Assembly: GCA_903904835.1 (NCBI GenBank)
Contig: CAIVEI010000133.1
Span: 1 to 64,000 of the forward strand
Length of the DNA: 64,000 bases
DNA from: an uncultured Schlesneria sp.
Lineage (GTDB): Bacteria; Planctomycetota; Planctomycetia; Planctomycetales; Planctomycetaceae
Direction of reading: 5' to 3'
Shown: positions 1 to 64,000 of the stretch, piece after piece
Layout of the letters: every line of letters starts with the position of its first letter
Position numbering within the stretch: position 1 is the first letter of the stretch
Notes under the pieces: model-generated
The model's database searches: none
What the model was told of the DNA's origin: nothing
Seen by the model: only the letters and a program-made list of their open reading frames with translations
Made by a program: the position numbers and the translations under genes

Positions 1-741
1 AGACATTTACGACTCCTTTATCTTTATTCACCTGTATTGCATTTTTCCGTGTGAATCCGTGTTCATCCGTGGCAAAAGCTCTTCGCTTTTTCTTCCCCCG
101 CATAGATCGATAACACTTCTGTTCGACGCGGGAATCCGAGCTCTCCTCTTCCTCTGTGTTCTCTGTGCCTCCGTGTTTCAGGCTTCTGAATCTCTTCTCT
201 TGAAATCTTCGTTCGTCTGCGATCCCTCTTCAACCTGTGGTTTCACCGAAGTTCAAAAAAAGTTGGCAAAGTTGGTCAAGTTCCCTTTTTTATAGGGTTT
301 GCGAGGGTTTGAATTTGGTTAAGGTCACCAGGGTCCCACCCATTTTTGTCCCCGCCACTTGCAGGAAATTCAAAAGAATTCAGCCACGGATGGACACTGA
401 ACCGCACGGAAAAAGAGAAGCAAATCCTATGACAGACATTTACGACTCCTTTATCTTTATTCACCTGTATTGCATTTTTCCGTGTGAATCCGTGTTCATC
501 CGTGGCAAAAGCTCTTCGCTCTTTCTTCCCCCGCATAGATCGATAACACTTCTGTTCGATGCAGGAAAACGAAAGTTAAGCCTACGATGCAAACCTGACC
601 TTCTTCACTTCGTGACCTTCGTTCCCTTTTGTTCAAAATCCTGATTCGTCTTCAATCCGTCGCCTCACCGAAGTTTGAAATATCGTTGATCAAGTTGGCA
701 AAGTTGGTCAAGTTCCCTGTTTTGTAGGGTTTGCGAGGGAT
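1..741. repeat. Direct repeat pair about 432-433 nt apart, with nested inverted repeats
   Basis: Bases 1-127 recur almost unchanged at about 434-560, and bases 262-309 recur at about 694-741. The middle of each unit keeps its length but has diverged, so this reads as an old tandem duplication of a unit of about 432 nt whose left part lies outside the window. Inside it, 380-412 is an inverted copy of 471-503 (core ATCCGTGGC), which gives a long imperfect hairpin. The right end of the second unit contains the stop codon of the minus-strand ATPase gene ending at 708. No other gene is convincing in 1-707. Confidence 0.8.
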
Positions 742-1871
742 TTCGCCTTGTCCGCTTCGGCACAGATCTCTGCCATGGTCTTCACTTCGAGAGTTCTTGC
801 CTGCAGCGCCGGCGAGCCGGAGACGACGGGGCTCTTCAGCGGATCGGGCAAGCACCAAAACCATCGCCCGTCAGATTTCTTCTCTTTTCCTTTTCGACAA
901 CCCAACAGGATCAGTGCACGCATCAACGTCTTTTCACTGATGTCATGGCCAGCCGCATCCTCTTTGAGGACGCTGGTATAAACAGGTCCGTCATTCAAGC
1001 GATTTTTCAGCCAATCGGTCACCCGCGACAATTCACTCTTCGCCGCCACGTGATGCAAACGCTCCGTCTCCGTCGCATCCGCCACGTATTGTTCCGCAGT
1101 CTGATGAACCCACTCGTCTCGCCAGCAGATCCGCTGATTGTGAATGATAAAGCCAAGACCTGGAGGAGTTTCACACAGGTTGGTTTTGACGGGCAACAGG
1201 ATTCGCCTGTCCGGTTCGTCGGGATCACGAACGATTGTCCAGACCGAACGAGCCACTTCGGCGACGACCGGAGACGTGGGCGTCCAATTCCCCCGTTTCC
1301 CTTTCTCAACCTTGGACGGCGTGGTGATCAACAGGATCGCCGTTCCCGACCGGTTCGCCAGGTCTGTCAGCTTCACCATCGTTGCCCTGAGTTTGGCGTC
1401 GTCGCGACTATTCGTCGCATCGAGAAAACTCTTGACGGGATCAATCACGATCAGGCGGCAAGGCTCACCCGCCTCACGCATCAACGTCAGATACAATTCG
1501 AGCGATTCAATCTGACAATCGTCATCGGGCCGGTTGCGTGCAAGGTTCGGTTTTTCCAGCTTCGTGTTCGTGTCATCTTGGACGACGTTGACCAAAGGGA
1601 GCGTGGCTCCTGCCGCTTCCAGACGATTTCGAACGACACTGGCGATCCCATCTTCACCCGAAAACAGAATAACCTGGCCTGGCTCCCCCTGTGCTGCAGC
1701 AGTAAGACAATGCTCGCCCCGAGTCATCTGGGCGATGACATCCATCGCAAACAGGCTTTTCCCAACCCCCGGCTCCCCTGTCAACAACGTCACTTGCCCC
1801 TCGGGGATCACCCCGTTCCAAACCCATCCCTGCGCCTTCGCAGGGATATCGCTCAACTTTTCCAGATTCAT
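708..1871 (-). CDS. RepA/DnaB-like AAA ATPase (AAA_25 type)
   Basis: A protein of about 387 residues resembling the RecA-fold ATPases of plasmid/phage RepA helicases. It has a Walker A motif GEPGVGKS at residues 32-39 and a Walker B-like LIVIDP segment in mid-protein. The C-terminal third looks like a winged helix (around TDWLKNRL to GRWFWC). The ATG at 1871 was chosen because an AGGA box lies just upstream; an earlier in-frame start would add about 31 residues. The last dozen or so codons and the stop lie in a direct repeat whose upstream copy encodes nearly the same ending (LANPxKxGT, stop). There is no primase, integrase or partition gene nearby, so it may be a remnant of a mobile or replication module. 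The ATPase class is seen in the sequence; the role is inferred. Confidence 0.75.
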   Translation of the reverse strand: MNLEKLSDIPAKAQGWVWNGVIPEGQVTLLTGEPGVGKSLFAMDVIAQMTRGEHCLTAAAQGEPGQVILFSGEDGIASVVRNRLEAAGATLPLVNVVQDDTNTKLEKPNLARNRPDDDCQIESLELYLTLMREAGEPCRLIVIDPVKSFLDATNSRDDAKLRATMVKLTDLANRSGTAILLITTPSKVEKGKRGNWTPTSPVVAEVARSVWTIVRDPDEPDRRILLPVKTNLCETPPGLGFIIHNQRICWRDEWVHQTAEQYVADATETERLHHVAAKSELSRVTDWLKNRLNDGPVYTSVLKEDAAGHDISEKTLMRALILLGCRKGKEKKSDGRWFWCLPDPLKSPVVSGSPALQARTLEVKTMAEICAEADKAKSLANPTKQGT

Positions 1872-2450
1872 TCGAGTCCTCCAGTCAATCAAACAGATGC
1901 AATCCAAAACCACTGCGACAATCGCATTGACGACATTATTGCACAAAGAATCTTGTAGTGTCAATAGAAAGTGGTTATTTTATTTTGTCGCATTTATGCG
2001 TTTGGTGAAGCGGTGAGGTTTTGGAAACGGGGAATCGTCCTCGCGTGGAACCAGGCGAGCCGGGGTGCGCGAGCCCCCGGACTCTTTATCCATCACGTTC
2101 GGCTGTCGAATTCACCACGCAAACGCGGGGTGGATAACGGAAAACACCCGGCAATTCGGATTCGCCGAAAAAAAGTCCGCTGGCTGCCATACACTGGCTC
2201 GCCTCGTTGATTTCGCTCAATGGGGACACCGCTCTTTCACGGGTTTCGACAGACGGGTCACCAAAAAACGGTGTCTCCCTATTATCGTCCACCCCCATTG
2301 AAGAGTCGGAGGAATGTGTTACCTATGTCTCCGGGCAATACAGTCCTCGGAGAAGCGGTGTCGTGGAAATGAAGTAACGCAGATCCCAAACAACATCACC
2401 CAGCGTAGATCGCAAAGCGATCATTCTGGAACAGAAATCCTCGAAAAGGA
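1872..2450. other. Gene-poor interval
   Basis: No convincing coding region on either strand between the ATPase start and the palindromic element at 2451. The sequence just upstream of the ATPase (1900-1990) is AT-richer than its surroundings and could hold its promoter, but no clear -35/-10 pair was identified. Confidence 0.4.
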
Positions 2451-2573
2451 TGCCACGGTTTTACCGTCTTCGGTAAGGCCGTGCTCTTTGAATGCGTTCT
2501 CGACGAATGAAGGCACGACCCTGTCGAAGACTCGAAAACCGTGGCACCCCGAACCCTGGACTTTGATCGGCTA
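2451..2573. repeat. Degenerate copy of the palindromic TGCCAC/GTCTTCGG element
   Basis: TGCCACGGTTTT at 2451 is mirrored by AAAACCGTGGCA at 2535-2546. Each arm contains a GTCTTCGG/CGAAGAC-type loop, as in the better copies at 9323-9479 and 53203-53360. Reading inward from the right edge, the complement starts TAG and continues to TTCGGGGTGCCAC, which matches the right end of those copies. The left end could not be placed. Confidence 0.55.
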
Positions 2574-2746
2574 CGCCGTTGGCGTAAAGACCGGACACAC
2601 CTGTTGCATGAATGCGAAGCAAACGCCCCGCAGAGTCGTCACTTCCGCTCTGGAAATTCGTTGCCGCGTTTGTTACGACCGATTCGTAACGTGTCCCGTT
2701 TTTGGCTGCTCCCGTGCTGGTTGGTTCTTCATGGCAGGAATCAGGT

Positions 2747-4837
2747 ATGTCTCTTGATGATTCATTGACAGTGATTCGTGGTGCCTGTGGTCACGATTGT
2801 CCTGATACCTGCACATGGATCGTTGAGGCTCGTTCCGGCAAGGCGGAACGACTGTACGGCGATCCCGAACATCCCTTTACTCGCGGCACGCTGTGTGCCA
2901 AGGTCAATCATTACCTTGATCGAGTCTATCATCCAGACCGAGTGCTCTCTCCGCTCAAGCGGACGGGGAAGAAAGGGGAGGGCCAGTTTGTTCGGACCAC
3001 CTGGGACGAAGCTCTGGGGGACATTGCAGGGCGCTGGAAGTCGATTATCGCCGAGTCCGGTGCCGAAGCGATCCTTCCTTACAGCTTTGCGGGAAACCAG
3101 GGATTGATCCAGATGGCGTCGCTGGGTCAGCGTTTGTTCGGCCTGCTGGGATGCTCGAAACTCGAACGTGCTCTCTGCGGTGAAGTGGCTGGACAAGGAA
3201 TCTCCGCCACTAACGGGTGCGGCTACGGAGTCGACCCCGAAGAGCTGGTTCATAGCCGGTTCATCGTGTTGTGGGGAACCAATACGATCGTCACCAATCT
3301 GCATCTGTGGCCCGTCATCGCCGAAGCCCGGCGACACGGGGCCAAGATTGTCGTGATTGATCCGGTTCGGACAAAAACCGCAGAACAGGCCGACTGGCAT
3401 CTCGCCCTGAAACCTGCCAGTGATGGAGCACTCGCCCTGGCAATGATGCACGTCATCATTCGCGATAATCTCGTCGATCATGACTATGTCCAACAGTACG
3501 CGATCGGCTATGAAAAACTGGCCGAACGGGTTCAGGAGTATTCACCGGCGACAGTCGCATCGATCACAGGGTTGCCGGCGGAAGAGATTGAACGGTTTGC
3601 TAGGGAATATGCGACAACGCGGCCCTCGCTGCTCCGCCCCTTGATCGGACTGGAGCATCACCATAACGGTGCCACCATGTATCGAACACTCGCTTGCCTG
3701 CCGATCCTGACGGGAGCCTGGCGCGACCGGGGCGGGGGGCTTGCGCGGTCCACAGGGGCTTTACAATACTCGACGCTGAACACCGACGGAGTCTGGATGC
3801 CCCAACATGACCGCCCCGGCGTTAGGACGTTGAACATGCGGGATCTCGGTCGTGATCTTTGTTCTCGCGAACTCGCCCCGCCGATCCGCAGTCTTTGTGT
3901 CTACAACAGTAACCCGGCGGTCACGACCCCGAACCAGCAGAAGATCCGCGAGGGATTGCAGCGAGAGGATCTGTTCACGGTCGTGCACGACCTGTTCATC
4001 ACCGAAACGGCCAGATATGCGGATTACGTTCTGCCCGCCACAAGCCAGATCGAGTCGCTGGACATCGTTCCTGCGTGGGGGCATCACTACCTGTCGTTAA
4101 ATCGTCCCGCCATCGAGCCTCAGGGTGAATCGGTGTCGAACACGGAATTCTTCAGGCGGCTGGCAAAAGCACTCGGTCGGGATGAATCCTGGTTGTTCGA
4201 AAGTGATGAATCGTTGCTGAGGACGGCTCTGGCGAGTGGTCATCCCTGGTTAAAGGGAATCAGTTTCGAACGACTGTGGGAAGAAGGCTATGTCCGATTG
4301 AACCACGACCGTGACTGGCGACCGTTCGCCAAGGGAGGTTTTCCTACCCTATCGGGCAAAGCGCAACTCTACTCGGAAGCCTTGTTTACGCGGGGACTTG
4401 ATCCGCTTCCCGCCGTGGGGGAAATTCGGCGGGGAACGGGAAGCCAATTGCAATTGATTACCGGAAAGACGCTCCACTTCCTCAATTCCAGCTACGCGCA
4501 CGTCGACCGACACCGGCGACGCGAAGGGAGACTGTTTGTCGAGATGAATGCGGCTGACGCCAGCGGACGACGCCTGAACGACGGCCAACTGGTCGAAGTC
4601 TTCAATGACCAGGGCACATTAAAAGCGATCTGCCGGATCTCAGACCGAGTCGGACCGGGCCTTGCCTGGATGCCTTTCGGGGGACTTGGCGACGCGGAGG
4701 GCAGTCCCAATTCGGTCAACACCTTGACGCCGGAAGAGCCGACCGACTGGGGCGGCGGCAGTGGTTTCTACGACACCTTTGTGGAAATCACGGCTTGCCA
4801 CAGCGATCCGCGACAATATCGGCAAACGGCTGATTAA
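2747..4837 (+). CDS. Molybdopterin-dependent oxidoreductase (formate dehydrogenase/BisC superfamily)
   Basis: A protein of 696 residues. The N-terminus has a [4Fe-4S] motif with C14, C18, C22 and C50 (C-x3-C-x3-C-x27-C). The long central region is the molybdopterin domain, and the C-terminal part from about residue 580 (LITGKTLHFLNSSY) is the dinucleotide-binding domain. C144 (ALCGEVAGQG) sits where formate dehydrogenases carry the Sec/Cys molybdenum ligand, but the usual following His is Gly, so the substrate cannot be called. The ATG at 2747 has AGGAATCAGGT upstream. No TAT leader is visible and no electron-transfer partner lies beside it, so it is probably a single-subunit cytoplasmic enzyme. 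Superfamily is confident; the reaction is not. Confidence 0.88.
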   Translation: MSLDDSLTVIRGACGHDCPDTCTWIVEARSGKAERLYGDPEHPFTRGTLCAKVNHYLDRVYHPDRVLSPLKRTGKKGEGQFVRTTWDEALGDIAGRWKSIIAESGAEAILPYSFAGNQGLIQMASLGQRLFGLLGCSKLERALCGEVAGQGISATNGCGYGVDPEELVHSRFIVLWGTNTIVTNLHLWPVIAEARRHGAKIVVIDPVRTKTAEQADWHLALKPASDGALALAMMHVIIRDNLVDHDYVQQYAIGYEKLAERVQEYSPATVASITGLPAEEIERFAREYATTRPSLLRPLIGLEHHHNGATMYRTLACLPILTGAWRDRGGGLARSTGALQYSTLNTDGVWMPQHDRPGVRTLNMRDLGRDLCSRELAPPIRSLCVYNSNPAVTTPNQQKIREGLQREDLFTVVHDLFITETARYADYVLPATSQIESLDIVPAWGHHYLSLNRPAIEPQGESVSNTEFFRRLAKALGRDESWLFESDESLLRTALASGHPWLKGISFERLWEEGYVRLNHDRDWRPFAKGGFPTLSGKAQLYSEALFTRGLDPLPAVGEIRRGTGSQLQLITGKTLHFLNSSYAHVDRHRRREGRLFVEMNAADASGRRLNDGQLVEVFNDQGTLKAICRISDRVGPGLAWMPFGGLGDAEGSPNSVNTLTPEEPTDWGGGSGFYDTFVEITACHSDPRQYRQTAD

Positions 4838-5167
4838 GCTTTTTCGTGAGATCAACATGAATATCTTTGCGGCTGGTGCGCACTACACTTGCGTCGCGCA
4901 GACGATGCCAAGTGAATGATGCTATTCCACTATTGGCGTTAGAAGAGATCTTCCTTACGAGTTCGGCTCGACTCTCTAATCAAGTTCTTGAAAAATACAG
5001 TCGCCCCGAGGCCGAGGAATCGTCTCCGGACCGGGCAGCATGATTGATGCCCGACACATTTTGGTTGCAATAAATGGCGCGATATCTCCGCGATCGACGC
5101 TTCGTTGCGTGAGTTATCCCCCACACAACGCATCACTCGATGCCAAGGTGACTGGTTAGGCCTCACC
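4838..5167. other. Intergenic, nothing recognised
   Basis: No supported gene, repeat or RNA. It lies between the molybdopterin enzyme and the PEP-CTERM gene and may carry the promoter of the latter. Confidence 0.4.
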
Positions 5168-5788
5168 TTGAACAAAACTTTCATTCGCTCCATAACGGAC
5201 GCTTGCGCCGCCGCATTCGTGCTGGCGATCACGTGCAGTACACTTCGCGCGAACACAATCTACAACGTCGTAAACGACGCGCCAGATCAGAACGGTTATA
5301 CGGTTACCGGTACGATTACCACCGATGGGTATATAGGTATTCTCACTTCAGCCGATTTTAAAGATATTGAAATCACGATCTCGAACGGAAGCAGTTCAAC
5401 TACGCTCTCGTCAATACCTGGGCCGCCCTATTCCACCGCTACAGATGTGACAGCAACGGCTAACGGCATTTTTGTTGCCCAAGACGGCCAGCTACGATTT
5501 AGCGTAATCGCTCCTGATATTATTAATACGCAGGCGCAATCAGCTTTGATAAACTGGTATCCTTCAAATTTGCCCTACGAACGATACCGCGCAAGAGACC
5601 TTAGCGGCAATTTATTATTTGACGTCAATCCACCCTCCAGCCCTGATTTTTCCAGCGGAAGTCCATGGGAAATAGCCAAGGTTCAAAGTTCTTCGGCCGT
5701 CCCCGAACCCTCGTCTTTCGCCCTGTTGGTTCTTGGTGGACTCGGACTGGCGTTCCGTGCATACCGACGAAGAGCAACCTCTGTTTGA
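5168..5788 (+). CDS. PEP-CTERM sorting domain protein
   Basis: An exported protein of about 206 residues with unknown function. It starts with a signal peptide (MNKTFIRS, then a hydrophobic stretch ending CSTLRAN). The C-terminus is a textbook PEP-CTERM signal: VPEPSSFALLVLGGLGLAF followed by an Arg cluster, which is recognised by an exosortase and removed after export. The middle is Ser/Thr-rich and probably beta-structured. No ATG start exists. A TTG at 5168 gives the best signal peptide, while a TTG at 5105 would add 21 residues. The exosortase gene is not in this window. Sorting class is clear; the start is uncertain. Confidence 0.75.
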   Translation: MNKTFIRSITDACAAAFVLAITCSTLRANTIYNVVNDAPDQNGYTVTGTITTDGYIGILTSADFKDIEITISNGSSSTTLSSIPGPPYSTATDVTATANGIFVAQDGQLRFSVIAPDIINTQAQSALINWYPSNLPYERYRARDLSGNLLFDVNPPSSPDFSSGSPWEIAKVQSSSAVPEPSSFALLVLGGLGLAFRAYRRRATSV

Positions 5789-6048
5789 TAAGTCGGATTT
5801 GCAAATCGAACCTGGGAAGGTGTTGACGCTGGAGTGACGATCGTGAATTACTTAGGGGTGGCTGGGAACGCACTCCATTTCTCTCTCGCGTCGACGAAGC
5901 CGTGAACTAATCATGATGAGGCATATCACGCGCTGCCGAAAATGGCCTTACGAAAAGTCTTCCGAAAACTTGCGAAACAGATTCTTTTGTCCGGCTGCAC
6001 AATCGGGTAATGACCCCTGATGCCTGACTCGCGGAACCAAAGAACGAA

Positions 6049-6108
6049 GGTGGCTCTTCAACCAGACTTCCGTGGAGGCCACAGAAGTCAACAAATCGAA
6101 GAGCCACC
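6049..6108. terminator. Nested palindrome downstream of the calpain-like gene
   Basis: GGTGGCTCTTC at 6049-6059 pairs perfectly with GAAGAGCCACC at 6098-6108. Inside the loop, ACTTCcGTGG (from 6066) pairs with CCACaGAAGT (to 6088). This double stem lies about 27 nt past the stop of the minus-strand protease gene (6135), so it could end or stabilise that transcript. No U-tract follows, so it is not a classic intrinsic terminator. Confidence 0.45.
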
Positions 6109-6134
6109 AGAATCGCGTTCAATGTTATTGGTGA

Positions 6135-7637
6135 TCAGGAAGCACGACGAATGCTCCGTTCATTCTCGGTAGACGTGAGCGTGGGAACAATATCATCGGA
6201 TTGGCCAGCACTCACGATTAACTGACCACAAATCTCCTGTCCGGCAAAATCGTTGGTAATCATTGATGAGCTCACGTAGCAGGCACCACCATAAACTGAT
6301 TTTCCGTAGAAACTGACCGTACCATTGACCGTCGAAGAGGCTCCCCAGGGATTATAAAGTTCGAAGGGATTGCTGCTTGACGAGTTGTAGCCCACAAAGG
6401 CATAGGCATGCGTGCCGTGTGAACCACCGACAATCAAGTTATCGTTCGCATTGGTGCTGGAATCGAGCACGATGAGTTTCCCGCTATTCCAGGCGGCGAC
6501 GAGATTGCTGGGATTAACCGCAAAATCGTTCGATGACAATCCCGTGATTGCATGGAGTGCCCAGGACGGCGAGCCACCGTCCAAAGCGTCATAAGAGTCG
6601 TTATATGTCGAACCTGACGTAACGTATCCCATTCCGTTCGCTTCAACATAAGCTTTTTCAGCAAGAGCCGCCCATAGAACACCGCCGTTCACATGATCGT
6701 AATACGTACCGCCTCCAGGTAGCTCGGTGTCCACAGTCACATAGCGGGCGACACCGCTGTTATCGTAAAAGCGGACCTTGTACAAACTCACGGTCGTTCC
6801 ATTTTCCACTGTTGTCCCGGAATACGTGAACATGTTAGTAATGTCGCTTGGTTTGCGTGCGGCCACTTCTGCCAGGCTCGCCATCAGCCAGCAATCCCCC
6901 TCGTTACCCTGGTGAACATCGGTGAATACCGGTCCGCTTGAGCCGAAGAGCGAACCGTTAACCTGTGTGTAAGTGGTCCCCGCCTTGGGGTGATCAATCG
7001 TTCCTTTCGGGACCGGCTGTGTTGTCACTGAAAGATAATTGGCCCATGTGACACCGGAGTTGTTATAGGCACCAACGTCGAAGTAATAAGTTGTATTTGC
7101 CGACAAACCTGTGACATTTACCGCTGTTGTCGCGGCGTTCATGTTTCCGATCTGCTTCCACGCGCCATTCTGCCAGATATCGATGTAGTAACCATTCGCC
7201 CCACTGGCAGAATGCCAGCTCAGCAGTACTTGAGTTGACGATGTGGCCGTTGCCGAGAACGAGAAACCGTAGGAGGATTCGGGACGCATCGCAGACTGAT
7301 TGGAAGTCGCAGTACAGGCGATGACGTGACCATCGTTCGCTGAGCTAACGGTCGTGTCTGTTGTTGGCACGTGATTGACCACAAGCGGAGATGAATTGGT
7401 TAAGGCGGCATGATCGACAGCAGCAAACGTTGTCATCAGCGTACGCTGTTCAAGCGATTCAAACATTGCCGGAACTGTTCCCGTGAGTTCAGATCGTCTT
7501 CGGCGAGTACCTGAAGTTGATCGAAAAAGACCTCGCAACGCAGTAATCGACGACTTGATCGCGTCCACACCAGGCAAGCGTCGTGGACATGCACCGGCGT
7601 TTGCTGATGCTGATTTCGAAAACGAGAATGCATTCAT
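6135..7637 (-). CDS. Calpain-family (C2) cysteine protease with fibronectin type III domain
   Basis: A protein of 500 residues. In order: a basic N-terminus; the motif FESLEQRTLM at about 59-68, typical of exported planctomycete proteins; a fibronectin type III-like domain at about 122-206; and a papain-fold calpain core from about 235. The catalytic triad is visible as C249 (GDCWL), H410 (GTHAYAF) and N429 (LYNPWG). Calpains are Ca2+-dependent in eukaryotes, and bacterial homologues are mostly uncharacterised. The ATG at 7637 is preceded by AAAGGAAG; the upstream in-frame extension lacks sense. The Thr/Ser/Asn-rich middle fits an exported or surface role. It is a lone gene with long gaps on both sides. 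Confidence 0.85.
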   Translation of the reverse strand: MNAFSFSKSASANAGACPRRLPGVDAIKSSITALRGLFRSTSGTRRRRSELTGTVPAMFESLEQRTLMTTFAAVDHAALTNSSPLVVNHVPTTDTTVSSANDGHVIACTATSNQSAMRPESSYGFSFSATATSSTQVLLSWHSASGANGYYIDIWQNGAWKQIGNMNAATTAVNVTGLSANTTYYFDVGAYNNSGVTWANYLSVTTQPVPKGTIDHPKAGTTYTQVNGSLFGSSGPVFTDVHQGNEGDCWLMASLAEVAARKPSDITNMFTYSGTTVENGTTVSLYKVRFYDNSGVARYVTVDTELPGGGTYYDHVNGGVLWAALAEKAYVEANGMGYVTSGSTYNDSYDALDGGSPSWALHAITGLSSNDFAVNPSNLVAAWNSGKLIVLDSSTNANDNLIVGGSHGTHAYAFVGYNSSSSNPFELYNPWGASSTVNGTVSFYGKSVYGGACYVSSSMITNDFAGQEICGQLIVSAGQSDDIVPTLTSTENERSIRRAS

Positions 7638-8055
7638 GATACAACTTCCTTTCAAGGAATCGCACGAGTCACAGAAGACGTCTTGTGCAAAGTTCGAGAT
7701 TGAACAACAGGTGATGTCCAATGGCTTGGATTGAAAAAATGGGAACAGGCTTTTCGAAGCCGCAATCACATAAATTGCTTTTCACGGTTCACTGAACCGA
7801 TTTCCATTTTTGCACCATAAGTCACCGCGAAATGACAATATTCAGCGGCAGTTTCAACATCCCATCCGGGTTGATTGCAAAACTCACAATCATCGACCCA
7901 CCGAGGAAAACGGACTGGATTCGCAGATCTTCCAGCAATTCAAAAAAAAGAGGAAGAAATCAGAAAATCTATTAAACTTAGTGGTGGCGGCAGATTTTCA
8001 GTTCGGTTCGCAATTGATTGACTGGTTCAATCCGGCAGCGAGGTCGAAGCCGTCG
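7638..8055. other. Intergenic, presumed promoter region of the protease gene
   Basis: No supported coding sequence. A small perfect hairpin, CGGTTC-act-GAACCG, lies at 7785-7799, upstream of the minus-strand protease gene; its role is unknown. Confidence 0.4.
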
Positions 8056-8472
8056 TCATGGTTTGAGGACTGCGAATCGGACTTTGGTGACTCCGTTTCG
8101 CGCTGCAGCGATCAGCATCGGTTCCACATTCGAGTAGAGCACACTTCGATCGGCTCGAATGCGAAGTTCGGTCGCTGCCGCCCCATGTTTAGCGATCAAC
8201 AACTGAAGCCGCTGTTCGAATTCTTCTGGAGCAATTGTGGTTGGCCCAATGGATATTTCTCCACTGGCGACGATCGTAACAACCAGACGATTGGCCGATT
8301 CCTCGTCTTCTTGCGCTTTTGATGCGAGGGGAAGTTCGATTCGTTCGACATTCTCGTTGCGAATGAAATGACTGGCGACGAGAAAGAAAATGATCAGTAG
8401 AAACACCACGTCGATCAATGGGGTGATGTTGAACGCGAATCCCCGATCCTGCGTGCGTGTCGGGACTTTCAT
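8056..8472 (-). CDS. exbD: ExbD/TolR biopolymer transport protein
   Basis: A protein of 138 residues with one N-terminal membrane helix (about residues 18-37, NITPLIDVVFLLIIFFLVA) containing the conserved Asp of the family (D21 in PLIDVVF) that takes part in proton flow. A periplasmic domain follows. It works with ExbB to use the proton gradient to energise outer-membrane transport. Its ATG overlaps the end of the upstream exbB gene by 4 nt (ATGA), so the two are translationally coupled. No TonB or receptor gene is adjacent. Confidence 0.93.
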   Translation of the reverse strand: MKVPTRTQDRGFAFNITPLIDVVFLLIIFFLVASHFIRNENVERIELPLASKAQEDEESANRLVVTIVASGEISIGPTTIAPEEFEQRLQLLIAKHGAAATELRIRADRSVLYSNVEPMLIAAARNGVTKVRFAVLKP

Positions 8473-9284
8473 CCGCGCTTCTCCCGAGGAACAACGCGCG
8501 CGACCGGAAGACTGCCAGCGTCAGGGGCGAGAGCCTGCCGACGCTCCTCACGTCGTTTCAGCAATTGCGATCGCTTCAAATCAGAGAAGACCTGCTCCGC
8601 CGTTAACGCCGTTTGAGCAACCAGTTCATCGATGCGATTGCGAAAGAAACCGAACGCGGCAATTGCGGGAATGGCAACGATCAAACCAAATAACGTGGTC
8701 ACGAGAGCCTTGTAAATCCCCGGCGCTAACTCGCTGACCTGCGGATTCGCCTTACGTTCGAATTCCATAAATGCCAGGATCATTCCCCAGACAGTTCCCA
8801 TCAGCCCCAGCATCGGAGCAACCGTACTGATCATGGAGAGATATTCGATTTTTCGTAGCAGCCGCGCTGCTTGTTGACTGGCCGTATCTTCCATCGCCTT
8901 TTCCACGGCCGCGTAACCAAGTTCAATTTCCTTGATACCAGCGGCGAGCATGTATCCGAGAAAGCTGCTGCTGGCGATAGAACGTTCTTCCGCCAGTTTC
9001 AACTGGCCTTGTGAAATCAGTTTTTGAATGTCTTCCGCCAGCCCCTTGGGCATCAATGTCTGGCGGCGAATCGTCAACAAGTGTTCAAAGACAAGAGCCA
9101 GCATGACAAGGCTGAGCACAACAATGATGTATCCAATGGCACCGCCATCCTCAAACATCTGTCGGACGTTAATTTCCGGGGTTGGCGGCCTGACTGCGGG
9201 CGCGACACGGTCTTCCCCAGAAACGACCCCGGTCGTGGCGAGGCAAATCAACACCAATGTCACGTTCCGGAATATCGTCATCAT
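8469..9284 (-). CDS. exbB: MotA/TolQ/ExbB proton channel family protein
   Basis: A protein of 271 residues. A signal peptide-like N-terminus (MMTIFRNVTLVLICLATTG) precedes the usual three-helix ExbB core: a helix at about 46-68, then the pair around the conserved LGLMGTVWGM and ALVTTLFGLIVAIP segments. The cleavable-looking leader is an addition relative to E. coli ExbB. The ATG at 9284 follows AAAGG at good spacing. It forms the proton channel with the downstream, overlapping ExbD. Confidence 0.92.
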   Translation of the reverse strand: MMTIFRNVTLVLICLATTGVVSGEDRVAPAVRPPTPEINVRQMFEDGGAIGYIIVVLSLVMLALVFEHLLTIRRQTLMPKGLAEDIQKLISQGQLKLAEERSIASSSFLGYMLAAGIKEIELGYAAVEKAMEDTASQQAARLLRKIEYLSMISTVAPMLGLMGTVWGMILAFMEFERKANPQVSELAPGIYKALVTTLFGLIVAIPAIAAFGFFRNRIDELVAQTALTAEQVFSDLKRSQLLKRREERRQALAPDAGSLPVARVVPREKRG

Positions 9285-9322
9285 GCGGTGACCTTTCTCT
9301 CCCGACACCCTTAATTCGGGAC

Positions 9323-9479
9323 TATTGCATTGTCAAGACTCAAAGTTTGGGTTGTGTGCCACTGCATCGTCGTCTTCGGAGACGCAGTCTCTTCTCTTCT
9401 TCAAGGCATTCGAAGAGCACTGGGTGACCGAAGACGGTCATCCAGTGGCACCCGAATATTCATATTGGACAATGCACTA
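9323..9479. mobile_element. MITE-like palindromic element (copy A)
   Basis: The element is 157 bp. Its ends are near-perfect inverted repeats: TATTGCATTGTC at 9323-9334 and, on the other strand, TAGTGCATTGTC at 9479-9468. Each half continues as an arm containing TGCCACTG and a GTCTTCGG loop, so the whole can fold into a cruciform with two stem-loops, and CTCTTC/GAAGAG pair in the middle. Bases 9411-9457 match 53292-53338 exactly by eye. No coding capacity. The right terminal TAG is also the stop codon of the dioxygenase gene. Confidence 0.75.
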
Positions 9480-10274
9480 AACGCCAGGGTTCAACAATAA
9501 CTCAGGTAATGCTGCGGAACGCGTTCCCAGCAACGGCAGGTTGTCTGCCGAGCGAAACGTGAAGACAGCAGAATATTTCGTCTCATTCGTCGAATTTCGA
9601 CTCGCCGCATGCAACGTTCGGCAATGGAAGAACAAGACATCCCCCGGTTCCAGCGAGACAAACTTTTTCGTTTCGATGAGTGATGCGTTCTCGGGCAAGT
9701 CTTTGCGAAAAAATAGTTCGGCGTCCAGGCGGTTGTGATCGAGAACCAATTTATGTGATCCAGGAATGACTTGAAGACAGCCGTTTTCTGGCCGTTCCGT
9801 TCCCAAGGCGATCCAGGCATTGATCAATTCGGGACGTTGAAACGACCAGTATCGAATGTCCTGGTGCCAACCGGTCTCGCTGCTGTATCTGGGCTGCTTG
9901 GTCATGATGCAGTTGTGGTGCGCCAGGGGACAGACGACTCGCGGACCCAACAACTGCTGAAGTCGATTCAAGATTTCGGGTCGAATCATCCATTCTGTGA
10001 ACAGGAAGCTTCGACTTTGTGCCTGCTTCAACCGGCGAATCGTTCGCCCCCCTTCGGCGTCCGTTGAGGGAGGTGCGCCGGGGTAGCGTAATTCCGCTTC
10101 GTACTCGACCGGTTCGACATGATCACGCAGGCCAAGCTCGGTGACTTGTCGCATCTTTTTGACATCGGCTTCGCTCACGAGACCGCGAACGACGATGTAT
10201 CCATCTCGCAGAAACCCTTCCAGCTCGTTTTGGCTGAACTGAAGCGATGGCGATACGGGCGAGGCAGACACCAC
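9477..10274 (-). CDS. Phytanoyl-CoA dioxygenase (PhyH) family protein
   Basis: A Fe(II)/2-oxoglutarate-dependent dioxygenase-like protein of about 265 residues. The iron-binding triad is visible as H137-x-D139 (GWHQD) and a distal H222 (TLHAAS). The GSHKL motif after the beta-strand is typical of the family. Substrates range from phytanoyl-CoA to small metabolites, so none can be named. No ATG is available: the GTG at 10274 has GGAG about 10 nt upstream, while a TTG at 10361 would add 29 residues. The TAG stop lies in the terminal repeat of the palindromic element at 9323-9479. Confidence 0.82.
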   Translation of the reverse strand: MVSASPVSPSLQFSQNELEGFLRDGYIVVRGLVSEADVKKMRQVTELGLRDHVEPVEYEAELRYPGAPPSTDAEGGRTIRRLKQAQSRSFLFTEWMIRPEILNRLQQLLGPRVVCPLAHHNCIMTKQPRYSSETGWHQDIRYWSFQRPELINAWIALGTERPENGCLQVIPGSHKLVLDHNRLDAELFFRKDLPENASLIETKKFVSLEPGDVLFFHCRTLHAASRNSTNETKYSAVFTFRSADNLPLLGTRSAALPELLLNPGV

Positions 10275-10459
10275 GTGAAAACACTCCGTTTTTGATTTTT
10301 GAATAACTGGATCTGAATAACTGGATCTTATGAAGCGGTCGAACAAACCTGGCCAGGTCAACCGTTGATTTCGTCCTGATCGAAGCGGGACACTTTACGG
10401 TAGCGACGTGCGGCGTTGACGTCGCACGACACAACGGCTTCCCCAAAGGTTCATCGGTC

Positions 10460-11878
10460 TCAACCCTTAATGTCAAATTCTTTGATTTTGCGATACATCG
10501 TTCGTTCACCGATCCCGAGCATATGAGCGGCTTCTTCCCGCTTGCCGCCAGTAATTTCCAAGGCACACTGGATGTAGTACTTTTCGACTTCCGTGAATGG
10601 TCGGCCAATCAACGAGTCGGCACCGTGAAAATGACCGGGTCCCTCGGCATTGTCAGCCTTCAGGCCCAGCGGGGCAATATCTCCCGGAAGGTCATCGACA
10701 TCAAGGCGACCGTCCTTGTCCAGAATGATCATTCCTTCAAGCGCGTTCCGCAATTCGCGAACGTTTCCCGGCCAGTCATAAGCGATCAACGCCTGCTGAG
10801 CCTGCCGAGTGACGATCGGGATCGGACGGTTGTTACGTGCTGACAGTTGCTTGAGAAACGAATCGACGAGCAACGGTATATCACTGCGGCGTTCGCGAAG
10901 TGGAGGAAGTTCGATCGTGACGACCGCCAGGCGGAAATACAAATCCTTGCGAAACGTCCCCTTCTTGATCCCTTCCTGCATGTCCGCGTTGGTCGCTGCA
11001 ACCACTCGAACGTTGACGTCCATTTCTTCGTTGGCGCCGATCCGTGAAACCTTGCGGTCTTCCAGAACTCGCAACAGCTTAATCTGCGTTGCCATCGGCA
11101 TTTCGCCGACTTCGTCCAGAAACAACGTTCCCCCGTTGGCGTATTCGAATTTGCCAATCCGTTTGCCAATGGCACCCGTGAAGGCTCCTTGTTCATGGCC
11201 GAACAATTCTCCTTCAAGCAGGCTTTCCGGAAGGGCCGAAATGTTCAATGGGACGAACGGTTTGTTTTTGCGTTCGCTGTTCTGATGCAAAGCACGGGCG
11301 GCAAGCTCTTTACCTGTTCCGCTTTCGCCAAGGATTAAAACGGTACTGTCGGTCGGCGCAACACTCCGCAATTTCTCCATGACGCGCTGCATGGCGGGAC
11401 TGTTACCAATCACCCCTTCGTAACCGAATTTTTCGTCCAGTCGTCGGCTCAGTTCCGCATTGTTACGCAGCAGTCGGACTCGGCTGGATGCCTTTTCCAC
11501 CGCATGCCGCAATTCGGTGATATCAAGCGGCTTGGTCAGATACGTGTGTACGCCGTGTTGGCCGGCAGCCACCGCCGTTTTGATTGACGCGTGGCCTGTT
11601 AACAAGATCACTTCGGCATCCGGAAGCTCTTCCTTGGATTTACGGAGAATCTCCAGCCCATCGACTTCGTCCATCATCAGATCGGTGACAATGACGTCGA
11701 AGGTCTGGCTCTCGATCAACGCGACAGCTCGTTTGCCCGAGCCTGCGACGGTGCAGTCATAGCCGACACGTTGCAGGCTTTCGGCTACAGCCTGAGCGTG
11801 AGCCTCATCATCGTCGACTATCAGTACTCGGATCGAAATTCCGGAAAGATCGACAGGGGTACTTTCCTTCCCCGACAT
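10460..11878 (-). CDS. Sigma-54-dependent response regulator (NtrC family)
   Basis: A protein of 472 residues with the full NtrC layout. The receiver domain (about 15-130) has phospho-acceptor D66, T94 and K116. The AAA+ domain has Walker A GESGTGK at 184-190 and the sigma-54-contacting GAFTGA loop at 231-236. A Fis-type helix-turn-helix lies in the last 35 residues ([18 protein letters not shown]). It should activate RpoN-dependent promoters after phosphorylation. The ATG at 11878 has GAGG upstream; a TTG at 11917 would add 13 residues. No histidine kinase gene is adjacent, so it is an orphan regulator here. Confidence 0.95.
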
Positions 11879-12049
11879 GCCTGAAGCCTCGTCAAATTCT
11901 ATAGGTTGCGTGGACAAATGCCACGAGATGGATTCGTGACTGCCGAATAGTTTAGGCGGATTACCGGAATAAAACTACCGCTTGACAGGTTCCATTTCGA
12001 GACGGTTTCCAAGACACCGGAGTTCGCTGCTTTCCCTGCGATTGGCGTT

Positions 12050-12593
12050 TAGTAAGTTGTCACGACTTAAAGTTCGGGCCATGCGCCACTTCATCCGAGT
12101 CTTCAGGACTGAAATTTGACTCATTGAGTCAAGTTTCAGGATTTCTACCAAAGTAGCCATTATCGCTCCGAGGCTGTCAGTTTTTGTAAGTTGAGAACGG
12201 TGAGCCACAACCCGTAGCATGGGCTTCAGCCCGTACGAAACAACATCTTGTGCGGGCGAAAGCCCACACTACAAAAACTGACCTTTCCGCGTAATGAGCA
12301 TAGGTCGGAAGCGATTCAAGCGCTGCCGACGCATCGGGACAGATATTCCGTTATTTATTTTTCATGACACTTCTGATTTCGCCCAAAGCGCACGGTTAAT
12401 CGTCGATGTTCTGGAATCCCTCCAGGATTCAGGACTTTTTCCGTCGACATAACCGGTGGTGTCGCTTCGCTCAACCGACCGGCTAATTGCTGCCGTCCCT
12501 CCGGGACAACGAAATGTGCCACGCCAGACTTTCCGTAGAAAATCGTTACCCGCGTTAGGTAGCACCCGAATATTGAGATTGGACGACGCACTA
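12050..12593. repeat. Composite repeat region with ends of the palindromic element
   Basis: A left end TAGTAAGTTGTC at 12050-12061, followed by TTCGGG and GCCACTTCAT, and a right end at 12582-12593 (complement TAGTGCGTCGTC) resemble the termini of the elements at 9323 and 53203. Between them are REP-type palindromes (12214-12270) and another repeat-like stretch around 12450-12520. It may be one element with insertions or two partial copies. It fills the gap between the NtrC-type gene and the PGPGW gene, and no gene is supported in it. The right TAG is the stop codon of the gene at 12591. Confidence 0.5.
12214..12270. repeat. REP/BIME-like palindrome pair
   Basis: GGGCTTCAGCCC is the core of the palindrome at about 12214-12237, followed by a second, TGTGCGGGCGAAAGCCCACA-type palindrome at 12250-12270. 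The same two-part arrangement occurs at 59495-59552. Confidence 0.7.
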
Positions 12594-12929
12594 GTCGATT
12601 TCGCGAGGGGAACCCTTGGTCCCCTGTCGTGCTTTTGCGGCGCGCACACTTAAGTTTTCGAGGTGCCGCCTGGCATATCTCAACCAGTCTTTTGCCCAGA
12701 CAAACTCCGTTGCGAGAATTGCCAACCCCAGCGGAATGACGATGAATGCCGGCCCTGGGAGCACTACCATCGCGATACCGATTAACAAAACGGTCGAGCC
12801 AATGACAAACACAACGACTCGACGGGCCTGCTTCCAAAGCCAGATAACGAAACCAGGAGGCATCGATTCCGGGCGAGTATCCGGATCGTCGGGATCGCGC
12901 CCCGTCGTTTCCGTGCTTGCCCCAGTCAT
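12591..12929 (-). CDS. PGPGW-type small membrane protein
   Basis: A protein of 112 residues with a Pro/Asp-rich head and two closely spaced membrane segments (about 30-75) containing [18 protein letters not shown]. This matches the PGPGW family of putative transmembrane proteins, whose function is unknown. Its ATG overlaps the stop of the upstream enoyl-CoA hydratase gene (ATGA, 12926-12929), so it is translationally coupled to it. Its own TAG stop coincides with the end of a palindromic repeat. Confidence 0.72.
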
Positions 12930-13711
12930 TCGCCAGTCCACTGCGCTGGCCGCTTCTGCAAGAATGCCGAGATCCCTTCCTGAGCATCATGTTTCATGGC
13001 ATTCTCGGTCATCACACAGGTTGCACGCTCGTAAGCACTCGTCTCGTCGAGCGCGATTTGATCGTAGAACGCACGTTTACCCAGGCTGATTGTCAACGGG
13101 CTGCTGGCGACGATCGCGTCGGTCATCTCTTTAATCGCGGAGTCGAGATCGGCAGCAGGGACGACTCGATTGATTAGCCCGACTGCCAACGCACGCTCGG
13201 CCGAGATCGGTATCCCCGTCAGCAACATTTCCATCGCGACCTTCGACGGAACCGCTCGCACCAAGGGAACCATCGGCGTCGAACAGAACAGCCCGATCTT
13301 GACCCCCGGTGTCGCAAAGCGAGCCTCGGTAACAGCAACCGCCAGATCGCAGGCAGCGACCAACTGGCAACCCGCGGCAGTCGCCAATCCTTGAACTCGT
13401 GCAATGACCGGCTGCGGAAGTTTTCTGATTTTCTGCATAACGCTGGAACATCGCGCGAACAATGATGAGTATTCGGCTTCGGAACGACCGACCATTTCGC
13501 CCAGATCATGTCCTGAACAGAAAACGGAACCGGCCGCAGCCAGGACCACAACGCGAGATGCCTGGTCATGAGCAATTCGATCCAGCTCGGTACCAAGTTC
13601 AGTCAGCATCGACTCGGAAAGCGCATTTCGACGTTCCGGTCGATTCAGGGTCAGTCTGGTCACTCCGGAATCTGATTCCACCAATAGCATTATTCGTCTC
13701 GCAACCGGCAT
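12926..13711 (-). CDS. Enoyl-CoA hydratase/isomerase family protein
   Basis: A crotonase-fold protein of 261 residues. The CoA/oxyanion segments are visible: RRNALSESM near residue 22, CSGHDLGEM near 65, and a second oxyanion region with [15 protein letters not shown] near 112. The usual catalytic Glu positions are not clear, so hydratase, isomerase or another crotonase activity remain possible. The ATG at 13711 is used; an ATG 21 nt downstream is an alternative. It is the first gene of a two-gene unit with the membrane protein at 12591. Confidence 0.9.
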
Positions 13712-13850
13712 TCAGGATTCATTTTTCAGGCTCACATTGAACGATATCTTATCGATTTCTCAAACAAGGGCCGTATGTAAAACGAAACCGAACAGGGACT
13801 CCGTTCGAATTATGCGACCCTTGTCAATCGAGCGATGCCCATCGAGACGT

Positions 13851-14720
13851 TCAACCAGCCTTCACAATCGGATTTGTCAATGTTCCGATCCCCGTGATTT
13901 CAATACTCGAAACATCACCATTGATGAGTGTGAAATTATCCGGTGGAACAATGCCGGTCCCCGTCAACAAAAACGCACCGCTGACGAGATCATTTTCTCG
14001 TGTCAGCCAATCGACCAGCTCATCAAATTCCCGTTTCATCTGACTGAGGTCAGTCTCACCCGTGAAGACAACCGTCCCCTGACGTTCGATCGACAGGCGT
14101 ATTTTCGTCGCAGCACGGTCGACCGGCTTTTCGGGAATCAAAACGAATGGCCCCAATCCGCAACAACCGTTATAGACCTTTGCCTGCGGAAGATAGAGCG
14201 GGTTTTCTCCCTCAATGTCACGTGCAGACATGTCGTTTCCGACGGTAAACCCGACAAGCTTCTTCGCGGGAGAAATCACCAGCGCGAGTTCCGGTTCAGG
14301 AACACTCCAATTGCTGTCGGCACGAACTCGTAAAGGCTCGCCCGGTCCCGAAACCCGATTCGGCGTCGCCTTAAAGAAGATCTCCGGGCGAGGGGCCGTA
14401 TAAACCCGGTCATAATGCGAGGCACCCGTCTCGGACTCCTGCATCCGGGCGACCTGGCTTCGTTTGTAAGTCACGCCTGCCGCCCAAACTTCCTGCCGGT
14501 CAATCGGCGCAACAACCGTCACCAGTCGCGGATCAAGCAACGGGGCTTTGGAATCAATCAGGAACCGAGCCAGCCCGATCGGATCAGGCGAATTCAACAC
14601 GTCCATCAAACTACGGGCATGGTCCACCTGGGTCAGATCCAGCAACCGGAATTGTCCGTCGTCTTCCACCACGGCAACTCGATTCGAACCATCGGCCAAA
14701 CGAAGCTTGGCAAGACGCAT
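13851..14720 (-). CDS. Fumarylacetoacetate hydrolase family protein
   Basis: A protein of 289 residues with the FAH catalytic fold in the C-terminal two thirds: [37 protein letters not shown] and [10 protein letters not shown]. Members hydrolyse or isomerise 2-oxo acids, as in aromatic or sugar-acid degradation. Glu and Asp residues in EPELA and NDMSARD fit the divalent metal site. The ATG at 14720 follows GGGGGAAT; earlier in-frame starts give an implausible hydrophobic extension. No pathway partner is adjacent. Confidence 0.88.
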
Positions 14721-15275
14721 AACAATTCCCCCAACAATGCACGCCCCAACACAAATACCAACCGCAAAAAAAGGATCGCAGAACCACCCCCACACCGCAA
14801 GTATTCTTTGTGCGCGTCGGGTCATGGGATTAGAATAGGGGAGTCGCTTTCGCGTTGTGGCACTGATTCGCTGCGTTTTCTTCGTTTTCGCGTTGCGACT
14901 TTGAATTCGTACTACTGTCGAACACGACGAGCCACATTCTGTAGCTGCGGCTTCCAGCCGCAGATTTAATAATAGGACGGAGGCTGGAAGCCTCCGCTAC
15001 AAAATCCGCTACAAAAACCGACAGCCTCTCCGCCCCTTCGCCCGAAACCTCTTCGCTTTTCAGGGCTGTTTTGTTGGAAAAATCACTATAAATCGTCCCA
15101 TATCCCGCCCGCACGTGAACTCCCGTTTCCGAAGCTTTGCCTGATTTTTTGGGAATTCGTGACAAACCAGTTTTCCATATGCGAATTAGCCGATATATTC
15201 ATGGATTGTACAGGTACTGTGCTGAATGGATTCTTGTGAGATCGTCACGCGTTTCAGTCGGGAGAATTGTTCTCA
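14721..15275. repeat. Intergenic gap with two REP-type hairpins
   Basis: CTGCGGCT-tcc-AGCCGCAG at 14945-14963 and GGAGGCT-gga-AGCCTCC at 14979-14995 are perfect short hairpins of the same style as those at 12214 and 39277. The remainder separates two divergently transcribed genes and presumably carries both promoters. No gene seen. Confidence 0.6.
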
Positions 15276-17549
15276 ATGTTTCATCATCCTTCCTGGAAGA
15301 TTGGCATTTTTTACCGCTGTGCGTTGGCGACGTATTTCGTGGCGGCTTCAGTGGCTTTCGCGTCAGATCAAGCTCCGAATCAAAAATCGGACCATTGGGC
15401 ATTTCAACCTGTGATTCGACATTCGGTCCCGGATATGGAATCGAATACTGTTGCAACTTTCCAGAATCCGATTGATGCCTTCATCGCCGCTCAACTTCAA
15501 AAGCATAGTAAGGCTCTTTCAGCGCCTGCCGATCGAACCACGCTGTTGCGACGAATCACATTCGATCTGATCGGATTGCCTCCGACTCCTGAAGAGGTTT
15601 CTGAATTTCTTGCAGACACAAGTCCCGATGCCTTCGATCGGGTTGTTGATCGGCTGCTAAGCAATCCCCATTACGGCGAAGCCTGGGGTCGAAACTGGCT
15701 CGACGTTGTCCGTTTTGCAGAAACAGCCGGGTTTAAAGAAGACCCGATTCGACCAACCGCATACACGTACCGCGATTACGTGATCCGGGCTTATAACCGT
15801 GATGTTCCCTTCGATCGATTTGTGCTCGATCAATTTGCGGGCGACGAACTGTATCCTGATGATGCGGAATCGCTGGCCGCGACCGGATATTGTCGGATGT
15901 GGCCGGATGAAAGTAACGCTTCGAATATTCTCCTGGCGCGCCAAATGTCGCTCGACGATCTGACCGGAAATGTCGGTGCTGCATTTCTGGGACTGTCGAT
16001 CGGATGTGCCCAATGTCACGATCATAAATTCGATCCGTTGTTGCAAACCGACTTTTACCAGTTGCAAGCGTTTTTTTCAGGGATTGTGCTTGAAGACAAA
16101 GTCCCCGTGGGAACGCACGAGGATTTGGTCGAATACCGTCGCGAAGAACGGGCTTGGCTCGACGAAACAGCGGAATTGCGTCGTGAATTGAATTTATTGG
16201 AACGACCCGCCAGGGTCAAAATGCAGGGGGAGCGTCGCATGAAGTTCCCTCCTGAAGTCCTGGAAGCACTCGACACGTGCGCCGAAGACCGCACGACAAT
16301 GCAGCGGCAACTTGCCTTCTGGAGTGCACGTCAGATGGGGGTGAAGGAAGACGACATTCCCAAGCATCTCGATGACGCTGCGAAGGTCCGTCGTCTGGAA
16401 GTCATCAAACTGATGGAAGAAGCTCGGAAACGACAACCTCGTCCAAAACAAGACGCAAGTGTGATGGCGGTCGCTGAGCTGACATGCACACCGCCGGTCA
16501 CTCACCGGATGGAATCGGGTAGCTACGACAAACCTCGCGAGGTACTTGAACCACATTATCCCGTCGTGTTACGGAGTAGCCCGGCGCAGAACCCGCCTTC
16601 GTTTACGCCGCCGAGCAATCGGACGTCGGGACGTCGTACCGAACTGGCACGATGGCTGGCGTCGGCCGATCATCCGCTGACTCACCGGGTCTGGGTGAAT
16701 CGAATCTGGCAAGGGCACTTCGGTCAGGGATTGGTCTCAAATGCGAACGACTTTGGCACCCAGACGCAAGCTCCAACGCAACCAGAACTTCTCGATTGGC
16801 TGACGACGGAGTTTATTCGACAGGGATTCCATTCAAAGCGTCTGCATCGGCAAGTTGTTTTGTCCGCCACGTACCGACAGCGATCGGATGAATCACCGGT
16901 TGAAGGAGTTGCTGCGAATGAATCATCGCAGTCAAACACGACTGACTATTCGCACTTCATGCGGCAAAGGCTGTCATCGGAACGGATTCGCGATGCATGG
17001 CTTGTCGCTTCAGGGACGTTTAACGACACGATGTACGGACCTGGCACAAGACCTGAGTTGCCACCGAATTTCAGTAGTTACGAATGGAAAGTAAGCGAGC
17101 CTGCTCAGCAGGTTCGGCGTTCGGTTTACCTGTTTGCAAAACGGAATCTCCCGTACCCGATGATGGCCGCATTCGATTTTCCTGACATGCACGAGTCTTG
17201 TGGTTGTCGGACAAAGACGACAATTGCGCCTCAGGCTTTGATGCTGCTTAACGACCGCATCATCCTGAAAGCGGCGGTGCAATTGGCGACTCGTGCGCAG
17301 GAAGAATCGACATCCGCAGACCCTGCTGCCAAAATTCAAAGGGCGTGGCAAATTATTTTTGGCCATCCCGCGAATGATCGCGAAATTCAAACGGCACTCA
17401 AGTTCGTTTCCGAACAGCGGGAAATCCTTGCCAATTCACCGGCAGCAAAGTCGGAAACCACGACACCGCAAGCGAGTTTCGAAGAGGACGCTTTTGCGGA
17501 TCTCTGTCACGCCATGCTGAACACGAACGCGTTTCTGTTTGTTGAATAA
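15276..17549 (+). CDS. Secreted DUF1549/DUF1553 protein (solitary)
   Basis: A protein of 757 residues. A signal peptide ends near AFASDQAP (about residue 30). The DUF1549 region contains DLIGLPPTPEEVSEF and the conserved CAQCHDHKFDP, a CxxCH at about 245-249 that could bind heme. DUF1553 covers the C-terminal part (RRTELARWLASADHPLTHR through the MLLNDR and ANDREIQTAL segments). The amino-terminal cytochrome-like domain found in many relatives is absent. The ATG at 15276 has GGGAGA upstream. These proteins are abundant in planctomycetes and have no established function. Unlike the locus at 47353, no DUF1501 gene follows. Confidence 0.9.
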   Translation: MFHHPSWKIGIFYRCALATYFVAASVAFASDQAPNQKSDHWAFQPVIRHSVPDMESNTVATFQNPIDAFIAAQLQKHSKALSAPADRTTLLRRITFDLIGLPPTPEEVSEFLADTSPDAFDRVVDRLLSNPHYGEAWGRNWLDVVRFAETAGFKEDPIRPTAYTYRDYVIRAYNRDVPFDRFVLDQFAGDELYPDDAESLAATGYCRMWPDESNASNILLARQMSLDDLTGNVGAAFLGLSIGCAQCHDHKFDPLLQTDFYQLQAFFSGIVLEDKVPVGTHEDLVEYRREERAWLDETAELRRELNLLERPARVKMQGERRMKFPPEVLEALDTCAEDRTTMQRQLAFWSARQMGVKEDDIPKHLDDAAKVRRLEVIKLMEEARKRQPRPKQDASVMAVAELTCTPPVTHRMESGSYDKPREVLEPHYPVVLRSSPAQNPPSFTPPSNRTSGRRTELARWLASADHPLTHRVWVNRIWQGHFGQGLVSNANDFGTQTQAPTQPELLDWLTTEFIRQGFHSKRLHRQVVLSATYRQRSDESPVEGVAANESSQSNTTDYSHFMRQRLSSERIRDAWLVASGTFNDTMYGPGTRPELPPNFSSYEWKVSEPAQQVRRSVYLFAKRNLPYPMMAAFDFPDMHESCGCRTKTTIAPQALMLLNDRIILKAAVQLATRAQEESTSADPAAKIQRAWQIIFGHPANDREIQTALKFVSEQREILANSPAAKSETTTPQASFEEDAFADLCHAMLNTNAFLFVE

Positions 17550-17568
17550 AAGGTTTCATGCAGTGGAA

Positions 17569-18096
17569 TTAATCGAGCGGTGCGAGACCATGCTTGCGAC
17601 GTTCCTCATTCAGCCACAAAAAGGCTCGTGGTTCCTTCTTCAATAACTTCACGATTTGCGACGTTGTACATGCGAGTTGTTCGGCGGTACCCGGCAGATG
17701 AGCGTGTCGGGAATACAGGACATCAAGCACCTCCGCAAGCAGCACCGGGAAATCGTCGTGATCTGGATTAATGCCGATCCGACTTCCGTGACACCTCGAC
17801 TGCCAAAGCGGTGTTGGAGCGGCTTCTGCCAGTGACGCCGATCGAACACCGAGTGCCAGATTCATGCGCAATCGTTTGACGGCGTTGCGATGATTATCGA
17901 ACTGACTGCGTCGTTCTGCCGCCTGACCTTCGATCCCTGTCGGAATGTGACGAATGACCACAGCCGATTCGGTCTTGTTTCGATGCTGGCCTCCCGGCCC
18001 CCGTCGTCGTTCGTGTCGGATCTCGCAGTCGCGTAACAACAGTTCTGCCGGAATCGTCGCGGGATGTTCTTGGTTTTCCGGCAGGATTTCAGTCAT
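17569..18096 (-). CDS. Class I release factor-like protein with GGQ domain
   Basis: A protein of 175 residues consisting essentially of the RF-1 peptidyl-hydrolase domain. The motif RRGPGGQHRNKTESAV places GGQ at 35-37, which in release factors triggers peptidyl-tRNA hydrolysis. There is no stop-codon recognition domain, so it resembles ribosome-rescue factors (ArfB/YaeJ class) or PrfH-like proteins, though the basic C-terminal tail of ArfB is not evident. The ATG at 18096 has AGGA close by. It lies 39 nt after rsmD and is probably cotranscribed. Confidence 0.85.
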   Translation of the reverse strand: MTEILPENQEHPATIPAELLLRDCEIRHERRRGPGGQHRNKTESAVVIRHIPTGIEGQAAERRSQFDNHRNAVKRLRMNLALGVRSASLAEAAPTPLWQSRCHGSRIGINPDHDDFPVLLAEVLDVLYSRHAHLPGTAEQLACTTSQIVKLLKKEPRAFLWLNEERRKHGLAPLD

Positions 18097-18135
18097 GTTC
18101 CTGGTCTTTGATGACTCTGACTCAATTCACGTTGA

Positions 18136-18783
18136 TTACTTTGGCGTCTGATCTTTGTCATCCGTCTCTGCATCAGCGGCGTCGGCGTCCATCGGAGCGA
18201 GCAGATCGAGCCTTTTTCGCATCAGGTGAATATCCATACTTGCGATGGTCAAGACTTGTGAGGTCTCCCAGGCAAGCGGCATGATGAACTTGGCTTCCGT
18301 TGGAGTTCGAACGACGAGCAGTGCATTATCGCTGGTCAGTTCCGGGCGAGTCAGGCGGTCGAGTGACCGATAGAGCAGCTTACCCGGATGCAGGTCTTTT
18401 TCGATCATGGCATACGGAGGATCAAAAAAAACGACATCGTACGGATACCAGTTTCCCCCTTGAGCCTTGAACGAACATCGCAGACAGTCGACTCGCCAGC
18501 ACAATGTCCGGTCTTCGACTTTCAGCATTTCGACGTTTTTGACCAGCAACTCGTGAGCACGGTGGTCCTGTTCACAGAAGACGACACTGGCGGCGCCACG
18601 ACTTAACGATTCGAATCCAAGTGTCCCTGTCCCCGAATAAATGTCGAGCACTTTACTGCCGGGCAGCCGATGCCGAATGTGGTCGAACAGCATCACCTTC
18701 GCTCGATCAATGATCGGGCGCGTGGTCAGACCGGGATTGGTCAGTAATGTTCGTCGACGAAATTGTCCGGCAATAATTCGCAT
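18136..18783 (-). CDS. rsmD: 16S rRNA (guanine966-N2)-methyltransferase
   Basis: A protein of 215 residues starting with the family signature MRIIAGQFRRR. The SAM-binding motif VLDIYSGTGTLGFE is at about 45-58 and the catalytic DPPY tetrad at 121-124. It methylates G966 of 16S rRNA during 30S assembly. The C-terminus carries a short Asp-rich tail beyond the domain. It lies downstream of ftsK in the minus-strand block. Confidence 0.95.
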   Translation of the reverse strand: MRIIAGQFRRRTLLTNPGLTTRPIIDRAKVMLFDHIRHRLPGSKVLDIYSGTGTLGFESLSRGAASVVFCEQDHRAHELLVKNVEMLKVEDRTLCWRVDCLRCSFKAQGGNWYPYDVVFFDPPYAMIEKDLHPGKLLYRSLDRLTRPELTSDNALLVVRTPTEAKFIMPLAWETSQVLTIASMDIHLMRKRLDLLAPMDADAADAETDDKDQTPK

Positions 18784-18971
18784 GCAAAGTCTTTCGGTGA
18801 AGGCGGCTCGCCGTACGTAGTCAGCGTATCGGACGAGAGGGACTTATGGGACCAATTGGACTGACAGGAGACATAAGTCACATCAGGAACTTGCAACGTT
18901 TGCCTTTCATTGCTTCATCGGCAAAGCAGTTTGGCGGAACGACGCATTTCCTATTCTGCGGTATCTCGCGA

Positions 18972-21605
18972 CTATTTTCGACCGACCGACAATTCTCGCG
19001 ATTCTTTGACGTCATCCCATTCATCGAGCGACATCACAACTTCTCTTGCCTGGCTCCCATTATATCCGCCGACGATCCCATCTTCGGCCATCCAATCGAT
19101 CATTCGTGCACCACGTCCGTATCCAACTCCTAAAGCCCGCTGCAATAATGAAACGCTACCGCGACCTTCGCGAATGACGACTTCAACGGCCTGATCGTAA
19201 AGATCGTCCCGGTCGCGAGGTTCAGAAGCACCACTGCTTTTTCCTCCCTTGCCTTGAGCGGGGGCTGCTTTCAACTGGACGAGTTCTTGATCGTACTGTG
19301 GCTCCTGATCAGCGAAGAATTCAATGACTTTATTCACTTCTTCGTCGCTGACGTAAGTTCCTTGTGCGCGTCGCAGGGCGCTCGTTTCGGGAGCCATGTA
19401 CAACATGTCCCCTTTTCCCAGCAACTTGTCCGCTCCCATCTCGTCCAGCACAACACGGCTGTCCATGCGGCTGGCGACCTGGAACGAGATTCTCGCTGGC
19501 AGGTTCGATTTAATCAGCCCTGTAATGACGTCGACAGTCGGCTTCTGGGTGGCAAGGACCAGATGGATGCCAACCGCTCGGGATTTCTGAGCCAAACGGA
19601 TGATATGTCCTTCAACATCTTTCCCCGATGTCATCATCATGTCCGCCATTTCGTCTGCGATGATGACGATGTATGGCATTGTCTCGGGGATCGTCGTTGC
19701 TTCTTCAGTGCCTGCTTCCAACCCCAGCTTTTCCAGGACTTTCTCGCGTCCAAGTTTATTGAAGCTGTCGATATGACGGACGCCGACCGCAGAAAGGAGC
19801 TGGTATCGTTCTTCCATCTTTTCCACGGCCCAACCGAGAACCGCTTCGGCCTTCTTCATGTCGGTGATCACGGGATGCATCAGGTGGGGAATGCGGCTGT
19901 AGGGGCTCAGTTCGACCATCTTCGGGTCGATCATCAGCATTTTGACCTGTTCCGGGCTGCGGGTCATCAGCATCGAAACAATCAACGTGTTCAGACAAAC
20001 GCTTTTCCCGGTTCCCGTTCGGCCCGCAATCAAAAGATGGGGCATCTTGCACATATCCACGACAAGTGGTTTTCCGCTCGCATCCTTGCCGAGAAACATC
20101 GGGATCGCCTTTTTATCGATGTCCGCGCGGCATGAGTCAATCAGTTCTTTCAGCCTGACCATCACACGAACATCATTCGGAACTTCGACACCGACAGTAT
20201 TCTTTCCGGGTATTGGCGCGATGACGCGCACGGACGAGACTCGTAACCCAATCGCGAGGTCGTCTGCCAGCGAAGTGATCTTTGAAAGACGCAGGCCCTT
20301 TTCCAGTTCCAACTCGAATTGCGTGATGACGGGTCCGGTATCAATTTCAACGACTTTCACATTCAGGCCGAACTCCTGAAATGTCTTTTCCAGCGTCGCT
20401 GCCGCAATCTGTGCTCTGGCGGCTAACGTGTCATACGGAAAGGCTTCTGCGTCGTCGAGAATCGACGTGTCTGGTAGACGATGCGGCTCACGAAATTCCG
20501 ATGACTGCGCGGACTCTGGCCTGCTGCTCGGGATGTTATTCATCCCAACAGGAGGATTGACGCGAATCGGTGATCGTCCGGGAGACAATAAAAAGGACTT
20601 CGGTGCTGCGTCCAATTGTTCTTCGCTCGAACTGTCAGGCAGAATTGCTTCGGGGGAAGAAGCTGTGGAACGAGTTGCTCGCTTGCGAGTTCGGAAGGGA
20701 ATGGTCTCCGTTTCCTCATCCTCTTTCGCCGGTTCCAGTTCCGCCTCGGGCGTAAGTGATTCCTCTTCACTTTCACTTGCTGATGGTGAAATCATACTTG
20801 CAATGGCAGCCAGTGTTTCCGGGGAGAGGCTGCCGTCGCTCACGACGACCTGGGTATTGGATGCAGACGACAATTCCGGCGGCGGATTAATGCGAATCTT
20901 GGAAATGGGAGAATCCGGCGCTGGCGCCGGATCGTTTGAATGATCTTCGATTTCGCGATTTTCACGGGGAACATCGGGCAACCGATCAGGCTTATCAGAG
21001 ACATCGGCCTCGCCGATTGGGACACCGACGGTCGCTCGCTTTCCAAAAGCAAGCTTGCTCCACATGGTAATCGGCAACAACAAGAAACCAATCGCTGTTC
21101 GCACCAAATGCTGCTCGCCCGTCAGCAGCACGCCAGCAATCGTGGCGGTGACGAGCAACACCAGGCTTCCAACGCGAGAAAAATGTTGATCGAGCAGGAT
21201 TCCAGCCCAGGCTCCAACGTATCCGCCATTTCCAACCATCGATCCAGCGAGTGGAACCGGAAGAAACCATTGTGCTCCCACGCAAGCGGCGATCAAAATC
21301 AGCGCCATACCACACAATCGAGTGATCGGATCGCTGTAGACATCGCGGGCAAATAGACGAATGTCGAATACGATCAATGACAACAGCAGAAAGTATGACC
21401 CCGCGCCAATCGCAACGATCAGGTGATGCGCCAGTACTGCCCCTGCAATTCCGCAAAGATTTGTGGGCTGAACATGGTTTGGATAGACGATTTGGGCGGG
21501 AGGATCAGCGGGGTCGTAACTGACCAGGCTCAGTCCGAGGAAGACCGCCATCGCCAGGACGGCGAGCGCCAGCAGATCAGTCCTCAGCCGCCCGTAGTCT
21601 AACAT
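18972..21605 (-). CDS. ftsK: DNA translocase FtsK/SpoIIIE
   Basis: A protein of about 877 residues. Four hydrophobic segments lie in the first 190 residues. A long Ser/Glu/Pro-rich linker spans about 215-390. The motor domain has Walker A GRTGTGKS at about 527-534 and Walker B VIIADEMAD at about 645-652. A winged-helix gamma domain follows at about 805-870 (LLQRALGVGYGRGARMI), which reads KOPS-type sequences. It pumps chromosome termini across the division septum. The ATG at 21605 is preceded by GGGGGGGAACG; a GTG 21 nt earlier is possible. The linker is short compared with E. coli FtsK. Confidence 0.97.
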   Translation of the reverse strand: MLDYGRLRTDLLALAVLAMAVFLGLSLVSYDPADPPAQIVYPNHVQPTNLCGIAGAVLAHHLIVAIGAGSYFLLLSLIVFDIRLFARDVYSDPITRLCGMALILIAACVGAQWFLPVPLAGSMVGNGGYVGAWAGILLDQHFSRVGSLVLLVTATIAGVLLTGEQHLVRTAIGFLLLPITMWSKLAFGKRATVGVPIGEADVSDKPDRLPDVPRENREIEDHSNDPAPAPDSPISKIRINPPPELSSASNTQVVVSDGSLSPETLAAIASMISPSASESEEESLTPEAELEPAKEDEETETIPFRTRKRATRSTASSPEAILPDSSSEEQLDAAPKSFLLSPGRSPIRVNPPVGMNNIPSSRPESAQSSEFREPHRLPDTSILDDAEAFPYDTLAARAQIAAATLEKTFQEFGLNVKVVEIDTGPVITQFELELEKGLRLSKITSLADDLAIGLRVSSVRVIAPIPGKNTVGVEVPNDVRVMVRLKELIDSCRADIDKKAIPMFLGKDASGKPLVVDMCKMPHLLIAGRTGTGKSVCLNTLIVSMLMTRSPEQVKMLMIDPKMVELSPYSRIPHLMHPVITDMKKAEAVLGWAVEKMEERYQLLSAVGVRHIDSFNKLGREKVLEKLGLEAGTEEATTIPETMPYIVIIADEMADMMMTSGKDVEGHIIRLAQKSRAVGIHLVLATQKPTVDVITGLIKSNLPARISFQVASRMDSRVVLDEMGADKLLGKGDMLYMAPETSALRRAQGTYVSDEEVNKVIEFFADQEPQYDQELVQLKAAPAQGKGGKSSGASEPRDRDDLYDQAVEVVIREGRGSVSLLQRALGVGYGRGARMIDWMAEDGIVGGYNGSQAREVVMSLDEWDDVKESRELSVGRK

Positions 21606-21802
21606 CGTTCCCCCCCGCCAGCCCACTTGTCAAAACAAATGAGAAAACCGGTCGGCCAAGTTTGCCGAGACGCTCACAAGAGAGTCACGCGTCCAGGAAA
21701 CCTATCACGGAAATTGAGACTCGGTTGAGAAAACGCATCACGCCACGCGGTGATTTTCGTAAACGTGATCCGATTGTATCGATCGTGCCGGAAATTCCGG
21801 GA

Positions 21803-22429
21803 TCACGTCAACAAGTTGTCTGCAATCCACTGCCAGAGATACCTTGCGACATCGAGTTTCTCGCCGGAAAAGGCGGCGACACTGCTTCCCGCACGGTTAA
21901 TGATTTCAATTTGATTTGAGGTCGATCCGATTGCCGTGGGTCGATTCAGCACAATTGCGTCGCAGTTTTTTTGTTTCAACTTTCGCAAGGCGTTAATGTG
22001 CGCGAACTCGTCGGATTCGAGGGCGAAACCGACGATCCAACGGTTTCCTTTCTGGATGCCGAGCTCCGCGAGAACGTCCGCAGTTTCCACCAGTTCGAGC
22101 TCGAGTGAGACCCCGGTTTTTGCGAGCTTCCCGGGAAATCGCTCGCGAGGTCGATAGTCACAGACCGCCGCTGTTGCAATCACCCCCTGGCAATCAATAA
22201 ACAGGCGATTGCAAGTATCAAGCAAATCCTGCGTCGTTTCGACCTGATGAACTTCGCAACCTGCTGGAGGTGCTAGCATCACTGGGCCGCTCACAAGAAC
22301 GGCTTGATGCCCTGCCGCAGTAACGGCCTCGGCGATGGCATATCCCATCCGGCCGCTACTCGCGTTCGACAAATAGCGTACGTCGTCTAAATACTCGCGT
22401 GTCGGGCCTGCCGTGATCAAAATTCGCAT
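21803..22429 (-). CDS. coaB: Phosphopantothenate-cysteine ligase (stand-alone CoaB)
   Basis: A protein of 208 residues matching the C-terminal half of bifunctional CoaBC: RILITAGPTREYLDDVR at the start, NASSGRMGYA, then AVCDYRP and the VGFALE region. It joins cysteine to 4'-phosphopantothenate in coenzyme A synthesis. The ATG at 22429 is used; a GTG at 22438 is possible. The partner CoaC is a separate gene immediately upstream rather than fused, which is unusual for bacteria. Confidence 0.9.
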   Translation of the reverse strand: MRILITAGPTREYLDDVRYLSNASSGRMGYAIAEAVTAAGHQAVLVSGPVMLAPPAGCEVHQVETTQDLLDTCNRLFIDCQGVIATAAVCDYRPRERFPGKLAKTGVSLELELVETADVLAELGIQKGNRWIVGFALESDEFAHINALRKLKQKNCDAIVLNRPTAIGSTSNQIEIINRAGSSVAAFSGEKLDVARYLWQWIADNLLT

Positions 22430-22462
22430 ACGAGTCACTTCATGATCTTGGATTTTCGACCA

Positions 22463-23008
22463 TCAGCGCTGGTCTAGCAGTTTATTGATTGCCGCGAGGA
22501 TTTCGACCGGCTCCGCCATACGACCGCTGCCAATCTGGCCGCAGCTAAGCCATCCAGAACCTGGATCGACAAAGTGGACGCCGTCGGATCGTAACTGGGC
22601 AACGTTTCGCTGCACGGATTTCTTGTCCCACATGTCGCAGTTCATTGCGGGTGCCAACAGCAGTGGGCATGTTGCGGTGAGAACAAGTGTGGAAAGCAGA
22701 TCTCCAGCGAATCCACCCGCAGCCTGTGCAAGAAAGTTTGCAGTCGCCGGGGCGACCACAAACAATTGAGCGCGTCTGGCAAGACCGATATGTTCACCTT
22801 GAAAGTGCTCAATCGGTCGGAAGGAGTCAGAGTAAACCGGTCGACCCGTTAAGGCTTCGAAGGTTGTCGCTCCGATAAACTGTCCGGCTGATTCTGTCAT
22901 CACGACAGAAACAAAATCACCCTGCTGGACAATCTTACTGCATAAATCAGCGGACTTATATGCAGCAACTCCTCCCGTAACACCCAATAGAATCTCGCGA
23001 CCCGTCAT
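22463..23008 (-). CDS. coaC: Phosphopantothenoylcysteine decarboxylase (stand-alone CoaC)
   Basis: A flavoprotein of 181 residues matching the N-terminal half of CoaBC. Catalytic His is H73 (EHIGLA), the substrate-binding motif PAMNCDMW is at 120-127, and the reducing Cys is C156 ([10 protein letters not shown]). It decarboxylates 4'-phosphopantothenoylcysteine using FMN. The protein stops just after the decarboxylase domain, and the ligase starts 33 nt later in a new reading frame. Because both halves have full catalytic motifs and their own starts, this is a genuine split rather than a frameshifted pseudogene. Confidence 0.92.
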
Positions 23009-23098
23009 ACCCTGCGCGGCCTCGATTACGAATCAACTGATGGCGCCCTTTCGGTATGCCGGATTTGATTCCGATCATCGGAATCGTTTCAAAGAAGA

Positions 23099-23365
23099 TT
23101 ACATGTCGTCGAGCGAAGGACCGCTTGAAAAATGCCGTTCGCGATTTTCGTCGTTGCGAGTCATCACCGCGCCACTTGCGTCCAGGTAAATCTTGTCCTG
23201 AATGATTTCCTGTACCACGATTTCCATCGCGTTCTTGCTTTGAATTTCCACCAATGGGCGCGTTCCGCGGTTCAAAACAACCATCCGCTTTTGGATCAGC
23301 GAAGAAAGCTTAAACCGGCCGCCGACCTTCTTTACAATCTCTTCTTCTTTCAATTCGTCCAGCAT
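23099..23365 (-). CDS. rpoZ: RNA polymerase omega subunit
   Basis: A protein of 88 residues with the omega core [20 protein letters not shown] and the helical [10 protein letters not shown] segment. Omega helps fold the beta' subunit. The gene sits between gmk and the coa genes, its common position in bacteria, which supports the call. The ATG at 23365 has GGAAAATGTG upstream. The Arg/Asp-rich C-terminal tail is lineage-specific. Confidence 0.88.
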
Positions 23366-23382
23366 CACATTTTCCAGTTCGT

Positions 23383-23973
23383 CTAATTCGCATGCTTCAC
23401 AATGATGGAGATTATCTCGTCCACTGCTCGGTCGAGCTCATCATTCACTACTTGATAACAATAACGGCTTGCCAACGCTAGCTCTTGATGGACCTTCTGC
23501 AATCTTCGCTGAATCGTTTCTTCGGAATCGGTCCCTCGTGAACGCAATCGCTGTTCGCAAACCTCGATTGACGGAGGCTTTAAGAAAATCGTCAGCGCAT
23601 CGGGATAAAACTCGACAACTTTAAATGCCCCCTGGACATCGATTTCGAGAAATGCCCAGCCTTTTGCCTCGTTTGCCCTTTGAATTTCAGATTTCAGGGT
23701 TCCATACCAGTACCCGGCTCCAAAAACCTCGGCCGTCTCCAGAAATTCACCCCGATCGCGACGTCTCACGAATTCTTCCGTTGTCAGAAAGTAATAGGCG
23801 ACACCGTCAACTTCACCTTTCCGCTGGGGCCGCGTCGTTGCTGAAATCACTTTAATCAGCGGGACAGGAGACTGCGCAACCAGACGCTCCACAATCGTTG
23901 TCTTGCCGCTACCACTGGGTCCCGACAACACGAGTATTTGGAAATTGCCTTGGTACTGCGATGAATGAGGCAT
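23383..23973 (-). CDS. gmk: Guanylate kinase
   Basis: A protein of 196 residues. P-loop GPSGSGKTT is at about 19-27, and the GMP-binding region includes [26 protein letters not shown] and the lid segment [17 protein letters not shown] are present. It converts GMP and ATP to GDP and ADP. It is in the conserved yicC-gmk-rpoZ order. Confidence 0.97.
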
Positions 23974-24065
23974 AGTTGATCGCCAGTCTGCTTGCTTGCC
24001 AGCAAATCCACTCTATCTTGGGATTGAATTAAGATCAAAAGGACGTCTGCACAACTCAACTGCGA

Positions 24066-24947
24066 TTACTCAACGTTCTGCACGATCTCACGGATTCGCT
24101 CGACGCTCGACTTCAAATCCACGGCCGAATGTGACAGACCAACATGGTTTGCCTTGGAACCGATTGTATTCACTTCGCGAAACATTTCCTGGCAGAGAAA
24201 ATCCAGCTTCCGACCCGGAGATTTCTCTCCTTCGATCAGTGTAAAAAACTGGCTGATGTGGCTTCGAAGTCGCGTGATTTCTTCATGAATATCGCAACGA
24301 TCTGCATAGACCGCGACTTCTCTGATCACGTCGGCTGGCTCAAGTTTCACATCGGTTCCCGAAAGCAAATCTCGCGTTCGTTGAACCAGTTTTTCATGGT
24401 AATCGCGGGAAACTTGCGGTGCCATCACCACAATTTGCTCCAACGCCGATTCAATTGACTGACATAACTGACGTAGCTCAAACGCGGTTGAAGCCCCTTC
24501 TTTACTGCGAAATTCGTACAAGTGTTTTGCTGCCCCTTTGACCGCCTGTTCGACCAATGGCCAAAGGCGTTCGACAACGTCACTATCAAACGAGTCCTCG
24601 CGTAATACCCCGGGCAAATCCAGCAATCTCGCCGGGTCGGGTGGTTGAACCGACAAATCCCGGCAGACTTCGTTAAGTTGTCTCCAATAGGATTTTAAAA
24701 CTTCGGTATTCAATCGAGGGCCGGCCGAATCCCCGGATTGATCAAATTTGACAGACAGGTAAACAGAACCCCGCGAGATCGTCTCGCGCAACAATCGCTC
24801 GAATTCTGCTTCCTGCTGAAGAAATCCATCGGGACAACGCAATGACAACTTAAAGTGTCGATTATTCACGGTCCGAATTTCGACACGACAAAACCCTTGT
24901 TCATTCTGAACAATCGATTCGCCATAACCTGTCATACTCAGCAGCAC
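24066..24947 (-). CDS. YicC/YloC family endoribonuclease
   Basis: A protein of about 293 residues with the family start SMTGYGE, the RTVNNRHFKLSLRCP motif, and the C-terminal KLDFLCQEMFREVNTIGSKA signature. The E. coli and Bacillus members are reported RNases acting in RNA turnover. The GTG at 24947 gives the usual short leader before SMTGYG; an ATG at 24971 or 24935 is possible. It lies upstream of gmk in the block. Confidence 0.92.
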   Translation of the reverse strand: MLLSMTGYGESIVQNEQGFCRVEIRTVNNRHFKLSLRCPDGFLQQEAEFERLLRETISRGSVYLSVKFDQSGDSAGPRLNTEVLKSYWRQLNEVCRDLSVQPPDPARLLDLPGVLREDSFDSDVVERLWPLVEQAVKGAAKHLYEFRSKEGASTAFELRQLCQSIESALEQIVVMAPQVSRDYHEKLVQRTRDLLSGTDVKLEPADVIREVAVYADRCDIHEEITRLRSHISQFFTLIEGEKSPGRKLDFLCQEMFREVNTIGSKANHVGLSHSAVDLKSSVERIREIVQNVE

Positions 24948-25034
24948 GAACTTGCACCTGAAAAGAGGCACTCGCCGATCAATGATAAAAACGTCCCAAC
25001 CATCGTTGCACGAGCCTTCCGTCTTCGGAATCTC

Positions 25035-25595
25035 TCAGTTCTTTTCACCTTCAGGAGCTGGAATGTCTGCCTTCTTCCCTGGATCGGACGGTGAAGCTGG
25101 ATCAGTTTCGCTCTTTTCGTCGACTGGCTTCTTACCGTCGCCTTCAGTTGCTGGCGTCTTGTTTTCTGGGACAGCAGGTGTCGTCTCGGGCTTGGTTTCA
25201 GAATCAAAATTCAGCTTGAGATCACCATCCTTACCACTGTCACGGTCTTCTTGAGCTTCCCCATCCAGAGCGTTATCACCGGAGCTCTTTTTTGACTTGG
25301 CGTCGTCGGAAGCATTTACTTTCTCTTTGTCTGGCAGCCCCGTGATGAGTTGCCCCGTCGAGTTATGTAAGGCCACGACGCTACCTGCGCAAAGGAGAAT
25401 CCAAGCAGCCGCCACGCCGATGGTGATGCGGGTAAAGACATCGCCTGCTTTGGTTCCAAACGCACTTTGGCCACCCATACCACCAAACGCACCGGCTAAT
25501 CCACCCCCTCGACCTCGTTGTAACAAGATGAGGCCAATCAGAAACAGGCCGGCAAACATTAAAAGCGTCATCAAGAAATACGAGAACGTGATCAT
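25035..25595 (-). CDS. secG: Preprotein translocase subunit SecG with long charged tail
   Basis: A protein of 186 residues. The first 75 are a normal SecG: helix 1 (about 3-24), the conserved LILLQRGRGGGLAGAFGG loop, and helix 2 (about 52-75). The remaining 110 residues are a low-complexity tail rich in Lys, Asp, Glu, Pro and Thr, roughly doubling the usual length. SecG assists SecYE in protein export. The tail should face the cytoplasm or periplasm depending on topology, and its function is unknown. Confidence 0.9.
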   Translation of the reverse strand: MITFSYFLMTLLMFAGLFLIGLILLQRGRGGGLAGAFGGMGGQSAFGTKAGDVFTRITIGVAAAWILLCAGSVVALHNSTGQLITGLPDKEKVNASDDAKSKKSSGDNALDGEAQEDRDSGKDGDLKLNFDSETKPETTPAVPENKTPATEGDGKKPVDEKSETDPASPSDPGKKADIPAPEGEKN

Positions 25596-25700
25596 GAAAC
25601 CGTCATCTTTCCATCGTCAAAATAAAATCGCTGAGTCGCTATCGCGTTCGACGCCACTCCTCCGTCAGTTCGCTACCGCGGGAGATGTCAAAGCAGGATT

Positions 25701-26489
25701 TTAGTGTGTTTTTGCTATTTCTTCAGCAGCACGGATAATCGCGAGGAACTGATCCGATTTCAAGCTGGCTCCGCCAACTAATGCACCATCAATGTTGGGC
25801 TTTGCCAGCAATTCCTTTGCATTGTCTCCTTTGACACTTCCCCCATACTGGATTCGGGTGGCGTCTGAGACAGCCTGGCCAAATCGGCCGGCGAGCCATT
25901 TGCGGATATAAGCATGGGTTTCTTCTGCCTGCTCGGGAGAAGCTGTGACACCGGTTCCGATTGCCCAGACAGGCTCGTAAGCAATCACAACCTTTGCCAT
26001 CTGCTCTGGCGTCAGGTTCAGAAGTCCCTTGGAGAGCTGTGTTTCAAGCACTGACTCGGTTCGACCTGTTTTTCGATCTTCCAGCATTTCACCGATGCAG
26101 AAAATAACCTTCAGGCCTCGCTCCAAAGCAGCGATCAACTTTTTGTTGACGACTTCGTCGGTATCGCCGAAAAACTGCCTTCGCTCGCTATGCCCAAGAA
26201 TCACCCATTGGCACCCGACATCAAGCAGCATCTCGATGGCAACTTCGCCAGTGAACGCCCCTGGTTTCTCGGGCGAGCAGTTCTGAGCGCCGAGCACGAC
26301 CGTTGATCCATGTAGCTTTTGTGCAATCGGGATCAAGTACGGAGACGGTGGGCAAACACCAACATCGACACCCGATACGCCTGCGAGTCCGTGCACGATC
26401 TCTGCAGCGAGCGTCTGCCCGGACTGCAAAGTCGTATTCATCTTCCAATTACCAACGATAAAAAGAGTCCGAGTCAACTGATTATCCAA
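25701..26489 (-). CDS. tpiA: Triosephosphate isomerase
   Basis: A protein of 262 residues. Substrate-binding GNWKMN is at 13-18 (K16), the catalytic His is in [10 protein letters not shown], the catalytic Glu is in [11 protein letters not shown], and the phosphate loop GGSVKGDN is near the end. It interconverts DHAP and glyceraldehyde 3-phosphate. The start appears to be a TTG at 26489 inside the last codons of pheA, an 8-nt overlap that suggests coupling; a TTG 12 nt later is also possible. Confidence 0.95.
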
Positions 26490-27636
26490 TCATTTCACTG
26501 CGAGGATACGAACCCAGAACTTCCATACGAACCGCCAGACGTTCCAGTTCGTCCAAAGTCCGCTTCACTTTGGCGTCTTTCGCGTGTCCTTCGCAATCGA
26601 TAAAGAAAATGTAACCACTTTCTGCCCCACGTAATGGGAAGGATTCGATCCAAGTCAAATTAATCTTATTTTGCTTGAATGAGCCCAGAGCATCAGCCAG
26701 AGCACCTGGCTTGTCACCAATTTGAAGCAACAGCGACGTTCGATCTCGACCGGTTGGTCCAACAGGCTTATCGCCAATCATTGCAAATCGAGTCACGTTG
26801 TTCTTATTGTCTTCAACCGAGTCTGCAAGGATCTGTAGTCCATATTCCACAGCGGCTTGACGACTCGCGATCGCACCCGCCCCCGGTTTGTCCCGGGCCA
26901 ACTGAGCTGCTGTCGAAGTGCTCGTGACTTCAATCAGCCTTGCCTGAGGCATGTTTCGACTTAACCAGTCACGGCATTGCGAAAGCGCTTGCGGCTTGCT
27001 GTAGACTTCATTGATTTCGCCGCGTGAAACTTTTCCAAGGAGATTGTGGTGGATACACAATTGAATCTCGCCACAGATCCTGAGCGGAAGCCGTGTGAAC
27101 ATGTCCAGCGTGTCGATGATCCGGCCGTCGGTGCTATTTTCGATTGGCACAACGCCAAAGTCGGCGTGCCCGCGGTTCACTTCTTCAAAAACCGCAGCAA
27201 TTGTATTCACCGGGATCAAGTCGGAAGATTCCCCAAACCGTTCCACGGCTGCCATATGCGTAAAACTGAACGCTGGACCAAGGTAGGTCACTCGGCGAGG
27301 ACGAACACGGTTCCGGACGGCACTCAAAACTTGCCGGAAAACCCCTCGAACTGCATCAGCCGGCAGTGGCCCCTGATTCTCCCCTTCAATCCTTTTCAAT
27401 AAATCGTCGTCAGATCGAGGATCGTAGGTGGCTGACCACCAGTTAGGGTCTGACTCGATCAATTTCGCAGTTGCGGCAGCTCGACGATTGATCAGTTTGA
27501 GGATTTCGGAATCCAACTTCGCCATTTCCGACGCAGAAGTTGCCGCCGCGCGCGGCGCAGAATTCGTCGAGGTTTTGGCGGAAGCCGGTGCGACACTGTT
27601 CTTTACGGCCTTTTTTGGCACCGGTTTACTGGCCAT
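26482..27636 (-). CDS. pheA: Bifunctional chorismate mutase/prephenate dehydratase
   Basis: A protein of 384 residues. It has an Ala/Lys-rich leader (1-36), an AroQ-type chorismate mutase domain (about 37-110, [11 protein letters not shown]), prephenate dehydratase (about 117-295, with [13 protein letters not shown], the [12 protein letters not shown] stretch and the NNVTRF motif), and an ACT domain (about 305-384, with ESFPLR in place of ESRP) that normally senses phenylalanine. It catalyses two steps of phenylalanine synthesis. It is the first gene of the large minus-strand block. Confidence 0.95.
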
Positions 27637-27762
27637 CCAAGCGACTCCGAGGTAGGTTCGTGGTTCTTCATTAAAACTTGATAATTGCTGATACTAAAAT
27701 TCAACAAATCTTTTACAGATGAACCCCGATAATTGCAAGGAATCGATATAAGTAGAAAAAAA

Positions 27763-27793
27763 GCCCCGGCAAACGAGTCTTGCTTGCCGGGGC
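27763..27793 (-). terminator. Intrinsic terminator
   Basis: Perfect stem GCCCCGGCAA (27763-27772) with TTGCCGGGGC (27784-27793). On the minus strand it is followed by a run of seven U. It lies 22 nt past the stop of the small acidic gene at 27815. Confidence 0.85.
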
Positions 27794-27814
27794 ACTAAGT
27801 TAAATTGGGCAGAA

Positions 27815-28093
27815 TCAACCCTTTTGGATCAGGCGAGGAATCGCACCGGGACTGTGATCGTAACAGTCATTTTCGTGCCAGAGGGGAACCCCGGCAGCGT
27901 ATCTTGCTGCTAACATCAGCACCTTTTCTTCAGACCCAGGCTTTGCGACAGTTGGGCCTCCGGGATCAATGCCAAGTGAATCGAAGTCGATTTCTTCAAA
28001 AATCGCCTCATCACTCAAGTCAGAACCTTCGAAGTCCTCACCGGCCAAGTCGAGTTCCGGGTCCATTTCGTCAACGTCAAAGTCAAACGACAT
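27815..28093 (-). CDS. Small acidic hypothetical protein
   Basis: A protein of 92 residues of unknown function. The first 50 residues are strikingly acidic (many Asp/Glu around DPELDLAGEDFEGSD), and the C-terminal part is mixed (ARYAAGVPLWHENDCYD). GGAG lies about 9 nt upstream of the ATG, and a strong terminator follows the stop, both supporting a real transcript. It has no membrane segment or leader. The composition recalls the acidic regions of proteins that bind nucleic-acid-binding partners, but that is only a guess. Confidence 0.65.
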   Translation of the reverse strand: MSFDFDVDEMDPELDLAGEDFEGSDLSDEAIFEEIDFDSLGIDPGGPTVAKPGSEEKVLMLAARYAAGVPLWHENDCYDHSPGAIPRLIQKG

Positions 28094-28379
28094 TAGTTAG
28101 CTCCACAATCCGATACACATGAACAGGTTGTTTCGTCCACAACAAGCGATAACCACGAGTTACCCTTAAGCAACTGCGTTCTCAGTTGGGCATTGTTAAG
28201 TCCACGGGGGCAATTGTCAACGATTTTCTTTGCAGTCACGAAAAACATTTTTAACGACAATGACGTTTCGCCAGCATGTCTTGCCTGACGCGCAATCCAG
28301 TAATGATCCGTGTATTCTAGTTCGAGAATGCAATTATTTCCTGATGCATTCAATTGAACTCAACCACGCTGAAATAACC

Positions 28380-29033
28380 ATGTCGTTTCGTCGGTATATC
28401 CTCGCTTCCCGGTCTCCGCGTCGGCTGGAGCTTCTGCAATTGGTGATTCATCGAGAATTAATTAGCGTCCGTCCGCCTGAATCGGCAGACGAAGCCGGTT
28501 TCGATGATTGCCATGATATCGACGCCATCAAGTGTCGAATGCTTGAGATTGCTCGGCACAAAGCCGAACAGGTAAGACGACACCTGAATGACGAAGAATC
28601 ACAGCTCTACGAGCGACCGCGTACGTTAATCATCGCAGCGGACACGACGGTGATTGCGAAAGATTCCGTCGGTCGGCCTGTCGTTTTAGGGCAGCCTCCA
28701 GAAACAGAGGAATGGCGTGAAGTCGTTCGGACCTGGTTTCTCGAATATTACGCCGGAAAAACGCATTGCGCGGCAACAGCCTTGCATGTCATTACGCCTG
28801 ATGGCCGTTCAGCCGAAAGAGTTGTTGAGACACAAGTTACCTTCAAACAAAATCTTCAGTCCTGGTTGAACTGGTATTTGCTCACGGGTGAACCGCGAGG
28901 CAAAGCGGGTGGCTATGCCCTTCAAGGGGCCGCAAGCGTGTTTATCGAGCGTGTCGAGGGAAGTCTCAGCAACGTCGTCGGATTGCCGCTTGAAGCCATG
29001 CTGGAGCTGTTTTCGGAGGTTTCGCTGCGATAG
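28380..29033 (+). CDS. maf: Maf-family nucleotide pyrophosphatase
   Basis: A protein of 217 residues with the Maf signature LASRSPRRLELL near the N-terminus, the KAEQVRR helix, AADTTV with the catalytic Asp, and the C-terminal GKAGGYALQGAAS and VVGLPLEAM motifs. These enzymes hydrolyse modified or canonical nucleoside triphosphates, limiting misincorporation. The ATG at 28380 gives the standard start; the ribosome-binding site is weak. Confidence 0.92.
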   Translation: MSFRRYILASRSPRRLELLQLVIHRELISVRPPESADEAGFDDCHDIDAIKCRMLEIARHKAEQVRRHLNDEESQLYERPRTLIIAADTTVIAKDSVGRPVVLGQPPETEEWREVVRTWFLEYYAGKTHCAATALHVITPDGRSAERVVETQVTFKQNLQSWLNWYLLTGEPRGKAGGYALQGAASVFIERVEGSLSNVVGLPLEAMLELFSEVSLR

Positions 29034-29080
29034 TGGGGTCCCTCGGATTCAACGGCAACTCGCCGTCTCAACTCGCCGTC

Positions 29081-30322
29081 TCAACACACCGATTGACGGA
29101 AGAATGTTTCCACGCCGGTCATCGACGAACTGTTGAAGATGGGCAACATCAGGGCGATCAGCACGAAGAGAATCACGCCCGCCATGACGACCAGCATCAG
29201 CGGTTCCAAAAGGCGAACAACCATGTCCAGTTGTCGGTTCGTCTGACGTTCCATCTTGTCGGCAATCCCAACCAGAACCTGTTCCAGGTTGTTTGCTTCC
29301 TCTCCAACGGCGATCATTTCCAGAACATCGACAGGAAACTGCCCGCATTCGGCCAGCGGTTGAGCCAGCGTGCGACCGGACGAGACGTGGTCCGCAGCCT
29401 GAGCGATTGCCGCACTGATGACTCGATTGCCGGTTGCATCCTTCGCGATATTCAGTGCCGTCAAAATCGGGACGCCGTTTTTCAGAAGCGTTCCAAGAAC
29501 TCGACAAAACCGTGCAACGGCCAGACTCCGAATGACTCGACCGATTCCGAAAATCTTCAAGCGAAGCTCATCCAGCCGCAGTTTTCCGACATCGTCTGCA
29601 AAATAACGCTGTCCGAAATAGATCGCCAACCCAATCAAACCGATCGCAACCCAACTGTATTTTTTGAAAAAACTACTGGCAGAAAGTAGCGCAATCGTCG
29701 CCCACGGAAGATTCCCCTCGGCTCGCATCGTTTCGAACAGTGGTTCAAATTTCGGAACGAAAAAGATGAGCATCCCGACAAGAATCAACCCGCCAACAAC
29801 CACGAGAAACGCCGGATAAGCCATTGCTCCGACGACCCGCCCTTTCAGCTCTTCCTGGTGTTCCGTAAAATCGGCAACACGTTGCAGTGATTCCTCAAGA
29901 AAACTTCCTTCCTCACCCGCTCGGACCATGCTGATCGTCAACTCGTTGAACACCGTTGGATGTTGTCGCAACGCTTCGGCCAGCCGAGTTCCGTCTGCAA
30001 CCTGGTCACGAACTTCCTGGACGACAAGTTTCAGCGTCATTTGTCGCGTTTGCTTGACGAGCAGATCAAGTGACCTGAGAAGCGGTACGCCAGCTCGAAG
30101 AAGGTCGGCTAATTGCGTGTAGAAGACGGTGAGAATCCGGGCGGGAACGCGGCGCCGCTTATTGGCATGATGTGCCTTGGCAGAATCCGCCATATTGATC
30201 GAAACGGGAAACAGGTTCTTCGCGGCAAGCGACCCCAACGCCTCTCGCTCTGATGCCGCCGATACAGTCCCCTCGACCTGAAGGCCGGAAAGCTCACGTG
30301 CGACGTACCGAAATTCGGCCAT
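29081..30322 (-). CDS. Type II secretion system F family protein
   Basis: A protein of 413 residues with two T2SSF domains (about 60-185 and 265-390) and three hydrophobic segments (near 165-190, 205-235 and 375-400). It has the typical FTEHQEELKGRVVGAMAYPAFL and GEEANNLEQVL segments. It resembles GspF/PilC, the inner-membrane platform of type II secretion or type IV pilus machines. No gspE, gspD, pilin or prepilin peptidase gene lies nearby, so the rest of the apparatus must be elsewhere. Confidence 0.93.
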   Translation of the reverse strand: MAEFRYVARELSGLQVEGTVSAASEREALGSLAAKNLFPVSINMADSAKAHHANKRRRVPARILTVFYTQLADLLRAGVPLLRSLDLLVKQTRQMTLKLVVQEVRDQVADGTRLAEALRQHPTVFNELTISMVRAGEEGSFLEESLQRVADFTEHQEELKGRVVGAMAYPAFLVVVGGLILVGMLIFFVPKFEPLFETMRAEGNLPWATIALLSASSFFKKYSWVAIGLIGLAIYFGQRYFADDVGKLRLDELRLKIFGIGRVIRSLAVARFCRVLGTLLKNGVPILTALNIAKDATGNRVISAAIAQAADHVSSGRTLAQPLAECGQFPVDVLEMIAVGEEANNLEQVLVGIADKMERQTNRQLDMVVRLLEPLMLVVMAGVILFVLIALMLPIFNSSSMTGVETFFRQSVC

Positions 30323-30504
30323 GGATTACTCGTTGCTGATAAATTTTTGTGGGAATTCCCAGTGCAAAACGGTTCTTAAAAGCATCATTGATTGATGCTT
30401 TGGCGTCGATGGCAATTTAAAAAATGGAACGGCCCTCTGTAAAATATGTCCGATCGCTGGTTGCGACAGTCTCCACCTGAACGAATCAATCGAGACCGCC
30501 ATTC

Positions 30505-31803
30505 CTACATCGACCAGCCTGGCCGATATTCTCGTTTGAGAAATGCATCTGCTGTCGCCGAGTCTGTCTTAAACGCTTTTGTATCCCACGCAATCGGTGT
30601 CCCTGCCCGGTAGCTGACATTCCCCAGCAGAACCGCTTCGGTCAGGTTTCCGCCATACTCAAAATGGGATGAAGTGGTGCCGTTTGTCCGGATGGCGGTC
30701 AGCCATTCGGCGTGATGCCCGGCCACCGAATCCTCAATCCAGGGCTTGACCGGTGCCGCAGTCTTTCCCTCTTGCATGAAAAGCTTGTTCGTTCCGTAAT
30801 CGGCAATCAAACGGCCATCCGTTCCTTCAAACAAGACCGCCGAGGCCATCTTGTAGGCATCAGCCCCTTCCGGCATCCAACCACCGTGAGACCAGGTTAA
30901 ATGCACGGGAGGCATGTCACCGCGAGCCGGAAATTTGTACTCCACACGCATTCGCATGGGGCATTCATTGTCGCCGTCGTGACCTTTTTCACCCGTCGCC
31001 GCCACGGATGTTGGAGCCCCTAATTCCAGTGCCCAGAAGGGAAGGTCCATAAAATGACAACCAAAGTCACCAAGTTGACCTCCACCAAAATCCCACCAGT
31101 ATCGCCAGTTAAAGTGAAAATGAGACTCACTAAACGGACGATAGGGGGCTGGGCCGAGCCAACGGTCGTAATGGACGTACGATGGCGGTTCGGACGTCTT
31201 AACCGCCGGGAATGATCGAACACCGCTGCCAAGCCAGACGTGGACTCGATTAACCGGCCCGATTGTCCCTGCCCGGATAATTTCAACGACCCGCCGATAA
31301 TTCGCTCCGGCATGAATCTGATTACCCATCTGAGTCGGAACGCGTGCCGCAGCATTCAGCTTCCGAAGTTGGCGAGCCTCCCAGACAGAATGGGTCAGTG
31401 GCTTCTCACAATAGACGGGAAGTCCCTTCTTGAGTGCGGCAGCGACAACGATCGCATGCATGTGATCGGGCGTGCTGCAAACGAGTCCGTCGAGATTCGG
31501 TACCTCAAGTGCTTCGCGAAAATCGACAACACGCTTGGCATTGGGAAGCTTCTCACCCGCCGCATTCAGCCGCCGGTCATCAATATCGCATAAGACAACA
31601 ATGTTCTCCGACGAGACACCGTTCAGGTTGGCTAACCCTCGATCGGCGACGCCAATCACCGCCAGATTCAGCTTCTCATTCGCACTTCGCGGCTCTTTTG
31701 CGAATACGATTCTTTGACCAGAGACCGCACCAAACCCGGCAGCCGCAGTTCCGGCCGCGACGGCAGCTTCAAGAAAATCACGTCGACTCAGAACATGTTT
31801 CAC
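30505..31803 (-). CDS. TAT-exported Gfo/Idh/MocA family oxidoreductase
   Basis: A protein of 432 residues starting at GTG 31803, with a strong AGGAG at 7 nt. It has a twin-arginine leader (SRRDFLEAAVAAGTAAAGFG), a Rossmann domain with LAVIGVADRG (about 47-56) and the family motif EKP at 133-135. The C-terminal part contains the WRYWWDFGGGQLGDFGCHFMD-type segment found in planctomycete members. Cytoplasmic relatives are NAD(P)-dependent sugar dehydrogenases. Exported members may carry a bound cofactor, and their substrates are unknown. Confidence 0.92.
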   Translation of the reverse strand: MKHVLSRRDFLEAAVAAGTAAAGFGAVSGQRIVFAKEPRSANEKLNLAVIGVADRGLANLNGVSSENIVVLCDIDDRRLNAAGEKLPNAKRVVDFREALEVPNLDGLVCSTPDHMHAIVVAAALKKGLPVYCEKPLTHSVWEARQLRKLNAAARVPTQMGNQIHAGANYRRVVEIIRAGTIGPVNRVHVWLGSGVRSFPAVKTSEPPSYVHYDRWLGPAPYRPFSESHFHFNWRYWWDFGGGQLGDFGCHFMDLPFWALELGAPTSVAATGEKGHDGDNECPMRMRVEYKFPARGDMPPVHLTWSHGGWMPEGADAYKMASAVLFEGTDGRLIADYGTNKLFMQEGKTAAPVKPWIEDSVAGHHAEWLTAIRTNGTTSSHFEYGGNLTEAVLLGNVSYRAGTPIAWDTKAFKTDSATADAFLKREYRPGWSM

Positions 31804-32031
31804 GGTGCGACTCCTGCGAATAAGCAACTTCAAAAATGATAGATAAAAGTGAGGGCAACCGGTCCCGACTCGACCAATAGACCAATCACGCGAGTGAACT
31901 GCAAGTGCTACCACATATGTCCTTTAACCTGAATTCAAGCTGAGCTTACGTGAACAATCTTTCATGGAACCCGCAATAATTTCTATGCATGCCCGTAGCC
32001 TGTCATTCACAATCGTGCCAAAGAATGAACT

Positions 32032-32057
32032 GAGGACGGACCTGACGGTCCGTCCTC
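32032..32057. terminator. Perfect 11-bp hairpin downstream of ctpA
   Basis: GAGGACGGACC at 32032-32042 pairs with GGTCCGTCCTC at 32047-32057 around a four-base loop. It lies about 64 nt past the ctpA stop on the minus strand and is followed only by a short A/T stretch. It is likely a transcript end or stabilising hairpin. The rest of 31804-32120 contains no gene. Confidence 0.6.
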
Positions 32058-32120
32058 GAAAATTTCGTCGGTCATCGGTAATTCCTTTCCCGATTGAATT
32101 AAACATTGATCAACACCGCG

Positions 32121-33917
32121 TCATGCGGCGACATTGTACTCGGTCGAAGCGTCCGTCGAACGTCGATATCCTTCGGTAAGGGTTTTCGTTCGCTGTTCTT
32201 CCATGCGACGAATCGCTTCATTCAAAACTTCGTCACCTTGACGGCTTTCAGCGGGTTCAGCAGAAACTTTGATATCAGGCGTGACACCAACGCCAGCCAT
32301 CTCGCGCCCTTCCGGACTGTAGAACTTGGCGGTCGTTAATCTCAACGCGGCAGGAAATGTCTGAAGTGGAAACAAGGTTTGAACAGTCCCTTTGCCATAA
32401 GACGTTTCGCCAACAATCAGACCACGATGATTCTCTTGAATGGCTGCGGCAAAGATTTCGCTGGCACTCGCACTGTTGTGATCGATCAACACGATGAGCG
32501 GAATCTTCCAGGTATTCGAGTATTGTGCTGTTTCCTTCGAATTGTCCGCCCGGGTCCGTCCTTTTGTTGAGACAATCGTTCCCGAGGATAAAAATCGATC
32601 GGAGAGGGCAATCGCGGTGGTGAGCAATCCGCCAGGATTACCTCGCAAATCGACAATCAGCGACTTCATCCCCTGATGATGCAGCGACAACAGAGCATCG
32701 TCGATTTCGTTCATCGTTGAGTCCGCGAATTGCTCTAACTTGAGATACCCGACCCCGTGCTGACGATCTTCCATCCGAACGTCGACCACACTGTGCAGGG
32801 CGATCTGTTGACGGATGAGGGTCACGTTGCCCGATCGATTTCCTCGTGTCGCTTGAATCCGAACGGGTGAGCCGACAGGACCAACGATCAGATCAACAGC
32901 CCGGCTCATCTCCAACTGCTTGATCTCCTTGTCATTGATATGAGTGATGATGTCACCATTTCGAAAGTCTGCTTGCGCGGCCGGTCCGCCGGGGAGCAGC
33001 TTTAAGATCCGCAGACCCAGCGGATGCGATTCGATTTCGACACCGATACCGACCAGATTGTCACTGAGGCCAACGCTTGGTCCTCCATTCTTTTCTGGCG
33101 GTAACAGCATCGAAAACTGATCAAGGCTGTCGGTCGCACCGTACAGGAATTCCAATCCGATCGCTGACGGATTGATGGCGATTGAACGTGAAGCTCGGTT
33201 TTGAACGTCTCTCAATACGGCGATGGCATCGTTTGTACTACGAACTCGAATCTGACTTCGTAACTTCTGAAGGTCTTCCCGAAAGGCCGAGATCTCGGCA
33301 TCGGTTCCACGAACTCCGGCTGTTTCCACGAATGAGGGAACATCGAGAGCCTGAGTCAGATGATCAAGCGCTCCGTCCACCCGTTGCGCATAGGTTGCGG
33401 GGGTCAGGTGCCGATCATCAATTAACTCGGAAACTTCGAGGTAAAACGATTCCGCCCCCTGAGGTGTTAATTGTCTAAGCATCCGCACCACGCGAGGGTC
33501 GGCATATCGTAGACGGATTCGCTCGGCGACTGTTGGCCTGCTCGGCTTTGCGGGCTTTTGCGGTGTCTCGGGTTGAGTCACCTCTTTTGCCGTCGGTCGA
33601 ATCCATTCGGCGGGTTTGTTTGTCCGATTCACGTTTCGCATCGGGACAAACAGCCCGATTTCGTTCGATCCCGCTGATTCTGGCTCATTCGCATAGTACG
33701 GAGATAGAACTGGAATCGTTGCCGGTAGTCTGACGCGATTGGATCGAAATCGCTGGGCCGTCGGGCTCGTCGGGACCAGCATTCGGTTAGGTTGTGTCTG
33801 TATTGCAGGAAGTGCAGTACGGGCACAGCCGCTTTGAGCCTGTAAGCCACTTGACGACGACATCACGACGCAAAGTGATAAAATTGCAGCAACCGGAGAT
33901 GGTATTCGCAAACGCAT
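32121..33917 (-). CDS. ctpA: C-terminal processing protease, S41 family
   Basis: A secreted protein of 598 residues. A signal peptide (MRLRIPSPVAAILSLCVVM) is followed by a helical region, a PDZ domain at about 289-359 (VGIEIESHPLGLRILKLLPGG) and the S41 peptidase core from about 387. Catalytic Ser484 (NSASASEIF) and Lys509 (GKGTVQ) are present with the expected spacing of 25. Such proteases trim or degrade envelope proteins. The ATG at 33917 has GGAAGGG upstream. The csrA gene ends 105 nt upstream. Confidence 0.95.
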   Translation of the reverse strand: MRLRIPSPVAAILSLCVVMSSSSGLQAQSGCARTALPAIQTQPNRMLVPTSPTAQRFRSNRVRLPATIPVLSPYYANEPESAGSNEIGLFVPMRNVNRTNKPAEWIRPTAKEVTQPETPQKPAKPSRPTVAERIRLRYADPRVVRMLRQLTPQGAESFYLEVSELIDDRHLTPATYAQRVDGALDHLTQALDVPSFVETAGVRGTDAEISAFREDLQKLRSQIRVRSTNDAIAVLRDVQNRASRSIAINPSAIGLEFLYGATDSLDQFSMLLPPEKNGGPSVGLSDNLVGIGVEIESHPLGLRILKLLPGGPAAQADFRNGDIITHINDKEIKQLEMSRAVDLIVGPVGSPVRIQATRGNRSGNVTLIRQQIALHSVVDVRMEDRQHGVGYLKLEQFADSTMNEIDDALLSLHHQGMKSLIVDLRGNPGGLLTTAIALSDRFLSSGTIVSTKGRTRADNSKETAQYSNTWKIPLIVLIDHNSASASEIFAAAIQENHRGLIVGETSYGKGTVQTLFPLQTFPAALRLTTAKFYSPEGREMAGVGVTPDIKVSAEPAESRQGDEVLNEAIRRMEEQRTKTLTEGYRRSTDASTEYNVAA

Positions 33918-34022
33918 GAGATCCCTTCCTTGATTGATTTTTCATGACGAAGAATTGGGTCAATGTGCCAGAATCCGTTTCGAAACCTTTTGGCCCGGTC
34001 TTTCGACCAGTCCATACGGGCC

Positions 34023-34262
34023 TTAGTTCTGAACCAGCAGCGAATCGAGCGTGCATTCTTCGAAGCACTCGTCGTCGAATGATTCCAGTGAGACGACAGC
34101 CTCGGCGACCAATCGGTTAACCGTCTCGCCACGAAGGACACGAACCGAAGCGGGGGCTTCAATCCCGATCCGGACACTTCCCTTTTTGAGCTTCATCACT
34201 CGGATGACAATGTCGTTTCCGATGTTGATCACTTCGTCTGTTTTACGGGTCAGTACTAACAT
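34023..34262 (-). CDS. csrA: Carbon storage regulator CsrA
   Basis: A protein of 79 residues beginning with the invariant MLVLTRKTDEVINIG, followed by RIGIEAP and VLRGE, which form the RNA-binding beta-strand dimer. CsrA binds GGA motifs in mRNA leaders to repress or stabilise them. It carries an acidic C-terminal tail (FDDECFEECTLDS) longer than in E. coli CsrA. It may be cotranscribed with ctpA. Confidence 0.95.
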   Translation of the reverse strand: MLVLTRKTDEVINIGNDIVIRVMKLKKGSVRIGIEAPASVRVLRGETVNRLVAEAVVSLESFDDECFEECTLDSLLVQN

Positions 34263-34770
34263 GGCTTCATCTCCGAGGCTTGGGTTTCAGGCGAACAATC
34301 TGTTGAGGGTGCCTTGCATCAGCGATCCCCTCGTTTTGATAATTCACCATCCAAAGCAGAGCTCGTGCCAATCACGAAATGAATGTCAAGAGAAGCCGAC
34401 ATGACCCTCGCTTCGGCAATATATGCCTTTAAATCCTCGCGGTGGGCCTGTCTCGGCATCTTCCGCCGGACGTTTCGTGTAACCCATGCCAATAAAAATG
34501 AAATGGCAATGTAAGTCTTACGAAATCGGATCGAGTCACTGTTAATAAACGTGATTCTCGATGCTTCGATTGTTTGGCTGTCTCAGAGAAAAGAGACTGA
34601 GACGCAAGGCGCTTGAGGCTCTACTCGCGAAACGAACGTACGGAACTCTCGCTTAAGAGAGCAGGACGATCCCCGACGAGGCACCCTGGCTTAAACGGAC
34701 CGTCATTTCCATCAGACGTCGATCCAATCCAAAGGCAAACCTCATCGGCGATTCGATACCCATGTCGAAA
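34263..34770. other. Intergenic gap between csrA and the cold-shock gene
   Basis: No gene seen. A perfect 7-bp hairpin GTCTCAG ... CTGAGAC lies at 34580-34603. The region could hold the csrA promoter and leader, and possibly a small RNA, but nothing more specific is supported. Confidence 0.4.
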
Positions 34771-34968
34771 CTAGACCGGTTTGACATTTTCAGCACACGG
34801 GCCTTGCTTGCCCATTCCTTCCGTGTATGTCACCTTCTGGCCTTCGCGGAGGTCGTTGAAACTGACACCCTGAACAGCCGAGGAATGGAAGAAAAGATCC
34901 TTACCACCCCCTGTGTTGATGAACCCAAATCCTTTTTCCATTAACTTCTTGATACTACCTTCAGCCAT
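34771..34968 (-). CDS. cspA: Cold-shock domain protein
   Basis: A protein of 65 residues with the single OB-fold of bacterial cold-shock proteins: RNP1 KGFGFI and RNP2 DLFFHSSAV. It binds single-stranded RNA or DNA as a chaperone. The ATG at 34968 (MAEGSIKKL) gives the canonical length. An upstream in-frame extension was rejected because it precedes the conserved start. Which csp paralogue it is cannot be told. Confidence 0.93.
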   Translation of the reverse strand: MAEGSIKKLMEKGFGFINTGGGKDLFFHSSAVQGVSFNDLREGQKVTYTEGMGKQGPCAENVKPV

Positions 34969-35126
34969 GTCTGCGTTTCCCGGATTGACGTTTTGGATGA
35001 ATACCATACGGCACACATTGCCGGACGAGCGTCACCCCTGGAGCCAGATGACTGTAGCACGTCTGTGGCAAACTCTCACTCCGCCCGAGAAACTTATTGA
35101 CACTTTCCTCTGAAATTTGGTGAACC

Positions 35127-36248
35127 ATGATGAAAATCATCCGAGTCGAAAGTATTCCCGTAAGGATTCCCCTCAAACCCGAGCGACGCATGATTTCGGC
35201 ACTCGGAAGGCATGATGTCTCTGACTTTCTGCTGGTTCGCCTCGAAACGGACGACGGATACGAAGGCTGGGGCGAGGCAACGGTGACCCCACGTTGGAGC
35301 GGCGAAACGTGTCGCGGAGCAGAAGCAATGGTCAACGGCGTGCTTGCCCCCGCCGTGATGGGTTGTGCCGCAGACGATCTGGTGGAACTCGATCGCCGGA
35401 TGGATGCGGTCGCTGTAGGAAACTGGTTCGCCAAATCGGCAATCGAAATGGCGTGCTGGGATATTCAGGGTAAAGCCACCGGAAAACCGGTCTACGAACT
35501 TTTGGGGGGCGCATGCCGTCCTCTCACGATCCGCAGTCGTTTCTCATTGGGGGCGTATGAACCCGAACGGGCTCAACGTCGGGCAACCGAACTTGTCGCC
35601 GCAGGATTTACCACCATCAAAGTCAAAGTCGGCATCGATCCCGTTCGCGATATCGAACGGGTACGCATCGTTCGCGATGTGATCGGCCCCGAGATCGCCC
35701 TGACGATCGATGCAAACGGAGGTTGGGACGTCGAAACCGCAATTCGATCGATTCGAGAACTGGAAGACTGCCAACTGGACATCGTCGAACAGCCGATTCC
35801 GCCTGGCGATTACACGGGGTTGGCTCGAGTGCGAAAAGAAACAAACGCGAAGATTCTCGCCGATGAAAGCTGCTTCGACCTGGTGAATGCTCAAGAGCTG
35901 ATCCGTCACGATTGTTGTGATGCGATCAGTCTTTATCCCGGCAAAAATGGCGGCATTCGCAAGGCGACCGAGATCGCCGTGTTAGCGGAACAACACGGAA
36001 TCGCGTGTTCCATCGGCTCGAACCTGGAATGGGACCTCGGCACGGCGGCCATGGCACACTTCATCATCGCGACGCCGAACATGCAGGTCGAACGTTATCC
36101 TGGTGATTTACTCGGCCCGGATTACCATGAAGTTTCGATCGCGAAAAATCCGCTTTTGATCGAAGGTCCACTAACGACCATTAATCCTGGGCCAGGACTC
36201 GGAATTGAAGTCGATCGTGACGTTATCGAAAAGCATCGGATTAAATGA
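35127..36248 (+). CDS. Mandelate racemase/muconate lactonizing enzyme family protein
   Basis: An enolase-superfamily protein of 373 residues. The second catalytic Lys pair is K165-x-K167 (TIKVKVG), metal ligands are D195 (DANGGW), E221 and D246-E247 (LADES), and the opposite Lys is K273 (YPGKNGG). This KxK/K pattern fits the muconate lactonizing enzyme subgroup, which includes cycloisomerases, o-succinylbenzoate synthase and dipeptide epimerases. The substrate cannot be assigned. The start is ATG 35127, or the adjacent ATG 35130. It converges on the TPR gene with 9 nt between the stops. Confidence 0.92.
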   Translation: MMKIIRVESIPVRIPLKPERRMISALGRHDVSDFLLVRLETDDGYEGWGEATVTPRWSGETCRGAEAMVNGVLAPAVMGCAADDLVELDRRMDAVAVGNWFAKSAIEMACWDIQGKATGKPVYELLGGACRPLTIRSRFSLGAYEPERAQRRATELVAAGFTTIKVKVGIDPVRDIERVRIVRDVIGPEIALTIDANGGWDVETAIRSIRELEDCQLDIVEQPIPPGDYTGLARVRKETNAKILADESCFDLVNAQELIRHDCCDAISLYPGKNGGIRKATEIAVLAEQHGIACSIGSNLEWDLGTAAMAHFIIATPNMQVERYPGDLLGPDYHEVSIAKNPLLIEGPLTTINPGPGLGIEVDRDVIEKHRIK

Positions 36249-36257
36249 CACTAACAC

Positions 36258-37073
36258 TCAACCTAATTTTCGCAGTAGCTGCTTCGCACGGCTCTTCCAT
36301 CGGCCATGCTTGCGAGCGATCCCGGCCGGGCTGCCATTGATATCCTGGATCAGGGCGAGAAGATTATCCCGAGCCTCCTTCGTTTTGCCTTGAGCAGCGT
36401 ACATTTCTGCCAGCAGGTACAACGCTTCAGGGTGACGCCATCGCTTGACGTGCTGCTCCAGATGATTTCGAGCCGCATCGACGTCTCCCATCTCCTTCAA
36501 AGCTCGCCCATGAACCAGTGAAACATCACCGAATTTGTACTGAGGATCTTTGTCGAGAACCTGACGCGTCAGCGTGCAAAGCTCTGAATAACGCTTCTGG
36601 CTGGCCGCCACTTGAGCAGCCCCCCACAACGCCTGGATATTCTGCGAATCTTTTTTCAGCGCCTGAGCGTAAGCCTCGTCCGCTCGGTCAAGCAGGCCGA
36701 CTTCGCGCAACGCGTTCCCCCATTGAATGAACTGATGAGGGTTACCAATCTGTTGGGCCGCAGTCTGCAGCCGCGTCAATTCCCGCCCGCGAGTCCACCG
36801 CCTGAGAAACGAAGGAGTGGGAAATTCCAATGTCGGCAGGTATCGGAGCACAAAATAGGCGAAGGGGCCGATCGGCTGAGCGATGATCAGGATCCAGATC
36901 CAGAACTGCCGATCGGGTTCCGTCCGATAGCAGTGATACAGCATCCAGATCCAGAATAGGAAATAGGGAGCCGACAGCAGCGACAGCAAAACTTCAAAGA
37001 TCCAGAACACCCCCGATCCGGTCGGATCGACTTGATGAGCGGGAATTTCAGAAACCTGCGCCAGCCACCACAT
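36258..37073 (-). CDS. Membrane protein with PLDc_N-like helices and TPR repeats
   Basis: A protein of 271 residues. Two hydrophobic helices lie at about 17-80 (EVLLSLLSAPYFLFWIWML and FWIWILIIAQPIGPFAYFVL), similar to the short membrane domain called PLDc_N. At least four TPR-like helix pairs follow (from about residue 105 to the end, for example GNALREVGLLDRADEAYAQ). The ATG at 37073 has AAGGA upstream. It is the last gene of a four-gene minus-strand cluster with the microprotein and two coiled-coil proteins. It probably scaffolds a membrane complex; the function is unknown. Confidence 0.75.
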   Translation of the reverse strand: MWWLAQVSEIPAHQVDPTGSGVFWIFEVLLSLLSAPYFLFWIWMLYHCYRTEPDRQFWIWILIIAQPIGPFAYFVLRYLPTLEFPTPSFLRRWTRGRELTRLQTAAQQIGNPHQFIQWGNALREVGLLDRADEAYAQALKKDSQNIQALWGAAQVAASQKRYSELCTLTRQVLDKDPQYKFGDVSLVHGRALKEMGDVDAARNHLEQHVKRWRHPEALYLLAEMYAAQGKTKEARDNLLALIQDINGSPAGIARKHGRWKSRAKQLLRKLG

Positions 37074-37099
37074 ACTGACTTTTCCTTCAAGGCGATGCC

Positions 37100-37240
37100 T
37101 CAAGGAGCCATTTTCCAGCCGTATTTGTTGAGTTCCAGCACCAGCATCACAACGCCCATGATCAGTGCGGCGAGCGAGACAGACAGCAGCGCAACATAGA
37201 CGTCTGGCGCTGGGGTATTATCAGTGTTACGAGGAGCCAT
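37100..37240 (-). CDS. Single-pass membrane microprotein
   Basis: A reading frame of 46 residues between the TPR gene and the coiled-coil gene. A polar head (MAPRNTDNTPAPD) precedes one hydrophobic helix (VYVALLSVSLAALIMGVVML), then a short basic tail ending KYGWKMAP. AAAGG lies 6 nt before the ATG, and the gene sits in the tight same-strand spacing of its neighbours (26 nt before the TPR gene start). No known family was recognised. It may be a small subunit of the complex encoded by this cluster. Confidence 0.6.
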   Translation of the reverse strand: MAPRNTDNTPAPDVYVALLSVSLAALIMGVVMLVLELNKYGWKMAP

Positions 37241-37291
37241 AATCGACCTTTGCGGATCGGAGTGAATTCTAAATCTGCTATTTCATCGACA

Positions 37292-38140
37292 TCACAGTTT
37301 TGTCGTGGCCGTATCGCCCACATTGACGACCGCGTTTTTGGCTTTCGTATAGATGTAACCAACCGACTTGTCGGCCTGCACCAGCGTCAGACGAATTTCG
37401 GCAACGTACTTATCGCCTCGGAACAACGTCAACTTGTGCCCGACAACAAGCCCGTCATCTGAGCCGATTGAAATCTCAATCAGCTCACGTGAACTTTTCT
37501 CGGCCTTGCGAACTTCTGTCACGATTCCCTCGACCGGTGGAGGAGGTGCCGTCTGAACGATCATCTGCTTTGGATCAGTCGTCAGGTTCTTCGACGCGAG
37601 AAATGACTTCATCGTCTTGAAGTCATTCAGCAACTGTTCGTACTTTTCGGAAACTTGTGTCAACTGGACGTCGAGCGCAAACCGCTTGTCTTCCGTATCA
37701 TTCAGGTTTTTGACCAGATCTTCGCGGGAGAGGAACAATTCGCCATTGATACCCCGTTGCAGATCCGCTTCTTTTTTGCGTTCGGTCGCTTCCGTGTTTT
37801 TCAAATCGGCCAGATCCCGTTGCTGATCAACGTCTTTTCGCAGTTGCTTGTTATCGAGGTCGAGCGTCGCGACCTGAGTTGTCAAAGCAGTCTTCTCGCC
37901 AGACAGCTTCGTCACATTGTCAGTTAATTTGCTGATCTTATCGGCAGCATCGGCTCGTTCCTTATCGAACTCGGCCTGCATGTCCCGAACCTTGGTGTTG
38001 GCGGCCGCAAGGGCTGTCGCCGCCTTTTTCTCTGCGGCACGCCAATTGTTCTGAGCTGTGAAGACGGCGCCGGCAAACGCCATAAACATGATGCTCAGCA
38101 CCAGGTGTAGTACGACTAAAATCTTACCGACTGTGGTCAT
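37292..38140 (-). CDS. Coiled-coil membrane-anchored protein
   Basis: A protein of 282 residues. One N-terminal membrane helix (GKILVVLHLVLSIMFMAFAG) is followed by a long coiled coil (about 32-195) and a C-terminal beta-rich domain after a Pro run (APPPPVEGIVTEV; then DDGLVVGHKLTLFRG). The latter resembles the beta-barrel domains of MreC- or FlgT-like proteins, but this is only by general appearance. The first residues (GKILVV) match the upstream gene product, suggesting paralogues. No function is known. Confidence 0.75.
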   Translation of the reverse strand: MTTVGKILVVLHLVLSIMFMAFAGAVFTAQNNWRAAEKKAATALAAANTKVRDMQAEFDKERADAADKISKLTDNVTKLSGEKTALTTQVATLDLDNKQLRKDVDQQRDLADLKNTEATERKKEADLQRGINGELFLSREDLVKNLNDTEDKRFALDVQLTQVSEKYEQLLNDFKTMKSFLASKNLTTDPKQMIVQTAPPPPVEGIVTEVRKAEKSSRELIEISIGSDDGLVVGHKLTLFRGDKYVAEIRLTLVQADKSVGYIYTKAKNAVVNVGDTATTKL

Positions 38141-38200
38141 TGTTCCGCCCCATCCGTATTAGTTAACCGAAATGCCGACTTTTGATCCCTTGATGATCAA

Positions 38201-38881
38201 CTAATTCGACTCGTCATATTTATCGCCAAGTTGTCGTTTCAATTGCTTCTGTCGACGCTCAAGACGTTGACGGTTTTCTTCCAGCCGGATCAATTCAAAC
38301 TCCAGAACTTTCTGCTGCTGCAGGGCAGCAAATTTGTCGTTTCGCAGCAGTTCAAGCTGGTTCGTTAACCGATAGCCCTCTTCGCGTCGATCCTGGGCTA
38401 ACCTCATCACATCTTGTGTTTCCAGTGTTTTCGCCGAAAACTCGTCACCGACTTGTTTCAGTTGTGCGACCAGCTTATCGATTTGTTCTTCATACTTTTT
38501 CACACGTAACTGAACGCCGGCATCGTCTTCGGGAATCAGCTTTTTAACCACCGCCAATCTCTCCGTCAGCGGCTGGACTTGTGGACTTAGTTCCTGCATT
38601 TTCTTATTCGCGTCGTCTTCCAATCGCTTTCGTGATTTCAAAATCACTTCGGCCAAAATCGGTGTTTTCGGGGAAACCTCAGTCTCCGTTCGCCGGTGCT
38701 TTGCCGAGTACATCACTTTTTCGCCCGGCTCGGCCGCAAATACGAACTCTTTCTGGAGTTCCGGTGACCGCATCTCGCCTTGCCAGTCGGGACCGCCATT
38801 ACGCAACGCCACAACGAACGCGAGAAAGCCCATGCTGCACGCGGTGACGAAAACCACCAGAATTTTGCCAATACTATTCAT
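38201..38881 (-). CDS. Coiled-coil membrane-anchored protein (paralogue)
   Basis: A protein of 226 residues. The N-terminal membrane helix (SIGKILVVFVTACSMGFLAF) is like that of the downstream gene, followed by a short globular stretch and a coiled coil from about 75 to the end, with long Glu/Arg/Gln/Leu runs. It lacks the C-terminal beta domain of its neighbour. It lies 60 nt upstream of that gene on the same strand and is probably the first gene of the cluster. The function is not known. Confidence 0.72.
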   Translation of the reverse strand: MNSIGKILVVFVTACSMGFLAFVVALRNGGPDWQGEMRSPELQKEFVFAAEPGEKVMYSAKHRRTETEVSPKTPILAEVILKSRKRLEDDANKKMQELSPQVQPLTERLAVVKKLIPEDDAGVQLRVKKYEEQIDKLVAQLKQVGDEFSAKTLETQDVMRLAQDRREEGYRLTNQLELLRNDKFAALQQQKVLEFELIRLEENRQRLERRQKQLKRQLGDKYDESN

Positions 38882-39389
38882 GCAGGGCTTTCTGCCAAAA
38901 CCGAGACTTCAACGCGGAATAAAACAGGCCCAGAGAAGGATCTCTGAAATCATCACGACTTTAACGAATACAGAATCTTACGGGTCCAGAAAAATCAAAG
39001 TCAACTAGAAAGTCTACAGAACAACCAGACGGCTCAACTTCTGTCACTTCAGAAACAGCGATGCAAAACAGAGGGACATTCGATTATCTTTCACTTGTTC
39101 GGCAGTCCGCGTCACCGTCTGCAAAACGAAAGAGTCTCCCGGAACAACTCGCATAAACGATGCGTTGTAAGGTACGGTTATCCCGATTAGCGCGAAATCA
39201 ACGAAAATACCAAGTGTCAACGGATGGAGATTGGTGTACGTCGCGTCGGCTTCCAGCCGAACGCGGTTTTCGGTAGCGTCGGCTTCCAGCCGACGTCATC
39301 TCTTAATTCACTCGACCAACCCACATCGATGAAATCTCAAACTCGATGAGACATTTGTGTGCGTCAGCAGGATGAGGACGCTTGTGAGA
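38882..39389. repeat. Intergenic gap with two GTCGGCTTCCAGCC palindromes
   Basis: Two copies of CGTCGGCTTCCAGCCGA occur about 34 nt apart (39243-39260 and 39275-39295). The second is a perfect 8-bp hairpin with a 3-nt loop (39277-39295). This is the same style of palindrome as at 14945. No gene is supported in the remainder, which lies upstream of the coiled-coil cluster. Confidence 0.6.
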
Positions 39390-40541
39390 TTATTTTTGCA
39401 CAAGCGCGGCCGCATACGTTACGAGATCGCTTCGCTCTTCAGCACTCCGCATCAGCACATCAAACCGCCCGGCCTTCTGGCAAAGCTCCGCAAATGCCGC
39501 AGCAAAGTCCTGATCTGCTTTCACCAGATATTTTTCCGCAATCGGTAACGCCGCATCCAGTTGATCGGTCCGGGCCAGCAAATCCACCATCACATATGCG
39601 ATCATTGCTTGGCTTTGTGCATCCGGTTCGTTGTCGAGCAAATGCTGAAAATACCCCAACGCTTCAGCCCGATTGTCGTCGGAAAGGTATCGGAAGAACT
39701 GAATATGAGCCGGATAAAACTCCGTAAACGGCGGCTCGCCAGGATATTGGAATTGAACCGATAACTGTGTCCCGTACTCGGCCAGATCGCGGGCCAGAGC
39801 CAGTTCCGGCTGACCAGGGGTCAACGAACGGGCAAAACGAACCGTCGAATGCAGATGCGACACGTCGATGTGATAATTGTTTTCGGCGAACAACCAGTCG
39901 CGACCTGCGGTCAGTTCGCGAAGCGTTTTGGCAGGCTCGGCAAACGGCATTCGCTGCTTCACTTCACGTTGAACCGATTGCAACAAATCGCCGTGCAAGG
40001 TCCTGACCAGCAGGGCAGCACAGGCGGAACGTTGTTCAGGACTGAGATTCATGAACCCCTGATCAAGAGCGGTGATCGTGCTGCATGTGCCGTGTGTCTT
40101 CAGCATGATCTGCATTCCCTTGACGGGATGGATCAGCTTGTAAAACGCCAGATCGATCAATTCTTCCGATTCTTCATTCGATTCACGCGGCATGGGGACC
40201 GCTTCGATCGCATCGCGAATCGGTTGTGTTTCTCGAAGGGCGTGAAAATAGACAAACGATTGGCTCAGCTTTTTATCAGCCAGTAAAAGTTGTCCGACTT
40301 CGCGTGCTGCAGCCACATAAGCAGATTCGAATTCGTCCCGCTTCTCAGCCGGGACATCCTCGAATGATGTCGGTCGATTCAGAGGAGCACCCAATTCGTG
40401 CTTCTTCCTCAAACACAATGCGTCGAACAACTTGTGGTATTCGCGTTGTTCTCGAAGTGAAGCGGCCAGCCGCTCGAATACGGCGGAAGCACCCCCCGAG
40501 TGAAGCTGGTCCTGAAGTTGGCTGAACAGGTTTTCCGACAT
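39390..40541 (-). CDS. Conserved hypothetical, probable helical-repeat protein
   Basis: A soluble-looking protein of 383 residues with no signal peptide or membrane helix. The C-terminal part (ALGYFQHLLDNEPDAQSQ, LAALP-like helix pairs, CQKAGRFDVLMRSAEERSD) reads as TPR-like helices. The middle contains conserved-looking His/Trp segments such as NNYHIDVSHLHSTVRF. No family was recognised. The ATG at 40541 is preceded by GGGAAACG. It is divergent from the MFS transporter gene. Confidence 0.7.
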   Translation of the reverse strand: MSENLFSQLQDQLHSGGASAVFERLAASLREQREYHKLFDALCLRKKHELGAPLNRPTSFEDVPAEKRDEFESAYVAAAREVGQLLLADKKLSQSFVYFHALRETQPIRDAIEAVPMPRESNEESEELIDLAFYKLIHPVKGMQIMLKTHGTCSTITALDQGFMNLSPEQRSACAALLVRTLHGDLLQSVQREVKQRMPFAEPAKTLRELTAGRDWLFAENNYHIDVSHLHSTVRFARSLTPGQPELALARDLAEYGTQLSVQFQYPGEPPFTEFYPAHIQFFRYLSDDNRAEALGYFQHLLDNEPDAQSQAMIAYVMVDLLARTDQLDAALPIAEKYLVKADQDFAAAFAELCQKAGRFDVLMRSAEERSDLVTYAAALVQK

Positions 40542-40622
40542 GAATGCGTTTCCCAATACCCGATAAACAAGTTTCAATCCCGCCAGCGTACCAATGCGAG
40601 GGATCGTTGGCCAATCCCCGCC

Positions 40623-40646
40623 GTAGCATGGGCTTCAGCCCGTGCG
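40623..40646. repeat. REP-type palindrome
   Basis: GTAGCATGGGCTTCAGCCCG, the same core as at 12214 and 59495, lies in the divergent gap before the transporter gene. Confidence 0.7.
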
Positions 40647-40889
40647 CCAGAACATCAGGCTGCGGCCGGAATCGCATACGACGTGTTGTTGTCTTCCAGC
40701 CAAGAAATATTCCTCGGGCGTCCAGCCCACGGAATCTTACGCACGAGTCCAGCCAACGCTAAACAACTCACACGCCACCAACCAACCAAACCACCGAAAT
40801 CGGCGGATTACTTGCCCTTCCACGCTGTCCACGGCATCATCTTCCAAGCTCAACGACGCCAGATTCACAATCCCATGAAGGAAGTCCCG

Positions 40890-42224
40890 ATGCAGCGGTC
40901 CGTGTTCATAAAACTCTGTGTCATGATGTTTCTCGAATTCTTCATCTGGGGAGCATGGCTGCCATCGAGTTTTGGTTTCTTTGGCGAAGGAGCACTGGGA
41001 TTTAACGAATGGCAACGGTTCGGACTGAATATCGCCTTCCCCGTTTCGGCGATCATCGCCATGTTTTTCGGAAACCAGTTCGTCGACCGCAATTTCTCGG
41101 CCGAGAAATTTCTCGCTCTCAGCCACTTCATCGGCGGACTGGCCATGCTCGGATTCGGAGCTCTCGCATGGAAGACATTTCAGGGTAACGGTGATGCCTC
41201 AGGAAATTACTGGATCTACTTCGCCTGCATGGCCGTACATTGCTTTTTCTTCGTTCCAACGATTTCCGTGACGAATGCCATTGCCTTTGCAAATATTAAA
41301 GATCCACAAAAAGACTTCGGTCCGGTTCGCTTGTGGGGAACGATCGGTTGGATCGCCGCCAGTTGGCCTTTCATTTTTATTCTGGCTGACTGGGCCAAGA
41401 TCCCGGCATTTGGAAGCGTTGATTTCGTGAAATGGCTGGGCGCCGCGTTAGGAACGTCGCTTTCTGGAACGGCATTAAATCAAGGAAAAAGCTGGGCATT
41501 CATCACCGCCGGGATTGCATCGCTCCTGCTGGCCGCTTTCAGCCTGACGTTGCCGCATACACCGCCTAAACCCGCGACAAACGAAAAGCATTCGCTCGCC
41601 TGGCTGGAAGCGATGCGGTTATTAAAACACCCGTTTCTGCTGGTTCTGTTTTTCGTCACGTTCATTGACGCGACAGTCCACGACGGCTTTTTCTACTTCG
41701 CTTTTACCTACCTCGAAAAGGTTGGCGTCCCTTCCAACTGGATTCAACCGGCAATGAGTGTCGGCCAACTCGCCGAAATCGGCACCATGGCCTTCCTTGG
41801 CCTTGTGCTCAAGAACCTCGGCTGGCGCTGGACGATGATTCTGGGAATCCTTGGTCACACCGTTCGCTTCGGTGTCTGGGCATTTGTCCCGAACCCATAC
41901 TGCGCCGTCGCGGTCAACGTCCTGCACGGGATCTGTTACGCCTTCTTCTTCGCGACGCTCTACATTCTTGTCGATGAAGTCTTCCCCAAAGACGCCCGAA
42001 CCAGCGCCCAGGGATTGTTCAACTTCCTGATCCTGGGTCTGGGACCGATTGCCGCTCGTTACCTTTGGCCCGCCATTGAAAAGGTCTACACGACAGACAA
42101 AGTTGTTGATTATCGGACTTTGTTACTCTATCCAGCGGGCGCCGGACTTCTTGCAGCAATCTTGCTGCTGCTCTTCTTCCATCCCCCCAAGGGAAAACTG
42201 GAACACGCGACCGGTGACGAGTAA
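40890..42224 (+). CDS. MFS transporter, nucleoside:H+ symporter-like
   Basis: An integral membrane protein of 444 residues with about 12 hydrophobic segments. The FGPVRLWGTIGWIAASW segment after the fourth helix, and the general layout, match the nucleoside:proton symporter (NupG-like) and related MFS families common in planctomycetes. The ATG at 40890 has AAGGAAG 5 nt upstream; earlier in-frame starts were rejected. Its stop codon directly abuts that of the convergent Bax-inhibitor gene. The substrate is inferred only from family resemblance. Confidence 0.85.
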   Translation: MQRSVFIKLCVMMFLEFFIWGAWLPSSFGFFGEGALGFNEWQRFGLNIAFPVSAIIAMFFGNQFVDRNFSAEKFLALSHFIGGLAMLGFGALAWKTFQGNGDASGNYWIYFACMAVHCFFFVPTISVTNAIAFANIKDPQKDFGPVRLWGTIGWIAASWPFIFILADWAKIPAFGSVDFVKWLGAALGTSLSGTALNQGKSWAFITAGIASLLLAAFSLTLPHTPPKPATNEKHSLAWLEAMRLLKHPFLLVLFFVTFIDATVHDGFFYFAFTYLEKVGVPSNWIQPAMSVGQLAEIGTMAFLGLVLKNLGWRWTMILGILGHTVRFGVWAFVPNPYCAVAVNVLHGICYAFFFATLYILVDEVFPKDARTSAQGLFNFLILGLGPIAARYLWPAIEKVYTTDKVVDYRTLLLYPAGAGLLAAILLLLFFHPPKGKLEHATGDE

Positions 42225-42980
42225 TCAGTCGTTTCGGGTGTAACCGGCGACGAGCGACAGCAGCCGAAGGATTTCGACATACAACCAGACGAGCGTCACC
42301 ATCAGGCTGAAGGCGGAGTACCATTCAAAATACTTTGGTGCTCCGTTTGATGCCGCCCTCTCGATCGACGCGAAGTCGAGGATCAGGTTGAGAGCCGCCA
42401 CAATCGTGACCACAAGCGTGAATCCGATACCAATCAAAGTTGGTTGGAACAGGAACGGTAAGCGAACACCGAAAAATGAGCAGATGAACGCAATCATATA
42501 AACCAAAGCGATTCCACCAGTTGCTGCTGAAAGACCCATAAAGAATCGATTGGTTGGTCGAATCAATCCGCTTTTGTAGGCAAACAGCATCGCACCCATC
42601 GTTCCCAGCGTCGCCAAAGCGGCCTGCGGGACGATGCCGTGATACGCTCGTTCGTAAGAACCAGAAATCGCACCGAGAAAAAGTCCCTCGGTCAGAGCAT
42701 AAAGTGGTGCCGTAAAAGGTGCCCAGTTCGGCTTAAAGCTGGTCGCCAGGCAGAAAATCAGGCCGCCAATCGCACCACCAATGATCCAGGGAAATGCCGC
42801 TTGCTGATCGCCACTGCGAGTCATCGCGAACGTCATCGAAGCAGATCCGAAGCACAGCCCGAGCAGGATCAGGGTCTTCGTTGCCGCTCCCTGAATCGTC
42901 ATGCTTTGGCTGGCAGGAAAGAATTCGCCCCGAAACGAATCCATCGTGCCGGCGCTGAGCATGGGATTGTGACTTCTCAT
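42225..42980 (-). CDS. Bax inhibitor-1/YccA family membrane protein
   Basis: A protein of 251 residues with about seven membrane helices from residue 33 onward. The family features are visible: TAPLYALTEGLFLGAISG, ALATLGTMGAMLFAYKSG, and ALNLILDFASIE near the end with the conserved acidic residue. Bacterial relatives are proton/Ca2+ leak channels or modulators of the FtsH protease. The ATG at 42980 has AGGAATC upstream. Confidence 0.92.
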   Translation of the reverse strand: MRSHNPMLSAGTMDSFRGEFFPASQSMTIQGAATKTLILLGLCFGSASMTFAMTRSGDQQAAFPWIIGGAIGGLIFCLATSFKPNWAPFTAPLYALTEGLFLGAISGSYERAYHGIVPQAALATLGTMGAMLFAYKSGLIRPTNRFFMGLSAATGGIALVYMIAFICSFFGVRLPFLFQPTLIGIGFTLVVTIVAALNLILDFASIERAASNGAPKYFEWYSAFSLMVTLVWLYVEILRLLSLVAGYTRND

Positions 42981-43329
42981 TAGCAGATTCCTTTTGTTGT
43001 ATTTTTCAGTCAGCCCATCGACATCACGTGGGCGTTCCGATTTCCCGAGAAAAAAACTTTACATCTATGACATAACGCAGATTATGCAGGTCCGGTTCAA
43101 ATCGGTTTCTGCAAAATCACGCCAACCGCGCATTATACGCACAAACCAAACGAAACCCCAGCATCCTTAACGGAGTGGTGGTTTAAGGGAGCTTTGCCTG
43201 AACCGACTAAGTCGCACGGGCTGAAGCCCATGCTGCGGGTTGTTCCGTTCCGATAATCAACATTGATTTTTAAAGGTTCCCGTTCCCCCTCAAACTCGCT
43301 ATCCTGAGATCTTTTTACGAATCACGGCT
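42981..43329. other. Intergenic gap with one REP-type palindrome
   Basis: CGCACGGGCTGAAGCCCATG lies at 43213-43232, the inverse orientation of the core at 40623. The gap separates two divergent genes and presumably holds both promoters. Nothing else was seen. Confidence 0.5.
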
Positions 43330-44526
43330 ATGGCTCGACGGATAGAATTAATTGCAACCTCGGCGTTCGGCCTCGAAGCGGTCGTCTCGCGTGAACTGCA
43401 CGACCTGGGATATCACGAGCAATACTCTGAAGATGGTCGAGTGACCTTCGTTGGCGACGAATTGGCAATTTGTCGCTGCAATCTCTGGCTGCGATCGGCT
43501 GATCGTCTCCTCGTGAAAGTCGGCGGCTTTCCTGCTTACGACTTCGGCGAATACTTTGACAGGGTCGAGGCACTGCCGTGGAGCGAATGGCTTCCCATCG
43601 ATGCGAAGTTTCCTGTTTCAGGCAAATCCGTCCGGTCTCAATTGCACCACGAGCCAACGATCCAGGCCGTGACCAAAAAGGCAATCGCCGAAAGCCTGAA
43701 GAAGAGCTATCAACGCCATTGGTTTGAGGAAACGGGCGCTGAATATCAAATCGAAGTGTCGATTTTAAAAGACCAGGCCCTGCTGTTGATCGATACCTCG
43801 GGACCCGGCCTGCATAAGCGAGGCTACCGAGCCACTTCAGGCGCCGCACCACTACGCGAAACGACGGCCGCAGCACTGGTCCTGATCAGTTGCTGGAACC
43901 GCGATCGGCAGTTTCTCGATCCCTTTTGTGGTTCCGGGACGATCGCGATCGAAGCGGCCATGATTGGCCGCAACCGTGCTCCCGGCATCAATCGCCATTT
44001 CCTTTGCGAAAACTGGCATCAGCTAACACGCGAAAACTGGAAACAGGCGCGTGAAGAGGCACGCGACCTGGTACTCGGCAAACCCAAATTCCCCTTGATG
44101 GCCAGCGACATCGACGACAGAGTCCTCAGGTTGGCACAGTCGAACGCCATCGAAGCCGGGATGGGTGGCGATATCGAATTCAAGAGAATGGATGTCCTCG
44201 AACTGAAAACATCACTCGAATACGGCGTCATCATCACGAACCCGCCGTACGGAGAACGTCTGGGTGACAGTGAATCGGCAGCCGAGATCTACGACGATAT
44301 GGCTGACGCGTTCAGCCCATTGACCACCTGGTCAATCTACGTCCTGACGTCACATCCCGGGTTTGAGCGGCTTTTCCGATGCCGTGCCGATCGCCGAAGA
44401 AAGCTGTACAACGGCAGGATTGAATGCCAGTATTTCCAATACCTCGGTCCAGTACCACCCTGGGAAATCGCGTCATTACGGGCAGAAATGCCAGGAAATG
44501 AAACCGATATCGAACAAGACGAATGA
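43330..44526 (+). CDS. rlmL: THUMP-domain 23S rRNA methyltransferase (RlmL-like)
   Basis: A protein of 398 residues. The N-terminal THUMP/ferredoxin-like region (about 50-160) binds RNA. The methyltransferase domain has FLDPFCGSGTIAIEAA near 195-212 and the catalytic NPPYGER near 303-309. In E. coli the RlmL part (N2-methylation of G2445) is fused to RlmK; here only the RlmL half is present. The start ATG at 43330 is clear. The acidic C-terminal end (GNETDIEQDE) is lineage-specific. Confidence 0.9.
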   Translation: MARRIELIATSAFGLEAVVSRELHDLGYHEQYSEDGRVTFVGDELAICRCNLWLRSADRLLVKVGGFPAYDFGEYFDRVEALPWSEWLPIDAKFPVSGKSVRSQLHHEPTIQAVTKKAIAESLKKSYQRHWFEETGAEYQIEVSILKDQALLLIDTSGPGLHKRGYRATSGAAPLRETTAAALVLISCWNRDRQFLDPFCGSGTIAIEAAMIGRNRAPGINRHFLCENWHQLTRENWKQAREEARDLVLGKPKFPLMASDIDDRVLRLAQSNAIEAGMGGDIEFKRMDVLELKTSLEYGVIITNPPYGERLGDSESAAEIYDDMADAFSPLTTWSIYVLTSHPGFERLFRCRADRRRKLYNGRIECQYFQYLGPVPPWEIASLRAEMPGNETDIEQDE

Positions 44527-44611
44527 CACGTCAAAACGACCGACAGTTTCGGATTGTGAAGCCACAGGTCGCAAAAACACGAAGGGTTCTTCTTTCGCCT
44601 TCAATTTGATG

Positions 44612-44735
44612 TGCCACTGCTTAGAAGTCCTCGGAGAAGCAGTGGCTTGATATCGAAGTTCGTTGTTTCGCTCGGAACCGCTTGACGGAAGACCGTCAAG
44701 CAATGGCACGGTTTTCCGTGGAACCCGAGTTTTCT
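44612..44735. repeat. Degenerate palindromic element
   Basis: GCCACTGCTT ... AAGCAGTGGC forms a hairpin at about 44612-44646. GCTTGACGG-aaga-CCGTCAAGC forms a second at 44680-44701, followed by AATGGCAC and GGAACCCGAG. The TGCCACTG, CGAAGAC-like loop and CCCGA features relate it to the elements at 9323 and 53203, but the terminal repeats are not clear. The rest of the gap 44527-44902 has no gene. Confidence 0.5.
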
Positions 44736-44902
44736 CGAAGTCATCCAATCATTACTTCTTCGGTAGGTTCGAAATTCTCCGAACACTTCACTTGTGGACC
44801 GGGTTTATAATCAAGTGGGGACCGCGAATTGAACCTGGGTGGGGTCCAGAGGGGTTCTCAGTGAAGAAACTCCGGTTGATCCGGGGTTAAGGGAGAACAA
44901 AG

Positions 44903-45487
44903 ATGACAATGACACGATTCTGGTCTGCATTTGCTGGAATGGCCTTGATCCTTTCCATCGGGGCGTCGAATGCCGAGGCGGCCAAGGGAGTGAAAAAGGG
45001 GGCGAACGGAAATGGTCAGCGGACCCTGGTCGGGACCGTTGTGAGTATCAATCCCGATAAAACGGGCTACGGTGTTTTCAAATTGAAAACGGGCACCCAT
45101 CATAAAAAGATGGCCAACTACACGAACGCTCCGGCCAACGCCAAAGTGAACCAGCAGAACAAACCTGTCACGCATGAGCTGAACGTCACTGCGGCAACTC
45201 GATTCGAGCACCACAATGGAAATTCCGTCAGCATTGTCACCCCTGCGGCTCTGAAGAAAGGTGAGCGAGTTCGAGTTCGTGCGACAGGCGCCCAGGCTCA
45301 GACGGTGCATATCCTGACGAACCATCGCTACGCCGGTCGGATGATTCGATATCGAGCCAACAATTATCGGCCGCATCTGTATCACCATCCGGTTTATCGC
45401 GCGGTTCATGCTCCCGCCTATCGTCCGGTTAATGTTTCTGCGTCTCATCCGGTTCATCATCATCCCGTTCACGCCCGGCGTAAGTAA
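44903..45487 (+). CDS. Secreted His-rich hypothetical protein
   Basis: A protein of 194 residues. The signal peptide (MTMTRFWSAFAGMALILSIG, cleavage likely after NAEA) is followed by a basic segment and a probable small beta domain (LVGTVVSINPDKTGYGVFKLK). The C-terminal 50 residues are rich in His, Arg, Tyr and Pro (HLYHHPVYRAVHAPAYRP; HPVHHHPVHARRK), which could bind metal ions. GGGAGA lies before the ATG. No family was recognised. It lies 56 nt before a WD40 gene on the same strand. Confidence 0.75.
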   Translation: MTMTRFWSAFAGMALILSIGASNAEAAKGVKKGANGNGQRTLVGTVVSINPDKTGYGVFKLKTGTHHKKMANYTNAPANAKVNQQNKPVTHELNVTAATRFEHHNGNSVSIVTPAALKKGERVRVRATGAQAQTVHILTNHRYAGRMIRYRANNYRPHLYHHPVYRAVHAPAYRPVNVSASHPVHHHPVHARRK

Positions 45488-45543
45488 TTTTCGATGACTG
45501 TTTTTCACATCACATTTGCAGCCGCTGAAAAAGGGAACTCCGC

Positions 45544-46545
45544 ATGACCACTCTGGTCGGTTTGATTGGATTGTCAGTGGCCATCTTCGGAACGGAACCG
45601 AAAGCCGAGCCGGCAAAGCTGACAATGCACGGACATACAAACGTCGTCAACGCAGTGAAATTCGCACCGGACGGAAGCGGGCTTGCTTCAGCCAGTGACG
45701 ATGACACCGTGCAAATCGTCGATCCGGCCAATGGTGAGCTTTTATTGACATTGAAAGGGCACACCGATTCGGTGCTCGACGTCACGTACTCGGTTGACGG
45801 CACCAGGATGGCGACGGCGAGTGCCGATCATACGGCGAAGATCTGGGAGCCGGGTGAGGGAAAAGTGCTGCTGACACTGACGGGACATACCGATTCGGTT
45901 AACAGCGTGGCATTCAGCTTCGATGGAAAATGGCTGGCGACCGGCAGCGATGACGATACGGTCAAGCTGTGGAATGTCGAGACCGGTAAGAACGTGACGA
46001 CACTCAAGGGGCACACTGACTCAGTGAACGGAGTCGCGTTCTCGTCCGACGGAAAACTCCTCGCTTCCGGCAGTTCGGATAATCTTGTCCGAATCTGGAG
46101 CGTGACCACGCACCATCTCGTTCGAACACTCAAAGGTCACACGGATACCGTCAACGCTGTCGCATTCTCGCCCGATGGGACATTGATTGCTACGGCCAGC
46201 CACGACGACACGGCGAAGATCTGGGATACCGCCAGCGGCGAGAACGATGTGACGCTAAGTGGCCACGGTGGACCGGTTCGCGGGCTCGCTTTTTCCAACG
46301 ACGGAACTTTGCTGGCGACTGTCAGCGACGACGGTTCGGTGAAAATCTGGGACCTGTCGACGGATGCCGAAGTCGCCACGCTCGACGGCCATTCCGATTG
46401 GCTGAACGACGTCACCTTCGCGCCTGATGACGCCACGCTCGCGACAGCCGGTGAGGATAAATTGGTCAAGATCTGGAACGTCCCCAAACCAAAGCCGAGC
46501 GCCACGCCGACTGAAAAGCAAGTTGGGCCGGCAGCGAAGAAATAG
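45544..46545 (+). CDS. WD40 repeat protein, seven blades
   Basis: A protein of 333 residues: a short hydrophobic N-terminus (MTTLVGLIGLSVAIFG) then seven WD40 repeats of about 42 residues, each with the GH ... FSPDG ... SxDxTxKIW pattern, making a complete beta-propeller. The C-terminal tail is Pro/Lys-rich. The N-terminus may be a leader for export, since planctomycete WD40 proteins are often exported. The repeats are highly similar to each other (KGHTDSVN recurs), suggesting recent internal duplication. The partner is unknown. Confidence 0.9.
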   Translation: MTTLVGLIGLSVAIFGTEPKAEPAKLTMHGHTNVVNAVKFAPDGSGLASASDDDTVQIVDPANGELLLTLKGHTDSVLDVTYSVDGTRMATASADHTAKIWEPGEGKVLLTLTGHTDSVNSVAFSFDGKWLATGSDDDTVKLWNVETGKNVTTLKGHTDSVNGVAFSSDGKLLASGSSDNLVRIWSVTTHHLVRTLKGHTDTVNAVAFSPDGTLIATASHDDTAKIWDTASGENDVTLSGHGGPVRGLAFSNDGTLLATVSDDGSVKIWDLSTDAEVATLDGHSDWLNDVTFAPDDATLATAGEDKLVKIWNVPKPKPSATPTEKQVGPAAKK

Positions 46546-46569
46546 GGAATCGTTCGTAATCACCAATGA

Positions 46570-47019
46570 TTACAGCGATGATTTTGTATCTTCTAATGCT
46601 TTCTGAAGCGCCGTTTCCAAGTCTTTGGAATCGCCGCCCCGATAATAAGCTCGATCTGCCCAACTTTTACCGACGGCAAATGAACCAATATCCGCGCTGA
46701 CGCTGAACAAATAGACTTTCAGCGGGCCACCTGACTTACGGGCAATGATCAGCTCTCCAATCATGATCCATTTCGCCGGAGAATAATCAAAATTGGCAGG
46801 CTGGAGGGATTTGATGACCGAACCCCAGTGTGCCTTAGAGACAGAAAACGGTTTCATACGTCCGTCGTCATCCATCGATTGAAAAGTTCGAGCCTCGATT
46901 GAAGTGATGTCACCCACGTCCGGAAGTCGGGCAGCACTCAATTGAAAAGGATCAAACAGCCATCCGAGAAACGCCGCGACCAGGGCAAATATCACAATTG
47001 GCCTTCCGAAGCGTTTCAT
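46570..47019 (-). CDS. Hypothetical membrane-anchored protein
   Basis: A protein of 149 residues with an N-terminal hydrophobic helix (RPIVIFALVAAFLGWLF) that is a signal anchor or leader, followed by a soluble domain of unknown family (IEARTFQSMDDDGRMKPF; WIMIGELIIARKSGG). The ATG at 47019 is chosen; a GTG at 47034 would add five residues. It converges on the WD40 gene with 24 nt between the stops. Confidence 0.65.
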   Translation of the reverse strand: MKRFGRPIVIFALVAAFLGWLFDPFQLSAARLPDVGDITSIEARTFQSMDDDGRMKPFSVSKAHWGSVIKSLQPANFDYSPAKWIMIGELIIARKSGGPLKVYLFSVSADIGSFAVGKSWADRAYYRGGDSKDLETALQKALEDTKSSL

Positions 47020-47352
47020 AGTGACATCTTTCACGGGCGACTAGTTCGAGTCGTTGGACGTGCGGACGATATGTGTTGTTATAACGCCCCGCACTTCTAT
47101 GTCGGGTAATAACGACGATGGAATTTCAGATTTCGCTCAGGCGACTCGGCAGCCATATTCCCCTCCCGATCAACGCGCGAACGATTATCTTATCCTAAAC
47201 CGATCGTCCGACGCGCACAAACCGGCTGCGCTGCGGGACAGGCGCCGCAGACGGTGCAAGTCCTCTTTTTCGAGATCGAACTTCCGGTTGCCTGCCTTGG
47301 TCGCTTACAATTAAGCGGATTTCGATGTGTTTGGATTTCCAATGGAAATGGT
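47020..47352. other. Divergent intergenic gap
   Basis: No gene, hairpin or repeat of note. It presumably holds the promoters of the two divergent flanking genes. Confidence 0.4.
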
Positions 47353-50300
47353 ATGAGGTTAAGGTTTTTCGGACTGCTTTTGATTGGCTGCCTGACGCCG
47401 ACTGACACTTCGTTTGGCGATCAGGCTGCGGACGATGCCTTCTTTGAAGCCAAGGTTCGCCCGCTGCTGATTTCCAAATGCATGGAATGTCACGGACCCG
47501 AGAAGCCGAAAGCGGGGCTTCGGCTGGATTCTCGTGAAGCCTTGCTGACTGGTGGTGAAAGCGGTCCAGCAGCGATTGTCGGTAAGCCGGATGAGTCGCT
47601 GCTGGTCGAAGTAATCAGCTATCGAAATACCGTGCAAATGCCTCCCAAGTCAAAACTCGCTGATGCGGAGATTGCGACATTAACAGATTGGGTACGTCGA
47701 GGCTTGCCGTGGCCAAACTCAAAGCCCACGGGCACCAGTTCCGTAACTACGAACACAACTTCGACAGACTTCAGTGACGAGCAAAAGTCGTTCTGGGCGT
47801 TTCAGCCGGTAAGACACGACAACCCGCCGCCCGTCAAAAACGAGGTATGGGTTCGCTCTCCGATCGATCGCTTTGTTTTGTCGGAGCTCGAAGCGAAGGG
47901 CCTTGCTTTCTCCCGTGAAGCCGACCGACGGACATTGATCCGTCGGGTGACGCTCGATCTGATCGGCCTGCCGCCAACCCCGGACGAGGTTGCAGAATTC
48001 ATGAGTGACCCGGCTGCTGATGCGTGGGAACGACTCGTGGATCGATTGCTTGCATCGCCTCGATATGGTGAGCGTTGGGCTCGTCACTGGCTCGATGTCG
48101 CCCGGTATGCAGACTCAAACGGACTCGATGAAAACCTGGCCTATGGCAATGCGTTTCGCTATCGAGATTACGTTGTGAAAGCAATGCGTGAAGATAAGCC
48201 CTACGACCGTTTTCTTCTCGAACAGATCGCCGGTGACTTGCTGGTGTCTCCAGATGGAGATCATTTGTCCGGGCCAACCGCCGGTACAGAATCCTTTGAG
48301 AGTCTCATTGCCACGGGCTTTCTTTGCCTGGGGGCGAAGATGCTGGCCGAGGATGACCCCGTCAAAATGCAGATGGACATTATCGATGAACAGGTCGATA
48401 CGATTTCTCGCGCCGTGATGGGCCTGACGATGGGGTGTGCACGTTGTCATGATCATAAGTTTGATCCACTTTCCGCCGAGGACTATTACGGGCTGGCTGG
48501 GATTTTTAAAAGCACTCAGACGATGGACACGTTCACGGTCGTCGCTCGCTGGCATGAACGACCGTTGGCCTCACCCGAGCAACTGCGTCATCGCGATGAA
48601 CTGCAACAACAGGCGACTGCGAAAAAACAGGCGATCGAAAAACTCAGAGGAGTCACGATCGAAGCGATTCTGAAGGAAGCTCGTCAGCATGCGGGCGATT
48701 ACTTGCTGGCCGCAACCTGCGAGTATCAATTGGCGGAGCAACTCAAAGGCGCCAAGCCGCGCGGAAACACTCCTGATCCACAAAAGATTCCAGGCGCGAT
48801 CCTGATCGAAGCGGAAGATTATTCACGCGGAAATGTTCTTAAGGATCGCGAGACTTACGGTATCGGGATTGGTGTGCTGGTCAATCGCGGGGAAACGCCG
48901 AACTTTACGGAATACGATTTTGACGTCGAACAGCCTGGCCGGTTCCAGTTCGAAATACGTTATGCCGCTGCGTCGTCGCGTCCCGTGAAAGTCTTCGTGA
49001 ACGGAGATCTTTCCAAATCCGATGCCGCGGAAAAAGTGACTGGATCATGGACGCCCGAGACTCAGACATGGTTTGTGGAAGGCTTTGTTTCAATCAAAGC
49101 AGGCCGAAATCTGATCCGACTGGAGCAGCCGCAGTTTTTCCCTCATATCGACAAGCTGTTGCTGACGCCGATCGAGGGGAATTCAGAAGTCGCCGTTGAA
49201 CTAATCCAGGGTGTTCAAAACGCCAATCCAGCGAATACTTATCAACTCATTCCGTCGCTCACAAAACAATGGAAGAAGGCGCTTGAAGTTTCGAATGCGG
49301 ACTCGAAATCAATTCTGACTGCCTGGCATCAGTTTGTCCGAAACAAGACGCTAACGATTGATGCAGTTGCGCCGGATAATGGAGTTGCACGACTGCTGGG
49401 GGATCGGCAACCGACGTCACTCTCAGATCTCGTACAACGTTATGACCAATTGTGTTCTTCGGCCCTGACCGCCTGGACACAATTAAAAACGACAGATGAA
49501 GCTCAGGATGCGAAATCCCTTGCCGATCCCATATTGGAGTCCGTTCGAGTACTTTTATCTGATCCGAAAGGACCGTTCGCGATCCCTGCTGACATTGAGA
49601 CGTCATTTGCTGCCGTCGTCATGGCTCAATTGAAAGCCGAACGTGAAGAGTTAACTCGTCGTGAAGCCCTGATACCAAAGTTTCCCGAGACGATGGCGGT
49701 GTCAGATTCAAAACCCGAGAACCTGAAAATCCATCTTCGAGGGAGTCATTTAACACTTGGTCGGCAAGTCCCTCGCGGCTTGCCCCGAATCCTGACGCAA
49801 GTCGAGAGTCACAAAGCTTCCGTTCCCGTGTCGAGTAAGGCCGTGACATTTGAGCCAACCGCAGGAAGCGGACGTTTACAACTGGCTCAATGGCTGACTC
49901 GAACCGAGCATCCATTGACGTCACGAGTCATGGCGAACCGGATCTGGCAATGGCATTTCGGACAGGGACTGGTCCGGTCGCCTGATAACTTTGGTCGACT
50001 GGGAGAACGCCCCTCACACCCGCAATTATTAGATTGGCTGGCGAGTGAATTTTCCGGTCGCTCGGAAGAGTCGGTAACAAGCCCTCGTGCATGGAGTATC
50101 AAATCGTTACATCGGCAGCTACTTGGTTCAACAACGTACCGTCAGAATACCGAATTTCATTCGATTGCGGCGATTGCCGATCCGGAAAACCGATTGTTGT
50201 GGCGGTTTCATCGCCAGCGGATGGATGTTGAAGTCTTGCGCGATTCCTTACTGCAATTGAGCGGTCAACTCGACGAAACCCCTGCAGGTTCAATGTTACC

Positions 50301-50775
50301 GACGGCCAATCGCAGTTACGTCACCAGCACCGCAAATGTCAATCCGGCTGTGTACAACAGCAATCGACGCTCGATCTATCTTCCCGTCGTTCGCTCGGCA
50401 ATCTACGAGGTTTTCACCGCTTTTGATTTCGCAGATCCAAGCACATTGGCGGGACAGCGCGATCAGACGACGGTGGCTCCTCAGGCAATGTTCATGATGA
50501 ACAGTGCATTTGTTCTGGATCAGGTCCGGTCAGTTGCAGGACAATTGCTGATGCGATCCGACCTGGACACACCTGCTCGAATACGGACGCTGTACCAACT
50601 GGCATATGGCCGCGAACCGTCTGAGGCAGAAGTGAGTCGAGCGATTGGATATCTCGATCGAATTATTGCATCCATGAATCAGCCAGTTCTCTCGACTTCC
50701 GATAGTGAATTACGGGCCTGGACCAGTCTCTGTCGTGTCATCTTATCGGCGAATGAATTCTTGTACGTGGAGTGA
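47353..50775 (+). CDS. Cytochrome c-like/DUF1549/DUF1553 protein with inserted CBM-like domain
   Basis: A secreted protein of 1140 residues. The signal peptide ends near DTSFGDQA (about 22). A planctomycete cytochrome-type domain follows with C43-x2-C46-H47 (CMECHGPEKPKAGLRLD). DUF1549 has DLIGLPPTPDEVAEF and a second CxxCH at C362/C365/H366 (CARCHDHKFDP). Residues about 480-610 look like a carbohydrate-binding module (AILIEAEDYSRGN; FVNGD; LLLTPIEG). DUF1553 occupies the C-terminus. The ATG at 47353 has GGAAATGGT. The stop overlaps the start of the DUF1501 gene, its usual partner. The biochemical function of the family is unknown. Confidence 0.92.
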   Translation: MRLRFFGLLLIGCLTPTDTSFGDQAADDAFFEAKVRPLLISKCMECHGPEKPKAGLRLDSREALLTGGESGPAAIVGKPDESLLVEVISYRNTVQMPPKSKLADAEIATLTDWVRRGLPWPNSKPTGTSSVTTNTTSTDFSDEQKSFWAFQPVRHDNPPPVKNEVWVRSPIDRFVLSELEAKGLAFSREADRRTLIRRVTLDLIGLPPTPDEVAEFMSDPAADAWERLVDRLLASPRYGERWARHWLDVARYADSNGLDENLAYGNAFRYRDYVVKAMREDKPYDRFLLEQIAGDLLVSPDGDHLSGPTAGTESFESLIATGFLCLGAKMLAEDDPVKMQMDIIDEQVDTISRAVMGLTMGCARCHDHKFDPLSAEDYYGLAGIFKSTQTMDTFTVVARWHERPLASPEQLRHRDELQQQATAKKQAIEKLRGVTIEAILKEARQHAGDYLLAATCEYQLAEQLKGAKPRGNTPDPQKIPGAILIEAEDYSRGNVLKDRETYGIGIGVLVNRGETPNFTEYDFDVEQPGRFQFEIRYAAASSRPVKVFVNGDLSKSDAAEKVTGSWTPETQTWFVEGFVSIKAGRNLIRLEQPQFFPHIDKLLLTPIEGNSEVAVELIQGVQNANPANTYQLIPSLTKQWKKALEVSNADSKSILTAWHQFVRNKTLTIDAVAPDNGVARLLGDRQPTSLSDLVQRYDQLCSSALTAWTQLKTTDEAQDAKSLADPILESVRVLLSDPKGPFAIPADIETSFAAVVMAQLKAEREELTRREALIPKFPETMAVSDSKPENLKIHLRGSHLTLGRQVPRGLPRILTQVESHKASVPVSSKAVTFEPTAGSGRLQLAQWLTRTEHPLTSRVMANRIWQWHFGQGLVRSPDNFGRLGERPSHPQLLDWLASEFSGRSEESVTSPRAWSIKSLHRQLLGSTTYRQNTEFHSIAAIADPENRLLWRFHRQRMDVEVLRDSLLQLSGQLDETPAGSMLPTANRSYVTSTANVNPAVYNSNRRSIYLPVVRSAIYEVFTAFDFADPSTLAGQRDQTTVAPQAMFMMNSAFVLDQVRSVAGQLLMRSDLDTPARIRTLYQLAYGREPSEAEVSRAIGYLDRIIASMNQPVLSTSDSELRAWTSLCRVILSANEFLYVE

Positions 50776-52220
50776 ACCGTAATTCGATGACTCAACACTC
50801 ATGCCATTCATTTACGCCGGTCTTCAATCGTCGCGACCTGTTGAAACAGAGTGCCGCAGGATTTGGAAGCCTGGCCCTGGCAGGATTGGCAGCGGACGTT
50901 GCAAGAGGGGACGCGCGCCGAACGAATGATAATCCGCTGGCACCGAAGCCCGCTCAATTCGAGCCAAAAGCCAAGCGAGTGATCTTTTTGTTTATGCATG
51001 GCGGACCGTCACAAGTCGATACTTTTGATTATAAGCCATTGCTCGAGCGAGATCATGGCAAGCCATTGCCATTCGCCAAACCACGAGTCTTTTCGGCACC
51101 GACGGGTAATCTGTTAAAGTCACCGTTTCGATTTCAACAATATGGTGAAAGCGGGGCTTGGGTCAGTGAGATCTTTCCACATGTCGCTCAACGGGTGGAC
51201 GACTTGTGCATCATTAACGGGATGCATGGATCGAACTCACGGCATGGCGGGGCATTACTGGAATTGCATACGGGTAGCGATACATTCGTGCGGCCGAGTA
51301 TGGGTTCATGGATTACTTACGGACTGGGAACCGAGAATCAGGATCTGCCCGGGTTCATCACGATGTGCCCGACACTGACTCATGGTGGAGTGAACGCTTT
51401 TAGTTCCGCGTTTCTACCCGCGATCTATGCAGGGACACCCCTGGGGAATGCCAGCATTCCTTCGGATCAGGCGAAGATCCCGTTCATTGAAAACGCCGAG
51501 AAGCTGTCGCGGCAAATGCAACGCATGGAGTTGGATCTGCTTCGTGAAGTCAATACCGATCAACTCGCCACCACCGGCCCTGACAACGTGCTTGAGAGCC
51601 GGATCGAATCGTTCGAACTCGCCTTTCGCATGCAATCGGCAGCACCTCAGTTACAGGAGATTAGCGACGAGACTGAAGCGACCCAGAAAATGTATGGCCT
51701 GGATCAGCCCGCGACGAAGAATTTTGGTCGCCAGTGCCTGATGGCTCGTCGATTCATCGAACAGGGAGTCCGTTTTGTTCAATGCACCCATAGTTACAAA
51801 TGGGACCAACACGGCAACTTGAAGGCTGATCACGCGAAGAACGCGATGGAGGTCGATCAACCGATCGCCGCGCTGTTGATTGATCTCAAGTCGCGAGGTT
51901 TGCTGGAGGATACATTAATCCTTTGGGGAGGGGAATTTGGCCGAACGCCTGTCGCTCAAGGAGATGACGGACGTGATCACAATCCACAGGGCTACACGAT
52001 GTGGCTGGCGGGAGGTGGTGTGAAAGCCGGCATTCGCTATGGCGCGACCGACGACTATGGGTATTATGCGATCGACAACAAAGTCCATCTTCACGACCTG
52101 CACGCGACGATGCTGCATCTGCTGGGTCTGGATCACCTGAAGCTGACATATCAATACGCGGGACGAGACTTTCGTCTTACTGACATTCATGGCGAGATTG
52201 TCCGCGGCCTGCTGGCATAG
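50772..52220 (+). CDS. DUF1501 family protein with TAT leader
   Basis: A protein of 482 residues. A twin-arginine leader (NRRDLLKQSAAGFGSLALAG) is followed by a sulfatase/alkaline-phosphatase-like fold typical of DUF1501 (FLFMHGGPSQVDTFDYKP; the GGEFGRTPVAQGDDGRDH region; a C-terminal HLLGLDHLKLTY). The GTG at 50772 overlaps the upstream stop (GTGA), indicating coupling; an ATG at 50787 is the alternative. DUF1501 and DUF1549/1553 proteins are nearly always paired in planctomycetes, which suggests joint action in the periplasm or outside the cell. Confidence 0.9.
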   Translation: MNRNSMTQHSCHSFTPVFNRRDLLKQSAAGFGSLALAGLAADVARGDARRTNDNPLAPKPAQFEPKAKRVIFLFMHGGPSQVDTFDYKPLLERDHGKPLPFAKPRVFSAPTGNLLKSPFRFQQYGESGAWVSEIFPHVAQRVDDLCIINGMHGSNSRHGGALLELHTGSDTFVRPSMGSWITYGLGTENQDLPGFITMCPTLTHGGVNAFSSAFLPAIYAGTPLGNASIPSDQAKIPFIENAEKLSRQMQRMELDLLREVNTDQLATTGPDNVLESRIESFELAFRMQSAAPQLQEISDETEATQKMYGLDQPATKNFGRQCLMARRFIEQGVRFVQCTHSYKWDQHGNLKADHAKNAMEVDQPIAALLIDLKSRGLLEDTLILWGGEFGRTPVAQGDDGRDHNPQGYTMWLAGGGVKAGIRYGATDDYGYYAIDNKVHLHDLHATMLHLLGLDHLKLTYQYAGRDFRLTDIHGEIVRGLLA

Positions 52221-52310
52221 TATCCTTCCAGCGAAAATCAGCTTCGCGATCTGGATGTTGCGAAGTCACCTTTGGGCCGGATCCCCCAGTTATCGAACGG
52301 AGTCAATGAT

Positions 52311-53168
52311 ATGAAACGCGGATTGAAGCTTGCTCTGCCTTGCCTGCTGGCCATCGGAACGCTTTTTCTTTATGCCGCAGACAAGGACCCGGAACTGCAA
52401 CCGTTTCAGGGCCGATGGGAAGTGAAAGAACTCGTTGAGAATGGTCACGTCATTCCTCACGACGCGATCCGCGAATGGCTCCCTTCTGGCGGACATATCG
52501 AGATCGCGGACAACGCGCTCATGTATGTCTCACCTCAAGATGGAAAAAAGCACGCCAAGGTTTTTGCCATTGACGCGACACAGTATCCCAAAGGCTTTGA
52601 CATGGTGACTCGTGAGAAAAAAGAGGCCGTGGGAATTTTTCGATTCGACGAAGGGCGACTTGTTGTCTGTCTGTCCGACCCTGATGACGGTCCACGGCCG
52701 ACCGAATTCTCGGCAAAGGAAGGATCGAAGCGCATGCTGATGGTGCTGCAACGAAAGCCAGATCATGTCGCTGCAGAAAAACCAACGGCTGCTGCAACGA
52801 ATCCTGCACCAGCGCCTGTCGCCGCCAAAATCCTGACCGATGCCGAACTGGCCAAGATGATGCCTGGCGTATGGCGATTTAAAGACGATGCCGGAGCTTT
52901 AATTATTACGGTGGGCGGCGACGGTACCTGGTCGTCTCTTCGTGAAGTTCAAGAAATGCGCTTGTTTAAGAAAATGTTCGTGCAGACACCCGTTTCAAGC
53001 GGTAAGTGGTCTGTCAAAAACGGGACAGTCAACTTCCTTTGTACCGCCTCGGTTCACCCTGACCGCATCAATCACAACTTGCCATTCACGATCAGGTCCA
53101 TCTCGGAAAAGGATTTGATTTTCGTCGACTTTGTGGGACGGCTCGGCAAGGCTGTGAAAGTACTTTGA
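52311..53168 (+). CDS. TIGR03067-type secreted protein
   Basis: A protein of 285 residues. A signal peptide (MKRGLKLALPCLLAIGTLFL) is followed by a first domain with the planctomycete TIGR03067 pattern (LQPFQGRWEVKELVENG; VGIFRFDEGRLVVCLSDPDDG-like), an Ala/Pro linker near 155-175, and a second lipocalin-like domain (MPGVWRFKDDAGALIITV; GDGTWSS; SGKWSVKNGTVNFLC). GGAG lies 8 nt before the ATG. Function unknown. It lies 90 nt after the DUF1501 gene and may be cotranscribed with it. Confidence 0.85.
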   Translation: MKRGLKLALPCLLAIGTLFLYAADKDPELQPFQGRWEVKELVENGHVIPHDAIREWLPSGGHIEIADNALMYVSPQDGKKHAKVFAIDATQYPKGFDMVTREKKEAVGIFRFDEGRLVVCLSDPDDGPRPTEFSAKEGSKRMLMVLQRKPDHVAAEKPTAAATNPAPAPVAAKILTDAELAKMMPGVWRFKDDAGALIITVGGDGTWSSLREVQEMRLFKKMFVQTPVSSGKWSVKNGTVNFLCTASVHPDRINHNLPFTIRSISEKDLIFVDFVGRLGKAVKVL

Positions 53169-53202
53169 CAAGCGCCTGATCGTGATTTAGCGATGATTGC
53201 CC

Positions 53203-53360
53203 TACAGCGTTGACAAGACTTTCAGCTCGGTTCGTATGCCACTGCATTGGAGTCTTCGGAGACGCAGTGTCTTCCCTTTTTTCCAGGCAATCGAAGAGCA
53301 CTGGGTGACCGAAGACGGTCATCCAGTGGCACCCGAATCTTTAGCTTTGACAAGGCCCTA
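53203..53360. mobile_element. MITE-like palindromic element (copy B)
   Basis: The element is 158 bp with the same architecture as the copy at 9323: terminal TACAGCGTTGAC at 53203-53214 and complement TAGGGCCTTGTC at 53360-53349, arms with TGCCACTG and GTCTTCGG loops, and a 47-nt stretch (53292-53338) identical by eye to 9411-9457. It fills the space between two convergent genes, and its right TAG is the stop codon of the M81 gene. It may also act as a two-way terminator. Confidence 0.75.
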
Positions 53361-54848
53361 CGATCTCGGTGGAATCTCGACGGGGAAGACCGCACGTGTC
53401 CGTTTCTTATACGGAAGTTTTTTGAAGTCGTGGGTGTGGATGGCCTCGGCATCGACATTGAAAATCGATCCCGCAAATCGTTCGAAGCTCGCCCGAAAGT
53501 GCGCCGCGGACTTTACGGCAATATACCTCATCGATGGGCAGTCGATCCCCAGGGACCTGGCAAACGCAGGTCCCAACGGCTGTTCATGAGCGGTCACAAC
53601 GACAACGGATACTCCGTTTTGTTTCAGCCAGGCGGAACAACCCATGTTGCCGGTCAGTCCGGCATACATGGGGCCATCGTACGTAAAATCGCCGTTCGAG
53701 ATTGCCATGACTTCTGCATTCATCATGACGGGGGGACCTTGGATCGGATCGGATTTTCCACCAACCTCTACATTGATGAAATGACCAACCCCGGCCGCAT
53801 GAGCCTGCTGTGCCACTTCGGGATCAACGATGTAAAGGATCAGCGAGTCGCTCAGTTCCAGTTCAATAAACGTTCGTAAGATCTCGGTCGAATCCCCCGG
53901 CGAACCTCCCCCCGTGTTGTCGGCATGATCGGCCAGCACAATCGGAAATCGTCCAATCTGTTGTCCCTTGTGAATGGCGTCGCGCACCGAGAGCGGCGGA
54001 CAATGCCAGCGCTCGCGATTGTCCCAGATCCATGAAGACAACTCTTCGGCAGTCGACCTGGCAAGATTTTCATTGTCGTCGGCGACGACGATGACACTCG
54101 TTCCAACATCGGGGACATCTGACCAGGGAAACCCGGTCGCCAGCGTGATCGAAAGCATCCCAGGTCGAGTCTCAAGTTCATGGATGCGTTGCATGACTTC
54201 GTTCATCGGAGCGATCGTTGTGACTTGAGTCGGTGTGTTCCAGAACAACGGCAATTGATGCAGCCACATGACAGGACGGATTTCGCCTCGAATTGTGCGT
54301 ACGATCAAGTCTGCCGCCTCGCGACCCCGTTCATTCATATCGACGTGAGGGAACGTATCAAATCCAACGATGGCGTTCGCCGCATCGACTCGACGCTGGG
54401 TGTGGTTGGCGTGAAGGTCAAACGTCACAATGATCGGGATATGTGGCCCGACGACGTTTCGGACAGACTCAATGAAATCACCATCACCGTCGTCGATCCC
54501 TTCAACGACCATTGCACCGTGCAGATCAAGCAGCACACCATCCACGGGGCCGCCGTCCTGTTCCAGCCTTTTGAGTCGATCAAGGAATTCCTGCTTGAGG
54601 GATTCGTAATCCTCTCGCACGATCAAACCACTCGGATAGGCGAACCCCCAGAGTAGCGGTAAAAGTTCAAATCCATGCGACTTGGCACCATCAATGAAAC
54701 CACCCGTGCAGATATTGGAATTGGTGAATCGTTGAATGAGCTCCGGACCTCGATAGAGCCCGAATCCCGATTCGAAGTCGTCTATCGTTGTGGGGACTCT
54801 CGAAAACGAGCTTGTTTCATGTGAGATTCCGCCGGTGGCGATTCGCAT
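53358..54848 (-). CDS. M81 family metallopeptidase (MlrC-like)
   Basis: A protein of 496 residues matching MlrC, the zinc enzyme known from microcystin degradation. Motifs: ISHETSSFS at the N-terminus, D144-x-H146 (FDLHANHT) and H168 (FPHVDMNERG) as likely zinc ligands, and ADHADNTGGGSPGDST in the C-terminal domain. The natural substrate outside microcystin degraders is unknown. It starts 32 nt after the SASA gene stop, so it is probably the last gene of that operon. Its TAG stop is the terminal TAG of a palindromic element. Confidence 0.92.
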   Translation of the reverse strand: MRIATGGISHETSSFSRVPTTIDDFESGFGLYRGPELIQRFTNSNICTGGFIDGAKSHGFELLPLLWGFAYPSGLIVREDYESLKQEFLDRLKRLEQDGGPVDGVLLDLHGAMVVEGIDDGDGDFIESVRNVVGPHIPIIVTFDLHANHTQRRVDAANAIVGFDTFPHVDMNERGREAADLIVRTIRGEIRPVMWLHQLPLFWNTPTQVTTIAPMNEVMQRIHELETRPGMLSITLATGFPWSDVPDVGTSVIVVADDNENLARSTAEELSSWIWDNRERWHCPPLSVRDAIHKGQQIGRFPIVLADHADNTGGGSPGDSTEILRTFIELELSDSLILYIVDPEVAQQAHAAGVGHFINVEVGGKSDPIQGPPVMMNAEVMAISNGDFTYDGPMYAGLTGNMGCSAWLKQNGVSVVVVTAHEQPLGPAFARSLGIDCPSMRYIAVKSAAHFRASFERFAGSIFNVDAEAIHTHDFKKLPYKKRTRAVFPVEIPPRS

Positions 54849-54880
54849 GTTGACTCAACCCGATAGGCGACAAAGCTCAA

Positions 54881-55999
54881 TTAACGCGCTGGCGGTTCGA
54901 TCAGGTTCCAGATCGAGACGAACCACAGAAGAGCCGCTCGACGCTGTCCGAGACCTGAAAAATGACGACGGGAATTTGCGTCACCACGATTCTCGCCCGC
55001 AAGCAAGTCGGTATCGGGACCAGGTGCGAAATGAGGGCGTTTCCATAATTGATGAATGGCAACTCGAATGCGTTCCTCGCCATGCGGGTCGTTGTAGACT
55101 GTGGGATGCAGGGTCGATTTTGCCAATAACCAGGTTGGCTCGAATCGCCATTCGCGTGCCGCTGATTCCCGTATTTTAATCATATTTTTGATGTAGGTCT
55201 CCGTGGTCGTTTTTTCGATGACGTCCGATTCACCCTGTTGCCAAAGGACGGCACGGAACGCACCGACCGCATTTCCGGCCATCACAAGGCGCTTATGCAA
55301 ATCCCCTTCGGGCATCCATTGGCGTGTCGATGTTCCGCCAACCGAGACATTCACAAACGCAACGGGAACTCGAAGAGTCGGAACGAGCAGATCACCAAGT
55401 GGCGGCCAGATTGTTCCGCCATCACCGACATGTGGTTGTGGATCATTCGCAATCTGCCAGGTCTTTGTCTGCCAGTTATAAGCGGTCACACGCGACTGAG
55501 GATCAGTTACTTTCAAAAGTTCGTCGTTCGTACCCCCGGCATAAGATTGACCGGCGACGACGAAAACTTCGCCAACACCAACAGGTTCCACGGATCCTGC
55601 TGCAACTGTCTTCCCTTCACTGACACATCGAACTTCCAGGCGATACCAACCACCGGCAACCATTTCGGCAGGCCCCTGAAATGATTGGCCCTCTTCCTCA
55701 ACGGTGAGTGCTGCCCAATCCGTGTCATGTCCGTACGCTCCCTTAAGAGCGATGACGCGAAACTCAAACTCTCCTTTGAGTTCAGCAGGTCTCGTACCTC
55801 GAACATCGATATCCGCATAACCGAGTTCCGGTCCCGTGACGTTGTGTTCGTGTGAACGCCCTGGCTCAAAACCCTCGCGTTGGATCACCTGATTCGGCAG
55901 TGGACTCGTCAGCACCAGCTTGGCGACGTCATCCGCCCACAGCGGACGAAATCCGATGGTGATTGAGATCACAAATAAAAAGATCACGTTTCGAAGCAT
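54881..55999 (-). CDS. SGNH/SASA-type carbohydrate esterase
   Basis: A secreted protein of 372 residues with signal peptide MLRNVIFLFVISITIG. The catalytic Ser is S152 in VVAGQSYAGG (block I) and a GESD motif (WQQGESDV) follows. The pattern fits the SASA family of sialate or acyl-sugar O-acetylesterases. The C-terminus (GDANSRRHFSGLGQRRAALLWF) is typical of planctomycete members. The ATG at 55999 has GGAG at 8 nt. It presumably removes acyl groups from polysaccharides outside the cytoplasm. Confidence 0.85.
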   Translation of the reverse strand: MLRNVIFLFVISITIGFRPLWADDVAKLVLTSPLPNQVIQREGFEPGRSHEHNVTGPELGYADIDVRGTRPAELKGEFEFRVIALKGAYGHDTDWAALTVEEEGQSFQGPAEMVAGGWYRLEVRCVSEGKTVAAGSVEPVGVGEVFVVAGQSYAGGTNDELLKVTDPQSRVTAYNWQTKTWQIANDPQPHVGDGGTIWPPLGDLLVPTLRVPVAFVNVSVGGTSTRQWMPEGDLHKRLVMAGNAVGAFRAVLWQQGESDVIEKTTTETYIKNMIKIRESAAREWRFEPTWLLAKSTLHPTVYNDPHGEERIRVAIHQLWKRPHFAPGPDTDLLAGENRGDANSRRHFSGLGQRRAALLWFVSIWNLIEPPAR

Positions 56000-56111
56000 G
56001 CGATCAACTCCAGTATGCAAGAACAGGAATTGCGTAATGAGAATCGATCGACGGATGATTGTCGAGTGGTCGCGATAAAGCGTTAATTCACGGAACGAGC
56101 CAGATGCCTCA

Positions 56112-57410
56112 TCAACAGTCGAGAGTCGTATCCGTTTCCCATTTTGTGACGTAACTGGAAAAATCACGCCACTCTGCATGCTTCAATTTCAGATAGGAAT
56201 CTTTGAATTCACGACCCAAACCCGCCGTCAGAATTGTGTCGGATTGGAATGCTCGAAGGGCGTCCAACATGTTGTCTGGCAGCGAACGAAGACCTTCGGG
56301 AACACTCGCATAGTAGGCATTTGTGGTCGAAGGGGGGCCGGGATGTCGATGGTTGTCGATTCCGTCGAGACCGGCCTCGAGTAACGCCGCTGCCGTGATG
56401 TAGGGATTCGCCGCTCCGTCGGCAAGTCGCAGTTCGAAACGCCCTCCGTCGGGGATTCGGATCATGTGAGTCCGGTTATTACCCGCGTAACTGATCGTGT
56501 TTGGCGACCACGTGGCCCCGGAACTGGTACCGCGTGCGTGAAGCCGTCGATAGGAATTGACAGTTGGCGTGACGATGGCGGACAAGGCCTCGGCGGAATG
56601 AAGCACTCCTCCCAGAAACTCATAACCAAGTCGAGACAATCCCTCTTCATCGCTGCGATCGTGAAACAGATTGACGTTTTGTTTTGGGTCCCACAGCGAA
56701 ACGTGAATATGGCATCCGTTGCCGGTTAATTTGGTGAAGGGTTTCGGCATGAAGGTGGCCCGCAGCCCGTGCTGTTCAGCCATTGATTTCACCAGGAATT
56801 TGAAAAACGTCTGTCGATCCGCCGTTTTCAGTGCTTCGCTGTATTTCCAGTTAATCTCGAATTGCCCGTTAGCATCTTCGTGGTCGTTCTGGTAAGGCTC
56901 CCAGCCGAGTTGGCTCAGCGCATCGCAGATCTGGGTGATCAGGTCATAACGTCGAACAAGCGCCTGCTGGTCATAGCATGGCTTCCGCTGGTCATCGAAT
57001 GGATCGCCAATCGACTGACCATCCGGGGTAAGCAAAAAGAATTCGCATTCGACACCGGTTCGCAATTCGTAGCCACGCGATGCCGCACGAGCGATCGACG
57101 CGCGTAAAACGTTCCGTGGCCCCTGTGCCAGCGGTTTTCCGTTCATCATTAAATCTGCGGCAACCCATCCGACTTCGGGCTTCCAGGGGAGCTGAATCAG
57201 GCTGTTGGGATCGGGAAGCGCAAAGACATCAGGATCAGCCGGCGTCAGATCCAGCCAGGTCGCAAAACCGGCAAAAGGAGCACCCTTTTCGCAGACTTCA
57301 TCGATTGCGGCTGCGGGGATCAGTTTCGACCGCGATGTTCCCAGCAGGTCGGAATAAGAAACGAGCAGGTAGCGAATACCCAACTGTTCGGCAGTCTTTT
57401 GCAATTCCAT
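56112..57410 (-). CDS. glnT: Type III glutamine synthetase (GlnT)
   Basis: A protein of 432 residues of the GlnT class. The N-terminal beta-grasp (RYLLVSYSDLLGTSRSKLIP) is followed by catalytic residues in VECEFFLL, HEDANGQFEINW, NGCHIHVSLW and the GGRFELRLADGAANPY metal site. It ligates ammonia (or, in some relatives, methylamine) to glutamate using ATP. It lies 20 nt downstream of the MetX-like gene, with which it is probably cotranscribed. No nitrogen-control gene is adjacent. Confidence 0.92.
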   Translation of the reverse strand: MELQKTAEQLGIRYLLVSYSDLLGTSRSKLIPAAAIDEVCEKGAPFAGFATWLDLTPADPDVFALPDPNSLIQLPWKPEVGWVAADLMMNGKPLAQGPRNVLRASIARAASRGYELRTGVECEFFLLTPDGQSIGDPFDDQRKPCYDQQALVRRYDLITQICDALSQLGWEPYQNDHEDANGQFEINWKYSEALKTADRQTFFKFLVKSMAEQHGLRATFMPKPFTKLTGNGCHIHVSLWDPKQNVNLFHDRSDEEGLSRLGYEFLGGVLHSAEALSAIVTPTVNSYRRLHARGTSSGATWSPNTISYAGNNRTHMIRIPDGGRFELRLADGAANPYITAAALLEAGLDGIDNHRHPGPPSTTNAYYASVPEGLRSLPDNMLDALRAFQSDTILTAGLGREFKDSYLKLKHAEWRDFSSYVTKWETDTTLDC

Positions 57411-57430
57411 TGTTGTGGTCTTTCAACCTT

Positions 57431-58474
57431 TTAATCGTTGAGCAAATCGGCAATGGCCGACTTTAAAAACAACTGGTCCGCGGGGTTTTTGGCAGGGTTA
57501 CCCGCCCGGTGTCCCCAGATTGAGGGAATCGGGAGATATCGGGCGTGAGGAATCTTTTTTGCTTCAATCAGGCTGTCTTCGGCGGTAAAGTACAAATCGG
57601 TTTGACCGGGCATGATCAACGTTTTCGCCGTGATCGCACCTAACGCGGCATCCAGATTTCCGTGGTAGACGTCGTTGTTGCTGATGTCTGACGACATCCA
57701 GGTTTCGAGCATCGATAAGAGATTGGCTGCGTCCCGTCGAAGAAAACTCGCTTCCCAGTCACGAACCAAAAAATCTTCAAGCGACGAATATCCCATGCTC
57801 AAATAAATGTGTTCGCGGTAGAAAGCCTGGGACAGCGCCCAACCAGCGTAGACTCGGCCAAACGCCTTGAGTGCTCGTTCCGGACGCCGAACAAAGCGGC
57901 CATTTTCCCAGGCGGAATCGGTTGTTAACGTGGCCTTCAACCCCTCCAGAAATACACGATTGTGCGGCGAGGTCTTCGCCGAACTGCAAATGGCGGCAAT
58001 GCGTTCAACGGAGTCAGGAAAAAGTGCGCCCCAGTGAAATGCCTGTTGAGCACCCATCGACCAGCCATAAGCGAGAGCCAGCCGTTCGATTCCAAATGCT
58101 TTGCTAAGCATTTCACGTTGGGCGTTGACGTTGTCCACATGCGTCACGTGTGGAAAACGATCGCTACCGGCTGACCCGCACGTGTTTGACGGAGACGTTG
58201 ATAACCCGTTCCCGAACATGTTCGGAATGACGATGAAATAGCGAGTCGGGTCGAGAATCCGATCGGGACCAATTAACCAGTCGATGTCCATATGCTGAGC
58301 ACCATAGGACGTCGGGTAAAGCACAACGTTGGATCGATCGGAATTCAATGTTCCATAAGTCTTGTAAGCCAGGTGAGCTTCGGGCCACACCAGGCCGCAC
58401 TGCAACCGAAAATCCCTCAACGGAAATCGGTCAAAGTCCGAGAAAGGGACTTGAGCGGATACCGTGTCAGTCAA
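57431..58474 (-). CDS. Alpha/beta hydrolase, homoserine acetyltransferase (MetX)-like
   Basis: A protein of 347 residues with the MetX-type alpha/beta fold: AHLAYKTYGTLNSDRSNVVL at the N-terminus, the nucleophile elbow GWSMGAQQ with S139, an acidic residue in MPGQTDLYF, and the His in WGHRAGNP. True MetX has GxSMGG, so Gly-to-Ala here and the operon context suggest a different acyl-transfer or hydrolysis reaction. It starts at a TTG (58474) overlapping the stop of the desaturase gene (TTGA) with AAGG upstream; no better start exists. Confidence 0.85.
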   Translation of the reverse strand: MTDTVSAQVPFSDFDRFPLRDFRLQCGLVWPEAHLAYKTYGTLNSDRSNVVLYPTSYGAQHMDIDWLIGPDRILDPTRYFIVIPNMFGNGLSTSPSNTCGSAGSDRFPHVTHVDNVNAQREMLSKAFGIERLALAYGWSMGAQQAFHWGALFPDSVERIAAICSSAKTSPHNRVFLEGLKATLTTDSAWENGRFVRRPERALKAFGRVYAGWALSQAFYREHIYLSMGYSSLEDFLVRDWEASFLRRDAANLLSMLETWMSSDISNNDVYHGNLDAALGAITAKTLIMPGQTDLYFTAEDSLIEAKKIPHARYLPIPSIWGHRAGNPAKNPADQLFLKSAIADLLND

Positions 58475-59436
58475 GTCGCACCTTCGCGCTTTTCAGTACC
58501 AAGGGTTCGAATAATTGTCTGGTTCGCAGCCACATAGCTTGGAGCGAGATGCACCAGTTTTTCACGGAGTTCAGTGTGAGCTTTGGGCAGTTGGTAAAAC
58601 GGAATTGACGGGTAAAGATGATGCTCTGTGTGATAGGGCATATTCCACATCAGTAACCGAATCGGAAGGCTTGTCAGTGTTGTTCGCGTATTTGTCAAGC
58701 CGTCCTCGTCGTTGCTGCAACCCGTGTGTTCCGCGATCAGGATTGCTCGCAATAACGGTTGAGCGAGAATTGCCGGCAGAAAGAAAAGGTACAGGGCATA
58801 CGGATAACCCATGACGATGGAAACGATTCCTGCAACATAGACTGCCAGTTGCAGTCCTGCGGAAATCGCGATCTTCTGCCGAGCGTTTGCGGGGACGAAC
58901 GGATACGAACTTGTCATTCCCAGCGCAAGCCGAGCGAACATTATCGGCCGCAAACACCAGAACGGAACGGCGCTGATTTCTGTCAGATATTCGAACAGAT
59001 TCCGCGGCTTTGGGGTCATCAGTTCGGGATCGCGTTCCAAATCCTGAGTGTATCGGTGATGCCACGTGTGGTAATAACGGTAGTAAGTGAAATTGTAGAA
59101 GCTGAGAAGTCCAGCCACCCATCCGAAGACTTCGTTCAACACGGGGGTGGCAAACGCCGTGCGATGAACACATTCGTGCATCGGTGCGAACATCGTGACG
59201 ATCGTAAAACCATGAACGATCATCGCAGGAACCATCAGGTACCCGTTCGGCATGGCCAGCCAGACCAGTGTTCCGGTTAATGCCATGATGGCAAAGTGAG
59301 TTCCGAATCTGAGAAACCCCTGCAAGTCAGATCGCTGGCTGAGAGATCGAACGGTGGCGATCTCCAGCACGCGACCGGGCAGACCAGAAGTCCCCATATC
59401 GACTGATTCAAGATTCGATTCAGCTTCGGAAGTCAT
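58471..59436 (-). CDS. Membrane fatty acid desaturase
   Basis: A protein of 321 residues with the three His boxes of the membrane desaturase/hydroxylase family: HECVH at 87-91, HTWHH at 123-127 and HTEHH at 269-273, plus H237 (AEHTGC). Four or more membrane helices surround them. It should introduce a double bond or hydroxyl into an acyl chain or lipid. The ATG at 59436 follows GAGGGGGAATTACG. It is the first gene of the minus-strand unit with the MetX-like and GlnT genes. Confidence 0.92.
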   Translation of the reverse strand: MTSEAESNLESVDMGTSGLPGRVLEIATVRSLSQRSDLQGFLRFGTHFAIMALTGTLVWLAMPNGYLMVPAMIVHGFTIVTMFAPMHECVHRTAFATPVLNEVFGWVAGLLSFYNFTYYRYYHTWHHRYTQDLERDPELMTPKPRNLFEYLTEISAVPFWCLRPIMFARLALGMTSSYPFVPANARQKIAISAGLQLAVYVAGIVSIVMGYPYALYLFFLPAILAQPLLRAILIAEHTGCSNDEDGLTNTRTTLTSLPIRLLMWNMPYHTEHHLYPSIPFYQLPKAHTELREKLVHLAPSYVAANQTIIRTLGTEKREGAT

Positions 59437-59494
59437 CGTAATTCCCCCTCCGAGATTGTTAATTTTGTAAATCAAAAACGACGAGACACAAGCC

Positions 59495-59552
59495 GTAGCA
59501 TGGGCTTTAGCCCGTGCGCCACGAATTTTGTGCGGGCGAAATCCCACACGAC
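59495..59552. repeat. REP/BIME-like palindrome pair in the 59437-59914 gap
   Basis: GTAGCATGGGCTTTAGCCCG at 59495-59514 and a TGTGCGGGCGAAATCCCACA-type palindrome near 59530-59549 repeat the arrangement seen at 12214-12270. The remaining sequence of this divergent gap holds no supported gene. Confidence 0.65.
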
Positions 59553-59914
59553 AAAAACAAACAACCCCTCCGAGACGGTCGATTGATCGACTGCAACGAT
59601 CTTCGAACGGAACCCGGAAATGATACTTTTCCAGATTCAATCCACGCGCGGCCCAACCTTGCAGCGTAGTATTCTATCCTTTGAGCAACAAGCGATTCTC
59701 TCTGACGTCGTCCCGATTCTTCGGCCAGCCGAAGTACTGAATTGCCTCGGGTCAAAGCAGGCATGGCGGGATTTTTCGGGGTCTTGCTCGTTATGATCAC
59801 GGAATTCGGCTGATTTCACTGCTGCCTCAAACTGGCCTTTTTCAGTCAAAACCCCATGATTTTTGAAACTTTTCGTGTTTCCCACAGGTAACGATTTCGG
59901 AAAGGCAAAACGTA

Positions 59915-60472
59915 GTGGACGACCGTGAACTCGCCGAACGTTGTTTGTCCGGTGACCAATCGGCCATCCGGCAATTCGTCGAGCGTTTTCAGGGGCTGGT
60001 TTTTTCGGTTTGTCTGCGGCAATTAAGGCATCGGGAAGATGCGGAAGACGTGGCGCAACAGACACTTGTTCGTGCCGTTCGGCATTTGCGAAACTGGGAT
60101 CAACAACGCCCACTGAATCCGTGGGTGCTGACAATCGCGGTCAACCGTTGTCGGACTTATCAGTCACTGCGAAGCAATCAAACCCGAAGTTTTGATCCAG
60201 CGATTGATACGGCTGCTCCGGACAGTCGGCTCGGTACCGTAGATCTTGCCGAAGAACTTCAATTGGCTTTAGGGAAAATTCGCGATGATTATCGGACCTG
60301 TTTTATTTTGTTTCATCAGCAGGAAATGAGCGTTACTGAAGTTGCCAGAATCATGAAATGCCCGGAAGGGACGGTCAAAACCTGGCTACATCGTGCTCGA
60401 CGTGAATTGGCGGAATTGCTGATCGAACGCGGCGCTGTGACAAAGGACGGATATGAACTGCATCGAATTTGA
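59915..60472 (+). CDS. ECF-type RNA polymerase sigma factor
   Basis: A protein of 185 residues. Region 2 (about 18-75: GLVFSVCLRQLRHREDAEDVAQQTL) binds core polymerase and the -10 element. Region 4 (about 120-168: DYRTCFILFHQQEMSVTEVARIMKCPEGTVKTWLHRARREL) contains the -35-binding helix-turn-helix. It starts at GTG 59915, with GAAAGG upstream. The next gene overlaps its end by 20 nt and encodes the likely anti-sigma factor, the standard arrangement. It may direct its own promoter upstream of 59915. Confidence 0.95.
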   Translation: MDDRELAERCLSGDQSAIRQFVERFQGLVFSVCLRQLRHREDAEDVAQQTLVRAVRHLRNWDQQRPLNPWVLTIAVNRCRTYQSLRSNQTRSFDPAIDTAAPDSRLGTVDLAEELQLALGKIRDDYRTCFILFHQQEMSVTEVARIMKCPEGTVKTWLHRARRELAELLIERGAVTKDGYELHRI

Positions 60473-61253
60473 AGCGGCACTGGAGCTTAGTGTCGAAACG
60501 CGGCAGCCACTTGAGCCTGCCGCCGTCAAACATACATTGAACTGCGACAATTGCCGAAGCGAATGGGAAATCCATCGCCAGCTCGACACCGTGATCGACG
60601 CCTGGCGTTCGGAGATCGGGATTCAGGTTGTCGCCGGTCTTACCGATCAACAGTTGAAAGCATTGGCGAGCACCGTGCACCCTGCCACGCTGCCCGCAGG
60701 CCTGTGCGATTTGGTTCTCGCAGAATTAACGAAGCCCGCCTTGACGCATGGTCCTGCAAAACCAGTTGCCATTGGTTATCAGCATTCATCCCCAAAGGCT
60801 CTTCGCTCAAAACCAAAAAATTCCGATTTGCCACGCCGTTCGGGAGCCCTGGCGATTGCATCCGTTGCCGCCTGCCTGTTTCTCGCCGTAATCTTCGCGA
60901 CGAATCAGGCCGGACGTGATTCCCGTGAACTTGTGAAAGTGGCACCTCCTACCTTCGTTGAACAACCAATCGCCTCAGTTCCATTGGATGTCTCACAAAC
61001 CTTAACGGCGGTCTTTTCCGACATTCGTTCCGAATATCGTGAAATGGCCAGTGAAACAACGTCTGTGGCACGTGACCTGGTAAGTGTCTTTCCGCAGCAC
61101 GTCAGCGTCCCTTTTCAGGCCAGTCACGATGAGGTCGAACTGCGTCCGACGTCCGGCGACGTCGTTCGTATCTGGCGTCCCATTAGCAGCCAGGTGGAAA
61201 GCGCACTTGGATTTCTCTGGCAGGCCGTCCCCAGCGAAGTCCCTGCGGGTTAA
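60453..61253 (+). CDS. Probable zinc-finger anti-sigma factor
   Basis: A protein of 266 residues. The N-terminus has the ZAS pattern H27-x3-C31-x2-C34 (KHTLNCDNC) within a helical region, followed by a single membrane helix at about 131-150 (GALAIASVAACLFLAVIFAT) and an extracytoplasmic domain of about 110 residues. This is the layout of membrane anti-sigma factors that sequester an ECF sigma until a signal is sensed outside. The 20-nt overlap with the sigma gene supports the pairing. The outer domain is of unknown family. Confidence 0.85.
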   Translation: MNCIEFEAALELSVETRQPLEPAAVKHTLNCDNCRSEWEIHRQLDTVIDAWRSEIGIQVVAGLTDQQLKALASTVHPATLPAGLCDLVLAELTKPALTHGPAKPVAIGYQHSSPKALRSKPKNSDLPRRSGALAIASVAACLFLAVIFATNQAGRDSRELVKVAPPTFVEQPIASVPLDVSQTLTAVFSDIRSEYREMASETTSVARDLVSVFPQHVSVPFQASHDEVELRPTSGDVVRIWRPISSQVESALGFLWQAVPSEVPAG

Positions 61254-61331
61254 TTTCATTTAAGAAAAAGGGGCGAGTCGGTCAGTATCAACTGCTGGTT
61301 TCCCCGTCAGTCATTATCGAGGCGATGATCA

Positions 61332-63071
61332 ATGTTCAAATGTTTGGTGACCCTGTTGCTGTGCGTTTTCCTCGTCGCGTCTGTCGGGATGTCACAAACG
61401 GTCAGAGCACAGGCACCCACGGCGGTCGATCTCGTCACGGCGGACGTCGCGTTATGTCTTGAAGTCTCCAGCCTGGATGAAACCTGGACCAGATTCGAGG
61501 CCGGGCCCTGCATGGACCGACTTCGCACATTCCCTCCGTTTCAGCGATTACTGGAAAGTGGTGGCTTTCAACAATGGCAGGCCGTCGAGGATCATGTCGC
61601 TCGACAGACGGGTACGAAACTTTCATCCCAGCTTCGAGCACTTTTCGGTCGGTCCCTGGTTCTTGCGATTTACGTTCCGCGTGAAGGCAATCCACGTGGA
61701 ATCCTGATCGGTGAGGCGATTGACGAAGCAGCCATCCAGACGGCATTGGCGACCTGGAGCAAGCTGGACCCCAGCGCTGTCTTGTCCAAAAAATCGCACC
61801 ATGGCCACGGCTACCTGCAACGAAAAAAACAGGCACCTTCCACCGAGAGTGCTTTTATTGCCATCACTGATCGAAGGTTCGCCATCTCGGACAACGAACC
61901 CTTGATCCACGACGTGATCGATCGATTCGTATCACTCTCTTCAGAAACCTCTCAGTCCTCGACAACTGACTCACTCGCTGTGTCACCTCGATTCATTCAA
62001 AATCGGCGGCGATTGAAAACGGATGGCGTGGCGTATCTTCATATTAATGCCAGGCCGTGGGATCGAGGACTGGAAGAATCTTCTCAAGGTTCGAATGACC
62101 CCATCAACATTGCCGAAGTCTGGAAACGAGTGAACTCCGTTTCGGCCTGTTTGCAACTCGACGAGGGAATCGTATGCGATGCCGTTGTTGACCTGGAAAC
62201 CAGTCGCCTTCCACACGGATGGACAAAGCTGGTTGCGACCGCTGCGGGAAGTTCATCATGGGTCAGTCGCATTCCCGCCGAATCTCTGATGGCGATCAGC
62301 GGTCGAATCGAATTGGCCCCCATGTTACGACATCTGTTCAATCAAATTTCTGCGAAGGATCAAGCCGAATTGACAAAGGTCCGGCGGATTGTGCAAAGTC
62401 AATTTGCTGGAAAAGACCTGCTCGAAACGATCCTTCCGGTTCTCGGTCGCGACTTCGGTGGCTTTGTGATAACTCGCACCGACAAACAGACAAACAAAGT
62501 CACAATGGACGGAGCCTTGGGGTTCTCGCTCGGTTCGCCCAGCGATCACGAAATGTTGACCGACATTGATCACGGCCTTGATTCCGGTTTACGTTTGCTG
62601 GCTGCGTATCACAGTGTCGAAGGAGAGCAGATGGTCACGGTGCAGCGCGAGCAGACCGAAACGATGCAACTTCGTTCGTTGTCCAAAGCTGCCCCGTTTC
62701 CCATTGCCTACGGAATCAAGGGATCAAACATTGTGGTCGCAGGGTCGCCGGACCAGTTGAAACAATCACTTCAGTCGCTCGACCAACTCGTGAATCCATC
62801 GCGACTGGCTGGTCACTCAAGCAGATTCTTCTCTGATGCCAATCAACTGATCTGGCTTGATACGGCTCGTCTACGACAAGTCTTGGAGCGGCAAGGGACG
62901 GAAATCGCTCAAATCTTCGCCCCCAATTCGGCAAACGAAGCGTCGCGTCTCGCTCAACGCTTTGAACACGCCAGACACTATCTTGCGTTGGTCGATTCGC
63001 TATTCATCGCAGGACGCATCGAATCGGACCACCTCCGAATCACATTCGGCGGTGGTTTGGATGCAAAGTGA
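61332..63071 (+). CDS. Secreted hypothetical protein (DUF3352-like)
   Basis: A protein of 579 residues. A signal peptide (MFKCLVTLLLCVFLVASVG, cleavage near AQA) is followed by a long domain beginning APTAVDLVTADVALCLEVSSL, which resembles the DUF3352 family of envelope proteins by its DxALYLEV-like start. There are no obvious catalytic motifs. It lies 78 nt after the anti-sigma gene on the same strand and could be the signal-sensing or target protein of that module. Function unknown. Confidence 0.75.
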   Translation: MFKCLVTLLLCVFLVASVGMSQTVRAQAPTAVDLVTADVALCLEVSSLDETWTRFEAGPCMDRLRTFPPFQRLLESGGFQQWQAVEDHVARQTGTKLSSQLRALFGRSLVLAIYVPREGNPRGILIGEAIDEAAIQTALATWSKLDPSAVLSKKSHHGHGYLQRKKQAPSTESAFIAITDRRFAISDNEPLIHDVIDRFVSLSSETSQSSTTDSLAVSPRFIQNRRRLKTDGVAYLHINARPWDRGLEESSQGSNDPINIAEVWKRVNSVSACLQLDEGIVCDAVVDLETSRLPHGWTKLVATAAGSSSWVSRIPAESLMAISGRIELAPMLRHLFNQISAKDQAELTKVRRIVQSQFAGKDLLETILPVLGRDFGGFVITRTDKQTNKVTMDGALGFSLGSPSDHEMLTDIDHGLDSGLRLLAAYHSVEGEQMVTVQREQTETMQLRSLSKAAPFPIAYGIKGSNIVVAGSPDQLKQSLQSLDQLVNPSRLAGHSSRFFSDANQLIWLDTARLRQVLERQGTEIAQIFAPNSANEASRLAQRFEHARHYLALVDSLFIAGRIESDHLRITFGGGLDAK

Positions 63072-63326
63072 CTCGGCGCACTGCCCGTCATCCTTCTCAA
63101 TCGGCAACACAAAGGTCGAACGATCTGCTGTGACGAATCATGCGGTTTGACTTCAAATCAGCACCCTGTTGTAATGCCTTAATGGGTCAGTTGAATCAAC
63201 TGCGACGTGTGTCCTGATCAGGTCGCGATCTGGTTGAATGATCGACTCTGCCATGGTGGTTTAACCGCCAAGTTTTTTGATGTCGAGTTGCCTCGACATC
63301 GCCCTCCCCAGGAATGGAGTCGCGGG

Positions 63327-64000
63327 ATGCATCGAATTTGGCGGATTGCAGCGCACGATCGCGCGTATGTGAAGGACCTGAGCGTTCGGATGAAGATCAC
63401 CGGACTGGTGGCTCAAGTCCTGGTCGCACGTGGCCATCATGAGATTGAATCGGCAGAAGTCTATCTCGCCAAAAAACTGACGACGATGCACGATCCCGAG
63501 ACATTGCCCGGCGTCAGCCAGGCCGCCGACCGCGTTGTAGATGCCGTCAAATCAGGGCGAAGAATTACGATCTATGGCGATTACGATGTCGATGGAGTTA
63601 CCTCGACCAGCCTGCTATGGCACTGTTTGCAGCTCATTGGAGCCAAGGTTGACTACTATATCCCCAGTCGTCTGGAAGAAGGTTACGGATTGAATTGTGA
63701 CGCAATTCGTCAGTTGCATTTGGAAGATCCGACGCGATTGCTTGTCACCGTCGATTGCGGAATCTGTAGCATCGAAGAAGCGGCTCTTGCCAAAGAGCTT
63801 GGTCTCGAACTGATCATCACCGATCACCACACGTTTGGTGAAACTCTGCCGGATGCCCCGGTCTTGGTTCATCCACGACTACCCGGTACCGGCGCGCCCT
63901 ACGCGTTCGGTGAACTGTGCGGTGTCGGAGTCGCGTTTAAACTTGCCTGGGCCATCTGTGCCCGGATGGGGGACGGAAAAAAAGCAACTCCCCGTATGCG
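63327..64000 (+). CDS. recJ: Single-stranded-DNA-specific exonuclease RecJ (3' part outside window)
   Basis: The first 224 residues of a DHH-family phosphoesterase. Motif I is [11 protein letters not shown] (DYDVDG at 85-90), motif III is DHH at 166-168, and [10 protein letters not shown] follows, as in RecJ. RecJ degrades single-stranded DNA 5' to 3' in recombination and mismatch repair. The ATG at 63327 has GGAG at 7 nt. The gene is cut by the window edge; it is not visibly broken. Confidence 0.93.

Follow-up and report, generated by a model that had tools for sequence, protein, structure and literature searches.

In a 64,000-nucleotide stretch of an uncultured Schlesneria sp. genome, hereafter the window, three genes end on a TAG stop codon that is part host DNA and part transposon. 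The element responsible very probably belongs to a non-autonomous IS630/Tc1-mariner-type MITE family found in several Planctomycetota, which targets TA, preferably in CTAG, and for which stop codons are safe harbours. Its copies duplicate the TA, lie in CTAG context and can sit at distance 0 from a stop codon, and orthologous genes lacking the element carry their stop at the same codon.

The initial annotation had noticed that the outer TAG of the element doubles as the in-frame stop of a minus-strand gene at a PhyH, a PGPGW and an M81 locus, and all three coincidences are real. Copy A (153 bp, positions 9325-9477, plus strand; 91% to the family consensus, best match in its own genome) lies between a gene at 8469-9284 on the minus strand and the PhyH family gene (9477-10274, minus strand; Pfam PF05721, E 3e-37). 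It is preceded by a duplicated TA at 9323-9324, and the right-hand duplication at 9478-9479 together with the terminal G of the element at 9477 makes up the PhyH stop (9477-9479, minus strand), which the orthologues corroborate; the terminal 12-mer providing it is TAGTGCATTGTC at 9468-9479 on the minus strand. Copy B (540 bp, 12052-12591, plus strand) has the family ends and a mostly different interior, of which 12056-12106 matches the element profile. Its left TA is at 12050-12051, and TAGTGCGTCGTC at 12582-12593 on the minus strand provides the stop of the PGPGW membrane protein gene (12591-12929, minus strand; PF09656, E 5.3e-20), with the TA at 12592-12593 and the element's G at 12591 forming the minus-strand codon at 12591-12593, again in agreement with orthologues. 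Copy C (154 bp, 53205-53358, plus strand), whose site is also filled in genomes G001, G002 and G005 according to a comparison of the flanks, follows a TA at 53203-53204. There, TAGGGCCTTGTC at 53349-53360 on the minus strand provides the stop of a metallopeptidase family M81 (MlrC-like, DUF1485) gene (53358-54848, minus strand; PF07364, E 2.7e-98, and PF07171, E 9.8e-50), the minus-strand codon at 53358-53360 being composed of TA at 53359-53360 and G at 53358. None of the window copies has a gene stop at its left end. The terminal 12-mer by itself is weak evidence, as the window holds nine matches with up to two mismatches against 3.8 expected, a number reached in 2 of 100 shuffles. That all three copies in the window are at stops is a matter of luck: in the window's genome the proportion is 8 of the 18 counted copies, a table that does not include the 12.6-kb copy.

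The MITE consensus, which runs from GTGCGTTGTC to GACAACGCAC over 154 bp, is an imperfect palindrome with terminal inverted repeats; it is short, has no transposase gene and occurs in many dispersed copies. Searches of its own genome gave at least 44 matches with copy A and at least 49 with the consensus, for which 40 of 242 and 40 of 256 first-look candidates, respectively, were scored. Fifteen of the 59 genomes searched, the window's own included, match at E ≤0.001, and strong matches (E <1e-30) were confined to G000, G001, G002, G003 and G005, all of one genus. In other genera the same ends are found on unrelated interiors, as in a Rubripirellula MAG (G060), whose element has the ends GTGC[GT]TTGTCA in common with the Schlesneria element around another interior. 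In a 397-kb sample of G005, only 2 of the 25 matches were full length and many others consisted of the two-hairpin core. Such core-only copies, with two hairpins and no terminal repeats, also occur in the window at 2447-2565 and 44609-44709, and three stand in tandem at L261:8643-8993; the core may spread, or decay, independently of the terminal repeats. Rfam gave no match in the window. At two sites (L035 and L099) the 700-bp flanks on each side are identical between G000 and G002, while other shared sites are about 89-94% identical, reflecting either recent transfer or shared contamination.

We examined the target site in 70 Schlesneria-group copies counted as independent. TA was present at both ends in 18 copies, at one or both ends in 49 and at neither end in 21, the last being read as decay. 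C precedes the left TA in 20 of 31 cases and G follows the right TA in 28 of 36, which bears out the proposal of the initial annotation that the element inserts at TAG/CTAG sites. In Rubripirellula G060, where the contigs are short and some flanks are therefore missing, the bases outside the TAs are C in 32/37 and G in 31/36; the TA is near-invariant, and the flanks beyond it differ between the two sides. IS5-type and other families produce 4-bp target duplications of the CTAG/YTAR kind. This possibility was rejected for the present element, as the two 4-mers are unequal wherever a base other than C or G stands outermost (Rubripirellula L415, L422 and L424); with the inner G/C constant and the 4-mers unequal, only TA is the duplicated target. 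REP elements, another class of short palindromes, are tagged with GTAG or CGTC and moved by a tyrosine transposase (RAYT).

Gene ends were called with a purpose-written codon-score ORF caller trained on the same genomes. By these calls, 20 of the 70 placed copies, from four Schlesneria-group genomes, sit exactly on a predicted gene stop (distance 0), and none lies at distances of -1 to -4 or +1 to +17; two ways of calling genes disagree on two copies (L132 and L155). The 70 remained after 9 of 79 placed copies had been left out as shared sites by flank similarity; one of these nine (L147) is a separate insertion, so that a stricter count is 20/71. The copies scored are the best-scoring ones and decayed copies are thus under-represented. 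The stops concerned are TAG in 13 copies, TAA in six and TGA in one, and they occur equally at either element end (10 left, 10 right). Judged from the far duplication, the original codon was TAG in 16 of the 20, TAA in three and TAT in one (L132). Only two of the 70 insertions interrupt a predicted gene, in each case no more than 28 nt from where the gene ends. Most copies (50/70) nevertheless lie away from stops, the outcome that the initial annotation had named as speaking against its reading. In Rubripirellula G060, 18 of 43 insertions, selected by a perfect 13-base end, are on TAG stops by codon-scored gene calls; for perfect end pairs the figures are 11/19 by raw ORF length and 10/19 by scored call. 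A scan for the ends in planctomycetes, counted by hand with no codon scoring, yielded 38 distinct loci, 14 of which have an ORF of at least 200 aa ending at an element end, or 11 of 32 when six Rubripirellula sites already among the 43 are removed. The element at L409:1929-2100 lies at a CTAG that apparently serves as a gene stop on either strand: ORFs of 327 and 139 aa terminate at its two ends, the shorter of which was not kept by codon scoring.

If the element had fallen into coding sequence and the genes now ended prematurely at its TAG, related genes without it should end elsewhere. We searched the gene 3' ends of 14 stop-site copies (13 of the 20 plus the 12.6-kb copy of the window) in four genomes; for L132 and L137 no orthologue was found there. 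At 12 loci all 34 orthologues, filled or empty, have a stop at the same codon, the position being extrapolated without gaps where an orthologue match ended early. With the element profile, 24 of the 34 count as empty (ten loci), nine as filled and one as ambiguous; L150 in G000 was excluded from the empty sites because a degenerate copy starts nearby, although the scoring itself had it as empty, which would give 25. The position of the stop is unchanged in all 24 empty orthologues, and its codon is TAG in 12, TAA in six and TGA in six; no orthologue among them ends elsewhere. The suggestion that the element supplies stops without harming genes is therefore upheld: it enters existing stops and does not truncate genes. 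In G002 and G005, which lack the element at this site, the PhyH stop is likewise a TAG at that codon. G001 has the same-codon TAG as well, and a separate copy of the same family (L147) lies 52 nt downstream of the stop, in the intergenic region that holds copy A in the window. In the element-free PGPGW orthologues the stop keeps its position and reads TAA in G002, TGA in G005 and TGA in G001. The M81 site is filled in all four genomes and so offers no empty comparison, but the third base of its stop, the G, is kept in 4/4 genomes whereas the matching base at the far end of the element has changed in 4/4. Truncation, although the TAG is partly element DNA and one of the 20 inferred original codons is TAT, is contradicted for the 12 loci and very improbable overall. 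The strong hairpin and the confinement of strong matches to one genus might also suit a structure that is not mobile and evolved in place behind stop codons. This reading is contradicted by the presence and absence of the element at orthologous sites, the TA duplication, the many dispersed copies and the recurrence in other genera of these ends around unrelated interiors, and we give it a vanishingly small probability.

The initial annotation had also proposed a preference for stop codons, and here the result depends on the background chosen. Among TA sites where insertion is tolerated (noncoding or stop) in the G005 sample, 117 of 1971 (5.9%) are stops, and weighting by the outer bases observed raises this to 7.3%; 20/70 is a strong enrichment over either value (P 2.6e-9 and 7.7e-8, respectively). 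Copies concentrate near gene ends, however, and close to them the share at stops is no higher than target density predicts: of the 36 gene-insertion pairs no more than 20 bp apart, 20 are at the stop itself, for an expected share of 0.48 (TA) or 0.57 (weighted). The corresponding figures are 20/49 within 50 bp (0.27 or 0.34 expected) and 20/65 within 300 bp (0.09 or 0.11 expected). The yield per available TA declines with distance: it was 20/109 at the stop itself and, by subtraction, 16/117 at 1-19 bp, 13/175 at 20-49 bp, 11/269 at 50-99 bp, 5/336 at 100-199 bp and 0/207 at 200-299 bp. In Rubripirellula G060 stops account for 17 of 64 tolerated CTAGs (26.6%), and the observed 18/43 is a weak, 1.6-fold excess (P 0.02); of the 21 CTAGs lying no further than 20 bp from a gene end, 17 are stops. 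A preference thus holds relative to all tolerated sites and not among the sites next to a gene end. Stops are not singled out, and local target density is a sufficient explanation near gene ends: stops are hit because CTAG/TA sites at gene ends tolerate insertion. The share of Schlesneria insertions within 20 bp of a stop is 13/18 between convergent genes (0.36 expected) and 11/15 and 8/17 in the other two region types with gene ends (0.14 and 0.09 expected). As this 3'-end gradient is seen between convergent genes, and as divergent regions are not depleted (13/70 insertions), promoter avoidance alone is insufficient. A model of uniform targets fails to predict the steep thinning away from gene 3' ends, and the clustering is partly unexplained.

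Both the enrichment over all tolerated TA sites and this clustering in all three region types could point to active targeting of gene 3' ends or stops, beyond the CTAG word, by the transposase or by a partner in transcription or translation termination. The Rubripirellula excess goes in the same direction, and so does the similar divergence of copies at stops and elsewhere (Mann-Whitney U test, P 0.83), whereas selection alone might be expected to give a dependence on divergence; this test of age is, however, small. Given that the proportion at stops matches target density up to 20 bp from gene ends, and that most Rubripirellula CTAGs at this distance are stops already, we consider active targeting unlikely. 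Copies might instead be retained for a benefit, the hairpin next to the stop serving as a terminator or as a stabiliser of the mRNA 3' end. Folding of copies A and C on the gene strand is far above that of shuffled sequences (z -7.2 and -5.4) and the M81 copy persists in four genomes, but a simple scan finds no terminator-like site within copy A on the strand of the gene, there is no orientation bias, and for many copies the nearest stop is at least 50 bp away, which makes such retention quite improbable. A stronger form of our reading, to which we give a low probability, is that an IS630-type family spread across Planctomycetota has made stops its usual landing place, its terminal G completing the stop and CTAG providing the C-TAG stops, with a possible further 3'-end bias beyond CTAG steering insertion to harmless points.

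For the reading that we prefer, a MITE for which stop codons are tolerated targets, the following mechanism can be proposed. Insertion takes place at TA, with a preference for CTAG, and the TA is duplicated. Both element ends start with G directly after the TA, so that an insertion that hits the TA of either TAG or TAA leaves TA plus G, i.e., a TAG, on the gene side in either orientation. Because many gene stop signals contain CTAG, the element often comes to lie exactly on a stop, and the rebuilt codon is shared, with TA from the host target and G from the element. Insertions into coding TAs would mostly be lost, presumably through selection, while insertions at stop codons would be neutral, placing TA-bearing stops, above all C-TAG, among the largest tolerated target classes near genes.

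The element may be mobilised in trans by an IS630-family transposase, as a resemblance of ends suggests. A broken 1.2-kb IS630-family (DDE_3) element in a Fuerstiella MAG has the ends TAGTGCTCTGTCAGT, flanked by C and G, which differ from the MITE ends by one mismatch in eleven, and an IS630-family element with the terminal inverted repeat GTGCTCTGTCAGT and CTAG context was found. In a further seven planctomycete genomes, 26 loci matched PF13358, and at two of them (L476 and L481) the ends are nearly identical to those of the MITE. A class-wide protein search was positive in 107 of 297 genomes (G000 was negative), and 30 loci were taken; six of these (L495, L500, L510, L515, L517 and L521) have ends of the C-TA-GTG...CAC-TA type, and L495, which is the L481 element, is the sole one near the ends of the MITE. 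Two of 11 IS630-family elements examined are on TAG stops, one of them at both ends. The element at L517:680-1910 lies at a CTAG that likewise looks like a stop in both directions, ORFs of 226 and 489 aa terminating at its opposite ends. In G000, G001, G002 and G005, PF13358 had two matches (G000 and G001), both without MITE ends, and PF01609 had 33 matches, of which the 30 with loci show end pairs at chance level only. No IS630 element with the exact MITE ends was found in the window's genome or in the other Schlesneria genomes searched; the Schlesneria MITE may thus be a relic. Following up the single perfect ends at L182, L187, L177, L180 and L178 revealed no autonomous element, the candidates L190 and L196 proved to be subfamily copies, and a seeming 1.55-kb element at L335 contains ordinary genes.

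Insertion into TA with duplication of the TA is described for the IS630 family in the available text on ISY100 (PMC2170065), which cites a paper by Tenzen and Ohtsubo (1991) whose title reports a preference of IS630 for TA in 5'-CTAG-3'. The element of the window resembles these IS630/Tc1-mariner insertion sequences in both respects but, unlike them, has no transposase. RUP of Streptococcus pneumoniae, a 107-bp MITE with a TA target for which mobilisation in trans by IS630-Spn1 is proposed (PMC2229807, PMC3049150), is likewise short and TA-targeting but differs in sequence and host, and the available portions of these two papers describe no stop-codon pattern for it. As far as the accessible part of PMC3049150 goes, the clear and nearest precedent for repeat-encoded stops is BOX of S. 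pneumoniae: of 58 coding sequences that overlap BOX, 36 do so at their very 3' end, where the stop codon is encoded by the repeat, and no strong evidence of truncation is reported. In contrast to our element, BOX is compared there with ISSpn2, and the same text gives no stop rebuilt from a target TA and the first base of the element. Correia elements and QMITEs are small bacterial MITEs for which, in the available text, a terminal TA is typical (PMC2229807, PMC5896051); their sequence is other than that of the window's MITE, and a QMITE2 extends a reading frame. Within the literature searched, so far as its text was accessible, no planctomycete MITE with stop-codon insertions was found.

The family provides a quantitative example of how a transposon can be nearly harmless when its target word overlaps the stop codon and its first base completes it. 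This accounts for repeats that seem to encode gene ends without truncation, as in the accessible description of pneumococcal BOX, and warns annotators that host and transposon may each contribute to one stop codon. How such elements avoid harm is a testable question posed by their clustering at gene 3' ends.

The window contains further repeats. A second dispersed palindromic repeat (CCGTAGCATGGGCTTCAGCCCGTACG-like) occurs at 12212-12247, inside MITE copy B, and at 40621-40656, 43212-43243 (minus strand) and 59493-59528. At 1-742, stretches of 139 nt and 51 nt are each present in two direct copies with a spacing of about 433 nt.
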